Of a DNA stretch of 29,246 nt, positions 1 to 29,246 are shown piece after piece (the stretch's first letter is position 1; every line of letters begins with the position of its first letter). The stretch covers positions 1-29,246 of IMG/VR virus record IMGVR_UViG_3300037231_000278; one strand, 5' to 3'. The notes under the pieces are model-generated. The model was not told the DNA's origin, ran no database searches, and saw only the letters and a program-made list of their open reading frames with translations. The DNA is from a virus. The position numbers were made by a program, and so were the translations under genes.

Positions 1-429
1 TCACCCCGACGTCGCGGCCCTCGTCTTCGCCCCAACCCTCGGCCGCAGTTCCAGCGCCTGGCGGATGTTCCTGACGCCATGCTTCAGCTCGTCCAGCTCC
101 CGCGCGGACAGTTCCTTCATCGCCTCGAACCGTGCGTCGATCAGGCGCTGGCCGGCGGCGACCTGGTCGGCCAGGCGGCCCAGTTCGGCGGCGCTGAGTT
201 TCTGGCTGTCGGCCAGGCGGTCGCCGAGGCGCTCGATGCCCTGGGTGAGGCCCTCCACCGAAATTTTCAGCGCTTCCAGCGCGGTGACGCGTTCGCCGAG
301 GATCTCCAGGTCGCTGGCCAGGCCGTCGGTGCGCTGGCGATGGGCGCCGTGGGAGATGGCCACCGCGCCCAGGGAGGTCATCAGCATGCCCAGCGCCGCG
401 CCGCCGGTGACCCAATCCACGGCGCTCAA
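1..429 (-). CDS. Membrane-anchored coiled-coil protein at the end of the lysis block
   Basis: A 142-aa protein with one hydrophobic segment at about residues 8-27, followed by a charged, heptad-like helical region (about 36-120) rich in Leu, Glu, Arg and Ala. The tail is basic. I do not recognise a family. The start is a TTG that overlaps the stop of the upstream lipoprotein gene (TTGA overlap), so translation is probably coupled; a GTG three codons further in is the alternative. Its place directly after the endolysin and spanin-like genes, and its membrane-plus-coiled-coil build, suggest a role at the envelope during lysis or a virion-associated membrane protein. That role is inference from position only. 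Confidence 0.7.
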   Translation of the reverse strand: MSAVDWVTGGAALGMLMTSLGAVAISHGAHRQRTDGLASDLEILGERVTALEALKISVEGLTQGIERLGDRLADSQKLSAAELGRLADQVAAGQRLIDARFEAMKELSARELDELKHGVRNIRQALELRPRVGAKTRAATSG

Positions 430-713
430 GACGCCGGGCCCTCGCAGGCGCCCAGGGCCGCGGTTAGCTCCGCCTCACGGGCGATGCGCTCCAGCCGGCC
501 GGCGACCAGCAGCTTGACGCGCTGGTAGACATCCGGCGCGGCCTTCAGCGCTGCATCGGTGTCGGGATAGGCGGGCTCGGGCCCGACGGCGGGTTTGCAG
601 GCGACGGGCACGGCGACCTGGACGGTCTTGGTGACGATCTGTGGCGCGGGCGGGGTGGTGGTGCAGGCGGCCAGGGCCAGTAGGCCGAGACAGATGATGG
701 CGCGGGCGATCAT
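426..713 (-). CDS. Small lipoprotein, outer-membrane spanin (Rz1-like) candidate
   Basis: A 95-aa protein with a short signal peptide ending in a lipobox (LALAAC, Cys17), then Thr/Pro-rich sequence and a helical C-terminal half. The lipobox predicts lipidation at Cys17 and outer-membrane location. Its start overlaps the stop of the upstream TM/coiled-coil gene by ATGA. Phage o-spanins are small Pro-containing lipoproteins encoded beside or inside the i-spanin gene, and this pair fits that pattern. It is longer than many Rz1 proteins, and no sequence homology to a named spanin is claimed. It ends in a TTGA overlap with the next gene. Confidence 0.7.
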   Translation of the reverse strand: MIARAIICLGLLALAACTTTPPAPQIVTKTVQVAVPVACKPAVGPEPAYPDTDAALKAAPDVYQRVKLLVAGRLERIAREAELTAALGACEGPAS

Positions 714-1126
714 TTCAGGGTCTCCAGGATCAGGGCGTCGGCCGAGGTGCAGAGATCCGCGCCCGGCTTGGACGCGAGCACCGTGGCGGCGGCGGTTTGC
801 GCGGCGATGGAGGCGGACGACGCGGCGGCGAGCGCCTTGTCTGCGGAGGCGGTGGCGGCGTCGCTTTGCGCTTTCAGGGCGGTCAGCGAGGCGTTCTGGG
901 CGTTGAGGGATTTGGTCAGTGCGTTCTGGTTGCCCTGGCAGGTGACGAGGTTGCGGGTCGCAGCGTCGGCCTGGGTCTGAGCCGTTTTCACGCTGGAGCG
1001 CAGGCCGGCCTCGGTGGCGCTGGAGGCGATCCACAGGGCGATGAGGGCGGCCAGCAGCACGCCCGAGCACGCGCCGAGCACCGGGCCGGCCAGCTTGCTG
1101 GTCAGCCACGACAGGATGAGGGTCAT
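710..1126 (-). CDS. Inner-membrane spanin (Rz-like) candidate
   Basis: A 138-aa protein: an N-terminal transmembrane helix (about residues 15-35), then a long Ala/Gln/Ser-rich helical region with heptad spacing that should form a periplasmic coiled coil. This is the classic i-spanin layout, in which the coiled coil contacts the o-spanin lipoprotein to fuse inner and outer membranes at lysis. I chose the ATG at 1124-1126 over an upstream start 18 codons away, because the upstream extension is low-quality sequence inside a repeat-like gap. It follows the endolysin gene and overlaps the lipoprotein gene by 4 bases. The functional call rests on topology and neighbours. Confidence 0.65.
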   Translation of the reverse strand: MTLILSWLTSKLAGPVLGACSGVLLAALIALWIASSATEAGLRSSVKTAQTQADAATRNLVTCQGNQNALTKSLNAQNASLTALKAQSDAATASADKALAAASSASIAAQTAAATVLASKPGADLCTSADALILETLK

Positions 1127-1171
1127 GGGTGGGGTTCCGGGGGTTGAGGCATTTGATGGGACGGTCAAAAC

Positions 1172-1273
1172 CTTCGTCATCCCAGACGGCCCGGGGGGGG
1201 ATCCGGGACCCAGGGCCGGTTCCCAGTCGCCTGTGTCCCGGCGCTTCGCTGCGCCAGGGCCGGGATGACGAAG
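1172..1273. repeat. Intergenic inverted repeat with 12-bp perfect ends
   Basis: The element begins CTTCGTCATCCC and ends GGGATGACGAAG, a perfect 12-bp terminal inverted repeat about 100 bp across. GC-rich internal palindromic segments (for example gggacccagggcc) lie between. It fills the gap between the endolysin and i-spanin-like genes. The structure resembles the dispersed palindromic elements common between genes in alphaproteobacterial chromosomes. Copy number cannot be seen here. Confidence 0.6.
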
Positions 1274-1290
1274 AATATTGGCCGGGAGCT

Positions 1291-1725
1291 TTACGCCCCG
1301 CGATACATCGCCGCTTCGGCGGCGCGGCGGCGCACCAGGCCTTGCAGGATTTGGCCGGCCTGTTTGCTCCAGGCGACGAACTGGGCGGCGGCGGCATCGA
1401 AGTCGCCGGCGTTGTGGCGGCGCAGCAGGGTCGAAGCTTTGAAGGCGCCCGGGCCGATATTGTAGGCGAGGCTGACCATCGCATCGAACTGGTTCTGGCG
1501 GGTTTCGCCGGTCAGCGCCGCCGAGACGCCCTCGGCGAACCTACTGAGGTCGGAGGCAAACCGTTCATCGCACTGCTGTTGCGTCCAGGTCATGCCGAGC
1601 TGGATGTCCTCGCCCGTCGTTCCCCAGCCGATGGTGGGCCGGTCCTGGGGCGTTGGCAGATAGGCGGCGAACCGACACTGCTCGAAGCTCTGGATAAGGG
1701 CGATACAGGCGGGGCTGGGCGTCAT
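1291..1725 (-). CDS. Phage endolysin, GH24 (T4/P22-type) lysozyme
   Basis: A 144-aa muramidase that cleaves the glycan backbone of peptidoglycan. The family pattern is clear: the catalytic Glu15 in the N-terminal helix, then an AYLPTP stretch, Asp28 and the TIGWGTT strand (Thr31), and the helix DAMVSLAYNIGPGAF typical of GH24 enzymes. The start is the ATG at 1723-1725, which overlaps the holin-like gene's stop (ATGA); the longer upstream reading frame is not needed. Length matches small GH24 endolysins. No signal-anchor-release segment is visible at the N-terminus, so export should need the holin-like protein encoded just upstream. Confidence 0.9.
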   Translation of the reverse strand: MTPSPACIALIQSFEQCRFAAYLPTPQDRPTIGWGTTGEDIQLGMTWTQQQCDERFASDLSRFAEGVSAALTGETRQNQFDAMVSLAYNIGPGAFKASTLLRRHNAGDFDAAAAQFVAWSKQAGQILQGLVRRRAAEAAMYRGA

Positions 1726-1994
1726 GACGGGGGACGCTCCGGGTTGGGTTTCTCGGTGAACGCGGTGCCGCCGATGAGGCCGACGGCGCTGAAGCACATG
1801 GCGGGCACATAGACGGCCAGCGAACTTAAGAATGCGAACCAGACCGGCGGCTCGACGCCGCGCAGCCAGAGCGCCAGGCCGATGGCGGCGGGCAGGAGGA
1901 TCAGCAGGTTGACGAACAGCATCACCCCGAGCACCCGCCCGATCGCCAGGTAGTTGTTGTTCGAGCTGCTGAACAGCCCCAGTAGGAGATTCAT
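1722..1994 (-). CDS. Holin-like small membrane protein (two TM segments)
   Basis: A 90-aa hydrophobic protein with two predicted transmembrane helices (about residues 18-44 and 52-76) separated by a short polar turn, and a polar, Pro-rich C-terminus. It sits immediately upstream of the lysozyme gene with a 4-base overlap, the usual place for a holin that controls endolysin release. I do not recognise a specific holin family. It could instead be a generic phage membrane protein. The start ATG at 1992-1994 is the first in frame after a non-coding gap; a longer reading frame running upstream is an artefact of the acyltransferase gene's other frame. Confidence 0.65.
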   Translation of the reverse strand: MNLLLGLFSSSNNNYLAIGRVLGVMLFVNLLILLPAAIGLALWLRGVEPPVWFAFLSSLAVYVPAMCFSAVGLIGGTAFTEKPNPERPPS

Positions 1995-2046
1995 GGGTTG
2001 TCTCTGCGCGCGGGTGTTCGGTGGGGCGTGTTGCAAGAGCAGAGCG

Positions 2047-2150
2047 CGTCCTTCGAGACGCCCTACGGGCTCCTCAGGATGACGAGTATTTTGGGCTGCA
2101 TTTTCTTCGTCATGGTGAGGAGCGACGTCTTCGTCGCGTCTCGAACCACG
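2047..2150. repeat. Intergenic inverted repeat between acyltransferase and holin-like genes
   Basis: About 37-40 bases at each end form an imperfect inverted repeat: left arm ccttcgagacgcc...ctcctcaggatgacga, right arm tcgtcatggtgagga...gcgtctcgaac. The centre is AT-richer. This is a second, different palindromic element type from the one at 1172-1273. It fills the only gap between the conversion genes and the lysis block and could form a large hairpin in the late transcript. Confidence 0.55.
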
Positions 2151-2185
2151 CACAGGTGTTGTTACTGCCCGGGTGACGCGACCCG

Positions 2186-3286
2186 CTAACGCCCCTCGAT
2201 CCGCCGGGGGAACAGCAGGCGCTGGCTCCAGGCGACGATGGGGCGTTCGGCGGCATAGTGGAGGATCAGGCCGCCAAGGGTGGCGATCAGGAAGGTCGCG
2301 GCGATGAGGACCGCGCCGGGCAAGCCCGGCGCGTGGCGGCTGGCCAGGCCCAGGACCGCCGACACGAAGGCGGTGTGGGTCAGGTAGATGCAGTAGGAGG
2401 CGTCGCCCAGGCGGCGGCCGAGGTCGCCGATGAGCCCGGTTGGCGGCCGCGCCGCACAGGCGGCGGCCAGAGTGGCGCAGCAAACCAGGCCGAGGACGAT
2501 CACCTGCCAGGGGACGTCCCGCTGGTAGGCCATCGCCCAGGCCAGGGCGAAGACAGCTGCGACCCCGGCGACGGTGGCCGGCGCGGCCCAGACGGCGGTG
2601 GGCCAGGTCTCGCGGCGGCGCACATAGATCAGGCCGAGCACGACGCCGAGGCCGAACAACAGGTCGATGGGGTTGCACAGGAAGAAGGCGATGTCGGGAC
2701 CTGGGCCGACGTAGGGGCCGAACAGGCACTGGAACGCCGCCCAGGCTAGCGGCGCGAGCATCCAGGCCGCGAGCAGCCAGCGGCGGCCGGACAGGAAGGT
2801 CAGGGCGAAGACGCTGTAGAACAAGACCTCGTGCCGCAGGGTCCAGACCGGGCTGGGCGCCACGACGCCGAACGGCCAGATCACCGCGGCGCGGACATAT
2901 TCGAGGACCGGGAAAGTACCCCGGCCGCCGACGCGCAGCAGTGCGTAGCCGACGATCACCACCCACAGGAACGGCACGATGCGGGCGAACCGGCGCTTGA
3001 AGAACACCCAGGCGCCCATGGTCGGCGCCCACCCCGCGTCCACCGCGATGTAGACGATGATGAAGCCGGAGAGGGTGAAGAACAGATCCACCCCCACCGC
3101 GCCAGTCTCGAGCACGGCGCCGAAGGGGTGGCGGCCGTAGTATTTGGCCTCGGACATCATCGAGCTGACGTGGTCGAGCACGACCATGAGCGCGGCCAGC
3201 CCGCGAACGTACTGGATGCCGGCAAGCTCGTGCCGGCTGGCCGGCTTGAGCTCGAAGGCGGCCCTGATCCGCTGGACGAGGCTCAA
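2186..3286 (-). CDS. Acyltransferase-3 family membrane O-acyltransferase (receptor modification)
   Basis: A 366-aa polytopic membrane protein of the acyltransferase-3 (OafA/Oac-type) family, which moves acyl groups, usually acetyl, onto cell-surface polysaccharide. Visible family features are the N-terminal IQYVRGLAALMVVLDHV helix with Arg28 and His39, the GVDLFFTLSGF motif near residues 65-75, and about ten hydrophobic helices. The start is TTG, overlapping the stop of the SGNH gene by TTGA; the next Met is far inside the conserved region. Phages such as Sf6 carry this class for O-antigen acetylation and serotype conversion. Here it pairs with a membrane SGNH protein. The substrate is unknown. 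Confidence 0.85.
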   Translation of the reverse strand: MSLVQRIRAAFELKPASRHELAGIQYVRGLAALMVVLDHVSSMMSEAKYYGRHPFGAVLETGAVGVDLFFTLSGFIIVYIAVDAGWAPTMGAWVFFKRRFARIVPFLWVVIVGYALLRVGGRGTFPVLEYVRAAVIWPFGVVAPSPVWTLRHEVLFYSVFALTFLSGRRWLLAAWMLAPLAWAAFQCLFGPYVGPGPDIAFFLCNPIDLLFGLGVVLGLIYVRRRETWPTAVWAAPATVAGVAAVFALAWAMAYQRDVPWQVIVLGLVCCATLAAACAARPPTGLIGDLGRRLGDASYCIYLTHTAFVSAVLGLASRHAPGLPGAVLIAATFLIATLGGLILHYAAERPIVAWSQRLLFPRRIEGR

Positions 3287-4140
3287 TTCACCGCCGGAAG
3301 ATGATGGCTGACATAGGCGGCGAGCTCACGGTTCCCGGCGGGGCTGGGGTGGTAGTCGTTGTGGTAGAGGCCGGCGTTCCAGGCTGGATCATCGGCTATA
3401 CGGATTACGAACAGGTTCGCTCGATGCTCGGCCGTCAGTTCGTCTGTCAGTGGCCGAAAGCCATCGAGATGTTTGACGATATCATTCCGCACCGGCAACT
3501 CGATGAAGATCACCTGACCGCGGTAGGTCGTCAAAAACTGGTGCAAGGCCTCATGCCACTTGGCGGTTGACTCGGCGGATGGATGAGGATCATCCGAGCG
3601 GGGATCTGGCCGGTAGAAATACTTCCCAACAAGATAGATGCTCGCGAACCACGGGTGATGCGTCGGGTGAGCGAACTCGTCATCCCAGCCGTGAGCCGGA
3701 CCAAAGTCCCCCCGATTCGATAGGATCATGATCCGCTTAAGCGCGAACACCTCTGGATGACTGTTGAGCCATCCAAGTTCGTTCGCCAGCCCCCAGCCCT
3801 TTGCACCTACTGGCCAGACAATCGAGCCGGTGTCCTTCTGAAGCAGCGGACCGACTTTACCGGCCTGCTTCATGAAGCTGATGCTGCCCTCCGTCTCGCT
3901 GTCGCCGATGATCAGGCTTCCAACGGGCCGGAATGGCGCGGCGACGCCCATACCATGTTCGTTGTAAACCCAGTCACTGCGCCGCAAGAACGTGCCTCGT
4001 TGGTTTGGCGCAGAATGATATTGGTCGGCCGCATCCCGAACATAGACCGGAAATCCGGTCGCGCCCACGATCCGCAGAGTGAGCTCTCCGGCGAGCAACA
4101 GCCCCGTGAGGGCTATGACGCCAATCCATAACGTTCGCAT
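3283..4140 (-). CDS. Membrane-anchored SGNH-hydrolase-like protein, partner of the acyltransferase
   Basis: A 285-aa protein with one N-terminal membrane anchor (about residues 4-25) and a periplasmic domain. A GDS motif (Gly79-Asp80-Ser81, in SLIIGDSETEG) supplies a candidate nucleophile. DYHPSPAGN near residues 262-270 supplies the C-terminal Asp/His pair. This arrangement matches the SGNH/AlgX-like domains that accompany acyltransferase-3 proteins, fused or as separate subunits, in polysaccharide O-acetylation. It overlaps the acyltransferase start by 4 bases, so the two are probably made together. Base composition is visibly AT-richer than the tail genes, which suggests acquisition from elsewhere. 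It could also act as a deacetylase. Confidence 0.75.
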   Translation of the reverse strand: MRTLWIGVIALTGLLLAGELTLRIVGATGFPVYVRDAADQYHSAPNQRGTFLRRSDWVYNEHGMGVAAPFRPVGSLIIGDSETEGSISFMKQAGKVGPLLQKDTGSIVWPVGAKGWGLANELGWLNSHPEVFALKRIMILSNRGDFGPAHGWDDEFAHPTHHPWFASIYLVGKYFYRPDPRSDDPHPSAESTAKWHEALHQFLTTYRGQVIFIELPVRNDIVKHLDGFRPLTDELTAEHRANLFVIRIADDPAWNAGLYHNDYHPSPAGNRELAAYVSHHLPAVN

Positions 4141-4206
4141 GCTAATCCCCGTCTAGTTGCGACGCTAGGCGACGACGAGCGGCAACGCCAGTGGGCGCGG
4201 TTCATA

Positions 4207-6084
4207 TCAGTAGGGAAGCCAGGTATTTGTCGAAACATTGCACTTGGCCGCCGTGGCCCTTGTGAGCGTTCCAGGACTGGTATTCACAGCGACCGAGCCG
4301 GACGTCGTGGTCAGCGTCAGCGCGGTGATCGTCGTCGTTGTCGTGATATGCGCGACCTTCCCCGGATAATTCGAGTCGCAGCTCGGCAGCTGGACTGTCA
4401 GCGCCGCTAAGCCACCGCTGATGTTGAGGTCCAGTGTGTCTCCGGTGTCGGGGATAATGACGGTGGAACCAGAGGTCGCGGTCGTGTTGTAGGCCGAACC
4501 TTGGTCCGAGAAACCCTCGGTCGTGTACCACATGCCCTTGCCGGTCATCCCGGCCTGGCAGTTGGACTGGCCACCCATTTGCATGCAGATGAAGGTGTTC
4601 TGGCCGCCGCCGATGGTGATCGTGCCGCTGGCACCAGTGAAGCCGATAATTTGGGTAAGCACGCCCTGAAAGCCCTGGGCCTGATTATACCCCCAAATCC
4701 CCTGACTGCCGCCCAAGGTGATGCTTGAACCGAAGAAGGTCTCGCCATTGAAGGTCACGGTGCCGTTGTACTGGATCGGCGCGGAGAACTGAGCGGACTG
4801 GCCGTGGCCGGTCACATGACCGTTTTGAGTCTGGCCGAACAAAGCATTCGTAAGGGCCGTGGTGGATTTGATGTACGCGGCCACCAGCGCGTCGGCCGCA
4901 CCGCTCACATGCAGGAAGTCGGAGATAGTGAATGCCGCGCCGGTCAGGTGGGTCGCCGCCGTTCCGCCAGTTCCATACCCTCTTATGCAGGCGGTGACGT
5001 TGTTGCCGCTGACGGCGGAGACGTAGATGTACTCGCTGTCGACCTTGAGAACGCCGGTAGCCACCGTGCCCAATGTGGGCGTCAGGGCGAACGAGCAAGT
5101 TGAAGTGCTTGAAATCGCCCCGGCCAGCGTTCCCCTGACGATGATTGCCCTCAGGCTGCGGGGCGGAATGTCGTTGGCGTGATCATAGGCGTCGGCCGGG
5201 TCGCTCAGGTTGGCCTGACTGACCAGATATTCGCGCCAATCGAAGTAGTGGCTGCCGTAGATGCCGGCCAGCACGGTGTTGTCGGCGACGATGGTGGCGT
5301 AGGCGCTCGACCCGCTGGGCTCATATTCGGCATTGATGATACTGAAGACCAGGTTGTTCGGCGACGCCGCCGTCATGCCGGCGAGGTCGCCCTCGATCTG
5401 CGAAAGCTGCGTGTTGTTGTTACGGCCGGCGACGATCACCGTTGGCGCGACATTCAAGACAGCGGCATCTGGGATGAAGACCGATTGCGCGGCGCACGCT
5501 TGCGGCGCGGCCGAGAGCAACGACGACACGGTCGGATTGTCGGGGATGAAGTTGTAGGAGACTGAGGTCGACGGCGGCCCGCCAGAGCCCTGGCCCGACA
5601 ACAGACCGTGGATGCCGCAGACCGTTCCATAGAGGTAGAGGTTGTTGTCGCTGCTCGTGGTGTTGAGGAAGCGGTAGTCCGGGTCCTGGTTGGTCGCCAT
5701 GCCGCCCATTGACGACAGGGTGACGCCCTGGATCGCGGTGATCGTCGAGTAGCTGTAGTAGATCAGGTTACTGGAGAAGGTCAGCTGAATCGGCACGCCG
5801 CCTTGACGCATGGCGATCTGCGTCGATTTCTGCGACCCGATCCCGAGGTTTACGAAGGTCGTTCCGAATTGGGCCTGCAGTGCCGTGCCGAGGTCGACGC
5901 CGGAATAGTCTTCCTCGCCCCGCGCTAGGCTGTCTCCCTGGATAGTGCCATCAATACCGGCGGCGTTGGAGATGGTAGACGCCGGCGCCGGGGATGACGC
6001 GGAGAACCCAGGCGCAGGAGTCAGCATCAGCGCGGAAGCCAGAAGGACAGCAAGCGCCGGGTGGGCACGCGATAGAAGCGTCAT
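4207..6084 (-). CDS. SGNH-hydrolase tail-fibre/receptor-binding protein with signal-peptide-like N-terminus
   Basis: A 625-aa protein. Residues about 44-320 look like an SGNH esterase: TIQGDSLARG with Ser52, NLGIGSQKS as the oxyanion glycine region, VIVAGRNNN near 217-224, and an Asp/His cluster DAYDHANDIPP near 298-308. The C-terminal half (about 430-625) is Gly/Thr/Ser-rich beta-type sequence ending in WLPY, like phage fibre C-termini. Such proteins can deacylate surface glycans during adsorption. Unusually, residues 1-29 read as a Sec signal peptide (basic start, Leu/Ala core, FSA exit). A strong Shine-Dalgarno (GGAGG/GAGGGA) precedes the ATG. It may therefore be a virion protein or an exported esterase. 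Confidence 0.7.
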   Translation of the reverse strand: MTLLSRAHPALAVLLASALMLTPAPGFSASSPAPASTISNAAGIDGTIQGDSLARGEEDYSGVDLGTALQAQFGTTFVNLGIGSQKSTQIAMRQGGVPIQLTFSSNLIYYSYSTITAIQGVTLSSMGGMATNQDPDYRFLNTTSSDNNLYLYGTVCGIHGLLSGQGSGGPPSTSVSYNFIPDNPTVSSLLSAAPQACAAQSVFIPDAAVLNVAPTVIVAGRNNNTQLSQIEGDLAGMTAASPNNLVFSIINAEYEPSGSSAYATIVADNTVLAGIYGSHYFDWREYLVSQANLSDPADAYDHANDIPPRSLRAIIVRGTLAGAISSTSTCSFALTPTLGTVATGVLKVDSEYIYVSAVSGNNVTACIRGYGTGGTAATHLTGAAFTISDFLHVSGAADALVAAYIKSTTALTNALFGQTQNGHVTGHGQSAQFSAPIQYNGTVTFNGETFFGSSITLGGSQGIWGYNQAQGFQGVLTQIIGFTGASGTITIGGGQNTFICMQMGGQSNCQAGMTGKGMWYTTEGFSDQGSAYNTTATSGSTVIIPDTGDTLDLNISGGLAALTVQLPSCDSNYPGKVAHITTTTTITALTLTTTSGSVAVNTSPGTLTRATAAKCNVSTNTWLPY

Positions 6085-6088
6085 TCCC

Positions 6089-6610
6089 TCAATCCTCCAT
6101 AACAGACACGAACGCGCCGCCGGTCAGGGCGGCGGGGGCGTAGATTTGCAGGCGGCCTTTGAAGGTGGTGCTGCTCCAGGCGCCGCCTTGGGCGCCGGGG
6201 GCTGGGCCGCCGCCCAGGGCGAAGACGGAGGCGTTGGTTGGCGCGGCGCCCGAGGCGGCGGTCCCGTCGTCGCGGACCACGACAATGGTCGCGCCGGTGC
6301 AGTTCTCGACGTCGATATTGGCCCGGGTCGGGTTGGCCGCGCGGGTGGCCGCCACGACATAGCCGTCGTAGATTCCGGCGCCGAAGGTCGCGCCGATGTT
6401 AGGGATGGTGGGCGCGCCCGCGCTGTAGTCGCGGCCGGTGGATCCGGCGTTGGGGACCAGCGCCTCCAGCGCCGCGAGCAGGGCGGCGCGCTGGGTTACA
6501 TCCTCCACATGGTAGGGCGTCAGCGAACCATTGCTGTTCAGCTGGACGTCAAAGGTCTGGCTGGACCCCGCGCCGTCCTTCACCAGAAGGGTCGTGTCGG
6601 TCATCGGCAT
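6089..6610 (-). CDS. Tail-tip accessory protein of unknown function
   Basis: A 173-aa protein, rich in Ala, Gly and Thr, with short beta-strand-like repeats and no membrane segment. I do not recognise a family. The stretch SSQTFDVQLNSNGS near the N-terminus resembles short domains of other phage tail-associated proteins. The start is set by a TGATG overlap with the collagen-like gene upstream (ATG 6608-6610); a second ATG two codons on is possible. It lies between the collagen-like protein and the SGNH fibre gene, so a role as a fibre adaptor or receptor-binding accessory is plausible but inferred from position. Confidence 0.6.
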   Translation of the reverse strand: MPMTDTTLLVKDGAGSSQTFDVQLNSNGSLTPYHVEDVTQRAALLAALEALVPNAGSTGRDYSAGAPTIPNIGATFGAGIYDGYVVAATRAANPTRANIDVENCTGATIVVVRDDGTAASGAAPTNASVFALGGGPAPGAQGGAWSSTTFKGRLQIYAPAALTGGAFVSVMED

Positions 6611-6870
6611 CAAACTCCAAAGGCCAGGAGGCCGCTCTGGTTGGGGTTGGAGAAATCGAGTTGGGCCGCGCGCAGGGCGGCAATGATCAGCACCAGGGCG
6701 ACCATGGCCGCCTGGACATTGGTCGCGCCGAGAGCGGTCTGACTGTCGTCATAAGTGACGGTCGAAGCCACGCCTGGTCCGGCGGGGCCTTGCGGACCTA
6801 TGGGCCCGCGCGGGCCGCTAGGCGCGCGGATGACGGAGGTCGAGCCCTCCTCCCCGATCAGCCAGGTCAT
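6610..6870 (-). CDS. Small collagen-like (Gly-Pro-X) phage protein
   Basis: An 86-aa protein with five consecutive Gly-X-Y triplets (GPRGPIGPQGPAGPG, about residues 19-33), then a polar region and a hydrophobic helix (about 55-70). Short collagen-like stretches in phage proteins make trimeric fibre stalks. It overlaps the upstream gene by ATGA and the downstream gene by TGATG, so it belongs to the same translational unit. Its small size suggests it forms a linker or neck rather than a full fibre. The hydrophobic helix might be a trimerisation segment or, less likely, a membrane span. Confidence 0.65.
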   Translation of the reverse strand: MTWLIGEEGSTSVIRAPSGPRGPIGPQGPAGPGVASTVTYDDSQTALGATNVQAAMVALVLIIAALRAAQLDFSNPNQSGLLAFGV

Positions 6871-7223
6871 GCCAGGCCCTCGGCGATACGGGCGTGGCCG
6901 AGCAGCAGCGTCTGGGTGTCGCCGGCGGGATAGGTGACGATCAGGTCCCAGTCGTAGAGGCCGGGCGCGAGGGCGGAAACCACCGCGACCGGCGCGGTGA
7001 TGGCGATCTCGTTGGGGAGGGTCAGCGTCAGCATGCCGTTGTCGGTGGTGAATTCCGTGGCGTTGGCGGGTTGGCCGGCGAGGCGAAGGCCGAGCTTGGC
7101 CGCGGCGCCGGTGAAGTCCTCCGGCTGGCCGGGACCGCCGGCGAAGAAGCGGAACGGCTCCTCGTTCCAGTCGGCGTTTGTGTACGCGACCAGCACGCGC
7201 GGCAGCGTGGCGGCTTCAGGCAT
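6867..7223 (-). CDS. Tail-associated protein, unknown family
   Basis: A 118-aa beta-rich protein. The sequence shows alternating hydrophobic strands and a conserved-looking LYDWDLIVTYPAGDTQTLL segment near the C-terminus. Such small proteins (a Tyr-Asp-Trp-Asp strand followed by a Gly-containing turn) occur in baseplate and fibre clusters, but I cannot name the family. An AGGAG Shine-Dalgarno lies upstream of the ATG. It starts the small adsorption-gene string 7223 to 4207, all linked by overlaps or gaps of a few bases. The 265 bases upstream (7224-7488) show no convincing gene. Confidence 0.6.
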   Translation of the reverse strand: MPEAATLPRVLVAYTNADWNEEPFRFFAGGPGQPEDFTGAAAKLGLRLAGQPANATEFTTDNGMLTLTLPNEIAITAPVAVVSALAPGLYDWDLIVTYPAGDTQTLLLGHARIAEGLA

Positions 7224-7488
7224 GGGGGTGCTCCTGGGAATGAGGGGTTCAGTCCAACCCGTCGCCCCAAATCATGCCGCCTCCCCAACCTCGCGCCGGG
7301 GGGTCCATTGGATTCGGGCAGTGGGGATTGGGTTGCTGGTTGCGCCGCTGCGACCTTCGAACCGATCGCGCTCAATGGGTCCCCGGCACAGGGCCAGGGG
7401 AGACGGGGTTATATCGGGGGAACGCGTAAGGTTGGACGCCGGTGGAACTGGCGATCGCGCCCGGCGGTGGATCAGCTTTGAGTTTGGG

Positions 7489-7943
7489 CTAGCGTTTGCC
7501 GCCGGCGCTATGCTGGCCGCTGTTGTCCCCGGAGCTTTGATGGCCCCGAAGAAGCGCTATCATCCCGCTGGCAATTGCGCCGCCACCGACGACACAGCCA
7601 ATCCACTGGGCGTTGTGAAGCACGGCGAAGGCCGCCACGCCAAGCGCGGCCAGGCCAAAGATAAGCGCGGAGACTTGGCCTAATGGGTCTGTCGCACCAC
7701 CAGCCGGGCTTCGCGATCTTCTTGCGCGCGTCTATGACTCGCCTCAAGTTTGAATTCGTTGATAATCTCGGCCGCGGAGCCGGGATGGATTTCTTCAAAT
7801 GCTCTCAGCGCGTCGGGCGGCGGCAACGGACCCTGCCAGCCCTGCAACGTCATCCGCACTTCAGCGGCGGCGACGCCTTGAGTCCTTGTCGCCTGCGGCT
7901 GAACTGCGCTGGTTCGTTGTGGAGGGCGGCTACCGCGCGCCAC
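7489..7943 (-). pseudogene. DUF2335-family membrane protein, frameshifted
   Basis: The first 87 codons (7943 to 7680, GTG start; ATG at 7851-7853 is an alternative) encode the cytoplasmic part of a DUF2335 protein: WQGPLPPPDALRAFEEI, then a charged helix ending VVRQTH and a TAG stop. The -1 frame directly after continues LGQVSALIFGLAALG and a second hydrophobic segment, ending in Gly/Ser-rich sequence at a TAG at 7489-7491. Joined, they give a normal DUF2335 layout of about 151 aa with two C-terminal membrane helices. Loss of one T at the CATTAG site would explain it. A sequencing error or a real inactivation both fit. DUF2335 has no known function. Confidence 0.75.
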
Positions 7944-8145
7944 GAGCCGTCTTTACGCGGTCAACGGCCTTACGCATGTCGGCGCCCAATCGCTCCCAAT
8001 CGCCGCGAAGAGCCTCCGCCGCGGTTTTACGGGTGCCTGGGAACGGCCGATGGCTGGTAGGCCCAACCACCGAAACGATGTCCGCAAGCCCCGTTACGAA
8101 CCCTCTTTGAAGGTATCGGCCGGCTTTCATCGCCAATCTGGTCAT
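7930..8145 (-). CDS. Small hypothetical protein upstream of the DUF2335 gene
   Basis: A 71-aa basic protein. The C-terminal half, TAAEALRGDWERLGADMRKA, is a convincing amphipathic helix with alphaproteobacterial codon use, so I take it as real. It overlaps the start of the DUF2335 gene by 14 bases, which implies a two-gene unit. I do not know its function. Small proteins of this kind beside DUF2335 membrane proteins suggest a partner, but that is inference. No strong Shine-Dalgarno is seen before the ATG at 8143-8145. A palindromic site at 8223-8239 lies about 80 bases upstream. Confidence 0.5.
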   Translation of the reverse strand: MTRLAMKAGRYLQRGFVTGLADIVSVVGPTSHRPFPGTRKTAAEALRGDWERLGADMRKAVDRVKTARGAR

Positions 8146-8202
8146 ACAACGATCTCGCGCCCGCGCGCGCCCTTCAGGGCTGAGGCTGACGGTACATATG
8201 GG

Positions 8203-8245
8203 TGCGGACAGGTCAATGTTTAGTTCGCAATATGCGAACAGGTCA
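8203..8245. promoter_or_regulatory. Candidate operator: 7-bp palindrome flanked by a 13-bp direct repeat
   Basis: GTTCGCA-ATA-TGCGAAC (8223-8239) is a perfect 7-bp inverted repeat with a 3-base centre. TGCGRACAGGTCA occurs twice (8203-8215 and 8233-8245), exactly 30 bp apart, about three helical turns. The site lies between the end of the long tail-tip gene and the small two-gene accessory unit, so it could control that unit. The binding protein is unknown. Confidence 0.4.
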
Positions 8246-11200
8246 GGTGCGGGCGATGACCAACACTGACGCAGAACGTTCGGGGTCGCTCGCGTCGCCG
8301 GTGGCGCCCGTGGTGTTGGTGGTCCCGCCGCTGGCGGATCCGCCGGCGCCGGGGGTGGTGAGGGTGGCGTCAGCGCCGGCGGAGGCGCTCAGGGACGGGC
8401 TGGTTACCGTGGCGTTTCCGCCGCCGGGGGCGACCAGGGTTCCGGCGAGGGTGGTCGAACCGGCGGTCACAGCCAGACCGGCGTAGGTCGTGACGCCGCC
8501 GGCGCCGCCGGATTGGACCAGGGTCTCCATGCCTTCCGGGCGGATGTAGCGGTTGGTTCCGTCGGCGCCGGTGAGAATGATGTCGACGTGGGCCAGGAGG
8601 TAGCTGGACGGGATCGTGTAGGAGAAGGCGCCCGGCGTCGAGCTGGAAAACAGGATCGTTCCATCGGCGGTGGTGGTCGTCGGAACGCCCACCGCGAGCC
8701 CTGTGGCGATCGTGGCGATGGCGGTGATCACGCCGTTCACCAGATAGGCGACGCCGACGTCATAGTCGGCGCCCGCGGTGATGGAGGTGATGTCCAGAAC
8801 CGCGGTGTTGATCGGGTGCTGGCCGGCGCTGATCCAGGCGCTGGTTCCGGTGACGCGGTAGTAGAAGATCACCGCGGTGGCGGACGGGTTATCGCTGGCG
8901 CCGGTGATCCGCAGCGCCGGGGTTGAGACGCCGGCGTTGGCCAGGGTCACGGCGCTGGCGGTCCAGGCCGAGCCGGGCGCGGCGCCGGCGGCGGGAATCG
9001 GGACGATCGGATAGGCGATGCAGTCGGCGAGACTGACCTCCGCCTGGCCGAACGGATTGAAGGACTGGAACTTCACATAGATCGTCTGGCCGACGTTGGT
9101 GGCGAGATAGGGAAACTGGAACACCGCGCTGTCCAGGCGGACAAAGGGATCGCCCGCAGGGTGGTCGGCGATGGGGGTGTTGAGATAGCCGCGGCGGATG
9201 TAGGTCCCCAGGGCATAGCGGCTGGGGTTGGTGAGGGTCGCGGCCTCGTAGGCGATCAACTCGCCATCGACCAGGCAGAGGGTGGCGCCGTTGTCGGCGG
9301 CGCTGGAGGAGGCGCCGGTGAGGACGCCTTCGCTGGCGCCCAGGTCGACGGAGAGGGTGTCTGTCGTGTCAGGGTCGGTGTGGGCCGGAAAGTCGGCGGT
9401 GAGGAGACCGTAGCGGGCGGGACCCTCGATGGTCCCAATGTGCTGGTAGCTGTCACCATCAACCGAAACCCAAACGACCGCGCCGCCCCAGTTGGGGCCG
9501 CCGGACGCCGCGGCCCAGACCTCGCCCTGCAGGGCCAGGACCGAGGGTGGGTTGAACAGGTACGGCCCGGCGACAGACGCGCCGGTCTGGGCGTAGATCC
9601 CGATGGCGATCCCTTGGCGCAACTGGGCCTGGGAGACATTGATCGCGTTCGATCCATCGCCGGCCCAGGTCAGGTCGCCACTGTCGTCGCAGGCGCTGAT
9701 CTGGGCGGTGAGCGCGGTCGCGGTGGGGAAGGCCGTGGTCAAGACCACCTGCCAGATTCCAGAGACGAGGGTTGCGGTCAGGGCGGAGGCGACCAGGATC
9801 GCGTTGCCCGTCACAGTCGCCGGTGCCGTGATGACGCCGGCGCTGAGGTCGACGGTTATCTGGGCGGCGTTTCCGGCGCCGTCGCTCAGGCTCACCTGGG
9901 CGATCTTGTGGGCGTTGGCCTGGAGGCAGACGGCGAAGGTGTAGTTCAGGCCTTCGAAGACGCTGACGGTCTGGGCGATGGCGTGGCCGCCGGATGTGGC
10001 CGAGGGGACGATGGCGCAGGCGGTGGCCAGGCCATAGGCGTCATTGGCGATCGCGCCGGCCACCGTGCAGTTGGCTTTTGTCCAGACCGCGTTGGTCTGG
10101 TCGCCGCTCCAGAGCAGCAGGTTGGCCTCGACGCCACCGGGATCGACGGCGGGGTTGGCGACATAGCCGTCGCCCGCCTGCATCTCGTAGAGCGGGGTGT
10201 GGGCGACGCCGACGGGATAGTCTTCGCAGGTAAAGCTGAGGCCGTACTTTTCGTCCTGGTCGATCTGGGTGACGCGAACCGGATAGTCGATCAGGCCCAG
10301 CCCGGCGTCGGTGAGCTCGATGATGTCGCCGGGCTCCAGCAGGGCGAACATCCAGCCGAGTTTGAACTTGTACTGGGCGCGAATGTAGAGGGTGCGCTGG
10401 AGATAGAGCTGGGCGCTGATGGCCGCGACCGAGGGATCGCAGATGACGTGGACCGTGGTCGGATCCTGCCGCCGGGCGCCGTATTGGGCGATGTTGGCGG
10501 CGTCCGAGGCCAGGGCGATGGCCATATTGTACTGGTTGGTGCGGTCCAGGTACTCGAGCTGGACCACGTTGTAGGCGTCGGACTGGTCCTCGATGTCCAC
10601 CTGCAGCGGCGGATCGCCGGGACTGTCGACGATATAGTCGTCGTCGTTCAGCGAGTAGATCGGCGTGGACGGGGGCGTGTAGGTCTTGCCGTTTCCAGTG
10701 AGCGCGGTGTCGCCATAGGGGACAAACTTCAGCACCCCCTCCGACCAGACGCAGGTGGCGTTGGTGGCGAGCAGAACCTCCTTCAGGAAATCCGAGGCGG
10801 AGCGTTCCTGGTCGATGACCGGCGAGAGCAACAGGCCCGAGGCCAGGCAGTAGTCCTGGTAGGCGGTCAGGTCGCCGAGCAGGCCGGTAGCGGGCCAGAG
10901 CGGCACGCCGGTGCGCGGGTTCTGAAAGAAGTCGGCGACGACCAGGGAGGGGTCGGCGTCCTTGCCGGTGGCCGTGACGACAGGGCCGAAGCCGGTGGTG
11001 CGGGTGACCTCGAAGGAATTGTTGGGCGGGCTGGCGTCGGCGTCCAGGCCGTAGTTGGCGGCGTAGGCGATGGCGATGCCGGAATAGCCGATGGCGTGGT
11101 TCGGATGATTGCTGGTGAGGTAGCTCCAGGGCGCCTGTCCGATGGCGCCGGACTGCATGGTCAGACCGGCCTGCTGCAGCGCCGTCTTCGAATTGTTGGA

Positions 11201-11485
11201 GTAGGTCTTGCCGTCGACGTAGACGATGTTGATGGAGTCGATCGGGCCTTCGCAGAGACCCAGGATGATGGTGGCCGAATAGCTGTAGCCGGTGACCGGC
11301 GCGCCGCCCTTTCCGCCCGTCTTGCCGCCGTTCTGCGGCTTGGACTTGAAGTCCAGATAGTCGAGCATGTTGCAGTTGACGCGGAACTGACCCCAACCGA
11401 GCGGGATCTGCAGGCCCATGGCGGAGGTCTGCACCTGGATGCCGGCGTAGCGGGTGATGACATTGGAGGCGGTGCGGCCGGCCAT
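8243..11485 (-). CDS. Phage tail-tip / central fibre protein (RcGTA gp15-like, putative phage tail protein family)
   Basis: A 1080-aa protein forming the tail tip. The N-terminal half (to about 440) matches the tip/hub protein class found after NlpC/P60 genes in RcGTA-like clusters: SATIILGLCEGPIDSI near 70-86 and an EPGDIIELTDAG strand near 384-395. Residues about 455-640 are a ligand-binding-like module starting NLLLWSGDQTNAVW that also occurs in the DUF2460 protein. After it come fibronectin-III-like beta repeats and a Gly/Ser/Thr-rich C-terminus (about 960-1070). The C-terminal modules probably contact the receptor. The start ATG at 11483-11485 has a GGGGAGG ribosome site that overlaps the end of the NlpC gene. 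Confidence 0.85.
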   Translation of the reverse strand: MAGRTASNVITRYAGIQVQTSAMGLQIPLGWGQFRVNCNMLDYLDFKSKPQNGGKTGGKGGAPVTGYSYSATIILGLCEGPIDSINIVYVDGKTYSNNSKTALQQAGLTMQSGAIGQAPWSYLTSNHPNHAIGYSGIAIAYAANYGLDADASPPNNSFEVTRTTGFGPVVTATGKDADPSLVVADFFQNPRTGVPLWPATGLLGDLTAYQDYCLASGLLLSPVIDQERSASDFLKEVLLATNATCVWSEGVLKFVPYGDTALTGNGKTYTPPSTPIYSLNDDDYIVDSPGDPPLQVDIEDQSDAYNVVQLEYLDRTNQYNMAIALASDAANIAQYGARRQDPTTVHVICDPSVAAISAQLYLQRTLYIRAQYKFKLGWMFALLEPGDIIELTDAGLGLIDYPVRVTQIDQDEKYGLSFTCEDYPVGVAHTPLYEMQAGDGYVANPAVDPGGVEANLLLWSGDQTNAVWTKANCTVAGAIANDAYGLATACAIVPSATSGGHAIAQTVSVFEGLNYTFAVCLQANAHKIAQVSLSDGAGNAAQITVDLSAGVITAPATVTGNAILVASALTATLVSGIWQVVLTTAFPTATALTAQISACDDSGDLTWAGDGSNAINVSQAQLRQGIAIGIYAQTGASVAGPYLFNPPSVLALQGEVWAAASGGPNWGGAVVWVSVDGDSYQHIGTIEGPARYGLLTADFPAHTDPDTTDTLSVDLGASEGVLTGASSSAADNGATLCLVDGELIAYEAATLTNPSRYALGTYIRRGYLNTPIADHPAGDPFVRLDSAVFQFPYLATNVGQTIYVKFQSFNPFGQAEVSLADCIAYPIVPIPAAGAAPGSAWTASAVTLANAGVSTPALRITGASDNPSATAVIFYYRVTGTSAWISAGQHPINTAVLDITSITAGADYDVGVAYLVNGVITAIATIATGLAVGVPTTTTADGTILFSSSTPGAFSYTIPSSYLLAHVDIILTGADGTNRYIRPEGMETLVQSGGAGGVTTYAGLAVTAGSTTLAGTLVAPGGGNATVTSPSLSASAGADATLTTPGAGGSASGGTTNTTGATGDASDPERSASVLVIART

Positions 11486-11488
11486 GGT

Positions 11489-11932
11489 TCACCTCCCCTT
11501 CCAGTAGCTGAAGGCCTTCATCGGCCGGCCGAGCAGGTCGGCGTCGCGGTCCACGTCGCCCAGCACCACCGCGCCATCCTTGCGGTTGGCGTGCACGATC
11601 TGGGGCCAGTCGGTGACGATGGCGCCGTGGCTGAAGGCGCGGCCGAACTTGAACAGCAGCACGTCGCCGGGCAGGACCTCGGCGGGATCAATCTCGCCGG
11701 CGAGGCGGGAGATGATGGCGAGGTAGCGCTCGCCGTCGCGGTGCAGGTGCCAGTCGGGCGGATAGTCGCCGGTGTCGAAGGCCTCGATCAGGCCGACGCT
11801 GGCGTAGACGCCCAGCGCCAGTTGAGCGCAGTCGACGCCCACGCCCTTGAGCCTGGCTCTGTGGTGATAGGGCGTACCGAGCCAGGCGATGGCTTCCGCC
11901 ACCACCGCGGCGCGCGCGGAGGAATTGGACAT
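11489..11932 (-). CDS. NlpC/P60-family tail peptidase (RcGTA gp14-like)
   Basis: A 147-aa cell-wall peptidase of the NlpC/P60 family, phage tail type. Catalytic Cys35 lies in GVDCAQLALGV, the His is His102 in FSHGAIV, and His114 (IVHAN) completes the triad. LPGDVLLF precedes the His strand as in the family. In RcGTA the equivalent sits between the DUF2163 protein and the tip protein, and the order is kept here. It should locally digest peptidoglycan peptides during DNA entry. I used the ATG at 11930-11932; the longer open frame upstream runs into the promoter region of the divergent regulator and reads as non-coding. Confidence 0.9.
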   Translation of the reverse strand: MSNSSARAAVVAEAIAWLGTPYHHRARLKGVGVDCAQLALGVYASVGLIEAFDTGDYPPDWHLHRDGERYLAIISRLAGEIDPAEVLPGDVLLFKFGRAFSHGAIVTDWPQIVHANRKDGAVVLGDVDRDADLLGRPMKAFSYWKGR

Positions 11933-12053
11933 GTTGCGCCCTCCAGGCGAACGCGTTTCAAACTCGTTGGGACGCCTGGGCGTGGTTTGAAGATTTGTTA
12001 AAAATGCCGCTTGCCCCTGCCCCTGGGTCCGGTCCGCAAGCAGGGTGCGTCTG

Positions 12054-12848
12054 ATGGAGAAGTCGGTTTTGCAACAGTGGTTCGGACCTTCCGAGATGGC
12101 CAGGCGGCTTGGTGTTTCCGCCAAGGCGCTGCGCATCTACGAACGCCTGAAGCTGGTCCAGCCCCTGCGCTCGTCGGCGGGTTGGCGAGCCTATGGCCCC
12201 GAACAGGTCGGGAAGCTGCACCAGATACTCGCCCTCAAGCAGTTCGGGTTCAGTCTCAAGGAAATCGGCGAACTTCTGACGGGCCGGCTCGGCTCGCTGG
12301 ACGCGGTTCTGGCCCTGCAACAGCAGGTTCTGTCCTCGCGTCGGGCGGAGATGGACCACGCCCTTTCGCTGCTCGCCGCGGCCCGATCCCAGCTCGCGCA
12401 GGCCGGCGCGCTCTCCCCGGACGATCTTATCGAACTCACCCAGGAGACAATCGTCATGGACAAGTTGAACGACACAGAATGGGCGGCGACCATGCAGCCC
12501 TTGGTCGACAAGCATTATTCGCCGGAGGAGCAGGAGGCGCTGAAGGCGCGCAAACTGTCCTCGAGCGACGAGGCCACCTTCAAATCCGGATGGGACAGCC
12601 TGCTGGCCCGGGCCACGAGACTCCTGGCCCAGGGCGATCCCGGCTCGGCTGAGGCCAAAGCGCTCGCCCGCGACTGGATGGATCAGGTCCGGCAATTCAC
12701 CTGCAACGACGCCGAACTCGAAGCGAAATCGGCGGCGGTGTGGAAGGAGGCGGTCGGCCAGCCGGAGTTCGCCCGCCGGTCCGGCTTCACGCCGGAACTG
12801 ATGGGTTTTGTCGGTGAGGCCTGGCGGCGGGCGCAAGCCGAAGGATAG
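12054..12848 (+). CDS. MerR-family regulator with TipAS-like ligand-binding domain
   Basis: A 264-aa regulator on the opposite strand to the tail genes. Residues about 9-75 are a MerR winged helix (EMARRLGVSAKALRIYERLK, then GWRAYGPEQVGKL), followed by the dimerisation helix (to about 118). Residues about 140-260 have the all-helical TipAS layout (HYSPEEQEALKARK; WDSLLARATRL; FTPELMGFVGEAW). TipAS domains bind hydrophobic or peptide antibiotics, and MerR proteins activate promoters with long spacers. ATG 12054 has AGGG 8 bases upstream; a GTG three codons earlier is less likely. It splits DUF2163 from NlpC, a tail order otherwise kept, so it looks inserted. Confidence 0.85.
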   Translation: MEKSVLQQWFGPSEMARRLGVSAKALRIYERLKLVQPLRSSAGWRAYGPEQVGKLHQILALKQFGFSLKEIGELLTGRLGSLDAVLALQQQVLSSRRAEMDHALSLLAAARSQLAQAGALSPDDLIELTQETIVMDKLNDTEWAATMQPLVDKHYSPEEQEALKARKLSSSDEATFKSGWDSLLARATRLLAQGDPGSAEAKALARDWMDQVRQFTCNDAELEAKSAAVWKEAVGQPEFARRSGFTPELMGFVGEAWRRAQAEG

Positions 12849-12919
12849 CAGGCCGGTTGACGAATCCAGGCGCCGCGGGGCCGCAATCGCCCGTGGCGCC
12901 CTCCGACTGATCATTCTCC

Positions 12920-13804
12920 TCACACCCCATTCCCCGTGATCGCCGGCGGGATGAAGGGCTGGCCTCTGAATCGCGTCAGATTTCCCTGGGCGGTGCAGTC
13001 GGCCATGGTCAGCAGGCAGCCTCGGACGGCGGTGAAGGCGTCGCCGGGCGCCGGGGCGAAGGGCAGCGGGAAGGCGACGGTGATCAGACCGCCGGCGTTG
13101 GTGTAGGACTGGATCGCGCGGCTCAGGCCCGCGTTGGCGCCCCAGGTGAAGGTCAGCGTGCCCTTGGCGAAGAAGCCGTCGGCCTCGGTGAGGCTGGTTG
13201 CGAAGGCGGTCGTGCTGGCGCCGCCGGCGACCGTGCCCGAGACATTGACGGGAGTCAGGCCGCAGTCGGCGTCGTAGTGCTGGTTCAGACAGCCGGCTTG
13301 GAACACGTCCGGGCCCATGTTGACGTTGAGCAGCACAGTCCAGGCCGAGACCGTCATGCTGAACTTGGCGCGGGAGATGTCCTTCAGCTCGGTGACGCGG
13401 CCGGAGAAGTCGATGGTGGCGCCGACGATCGAATACGGGAACGCCCAGCTTTCCAGGAAGCCGCGATAGAGGACCACGGTGGCGCCGTCGAAGCCGCGAC
13501 CTTGGGCGAAGGGGATCAGCGGGGCGCCGTTGATGAGGTCAGCGGGCGTCGCGGAGATGCTGACGTCGAGCGTGGCGACCTCGACGCCGAGCTTGGTGGA
13601 AATCTTGCCGCGATCGATGCCCGGGCCGGGCAGATAGGTCTGGCCGGCGAAGGTCAGGGGCGCGCTGACGCCGGCGCCGTGCCAGCGGATCACCGCGCCG
13701 CCATTCAGGGTGATGGCCCACAGGTCGACCATCTGGAAATCGTCGCCGCCGTTCAGCAGCGCCAGGGTCGCGCCGGCGGCCCAGTTGTCGATGGGAGTCT
13801 TCAT
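12920..13804 (-). CDS. DUF2163 / phage BR0599-type distal tail protein (RcGTA gp13-like)
   Basis: A 294-aa baseplate protein. The N-terminal part (about 25-170) is the DUF2163 region: VIRWHGAGVS, then GPGIDRGKISTKLGVEVATL. The C-terminal part carries the cysteine pattern GCLNQHYDADCGL (about 195-207) and GCLLTMADC near the end, typical of the BR0599-like C-terminal domain. In RcGTA this hub protein sits between the distal tail protein and the NlpC peptidase. The start ATG 13802-13804 is preferred because the frame upstream overlaps the DUF2460 gene and reads as nonsense. The gap to the upstream gene is only 11 bases. Confidence 0.88.
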   Translation of the reverse strand: MKTPIDNWAAGATLALLNGGDDFQMVDLWAITLNGGAVIRWHGAGVSAPLTFAGQTYLPGPGIDRGKISTKLGVEVATLDVSISATPADLINGAPLIPFAQGRGFDGATVVLYRGFLESWAFPYSIVGATIDFSGRVTELKDISRAKFSMTVSAWTVLLNVNMGPDVFQAGCLNQHYDADCGLTPVNVSGTVAGGASTTAFATSLTEADGFFAKGTLTFTWGANAGLSRAIQSYTNAGGLITVAFPLPFAPAPGDAFTAVRGCLLTMADCTAQGNLTRFRGQPFIPPAITGNGV

Positions 13805-13815
13805 CGGGGCATTCC

Positions 13816-15048
13816 TTATGGGCGCAGGCTGGTGAATTTCAGGCTCTTGCCCGACCACAGCTGGCTGACGATTTGCTCGAAGCTCAAGGCGTCCTCGAGA
13901 AAGCGACAGCCGAAATAGAAGTATCCGGACCAGGTCATGGCGTGGCCGGCGGCGGGCGCGGCGTCGAAGACGACCTGGCCGTTGGGCTCCAGAGTGTAGG
14001 CGCCGGCGGGCGAACCGTTGTCGAACAGGGTCGGCTGGTAGACGGCGTAGATCGGCTCGGTGAAACTGCCCAACTGCCGCTGCAGCTGGAAGGTCTTGGC
14101 GGAGCCGTCGCCGGTTCCGAAGCTGGCCGGCGCGGCGGACAGGACCTGACAGTCGGTGGGATCGACGAACAGGAAGGTCCCGTACTGGCCCTGCAGGACG
14201 TTGAAAATCTCCCAGAGGATGGCGAGTTCGTCCGTGAGCGGCCGGTGGCGGATGACCTCGTACTGCAGCTCGAACTGCCACAGGGGCGAGGGCCAATAGG
14301 CGGTGCGGCGCTCGCGCCCGGAGGCGGTGCGGACGACCTCGGTGGACCATTTCGGCGCCTTGGTCACGGCGACGGACTGGCCCGGCAAAAAGGGCAGCAC
14401 GGGCAGGCCTTCCGCGCCGCCCCAGACGCCGGCGTCAGGCGAGGCGGTGGTCTTCAGATAGGCGCCGGCGCTGTCGCCAGGCTCAAGCTGGACCTGAGAG
14501 ATGAAGAAGGCCTGGGCGCCGTCGCCGGTCCAGTAGGCGTTTCCGGAATTGTCGCAGGCGCCGAAGATGGCGCCGATGGAGACCATGGCGGGGTTGGTGA
14601 ACCGCGCCGTCAGCACCGCGCGCCAGATGCCAGCGACCGGCGTCGGCTCGAGCAGCGCCGAATAGAGGACGGCGTTGGCGCCGGTGAGGCTGGCCGCAAG
14701 GACGACGCCGGCGTTGAGGTCGACGTAGAGATTGGCCGAGGTGGACAGCCAGTCGGTGAGCTGCAGCAGCACGCAGTTATGCGCGCTCTTCTGCAGGTAG
14801 GCCGACAGGGTGTAGGCGACGCCAGGTCTGGCGGCCGCGGCCTCCCACACCTCGTGCTGGCCCAGCGCCGTATTGGTCGCCACCGCGCAGGCGGTGGGCT
14901 GGCCGTCGACATCGTTGGCCACGGCGCCGGTCACCGAGGCGTTGAACGTCTGCCAGGCGGCGTTGGTCTGGTCGCCCGACCATGTCAGCATGTTGCCACG
15001 CGGCAGGCTGGCCAGCACCGACGGCGGATAATAGGGAGCAATCGGCAC
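13816..15048 (-). CDS. DUF2460 distal tail protein with N-terminal ligand-binding-like module (RcGTA gp12-like)
   Basis: A 410-aa protein, about twice the length of simple DUF2460 proteins. The C-terminal part (about 220-410) is DUF2460: WPSPLWQFELQYEVI, LQGQYGTFLFVDPTDC, and FSFEQI-like end sequence. The N-terminal 205 residues are an added beta-rich module starting NMLTWSGDQTNAAW, with DLNAGVV, GIWRAVLT and DNSGNAYWTGDG marks. The tip protein at 8243-11485 contains the same module. DUF2460 proteins form the distal ring linking tail tube to baseplate, so the extra module would project outward. The GTG start has AGGAG six bases upstream. Confidence 0.88.
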   Translation of the reverse strand: MPIAPYYPPSVLASLPRGNMLTWSGDQTNAAWQTFNASVTGAVANDVDGQPTACAVATNTALGQHEVWEAAAARPGVAYTLSAYLQKSAHNCVLLQLTDWLSTSANLYVDLNAGVVLAASLTGANAVLYSALLEPTPVAGIWRAVLTARFTNPAMVSIGAIFGACDNSGNAYWTGDGAQAFFISQVQLEPGDSAGAYLKTTASPDAGVWGGAEGLPVLPFLPGQSVAVTKAPKWSTEVVRTASGRERRTAYWPSPLWQFELQYEVIRHRPLTDELAILWEIFNVLQGQYGTFLFVDPTDCQVLSAAPASFGTGDGSAKTFQLQRQLGSFTEPIYAVYQPTLFDNGSPAGAYTLEPNGQVVFDAAPAAGHAMTWSGYFYFGCRFLEDALSFEQIVSQLWSGKSLKFTSLRP

Positions 15049-15071
15049 GGCCTACTCCTTGGCGCGAATCA

Positions 15072-16046
15072 TCAGGTGAACTTGGCGCCCTTGCGGGTCT
15101 GGGCGGCGAGGGTCTTGGTCAGCTTGTCGCCGTGCTGGTCGAACCAGCGTTGCAGGCTGGGGCCGTCGGACCCGGCGCCCATGTGCATGTGCAGGTGAGT
15201 GTCGCCGCCGGTGTCGTTGGCGCCGCCGCCGCCATTCGCGCCCGAGGGCGAGAAACTGTTCAGCACATCGCGCAGCGGGTTCGCGAAGCGGGCGGGCAGC
15301 ACCATTTCCTCCTGGTGCAGCTGGGTCAGCGGGTTGACGCCGGTGGGGATGTCGAACCCGCCCTCGGCGCTGGAGACCAGGCCCTTGAAGTCGAGCACCG
15401 CCGCCAGCGCGGCGCCGGCGAGTACAGGCGCGACGAAGGGCCCCGCCGGCCCGAACGAGGTGGCGACGTCGGCGTAGACGCCGGCCGCGGCCTTGCCGGC
15501 GGAGGTTCCGATGCTGAGCATTGCGGACTGGCCCTCCGCCGCTGAGGTGGCGGTGGCGCCGCCCACGGCGGCGGCGGTGCGCAGGCTGGCGCCTTGCAGG
15601 GCCTGGGTGGTCTTGGCCTGTTCGATCAGCGCATCGCGCGCGGCGCTCTGCAGGCCGAGGGCGTCGAGGGTCGCCTGCCCCGCCTGGCTGGCCATCAGCT
15701 GCATGGATTCGCCGGTGATCCAGGCCTCGACCTTCTTGTCGACCACGCCGTCGACGAAGTCGGTGAGGATCTTGTTGCCGGTGGCGCCCATCACCTTGGC
15801 GAAGGACTCGTGGCCCTCCGCCATCTTGATCAGGCCGGATGAAAAGGTCTGGGTGACGCCGGTGACCGAGCGGTTCCAGGACTGTTCGAACTTGGTCGCC
15901 GCCTTGTCGGCCGAGACCGAGGCGTTGTTGCTGAACTGGGCGACCTGGGCAGAGAGCTGCTGAAGCGAGCGGGACGCGTCACCGAAGGCGCCGGTCAGGT
16001 TGGAGGTGTCGGCGCTGAAGGTGATCTGGACGTCGGAGTCGCTCAT
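15072..16046 (-). CDS. Short tail tape measure protein
   Basis: A 324-aa, Ala/Ser-rich, mostly helical protein: ITFSADTSNLTGAFGDASRS at the start, a coiled helical region, a hydrophobic Ala/Gly stretch (about 195-225), and the C-terminal GGDTHLHMHM beta motif seen in tape measure and tail-length proteins. It follows the chaperone pair directly, the invariant tape-measure position, overlapping by ATGA. It is very short for a siphovirus tape measure; at roughly 0.15 nm per residue it would set a tail near 50 nm, similar to RcGTA. The length estimate is inference from the usual scaling. Confidence 0.8.
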   Translation of the reverse strand: MSDSDVQITFSADTSNLTGAFGDASRSLQQLSAQVAQFSNNASVSADKAATKFEQSWNRSVTGVTQTFSSGLIKMAEGHESFAKVMGATGNKILTDFVDGVVDKKVEAWITGESMQLMASQAGQATLDALGLQSAARDALIEQAKTTQALQGASLRTAAAVGGATATSAAEGQSAMLSIGTSAGKAAAGVYADVATSFGPAGPFVAPVLAGAALAAVLDFKGLVSSAEGGFDIPTGVNPLTQLHQEEMVLPARFANPLRDVLNSFSPSGANGGGGANDTGGDTHLHMHMGAGSDGPSLQRWFDQHGDKLTKTLAAQTRKGAKFT

Positions 16047-16228
16047 GTGCGGGATCCGCTTGAGAAGCTGGAGAGAAACTCGGCCAGGTCATCGCCGGCG
16101 AGCGCCTGGCGGCGGGGGCGGGTAAGGCCCAGGTAGGCGGCGACCGCCATGTGCACGGGCGGGCCGAATTCGCGCCAATGCCGGTGCATGGCGAAGTAGC
16201 GGCCCAGGCCCCAGCTCGCCTCGATCAC
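16043..16228 (-). CDS. Tail assembly chaperone, T part (downstream frame of a G-GT pair)
   Basis: A 61-aa reading frame beginning at a GTG that overlaps the upstream chaperone stop (GTGA). The frame is actually open much further upstream without stops, and the upstream extension reads as good protein (DAFDGDFDGLIAELVAGG, then GDWDVIEASWGLGRYFAM). That argues the product is normally made as a fusion by -1 frameshifting rather than from the GTG. The fusion would be about 182 aa, spanning 16590 to 16043. Chaperone G and GT proteins recruit tail tube subunits to the tape measure. The stop overlaps the tape measure start by ATGA. Confidence 0.75.
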   Translation of the reverse strand: MIEASWGLGRYFAMHRHWREFGPPVHMAVAAYLGLTRPRRQALAGDDLAEFLSSFSSGSRT

Positions 16229-16590
16229 ATCCCAGTCGCCGCATCCGCCGGCGACGAGTTCGGCGATGAGGCCGTCGAAATCGCCGTCGAAGGCATCGCC
16301 GCCTCCGCCGACGGCGCCGGCTCCCCCGCAAGGCCGATCTCGGTCATCAGGGCGTTCATGAATGGCGTCAGGCCCGGCATCTCGGCGGGGGTCAGGCGCT
16401 GTTCGAGGTCGTCGACGGTGAGGTCACGGCCCGTGGCGCCGACGGAGATGACGCCGAGAATGGCGTCGACGCCGGCCATGGGGTCGGCGTTGCCCTGCAT
16501 GGCGGCGATGTAGCGCCAGGCGGCTTTGAGGGTCTTGAAGTTGGGCAAGGCGACCTCGATCGCCTCGCCGCCGATGGTTGCGGTCGCCAT
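16225..16590 (-). CDS. Tail assembly chaperone, G part
   Basis: A 121-aa protein directly after the tail tube gene, the usual place for the siphovirus tail assembly chaperone. Residues 1-89 are well-formed (EVALPNFKTLKAAWRYIAAM, DDLEQRLTPAEMPGLTPF), whereas residues 90-121 are low-complexity Ser/Pro/Ala and look like the out-of-frame reading of the next gene. This is the expected pattern when a fraction of ribosomes shift to the -1 frame near codon 89. The ATG at 16588-16590 has GGAG upstream. The family assignment rests on position, length and architecture. Confidence 0.8.
   Translation of the reverse strand: MATATIGGEAIEVALPNFKTLKAAWRYIAAMQGNADPMAGVDAILGVISVGATGRDLTVDDLEQRLTPAEMPGLTPFMNALMTEIGLAGEPAPSAEAAMPSTAISTASSPNSSPADAATGM
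16321..16329 (-). promoter_or_regulatory. Candidate -1 ribosomal frameshift site in the chaperone gene
   Basis: On the minus strand the codons read GCG GGG GAG (codons 88-90). Moving back one base on GGG re-pairs perfectly with another GGG because of the five-G run (16323-16327), and the next codon becomes GGA in the long -1 frame. The A-site pairing is imperfect, so this is not a textbook heptamer, but it is the best slip site near the point where protein quality switches frames. Confidence 0.5.
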
Positions 16591-16623
16591 GGGTGCTCCG
16601 AGTTTTGGGGATGCGAAATCCTT

Positions 16624-16719
16624 GGGCTTCGACAGGCTCAGCCTGAGGATTTCTAATGACGGGTTAGTTGGTATGTCGCCGGCGTCTCATTCGACCTCAG
16701 GCTGAGCTTGTCGAAGCCC
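16624..16719. repeat. 25-bp inverted repeat between tail tube and chaperone genes
   Basis: Left arm 16624-16648 (gggcttcgac...cagcctgagg) and right arm 16695-16719 (cctcaggctg...gtcgaagccc) pair over 25 bp with one mismatch, separated by 46 bases. Transcribed from the minus strand, this gives a very stable hairpin just after the tail tube stop. It could protect the abundant tube message or dampen read-through into the chaperone gene. It is a third type of palindromic element in the window. Confidence 0.75.
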
Positions 16720-16733
16720 GAGGTCGCTCACCG

Positions 16734-17471
16734 TCAGCCGGTCATCGTCCAAGAGAAAACATTCCCCGTTCCGTCGTCCTGGGCGGACATGTCCAGGGAC
16801 GGGAGGCTGAAGTCGTCGAGTTTCAGCGGTAGGCCGAGCTTGGACGCCTGGACGGCGGGGAAGGTCAGGGAGATGGACTTGCCCTTGAACTGGTTGACCA
16901 GCTGCAGCGAGAAGATTGGGCCGGAGCCGATCAGGGTGTTGACGCCGGCGATGGTGGTTCCGGTGGAGGCGGAGCTGTAGGTATAGTTCAGCTTGATCAG
17001 CCCGCCGGTGTCGGCGGCGGCGAAGGTGTAGACGCCGGTGGTGGTGTTCACCGCGTATTGGCCGGTGGCCGGCGCGGCGGGGACGCGGGTGAGGAACCGG
17101 CCGAGGGTGATGGAATAGACGCCGAGGTCGGTCTTGAAGGTCGCGCCATTGGCCGCGGTCACCTGGTAGGGCGAGCCGGGGATGGCGGCGGATTCCGAGA
17201 TGGAGTTCAGCACCTCGCCCACCGAGGTGGTCTGGCCGAAGTATATCTGGTTGAACAGATTGGGATCGAACCGGCCGACGGCGGCCTTGATGTCGATCTT
17301 GCCCTTGCCCCTCGCCTGCTCCAGGGCGAACTGGCTCTGGCCATAGAGGGCCTTCAGATCGAAGCTGAAGTCGACGGCGGTGTCCTGCACCGCGCCGAAC
17401 ATGACCGGCGTCGGATTCGCGCCGGAGGGAATGCCGAACAGATAGCCGGCGCCGAAGACGGACTGGACCAA
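16734..17471 (-). CDS. Major tail tube protein
   Basis: A 245-aa beta-rich protein that should polymerise into the tail tube. Features are an N-terminal region GAGYLFGIPSGANPTPV, a central hydrophobic strand set and FSLQLVNQFKGKSISLTFPAV near the C-terminus, matching phage major tail proteins of the type found before G/GT chaperone genes. The inserted region about residues 120-165 (VYSITLGRFLTRV, YAVNTTTGVYTF) may be an added loop or domain. The start is a TTG (17469-17471), supported by AAGGAG seven bases upstream; no ATG exists near the conserved N-terminus. The stop of the small upstream gene is only two bases away. Confidence 0.85.
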   Translation of the reverse strand: MVQSVFGAGYLFGIPSGANPTPVMFGAVQDTAVDFSFDLKALYGQSQFALEQARGKGKIDIKAAVGRFDPNLFNQIYFGQTTSVGEVLNSISESAAIPGSPYQVTAANGATFKTDLGVYSITLGRFLTRVPAAPATGQYAVNTTTGVYTFAAADTGGLIKLNYTYSSASTGTTIAGVNTLIGSGPIFSLQLVNQFKGKSISLTFPAVQASKLGLPLKLDDFSLPSLDMSAQDDGTGNVFSWTMTG

Positions 17472-17472
17472 A

Positions 17473-17670
17473 TCAAAGCTCCTTCATGATGGCCGCGGCC
17501 AGGTGCTGGAGGCTCTGCTCCAGGTGGTTCCAGCATTCGGTGATCCGCGCGATCGGCCCGCCGGCGATCAGCTCGTCGCGCCAGGCGCGGATGGCGGATT
17601 CGATGCGGGCTTCGAGGGTGGGCGCGGGTGTGGAAGTCGGCGCGGGCGCAGCCGGAGTGTCATCGGCCAT
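17473..17670 (-). CDS. Small protein upstream of tail tube, unknown
   Basis: A 65-aa protein: a Pro/Ala/Thr-rich N-terminal 18 residues, then a helical segment (LEARIESAIRAWRDELIAGG) ending in a second helix. A clear GGAGG Shine-Dalgarno lies before ATG 17668-17670, and the stop is two bases from the tail tube start, whose ribosome site it contains. Codon use is like the phage genes. I do not recognise a family. Its tight link to the tail tube gene suggests a small structural or assembly factor. Confidence 0.6.
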   Translation of the reverse strand: MADDTPAAPAPTSTPAPTLEARIESAIRAWRDELIAGGPIARITECWNHLEQSLQHLAAAIMKEL

Positions 17671-17731
17671 GGGGGCCTCCTTGGGTGGGGAAATTCAGGA
17701 TTTCGGGGCGGCGCTTGCGCGCACGTTCGGC

Positions 17732-17780
17732 ATCTCAAGCCGGTTGAGGGCTCGAACAGTCGACCGCCGGTTTACAAGGG
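17732..17780 (-). other. tRNA-Thr(UGU)-like 3'-half remnant
   Basis: Read on the minus strand, the sequence contains CTTGTAA (an anticodon-loop pattern for UGU), then ACCGGCGGTCGA, GTTCGAGCCCTC and AACCGGC. That is the order of the 3' half of an alphaproteobacterial tRNA: anticodon loop, variable region, T-loop, acceptor. The 5' half and proper T-stem pairing are missing, so it is not a functional tRNA. It could be a relic of a tRNA-type integration site, or chance. It sits directly downstream of the three-gene cassette. Confidence 0.3.
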
Positions 17781-17820
17781 CGACGGCACAGACCGTAGAG
17801 AACCACAAAATTTCATTAGG

Positions 17821-18378
17821 TTAAGCGAGCGCGTCGGGCGGCGCGGCACCCGGTTCGGGAGCTTTTCCGGGCAGCGGATCAATCCGGTTGGGAGCGAACT
17901 TTTCCTCGAGCTTGTCCCGCACACGATCGAAAGAGGATCGGTCAGGCAACTGCCTTACACGAATCACGACGTGCAATGGATTGTCTTTCTCAGGCGAGTC
18001 CGGGAACACTTGCCCGTCGTCATATACAAATACGATCTGTTCCCCCGCCTCCCCGTCCAGTTCGATGCTTCGAATGTCGGCTGCCTTCGCGAAAACGGCG
18101 CCGCGGCTAGCTATGCCTTTGCCGCCCGCAAACTCCTCAGCCCGTTCCGCGATTTCGCCGTCAGATAGTCCCGCCCTCCGAAAAACTGAGAGGCCACTCG
18201 ACTCGCCACAATTATTTTGGACCGGCTTGATAGGCTGCAGCTCGTTCCGTTTAAACCGCTCACCCGGCGAATTGTCATTCTTGGCATGAAGCAGGCGATA
18301 GACTTCTTCATCGCCCTCGACCGACCCGGGAGACTGCGGACAGCGATGGGCAGAGTCTGGATCGTCAGTCCAACTCAT
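17821..18378 (-). CDS. Cassette gene 3: soluble protein of unknown function
   Basis: A 185-aa charged protein, no membrane segment. The N-terminal portion contains EVYRLLHAKNDNSPGERFKR and then LSVFRRAGLSDGEI (about residues 26-76). From memory, short R-hh-H...LSV-R patterns like this recur in small uncharacterised bacterial proteins encoded beside a WDGEG-type protein. The middle (IVFVYDDGQVFPDSP) is beta-like, and the tail is Pro/Ala-rich. Its start overlaps the stop of gene 2 (TGATG), so it is translationally coupled. It is AT-richer than the flanking tail genes. It is the last gene of the cassette, followed by the tRNA-like remnant. No function is claimed. Confidence 0.6.
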   Translation of the reverse strand: MSWTDDPDSAHRCPQSPGSVEGDEEVYRLLHAKNDNSPGERFKRNELQPIKPVQNNCGESSGLSVFRRAGLSDGEIAERAEEFAGGKGIASRGAVFAKAADIRSIELDGEAGEQIVFVYDDGQVFPDSPEKDNPLHVVIRVRQLPDRSSFDRVRDKLEEKFAPNRIDPLPGKAPEPGAAPPDALA

Positions 18379-18932
18379 CAGGCGATGCGGCTCAGCTCAT
18401 CGAAAAGCGCTTCAGGGGCGACGCCATTGTATAGCGCGTCCAGCTTGAGTGGAGACGCTCTACCAGGACGATGCACATAAGCAATGATATGCCCATCGTC
18501 CATGAAGGCGACGGAGCCAAATGAACTGTCAGTCTTCCAGCGAAGTCCAATCTCGCCAGGGCCGTCTATAAATGGCTGGGGCGCGGTCAATATCCGTTGG
18601 CGCGCAGCTCCTAAGAAGTCCACGGCCCGTTGAACCAACATGCGTGACGGAGCTGGTGATCCTTCTCCGTCCCAATCGAGCGGAAGATCCGCCCACCGCG
18701 TAATGGCATCGGTTGCCTGCGCCCACTTATTCAACGTGATGACACTCTTAGCATCGACCGGGGCCGGCGAAATGGTGTGCGGGGGTGGTGCGTAGTAGCT
18801 AGCGCAAGGGGTCACGTAAGCTGCAGTTGCGTCGGCTTGAGCGGGTGAAGCCGCCACAATTATCGCCGCCGTCTCGAACACGAGTATCCAACTAAATGCG
18901 CCATTCGAGCGCGTTTGGACTGGCATAGGCAT
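18378..18932 (-). CDS. Cassette gene 2: WDGEG-motif protein with N-terminal hydrophobic segment
   Basis: A 184-aa protein. Residues about 12-34 form a hydrophobic segment ending AQADA, readable as a signal peptide or membrane anchor. The core has LPLDWDGEGSPAPS (about 83-96), then a helix with FLGAARQRI, GEIGLRWKTD and a beta hairpin FMDDGHIIAYVH. This L-P-x-x-W-D-G-x-G...G-E-I-x-L-x-W arrangement is a pattern I recognise in uncharacterised bacterial proteins, without known function. I use ATG 18930-18932 because it overlaps the gene 1 stop as TGATG; a longer frame upstream overlaps gene 1. It ends in another TGATG overlap with gene 3. Confidence 0.65.
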   Translation of the reverse strand: MPMPVQTRSNGAFSWILVFETAAIIVAASPAQADATAAYVTPCASYYAPPPHTISPAPVDAKSVITLNKWAQATDAITRWADLPLDWDGEGSPAPSRMLVQRAVDFLGAARQRILTAPQPFIDGPGEIGLRWKTDSSFGSVAFMDDGHIIAYVHRPGRASPLKLDALYNGVAPEALFDELSRIA

Positions 18933-19324
18933 CAGCCTTCCCCGACTTTTGCACGGAGTTCGCCCACGACCTCTTCCACCCCAGCTCCCTCGTTTTTGAT
19001 CAGGTGCCACAGGAGGGTAAGCGCCAAATCCCTCGTGGATTTGACGCTCAAGCGAACGTGCCCGATGTCACACAGCTGTGGCGACATCTGAACTTCGCCT
19101 GGCTTGATTTCGACGGAGGCTCCATTCACCGATTGCACGACAGCGACCTGCGATAAGGCGAAAATTTCCTGCCGGAGGCAGAGCATTTCAACGTAGACGC
19201 CTGGCGCTCCCGCGACGAGAACTTGATCGGGGGTAAGCAACGGGCGCGCTGGCGCCGGCGTGATCGGCATCATCATTTGCTCGCCTATAGCGGGCATTTG
19301 TGGTGCGCGTTTAGTGTCGGTCAA
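18932..19324 (-). CDS. Cassette gene 1: hypothetical protein, leads a coupled three-gene unit
   Basis: A 130-aa protein from a TTG start (GAGAGGA about 9 bases upstream); an ATG nine codons in is the alternative. The Met/Pro-rich N-terminus is probably disordered. The rest has beta strands with VNGASVEIKPGEVQMSPQLC and an amphipathic helix STRDLALTLLWHLIKN. No family recognised. It lacks membrane segments. It is joined to gene 2 by TGATG. The three genes form one transcript on the late strand but have lower GC than the head and tail genes, so they look like later cargo. Confidence 0.6.
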   Translation of the reverse strand: MTDTKRAPQMPAIGEQMMMPITPAPARPLLTPDQVLVAGAPGVYVEMLCLRQEIFALSQVAVVQSVNGASVEIKPGEVQMSPQLCDIGHVRLSVKSTRDLALTLLWHLIKNEGAGVEEVVGELRAKVGEG

Positions 19325-19365
19325 CGCGGGCGTCCTCTCTCGGTTGCGATCTAATAAAGCCTACT

Positions 19366-19506
19366 TCACCGGCTCTGTACATCACACGTGGTGATGTGGC
19401 CCTTCTCTCCCAGAAAATCCACCGCCCCTAATGCCGCTGTCAAATCCTCCGCCGTCGCCAGATCGCCCGTCGTGCGTCGGAACCTGGCGCTGGCTAGCCA
19501 CCACGT
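19366..19506 (-). other. In-frame open extension after the tail terminator stop codon
   Basis: Directly after the tail terminator TGA (19507-19509), the same frame stays open for 46 more codons and reads like ordinary protein (FRRTTGDLATAEDLTAAL, then AVDFLGEKGHITT) with GC-rich third positions. It has no start codon of its own near the beginning. It may be a remnant of a longer gene, a relic left by insertion of the cassette, or a stop-codon read-through extension. Confidence 0.3.
19379..19397. promoter_or_regulatory. Palindromic site upstream of the three-gene cassette
   Basis: ACATCAC-ACGTG-GTGATGT has 7-bp inverted arms around a 5-base centre, with a perfect CACGTG core (19385-19390). 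It lies about 55 bases upstream of the cassette's first start codon, where an operator would sit. Downstream on the minus strand, an AT-rich TTTATTAG could serve as a -10, but I see no good -35. The function is a guess from position. Confidence 0.3.
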
Positions 19507-19947
19507 TCAAGGCCCCACGATCTGGATCGGCACGATGATCAGCGCCTGGCCGTCGAGGTCGCCGCTGTCCTTGAACACCTTGCCGCTGATGAAGGCGTGG
19601 TGGACCAGGCCGCCTAGGGTTTGGGCGTGGTCGGGGTCGTCGGACGGGAACAGCGACTGGATGGCGTCGAGGATCTGGTTGGTTTCGCGGGCCGGCGCGG
19701 CGTCGGGGTCCTTGCCGGCGTCGTGGTAGATCAGCCAGCTGGCGCCGAAGACGCGTTTGGGCGGCAGGCCGGTGACCTGGGTGATGGTCTCGTCGTGCTC
19801 GGCCTGGCAGAGGGCCGGCTGGCCGGGCAGATCGCTCCACAGCTTCACCCGGCGCGCGCGGTGCAGGAAGCTGCGCGGCGGGGCGCCCCAGGCGAGGCCG
19901 TCGGTGAGGGCGAACAGGGCCTCGAAGATGGCTTCGCGGGTGGTCAT
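19507..19947 (-). CDS. Tail terminator / tail completion protein (DUF3168-like position)
   Basis: A 146-aa protein following the gp10-like gene with an ATGA overlap, where HK97-type phages encode the tail terminator that caps the tube at the neck. The sequence has an N-terminal helix (REAIFEALFALTDGL), a strand LPGQPALCQAEHDETI and a C-terminal beta strand QALIIVPIQIVG, which fits a small alpha/beta fold. RVKLWSDLPGQPALC is the kind of segment seen in phage minor tail proteins. The assignment rests mainly on gene order. The frame remains open after its stop (see separate entry). Confidence 0.7.
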   Translation of the reverse strand: MTTREAIFEALFALTDGLAWGAPPRSFLHRARRVKLWSDLPGQPALCQAEHDETITQVTGLPPKRVFGASWLIYHDAGKDPDAAPARETNQILDAIQSLFPSDDPDHAQTLGGLVHHAFISGKVFKDSGDLDGQALIIVPIQIVGP

Positions 19948-20438
19948 GAGGCGGTTCCATCGAGGGCGTCGAGAGCGGCGGCGGTGAACTCGGCGATGAT
20001 CTGATCGCCCATGTCGGCCAGCGCCGAGCGCAGGTAGGATCTGGCCGGAATCTGCGAGCCGGGGTGGTGGACGAGCTTTGCGAACACCGGAGAGCCGTGG
20101 ACGAGGAAGGCCAGGGCCTTGGCCTTGTCGGGGACGATGTCGTGCGGGGCGGTGCGGCCGCCGTATTCCTGGATCGCGGCGTATTTGACGTCGCCGGCGG
20201 AGAAGACGCGGGCGATGACCTGGCCGTCCTGGTCGTCGACCTCGGCGGCGATGGAGGCCTTAAGGGCGCCGCTGCGGGATTGCAGGACCTGGCCGGAGAG
20301 TTTGTCGTCGGTGACGTGTTTGCGCAGGCGTTCGGCGAGGTCGGCGGCCTTGGCGGCCAGGGCCGATTGGATGGCGGCGGGGGCGTTTTGCAAACGGTTG
20401 GAAAGGGCGTCAGCGCCGGTGATTTGGACGGTGAGCAT
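19944..20438 (-). CDS. HK97 gp10-like neck/tail-joining protein
   Basis: A 164-aa protein. The pattern ADLAERLRKHV..., LQSRSGALKASI, VKYAAIQEYGGRTAPHDI and IPARSYLRSALADM is the hallmark of the HK97 gp10 family of head-tail joining proteins: the Arg/Ser-rich RSGALKxS helix, the Tyr-Ala...EYGG turn, and the P-x-R-x-Y-L-R-x-A-L end. It acts in the connector stack between capsid and tail. The ATG at 20436-20438 is used; an upstream ATG at 20446-20448 is out of frame. A hairpin lies 14 bases upstream. Confidence 0.88.
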   Translation of the reverse strand: MLTVQITGADALSNRLQNAPAAIQSALAAKAADLAERLRKHVTDDKLSGQVLQSRSGALKASIAAEVDDQDGQVIARVFSAGDVKYAAIQEYGGRTAPHDIVPDKAKALAFLVHGSPVFAKLVHHPGSQIPARSYLRSALADMGDQIIAEFTAAALDALDGTAS

Positions 20439-20451
20439 GGGACACCATGAA

Positions 20452-20479
20452 TTCCTTCTCCCTCTTGCGGGAGAAGGAA
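20452..20479. repeat. 11-bp perfect hairpin between connector and gp10-like genes
   Basis: TTCCTTCTCCC, six bases, GGGAGAAGGAA: a perfect 11-bp inverted repeat in a 43-base gap. A related but shorter sequence (ctcccgcaaggggagaagg) lies at 24538-24556 next to the portal gene's end. Its position three bases after the connector stop could make it a message-stability hairpin or attenuator. It lacks a U tract, so simple termination is unlikely. Confidence 0.6.
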
Positions 20480-20481
20480 AA

Positions 20482-21048
20482 CTACACCGGCGCCAGCGCC
20501 CTGTACGGCGCCAGCATGGTCTTGATCGACGCGTTCATATCCGCCGGCGAAAATGCGGTGGTCTCCTGGCCGCCCAGGGTCTTGCTGGTCTGGCCGATGC
20601 GCTCTCTGCGGCGGAAGGCTTCGCCGGCGAGTTCTATGGTCGCCTGCTCTACCGCCGGCGGGGCCGTGGCGTAGCCGGCGGTGTAGCTGACCACGACGCG
20701 GGAGCGGTAGGGGAAGATCTCTCCCACCAGCGACAGGCGGGCGCCATCGAACAGGTAGCCGGGGGTCCCGGTCACCGGATTGGCCTCAACCGTTACCGTG
20801 CGGCCGGCGAAACTCACCGACTGCACGGAGACGATCGGGGCCTGGCGCAGCATCATCCAACCCGCGCCCGTGCCGTCATAGACCTCGGTGTAGGGCTGGG
20901 TAAGAATTTCCCGCCCGAGGTAGTCGACAACCATCGCCGAGGCCGAAGTGATCAGCCGGGCCAGCAACGCGTCGCTGGGCCCGGCGTCGCAGGGGACGCC
21001 CAGCCAGGCCTTGAGGCCCGCCAGGCTGGTGAGGTCGGAGGGGTTCAT
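20482..21048 (-). CDS. Head-tail connector (gp6-like adaptor)
   Basis: A 188-aa protein. The start SDLTSLAGLKAWLGVP, the helix LLARLITSASAMVVDYLGR, and the strand-helix part VVSYTAGYATAPPAVEQATIELAGEAFRRRERIG are characteristic of the HK97 gp6/SPP1 gp15-like connector family (DNA-packaging head-tail adaptor), which docks beneath the portal ring. Length is typical with a moderate C-terminal extension. It follows the capsid gene by 12 bases and precedes the gp10-like gene, the expected order. Confidence 0.87.
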   Translation of the reverse strand: MNPSDLTSLAGLKAWLGVPCDAGPSDALLARLITSASAMVVDYLGREILTQPYTEVYDGTGAGWMMLRQAPIVSVQSVSFAGRTVTVEANPVTGTPGYLFDGARLSLVGEIFPYRSRVVVSYTAGYATAPPAVEQATIELAGEAFRRRERIGQTSKTLGGQETTAFSPADMNASIKTMLAPYRALAPV

Positions 21049-21060
21049 GTGCGCCCTGCC

Positions 21061-22596
21061 CTAGCCGGCGGCGATGTTGGTGATCGCGGCCATGGCGAAG
21101 GGGGCGTAGACCACCAGGGTCTCCTCGGCATAGACGCCAACCATCTGGGCGCGGGTCGTGACCGGCCAGTCGACCTGGTAGTAGTCGCGGCGGACCTTGA
21201 CCTCGGCGACGTTGGGCACCTCGTTGGACTGGTATTGCAGCGGCAGGTCCTGGGCGTAGGCCAGCACCGTGCCGGGGGGCACGAAGGGGTGGATCTTGAT
21301 CGGGATCTTCATCCCGCCGTTCAGGAACGGGTTGAAGTAGAAGTCGATGGCCGCGCCGGCGGTCATCCGCACCTCGCCCGCTTCCGGATTCTGGAAGTAT
21401 TGCAGCAGCGGTGCGGAGCCCGCGGACAGCACCTTGGCGGCGATGTCTTTCAGCTGCTGGCTATTGACCCACAGCACCGTGGGGGAGACCTGATAGGCGT
21501 CCCACAGGCCCTGCAGCATGGTGTCGATCTCCTCCACCGAGCCGTGGCCCGACGAGGTGAGCGTGGTCCCCGTCCCGGCGACGCCGGTGGGCAGGGTGTT
21601 GACGTAGGCGCCATTCGACCCGGCGTTGAAGGCGGTGGTCAACAGACCGTCGAAGCCGGTGGCGTTGGTGGAGCAGTCGGCGGTGATCGCCGTGGCCGCC
21701 TGGCGGCTGGAGGCCAGGGGCGCGGAGATCGTCACGCTGTTGATGCCAGTGATGGCTTGTAGCGTTTCGGAGCCCGCGATGCCGACATACCAGGCGTAGG
21801 CCACCGCGCCCTGGACCGGGGCGACCGTGGCGGCCAGGGTCTGGCCGAGGGTGACCGCCTGGGTGGCGTTGGTGGACTTGTTAGACGAGCCGCCGTTGAC
21901 GGTGAAGGTCTTGCCGTCGGCGCCGGTGACGGTCTTGGAGGTGGCGACGCCGTTGGCGAAGCTGGAGTTGCGATAGCCCTCCAGCGTCAGGGCGACGACG
22001 ATCACCGAATAGGTGGCGGACGGCAGGGTCGCGCCCGTGCCTGAGGCGGCTGGAACCGGGGTCGGCGGGGCGCCGAGCTGCAGCGAGGCGTTGCCGGCCA
22101 GGACCGCCATCTCCTCCTTGAGCATCATCTTCTGCAGCAGGCGGGTGGTCATGGTGGCCTGGATGTCTTCAAAGGTGCGGCCGGCGCTGATGGCTTCCCA
22201 GGTCGCCTGGTCCTCCTCGCCGAGGGTGGCGTAGGCGGCCGAGCGGGACTGGGTGACATAGCTCATCTGGCCGGCGCGCTGGCCTTCCGGCACCCAGCCG
22301 GTGGCGTCGAAGCCGGAGCCTTGCAGGCCGGTGATCGCCTTCCAGTTGGTGGCCGTACCGACGCCGCCGGTGCGGGGCAGGCTTTTGATCAGCGGGGCGT
22401 TGAAGGGATAGAGGTTTTTCGCCGGGGCCTGCAGGTCGTAGGCGACCAGGCCCGTGCCGGTGGTGATGGCCTTTTCGATCTGGTTCGGATTGGCGCCGGC
22501 CATGGCCAGGACGTGCCGGGCGATGTCTTCGGAAGGCGCGGAGAGGGAGTCGACGACCGCCTTGCGGAGATCGTCGCGATTGACGAGTGCGTTCAT
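21061..22596 (-). CDS. Major capsid protein with an Ig-like insertion domain
   Basis: A 511-aa capsid protein. The N-terminal region (TGTGLVAYDLQAPAKNLYPF, then loops with GWVPEGQRAG) and the C-terminal region (VNSQQLKDIAAKVL, IKIHPFVPPGTVLAYAQDLP, VRRDYYQVDWPVTTR) are consistent with an HK97-fold protein. Residues about 175-300 are different: Pro-rich linker, then a Thr/Ser/Val beta-sandwich-like stretch (YSVIVVALTLEGYR, AVAYAWYVGIAGS) resembling an Ig or fibronectin-III domain. Such insertions project from capsids and can bind surfaces. There is a strong GGAGG six bases before the ATG. No separate decoration gene is seen, so the insertion may serve that role. Gene order supports the call strongly. 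Confidence 0.85.
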   Translation of the reverse strand: MNALVNRDDLRKAVVDSLSAPSEDIARHVLAMAGANPNQIEKAITTGTGLVAYDLQAPAKNLYPFNAPLIKSLPRTGGVGTATNWKAITGLQGSGFDATGWVPEGQRAGQMSYVTQSRSAAYATLGEEDQATWEAISAGRTFEDIQATMTTRLLQKMMLKEEMAVLAGNASLQLGAPPTPVPAASGTGATLPSATYSVIVVALTLEGYRNSSFANGVATSKTVTGADGKTFTVNGGSSNKSTNATQAVTLGQTLAATVAPVQGAVAYAWYVGIAGSETLQAITGINSVTISAPLASSRQAATAITADCSTNATGFDGLLTTAFNAGSNGAYVNTLPTGVAGTGTTLTSSGHGSVEEIDTMLQGLWDAYQVSPTVLWVNSQQLKDIAAKVLSAGSAPLLQYFQNPEAGEVRMTAGAAIDFYFNPFLNGGMKIPIKIHPFVPPGTVLAYAQDLPLQYQSNEVPNVAEVKVRRDYYQVDWPVTTRAQMVGVYAEETLVVYAPFAMAAITNIAAG

Positions 22597-22649
22597 GGAG
22601 GGCCTCCAGGGATGGGGCTGTGGGGTGGTTTGGGGTGAAGGAAGAAGGA

Positions 22650-22868
22650 TTCACCACGAAGCACACGAAGGGCACGAAGGGGCCGGTGCGGTTGAGGGCT
22701 GGATTTGAAACGCCAAGGCGCGAAGGACGCTAAGGCGGGCAGAGCCCGCGCGATAACCGCATACGCCAACATCAGATGATGATCACGCTTCGCGCTTTTT
22801 TCCTTCGCGTTCTTCGTGCCTTAGCGTCGAACCTTCTTCTTCGTACCCTTCGTGTGCTTCGTGGTGAA
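22650..22868. repeat. Nested inverted repeat in the capsid-protease gap
   Basis: The outer arms are ttcaccacgaagcacacgaagg (22650-22671) and its perfect complement near 22847-22868. Inside lies a second imperfect pair of about 26 bases (acgccaaggcgcgaagg... against ...ccttcgcgttcttcgtgcc). The motif CACGAAG recurs throughout. This 290-base gap holds no gene. It is a fourth type of palindromic element among the late genes. Confidence 0.7.
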
Positions 22869-22886
22869 AAGGGGCGGGTTGGGGGA

Positions 22887-23912
22887 TCAGCGGCCGATCG
22901 GGATCGGTCTGCGCAGCGCGGCCATGAGTTCGAGGCGGCCGCGGTCTTCGGCGGGAAGGCTGTCGAGGTATTTCTTCAGGTCTTCGGGGCTGGGCGACGG
23001 GTCGCTGGGGTTGGCGTCTTCGGCCTTGCCGATGGCGCGGGCGGCGCCGGCGAGGGCCTTGGGCGGAGCAGGCGTTCCGGCGAGGTCGTCGAGGCGTTTG
23101 TGCAGGAGGTCGATGGTGGCCCAGAGGGCGTCGACATCGGCCGAGGGCCCGGCGCGCAGGAACTTTTCGCCTGTCTCGTCTTCGTCCGCGCCGCCGGAGC
23201 ATTGGGCGCCCAGGGCGCAGAGGTGGTCGTGGGCGGCCTGGATGTGCTCCAGGTCGGCGGCGGAGTTGCGGGCGCCGAGCTTGTCGAAATCTTCGCCGGG
23301 GGCGATCACCTCGAAGGCGGGCTCGGCGGGTTCATCCTCAATAACCGGCGCGGCCTGCGTAAGCGCCTCGCGCGCCTTGACCACATAGTCGGTGTAGCGC
23401 CCTCGCCTCCCGGCCGCGGCGGCCAGTTCGATGGCCTTGGCGATGACGTCGGTATTGCTGGGGCCAGGCGGCCCGGCCTGGTCGGCCTTCCACATGTCGA
23501 TCACCGCTTCGGGATTGCAGGGCCGGTCCACCAGGCTGATCTCGTTGAGCTTCAGCTTGGTGATCACCTTGCGGTCGGAAGCGTCGCGCGCCAGGACCCG
23601 GCCGCCAATGGAGAAGCCCTTGTAGACGCCGAGCTGGACCTTCTTGACGGCCACGGGATCGACCACGTGGGCGGCGATACGGGTCGCGCCATCCTCGCCG
23701 ACCTCGGCGCTGAGGGTGGCGCCAGCGGCGGTGAGGCCGTGCATCTCGCGCAGGGCGCCGAAACGCATGTAGGCCGGCAGGGCCGCTTTCATGGCGTCGG
23801 GCGAGACGGTCTCGTCGGCGTCGTCGACGGCGCCGGTAGAAGCCGTGCCGAACACCTTGATGGTGCCGTCGTCCTGGGCTTCGACCTTGGTGATTTCACC
23901 ATAAATTCTCAT
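22887..23912 (-). CDS. Prohead serine protease, XkdF/HK97-like, with long C-terminal extension
   Basis: A 341-aa protein. The protease core is about residues 1-145: VFGTASTGAVDDADETVSPD, His58 in LREMHG, Ser101 in YKGFSIGGRVL, and the strand LNEISLVDRPCNPEAVI. These are the motifs of the HK97 prohead protease/XkdF group, which digests scaffold during capsid maturation. The C-terminal 195 residues are charged, Ala/Asp/Glu-rich and helical, so the gene probably also supplies scaffold, as in fused protease-scaffold genes. No separate scaffold gene lies before the capsid. The ATG has AGGAG 13-14 bases upstream, a rather long spacing. Confidence 0.87.
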   Translation of the reverse strand: MRIYGEITKVEAQDDGTIKVFGTASTGAVDDADETVSPDAMKAALPAYMRFGALREMHGLTAAGATLSAEVGEDGATRIAAHVVDPVAVKKVQLGVYKGFSIGGRVLARDASDRKVITKLKLNEISLVDRPCNPEAVIDMWKADQAGPPGPSNTDVIAKAIELAAAAGRRGRYTDYVVKAREALTQAAPVIEDEPAEPAFEVIAPGEDFDKLGARNSAADLEHIQAAHDHLCALGAQCSGGADEDETGEKFLRAGPSADVDALWATIDLLHKRLDDLAGTPAPPKALAGAARAIGKAEDANPSDPSPSPEDLKKYLDSLPAEDRGRLELMAALRRPIPIGR

Positions 23913-24060
23913 GGCTTGAGACGATCTCCTGACGATGAATTTGAAAGTGCGAGACGAATGGAACAGCGTTCATCGCGGGTACAGGTTGGCGGGGCCAAGC
24001 TGGACGCTCGTGGCGAACTCGCTTCGCGCGAGATTTGCTGGTTTAATCAGGTCCTAAAGG

Positions 24061-24076
24061 CCGCGCCCGGGCGCGG
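24061..24076. promoter_or_regulatory. 16-bp perfect GC palindrome upstream of the DUF6491 gene
   Basis: CCGCGCCCGGGCGCGG is a perfect 16-bp palindrome 23 bases before the plus-strand gene's ATG, in its presumed leader. It could form a short hairpin or be an operator for a dimeric protein, or be a chance product of very high GC. The 187-base divergent gap otherwise shows no strong promoter I can defend. Confidence 0.3.
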
Positions 24077-24099
24077 TCGCCCAAGCGGAGACACGCCCC

Positions 24100-24525
24100 A
24101 TGAACCGCTACCTCAATCGAATCCTGGCCGGCGCGGCCGTGTGCGGCGCCCTGGCGCTGAGCGGCTCGGTCCTGACGAGCACAGCGCTGGCCCAGCCGGC
24201 GCAGCCCTCGGCGTCGCTGAAGCGCTGTTTCTTCGCCCACGAATGGCAGGGCTGGAAGGCGCCCAACGCGCACATGATATATATCCGGGTGGACATGCAT
24301 CACATCTATCGGGTGGACTTCTCATCCAGTTGCGACGCCCTGACCTGGCCCGACTCGCATCTGGTCACCACCTTCCACGGCGATGATCAGGTCTGCAATC
24401 CGCTGGACCTGGACATCAAGGTGTCGGAAGGCCCGCACGGCTTCGCCGAGCCCTGCATCGTCAGCGGCATCTCCGAGATGACCCCGGACGAGGTGGCGGC
24501 GATCGCGAAAAAGGATCTGCCGTAA
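24100..24525 (+). CDS. Secreted DUF6491-family protein (moron)
   Basis: A 141-aa protein with a Sec signal peptide (residues 1-31, hydrophobic core ACGALALSGSVL region, ending TALA before QPAQ). The mature part has the DUF6491-type layout: RCFFAHEWQGWKAP, then YIRVDMHHIYRVDF, a Cys-containing strand, VCNPLDLDIKVSEG and a final CIVSGISEMTPDEVAAI. Three or more Cys could form disulfides in the periplasm. Function of the family is unknown. It is the only plus-strand gene in the head block, between portal and protease, with its own GGAG ribosome site, so it is probably expressed independently in the lysogen. Confidence 0.8.
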   Translation: MNRYLNRILAGAAVCGALALSGSVLTSTALAQPAQPSASLKRCFFAHEWQGWKAPNAHMIYIRVDMHHIYRVDFSSSCDALTWPDSHLVTTFHGDDQVCNPLDLDIKVSEGPHGFAEPCIVSGISEMTPDEVAAIAKKDLP

Positions 24526-24556
24526 GAGAGCTTCCTGCTCCCGCAAGGGGAGAAGG

Positions 24557-25849
24557 TTAAGGCGACGACGGCGCCAGGGGATTGGGCGCTTCTCCCACGT
24601 TCCCTTTCGGTAGCGGCCCCAGCCCTCGCCGCGCCCTGACTTCATCCACGGTCGCCGAGCCGTTCCGCAGCGCCAGATCGTCGATCTGGGCCTGCTGCAT
24701 GGGGTCGACAACCACAGCGTCGTTCCAGGCGAATTCCAGGTCCGCGTAGCCGAAGTCGTCCTGGATGACGGCGTCGATCAGGCGTTTGGCCCAGCGTTTC
24801 AGGGGCTCCAGCCCCTCCTCCAGGCCGCGATCCTGGTCCTGGTCGGCGGTGCCGCGGTTCATCTGACGGACGAAGGCGGTGGGCGGGAGGGAGAAGGCGT
24901 AGCAGACCACGCGGGCCAGCCATTCGTCGAAGTCGTCCTTGATCGGGGCGTCCTTGAACGCCTGGTAGCGGGTGCCGGAGGGGACCCAGAGCAGCTTGGT
25001 CTGCTCGGCGGTGACGCCGGAGAGCTTGGAGTCGAGCCACAGCTGCATGTCGCGCAGCTGGTCGGCGGTCCAGGAGTCGAGGCCAGTGAGCAGGCCGGCG
25101 GGCAGGTTGCTTTCCGTGAAATAGGCCAGCTGGGCAGCCTGGCGGCGCAGGACGGTGTTGATGGTGACGATGATCTGCTCGACGGGTCCAAAGCCGTAGT
25201 TGTGGTTCGGGCGCGGGTTGCGCGGGGCGTAGATCAGGTCGGCGTTGGTGAGGTTGGCCCAGGCGACGCCCTTGATCACCTGCTGATAGGCGACATCGGC
25301 GGGACCGGTCGGCCGGCGGCCGGTGTCGTCGACCATGGGATGGATGGTCTCGCCGGGAATGACGTCCAGGCCGATCAGGGCGCCGGCGCGGTTGCGGCGG
25401 CGCTCGATGGCCGGGGCGTCGAGGGCGAGGAGATCCTCCAGCAGCAGCCGCAGCCAGGTGGCGAAGGGGGTTGTGCCATCGGGCCGGCGCCAGAAGGCGG
25501 TCTGGGCGGCCAGGCGCGGGTCGGCGGGATCGACCCAGGCGCCCTTGGCCGGTTGGATGATCCAGTCCAGGCGCTCGATCTGGTCCTTGCGGGTCTCGAT
25601 GGCGAGGCGGACCAGCTCGACATTGGCAAAGGCGCGCAGCTGACGAAAGCCGAAGGGCTCATACGCGCGGGGCTGGATGGCGCTGTTGATGGACAGCGGA
25701 AAATCGAACGCGCGGACGGGTTCCTGAGCGATCGGCGCCAGCGGCTCGCCGGGGGAGAAGACGTCCCAGTTCGGCGAATAGGGGCCGTTCATGGGTGAGC
25801 CGGTGACGCGGTAGCTGAGCGAGGTGCGGAGACCGCCGGGTGGGGGCAT
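24557..25849 (-). CDS. HK97-type portal protein
   Basis: A 430-aa portal protein, the dodecameric ring through which DNA enters the capsid. Recognisable segments are FGFRQLRAFANVELVRLAI and ERLDWIIQPAKG near the N-terminus, the wing region with RNRAGALIGLDVIPGETIHP, NADLIYAPRNPRPNHNYGFGPVEQI, and the clip/stem helix LRDMQLWLDSKLSGVTAEQ. The C-terminal end is Pro-rich. Length and order (terminase, portal, protease, capsid) fit. The ATG at 25847-25849 has GGAG eight bases upstream. Unusually, more than 2 kb separates it from the terminase gene. Confidence 0.88.
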   Translation of the reverse strand: MPPPGGLRTSLSYRVTGSPMNGPYSPNWDVFSPGEPLAPIAQEPVRAFDFPLSINSAIQPRAYEPFGFRQLRAFANVELVRLAIETRKDQIERLDWIIQPAKGAWVDPADPRLAAQTAFWRRPDGTTPFATWLRLLLEDLLALDAPAIERRRNRAGALIGLDVIPGETIHPMVDDTGRRPTGPADVAYQQVIKGVAWANLTNADLIYAPRNPRPNHNYGFGPVEQIIVTINTVLRRQAAQLAYFTESNLPAGLLTGLDSWTADQLRDMQLWLDSKLSGVTAEQTKLLWVPSGTRYQAFKDAPIKDDFDEWLARVVCYAFSLPPTAFVRQMNRGTADQDQDRGLEEGLEPLKRWAKRLIDAVIQDDFGYADLEFAWNDAVVVDPMQQAQIDDLALRNGSATVDEVRARRGLGPLPKGNVGEAPNPLAPSSP

Positions 25850-26003
25850 AGGTGGGGCTCCGGAAGGAGGATGCTGCGATTGTTGCGTGGTAGTTGAAGG
25901 CGCTCATCGGGATGCTTGCGGACGACCGGGCACCCAGGCTGAATGGGGCGCTTATCCAACGAATGCGATAATCTGGTTCGGCACTGGTGCACCAGCCAGG
26001 TCA

Positions 26004-26777
26004 CTATCCTACTAAGTCGTCGTATTCATCATCATCTAGGACGGCCTTTTGAGCCTCAAGTAGCTTGATCAACTTTCCAATTTCTCGCGGACCCATGTCC
26101 CCAGAAACGATCAGGCGATAGCGTGTGTCACGAGAAAGCGGGCCACGAATCCATTCCCGCTCGTCCTCCGAAATCGCATCTGATCCCCCGACTGTCGCGC
26201 GCGCTGAACCCTGGACCGCTTTCAGCGAAGCCACGGCGGGGGCAGCATCTGCCGTGATCCTTTCGGTCGCCGGGACCTCATCCGGTTCGGGCGCTTCCGA
26301 TTCATATCCCGCAGTTTCGGCGTCAACCAGCTCGCAGGTCTCGCGATATGATCGAATCAACTTCATAGCTGAATCGGGCAAAAACTGGCGTTTAGTTATA
26401 AGATAGGCGCGAATAGCCGCGTCACTTGCCTTCTCTGGAAAGAGGTCGTTGAGCTCGCGGTATAGGTCCGGTTCATTTGCCGCCGCGCGAAGTGCCGCAA
26501 TACGCTCAGGGTCAGTTCGTTCTCGTTCAATTATATCAACAGCACGAGCCGTTACCCACATGGATTCAATGCCACCGTCAAGCAATCCGTACTTAGAAAC
26601 CGCAGAGATAACTCCGAGTGACGCGCCATTAAGTCCGCCGTATTTCATGTGTTCGGCCACCAGACTCTTCGGGATTTTGTTGCGATTGTCCTTCTTATAG
26701 ACCTCGGCAACCTTCTCGATTGCCTCCCTAAGGCCAATCACTGGGTAGCGCGGGCTGCGAATGAATTTTATGGCCAT
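26004..26777 (-). CDS. Hypothetical protein with winged-helix-like N-terminal domain
   Basis: A 257-aa soluble protein. Residues about 8-150 read as a helical, winged-helix-like domain: SPRYPVIGLREAIEKVAEVY, HMKYGGLNGASLGVISAVSK, YGLLDGG and VTARAVDIIERER; such blocks occur in uncharacterised proteins where a short wHTH senses or binds nucleic acid. Residues about 160-200 are acidic and linker-like, and the C-terminus (YRLIVSGDMGPREIGKLIKLL) is a second small domain. A GGGAGGG ribosome site precedes the ATG. GC is well below the structural genes. It lies inside the terminase-portal gap, so it is cargo rather than virion structure. DNA binding is inference only. Confidence 0.65.
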   Translation of the reverse strand: MAIKFIRSPRYPVIGLREAIEKVAEVYKKDNRNKIPKSLVAEHMKYGGLNGASLGVISAVSKYGLLDGGIESMWVTARAVDIIERERTDPERIAALRAAANEPDLYRELNDLFPEKASDAAIRAYLITKRQFLPDSAMKLIRSYRETCELVDAETAGYESEAPEPDEVPATERITADAAPAVASLKAVQGSARATVGGSDAISEDEREWIRGPLSRDTRYRLIVSGDMGPREIGKLIKLLEAQKAVLDDDEYDDLVG

Positions 26778-27079
26778 AGGACCCTCCCATCGTTCGCCTC
26801 AAACCTATATCTAATCGCCAGCCGTCGCAAGAGATTGCGTTTAACCGGCGTTCCGCTTTCGAATTGGCCGTTGACGTTAATCGCGAACGGCGCCACTAGG
26901 AGGGGCAACGAATGGCGATGCTATATTTGGAGGGTTTGCCTGCGCGACGTCACATTCGCGCTCGCGGCCGAACCACGAGACACAAGCTGGTGGGCGTGAA
27001 CTGACGATGTTCGCCGCTCCGTTCAAATTCAGGCGGCGATTCCCCCGGGCCTTCGCAACCTTTCAAAGCGAGAGCAGCC
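26778..27079. other. Divergent intergenic region with possible promoters
   Basis: About 300 bases between two divergent accessory genes. On the minus strand TTGCGA (26825-26830), 15 bases, TATAGG (26804-26809) is a weak promoter candidate for the winged-helix-like gene. A 30-codon frame at 26912-27004 has AGGAGG upstream, but its Arg-rich product looks like chance. I see no repeat or RNA structure that I can defend here. Confidence 0.3.
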
Positions 27080-27604
27080 GTGAACTGGGGCAAGATCAAA
27101 ATTGACGAGGTGGAGGTCGATCTAACCCATCTAGATCCGTTCACGATCAACGTTACGCCTGCTGCACCTGGCTCGCCGACATACAAGGTGTTGGTGTCAT
27201 TCAGCCATCATGCATTCACCCGTGATTTGGTCGACACGGACTTGCCCAAGCATTACTTTGGACCCGCTCACGACGTCAGGTGCTTTTGTGCAGACCGCCA
27301 CAGGTTGTCATTGTCATTGCCGGAGATCGTAAAGGCTGCAGCAACAGGCAAGGCCTATTTCCCCGCTCGCAACCATCCTGTTCAACGGAACTTTCTCCTG
27401 GTCAAAATCGCAGCGGACGAGCCACCTTACCTGATCGTCTTTAACCTAGAGCGCGCGCGTGGCGTCGACGCAGATGCGGTCATGAACATCGTCAGCGCTC
27501 ACCCGCGCCCTGGGCTTGGTTCAACGCGAAAGATGGCCAGCATTCGCTTGGCGACCCTGGTGTCAAAAACGGTGCGCGGTGAACGTGTGGTTCGGCCCAG
27601 TTGA
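27080..27604 (+). CDS. Hypothetical soluble protein on the plus strand
   Basis: A 174-aa protein starting at GTG (27080-27082). It lacks signal or membrane segments. The core YKVLVSFSHHAFTRDL, then HDVRCFCADRHRLSLSLPEIV, LLVKIAADEPPYLIVFNLERAR and MNIVSAHPRPG looks like a compact alpha/beta fold. FSHHAFTR and the Cys pair CFC are the most distinctive parts. I recall similar uncharacterised proteins spread among proteobacteria, without function. It converges on the minus-strand small-RNA terminator, which begins within three bases of its stop. AT-richer than virion genes. It is likely an independently expressed cargo gene. Confidence 0.65.
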   Translation: MNWGKIKIDEVEVDLTHLDPFTINVTPAAPGSPTYKVLVSFSHHAFTRDLVDTDLPKHYFGPAHDVRCFCADRHRLSLSLPEIVKAAATGKAYFPARNHPVQRNFLLVKIAADEPPYLIVFNLERARGVDADAVMNIVSAHPRPGLGSTRKMASIRLATLVSKTVRGERVVRPS

Positions 27605-27633
27605 AAAAGAAACAGCCCCCTTTCGGGGGCTGT
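27601..27633 (-). terminator. Rho-independent terminator
   Basis: Read on the minus strand: ACAGCCCCC, loop GAAA, GGGGGCTGT, then TTCTTTTTCAA. A 9-bp perfect GC-rich stem with a GNRA tetraloop followed by a U-rich tract is a textbook intrinsic terminator. It ends the candidate sRNA and would also stop read-through from the terminase gene towards the portal. On the plus strand there is no U tract after the stem. Confidence 0.85.
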
Positions 27634-27714
27634 CCTGTGCGAGAATACCCCTTACCCCCGCGCTCCGCAGGACCCTTTCGGGCGGGCCGTTGTGTTTCGC
27701 TCGCTAGCAACGAC
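27603..27714 (-). ncRNA. Candidate small RNA, about 110 nt, with own promoter and terminator
   Basis: The transcript predicted from the promoter at 27721-27749 runs to the terminator. It contains CGTTG...CAACG near the 5' end, a CCC-GAAA-GGG hairpin, a longer stem GTCCTG...CAGGAC closing over GGGGGTAAGGGG, and the terminator hairpin with another GAAA loop. The overlapping reading frames look like chance translations. The strong structure, promoter spacing and terminator make a regulatory RNA the best reading; family unknown. The minus strand downstream of terminase is where it would be made. Confidence 0.55.
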
Positions 27715-27720
27715 GCACGC

Positions 27721-27749
27721 ATAATGCGCGGTGATGGGTTAAGTTTCAA
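27721..27749 (-). promoter_or_regulatory. Sigma-70-like promoter for the candidate sRNA
   Basis: Minus strand TTGAAA (27749-27744), 17-base spacer, CATTAT (27726-27721). The -35 matches five of six consensus bases, the -10 four of six, and the spacing is ideal. Transcription would begin near 27714. The DNA just upstream is AT-rich (caacattttg), which also fits a promoter. Confidence 0.6.
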
Positions 27750-27920
27750 CAAAATGTTGATTGAATATCGGCGTTCATGGTTCGTCCCGACAGTCAACCC
27801 TATCGCCCCGCGCCGATATCTGGCGTGCAGGTAGCTGAAATTCAAGGCACTCGTCTAAACCCGCTTCCATCGCTTCGGGCGCTTGGGCACACTGCTCTCA
27901 GGGCCGTGTCGATAATACCA

Positions 27921-29246
27921 TTACTCCCGTTCAGCCAACTCCTGCAGCGCCCGTTCGATATACCCTGATCCTGGCACAGCCTCTCCCAGCATCAGTTCCG
28001 TCAGCGCCCACACCAGTGCGTCCAGGCGGTTGGGGCTGGCGTCGCCGAGGTAGCCGCTCGTCGTCGCCCGGCTCATCTCGTGTTCCAGCTCGGCCAGCGG
28101 GTTGTTCGCTGGGTCGGGAATGACATGCCGAACCCTCCCCTGTTCGTAGAGGGCCGAGACGGGTTCGGCGCGGATCATCTTGCCTCTGGAGGCGGAGACC
28201 AAGGTAACCGGGGCGGTTTTGCGTACGGTCTGGATGATGGCGCGCACCATGTCGCCGCCGAAGTTCTTTTCGGCGACGATGCGGTCGGCGCCGAAGTCGT
28301 CGAAGGCTTCGACCGCGCGGCGGCCCCAGCCCTCGGGCGAGAGGCGGCAGGTGCGGTCGGCCAGGACATAGGCGACGCCGTCGACGCCGAGGCCCGCGAC
28401 GACGATGCCTTGCGCGTCGCCTTCGTCGGCCCCGGTGGAACCAGAGGGATCGACGGCGACCACAACGCGGGCGAGGTCCGGCGCCTTGGCGGCGCGGGCG
28501 GCGATCAGGGTCTCATAGGTCCACAGGGCGCCGGGGGCGTCGCCGAGGATTTCGGCGTGCAGTTCCTGGCGGCCGAGGCGGACGCCCTCGTAGCGACGGA
28601 CGATGCGCTGGATGAAGGCGGGCGAGAGGTTGGCGGCGTTGTCGTAGGTGGAACCCCGGTGGACGACGCAATCGGGGTCGGCGATTAGGGCCTTCAGCAG
28701 CGGCAGCGGCTTGGGCGTGGTGGTGGCCACAAGCCGTGGATCAGGGCCGAGGCGAAGGCCGAGCAAGAGTTGGTCCCAGGTGGCTTGCAGGTTGGGCCAG
28801 GCGCAGAGTTCGTCGGCCCAGGCGGCGTCATGCTGGGGGCCGCGCAGGCGTTCGGGCTCCTGGGCCGAATAGAGAAAGGCCTTGGCGCCGCCGGGCCAGA
28901 CCAGGCGGCGGCGGGAGGGCTGGAAGACCGGCTTTTCGTTGCGCGGGGCGATGGCGATGAGGCCGGACTCGCCCTCGACCATGACGTCGCGGGCGTCGGC
29001 GGTGGTGGGGGCGACCAGGGCGATGCGCTTGCGGCCCTGCTCGACCTGGGACCGGACCCATTCGGCGCCGGCGCGGGTCTTGCCGAAACCGCGGCCGGCG
29101 AGGATCAGCCAGTAGCGCCAAGCGGCTTCGGGAGCGTGCTGCGCGGGCCGGCCGTGCCAGACCCAGTCGCGGAGATAGGCTTCGTAGTCGTCTTCGCCGC
29201 CCTCTCTGAACTCCGCCTCAATCAGCTCCCTCTTTTCCGGCGGCAA
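27921..29246 (-). CDS. Terminase large subunit, partial at the window edge
   Basis: At least 441 codons. The ATPase has Walker A AGRGFGKTRAG (about residues 50-60), a LVAPTTADARDVMV strand, and Walker B with catalytic Glu in AAWADELCAW (Asp145-Glu146). The C-terminal nuclease starts VVVAVDPSGSTGADEGDAQG and continues ADRIVAEKNFGGDMVRAII. This is the terminase type found in RcGTA-like and related alphaproteobacterial phages (headful-style motor). The first codon in the window is TTG at the very last base, so the true start probably lies outside. The gene is followed by a 316-base gap holding the sRNA promoter, RNA and terminator. Confidence 0.92.
   Translation of the reverse strand: MPPEKRELIEAEFREGGEDDYEAYLRDWVWHGRPAQHAPEAAWRYWLILAGRGFGKTRAGAEWVRSQVEQGRKRIALVAPTTADARDVMVEGESGLIAIAPRNEKPVFQPSRRRLVWPGGAKAFLYSAQEPERLRGPQHDAAWADELCAWPNLQATWDQLLLGLRLGPDPRLVATTTPKPLPLLKALIADPDCVVHRGSTYDNAANLSPAFIQRIVRRYEGVRLGRQELHAEILGDAPGALWTYETLIAARAAKAPDLARVVVAVDPSGSTGADEGDAQGIVVAGLGVDGVAYVLADRTCRLSPEGWGRRAVEAFDDFGADRIVAEKNFGGDMVRAIIQTVRKTAPVTLVSASRGKMIRAEPVSALYEQGRVRHVIPDPANNPLAELEHEMSRATTSGYLGDASPNRLDALVWALTELMLGEAVPGSGYIERALQELAERE

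Follow-up and report, generated by a model that had tools for sequence, protein, structure and literature searches.

Three small genes stand in the tail module of a phage genome, and they raise the question of whether they belong to the tail or are cargo and, if cargo, of what type. The window, i.e. the whole stretch of DNA that was analyzed, is a 29.2-kb virus record. It carries terminase, portal, SU10-type capsid protein and connector genes together with siphovirus-type tail genes, and almost all of its genes are on the − strand. The nearest matches to the window are IMG/VR contigs and one Caulobacteraceae MAG; the carrier phage is a Caulobacteraceae-type siphovirus.

The three genes lie on the − strand. 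Gene 1 (P0001, positions 18932–19324), the first gene of the cassette, has a TTG start and encodes 130 aa. Gene 2 (P0002, positions 18378–18932) encodes a 184 aa protein of a family termed B, which has a WDGxG domain; this protein also has a hydrophobic N-terminus. Gene 3 (P0003, positions 17821–18378) encodes a 185 aa protein of a family termed C, the putative effector. Genes 1 and 2 are joined by a TGATG stop/start overlap at positions 18930–18934 (− strand) and genes 2 and 3 by another at positions 18376–18380 (− strand). All three open reading frames and both exact overlaps are found where the original prediction had placed them.

The composition of the cassette differs from that of its surroundings. 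It had been described as AT-richer than the flanking tail genes, and the figures agree: its GC content is 58.4%, as against 70.1% in the terminator gene and 64.6% in the tube gene, and the GC3 values of the cassette genes are 0.66/0.58/0.61, as against 0.85–0.95 in most resident phage genes of the window. The codon-position GC of gene 1 (0.67/0.42/0.66) gives this open reading frame a coding appearance. Proteins 1 and 3 both look soluble, as proposed.

On one side of the cassette is the tail-terminator-position gene (19507–19947, − strand, phrog_8150 family), whose gene order is kept in relatives. On the other side are a small gene of 65 aa (17473–17670, − strand), the usual neighbor of the terminator gene in relatives, and the tail-tube-position gene (16734–17471, − strand, phrog_8234 family). 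The names “terminator” and “tube” are those of the original prediction and are consistent with the gene order; both PHROG families are annotated as of unknown function.

This site was compared in 17 viral contigs and two MAG contigs that have homologues of the tail-tube gene. The closest relative is L002, the tube of which is 92% identical; here a nucleotide identity of ~90% breaks at the stop codon of the terminator gene and picks up again just ahead of the small 65 aa gene. Because the identity breaks off and then resumes at the borders of the block, the cassette block is a discrete, foreign insert, of about 1.83 kb (about positions 17682–19508). The same spot in L002 is taken by an unrelated DUF1287 gene (Pfam, E-value = 6e-46), which runs on the opposite strand, and L006 has other small open reading frames there. 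In five relatives (L003, L004, L005, L008 and L019) the site is empty, and the terminator-position gene is directly followed by the ~65 aa gene and then by the tube gene. Thus the cassette does split terminator from tube, as had been claimed, since in relatives one ~65 aa gene alone is present between these two. As the site is empty in related phages and occupied by a DUF1287 gene in L002, it is a cargo slot.

No homologue of cassette genes 1–3 was found in any of the 17 related viral loci or the two MAG loci. The absence of the cassette from relatives, together with the variability of the slot, argues for an accessory cargo and not a tail component, which bears out the earlier view of the cassette as phage cargo. 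The locus has the features of a moron in a hotspot: it is inserted between conserved genes, is absent or replaced in relatives and differs in composition. The cassette genes do not display the conservation within the tail module of related phages that marks tail or virion proteins. The tail-operon slot of Caulobacteraceae-type phages is a place to mine for further systems.

Other variable or atypical sites were seen in this phage group. A second AT-rich block in the window (26004–27850; GC 53%–58%, GC3 0.54–0.61) lies between portal and terminase. It has a 257 aa open reading frame at positions 26004–26777 (− strand) with no PHROG match and a 174 aa open reading frame at positions 27080–27604 on the opposite (+) strand; this block looks like a second cargo slot. 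L004 displays a second variable site of the phage group at positions 1403–1868, between the neck and terminator genes, which holds an antisense open reading frame with a DUF5367 match. An Acyltransferase_3/O-acetyltransferase gene (window positions 2186–3286, − strand) adjoins the tail-fibre region and is possibly a receptor- or O-antigen-modifying lysogenic-conversion gene. Past the stop codon of the terminator gene, the frame stays open for 46 codons (19366–19506, − strand) with no in-frame ATG or GTG start. A search for relatives of this open frame gave nothing convincing; it is possibly a remnant of an earlier cargo.

Upstream of gene 1 there is a palindrome (ACATCAC-ACGTG-GTGATGT, positions 19379–19397), as predicted, though by chance alone arms of 7 bp are no rarity; it is a possible operator. 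The tRNA-like remnant proposed downstream was not recovered: ARAGORN gives no tRNA, and Rfam nothing up to E = 1 within positions 17600–19600. A scan limited to sigma-70-like promoters recognized none for the cassette, and terminator-like sites around it are at chance level. A promoter could lie in the 182-bp stretch ahead of gene 1, which includes the small palindrome.

Direct searches with proteins 1–3 in Pfam, PHROGs, PADLOC, NCBIfam, PDB and plasmids yielded only chance-level matches, and the family searches recognized no toxin or antitoxin family in the three proteins. Matches were likewise at chance level for gene 2 in phages, for genes 2 and 3 in viral contigs and for gene 3 in GTDB contigs, and nothing above chance was found for genes 2 and 3 in 249 genomes of the order of the Caulobacteraceae MAG. 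A search with a query consensus gave no match.

The entry to the B family was a weak match to a Segatella plasmid (E-value = 5), which is a real homologue of protein 2 (pairwise E-value = 3e-7). A two-sequence B profile, run on 398 genomes of the phylum, then yielded five convincing B genes, and a seven-sequence profile yielded B genes in 9 of 385 genomes of the class. When protein 2 is left out, the profile of the other B proteins gives it 64 bits, and the best of 1000 shuffles 5. The WDGxG domain of protein 2 spans aa positions ~77–160. Within it, the WDGEG motif is at aa positions 87–91 (nt positions 18660–18674, − strand), and its W and D are invariant in the alignment (A3). The predicted structure of protein 2, made from a shallow alignment, has a pLDDT of ~80–90 at aa positions 61–150 (two helices followed by a beta meander) and is poor at the N-terminus. 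Compared with the PDB, this model shows no match; the best structural match in the viral library is the unnamed protein A0A345BPV0 (E-value = 1.8e-3, TM 0.73 by target length). For the cassette proteins, no catalytic residues or fold were recognized.

The N-terminal region of protein 2 has a hydrophobic stretch at aa positions 11–29 (18846–18902, − strand) with a mean Kyte-Doolittle value of 1.75, followed by a signal-peptidase-like AQA-D (cleavage site by eye); it is a possible signal or anchor. Both properties originally ascribed to the second protein, the motif and the signal- or anchor-like N-terminus, are therefore present. Of the B proteins, only protein 2 and that of L051 have such a stretch. 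The Segatella B protein displays a ribbon-helix-helix-like N-terminus (by eye).

All 13 B loci from whole genomes have a C-family open reading frame directly downstream of B and on the same strand, and the gene spacing is tight throughout the B-C loci. A C profile from L036, L037 and L038, which leaves protein 3 out, gives protein 3 a score of 29.5 bits (best shuffle 5). A six-protein C profile detects eight C open reading frames outside the profile, four of them with E-values of 3e-21, 2.5e-8, 2e-7 and 6e-7 and the remaining four with 5e-6, 6e-6, 6e-4 and 6e-3. The C subfamilies are linked by hhalign (P0003 to C1 96%, C1 to C2 81%, C2 to C3 81%, C3 to M32B 55%, C2 to M32B 43%), with control comparisons, i.e. 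unrelated tail proteins and TIGR04255 proteins, at 0.3% or less. By these sequence comparisons, P0002 and P0003 are distant members of the B and C families, whose genes are nearly always adjacent; the window has the same arrangement, the gene of a WDGxG protein and, right behind it and on its strand, a C-family gene. The homologues of genes 2 and 3 are thus not unlinked single genes. Their co-occurrence, which the original prediction had proposed to look for, holds across unrelated genomes and prophages for genes 2 and 3; the exact trio is not conserved, and no family was detected for gene 1.

The B-C pair is mobile, and many B-C cassettes are flanked by ordinary housekeeping genes. In L059 (positions 3946–5614) a first gene, B and C lie with 1-nt overlaps between gatA- and gatB-like genes (by eye). 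The L052 cassette is found between lolA-like and ftsK-like genes, that of L053 between folP-like and glmM-like genes. Four separate loci with a WHYGxG/WHFGRG/WCHGEG subtype of B (L060, L061, L062 and L089) show B and C open reading frames that overlap by 271–298 nt in different frames, possibly a conserved overprinting.

The first gene varies from locus to locus. In L034, L035 and L036 it is a TIGR04255 gene (NCBIfam, E-values 1e-12 to 1e-15); in L054–L059 it was likened to TIGR04255 by size and look alone. The first gene of L061, L062 and L089 is short (106–154 aa), and L052 and L053 have none. In most cases a TIGR04255 gene leads the B-C pair, and sometimes a short gene does so, as in the window. 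Thus the architecture of first gene, B and C is conserved, and the exact window trio is not.

P0001 itself has no relatives in the searches run. Its similarity to the short genes that come first in L061, L062 and L089 is not significant (hhalign 2%), nor is its similarity to DUF3467. P0001 is not TIGR04255: it has no NCBIfam match, and hhalign to TIGR04255 proteins gives 0.3%.

TIGR04255 was also followed for its own sake and is found in 18 of 200 genomes. In six of 19 TIGR04255 loci it is followed by clear B and C genes (two of these were already among the known B loci), and some others have different pairs. One of them, L118, has TIGR04255 followed by a 95 aa gene and a PemK/MazF toxin gene (PF02452, E-value = 1e-18) beside a DNA methylase. 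In this region (L118 positions 2676–8269) the toxin cassette lies between an open reading frame that looks PglZ-like by eye, with no match in Pfam, and a DUF1156-like DNA methylase, and is apparently inside a defense locus. In L117 (4207–5150), L120 (3225–4168) and L125 (4322–5020), TIGR04255 is followed by another conserved partner set, the last protein of which has 190–232 aa and an ILLSNTCDMS motif; this may be another exchangeable effector. Full-text searches found TIGR04255 named in no open paper.

A B domain and a C-like protein are also found within a known defense candidate, PDC-M32. The B domains of L054 and L062 match PADLOC PDC-M32A only at its C-terminus (positions ~257–363 of 375). 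L078 and L080 have a ~375 aa M32A, with B as its C-terminal domain, and a C-like M32B between hsdM and hsdS (in L078 HsdM was assigned by Pfam; HsdS was assigned by eye, and the M32B of L080 is weakly recognized). The M32B structure model is poor (pLDDT 56). L082, cut by the contig end, shows the order M32A, M32B, hsdS, and in L083 the M32A/B pair adjoins a nucleotidyltransferase gene. In the phages L090–L093 the pair is directly downstream of a repressor-like gene of the CI/S24 type (in L090 HTH_3 and Peptidase_S24 by Pfam), and L062, a viral contig, has an integrase followed by a short gene, B and C. PDC-M32A/B is also listed for a Sinorhizobium prophage in a published PADLOC run (PMC12429752). 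The relatives of B-C and M32 are thus found in type I restriction operons, beside an integrase and the repressors of prophages, and squeezed in among housekeeping genes; the association with defense loci comes from a sample of modest size and without controls.

The reading preferred here, with a probability of roughly 0.55, is that the cassette is a moron-type cargo in a tail-operon slot, a compact tripartite module of defense or toxin-antitoxin-like type. Protein C would be the effector and protein B an antitoxin-like partner that holds or targets it, since the two stand in the toxin place and the antitoxin place. The first gene, here P0001, may be a sensor, regulator or specificity element. 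The tight overlaps would give a fixed ratio of the parts. On infection, or when the balance is lost, C would be released and would halt the growth of either the cell or a phage that competes; the cargo may in this way protect the lysogen, or arrest the cell on an infection signal. The original suggestion of defense- or toxin-type cargo has gained from the B-C pairs found several times inside restriction loci, and the function is putative. The main doubt about the defense-cargo reading is expression, as expression in the lysogen fits poorly with a cassette that is co-oriented with the late tail genes and for which no promoter was recognized.

A wider and more tentative reading is that B-C may form the core of a polymorphic immune or toxin system of bacteria and phages that has not been described before and has three parts, with an exchangeable trigger part, B as common adaptor and C as an effector of a new kind. 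The first part would be TIGR04255, a short gene or the fused N-terminus of M32A, C would be swappable, e.g. for PemK, and the bare cassette would move into operons of housekeeping or restriction genes and into slots of phages. TIGR04255, PDC-M32 and a widespread “hypothetical” gene pair with no Pfam family would then be parts of one exchangeable module. The B-C link makes a role in phage protection or toxicity, and the role of the first gene, concretely testable.

Other readings have to be weighed against that of a defense or toxin-antitoxin-like cargo. A plain addiction (toxin-antitoxin) cassette, which would only stabilize its carrier and would not have been selected for action against phages, would fit compact, coupled and sporadic B-C cassettes at many unrelated chromosomal sites, the PemK/MazF end of one TIGR04255 cassette and the ribbon-helix-helix-like Segatella protein. 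The repeated placement in restriction operons and beside repressors or an integrase, and the lack of a recognized toxin or antitoxin family in proteins 1–3, make this reading unlikely. Lysogenic conversion or superinfection exclusion at the envelope, with protein 2 exported or anchored, is less likely still. The hydrophobic N-terminus with its signal-like end, and the similar stretch in the L051 protein, speak for the envelope component that had been proposed; this part of the prediction is weak, however, as most B proteins, including PDC-M32A, do not share the stretch, which is not a family trait, and proteins 1 and 3 look cytosolic.

About as improbable as action at the envelope is a module with which the infecting phage would counter defense or modulate restriction. 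PDC-M32A/B genes in hsdM-hsdS operons could modulate restriction, and the cassette sits in a lytic (late) operon, but anti-restriction genes usually act early, and cassettes are also found without restriction genes and at non-phage chromosomal sites. The position and orientation of the cassette within the tail module are what would be expected of tail-assembly or virion components, yet the genes are missing from close relatives whose tail modules are intact, have homologues in non-phage chromosomal settings and differ sharply in composition, so that this origin is very improbable.

Four known systems can be compared with the cassette. The TIGR04255 (sporadTIGR04255) cassettes share with the window the order of first gene, B and C and the coupling of the genes; the window differs in that its own first gene is not TIGR04255. 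Type II toxin-antitoxin systems of the PemK/MazF type are similarly small coupled genes, and PemK is third in one TIGR04255 cassette, but no toxin or antitoxin family is recognized in proteins 1–3. Phages and their satellites carry antiviral hotspots between conserved genes, and those of P2-like phages and P4 satellites (PMC9122126) are likewise small, high-turnover loci between two conserved genes; the slot in the window differs in being inside a tail operon and in having a candidate cargo.

The closest comparison is with PDC-M32, a computational candidate for which we know of no mechanism. Here the C-terminal end of M32A is a B domain, the C-like M32B follows directly, and the pair is found in prophages and restriction operons. 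Protein 2 of the window is without the ~250 aa N-terminal part of M32A, and the window has an extra first gene. An assignment of P0002 to M32A was rejected, as P0002 has no PADLOC match and is not a full-length M32A. P0003, directly downstream of P0002, also has no PADLOC match, and its direct hhalign comparison with M32B gives 0.3%; the two are linked only via the chain P0003 to C1 (96%), C1 to C2 (81%) and C2 to M32B (43%). By the tests made, the window cassette is not a member of PDC-M32, and, as judged from sequence, the B-C core is common to both.
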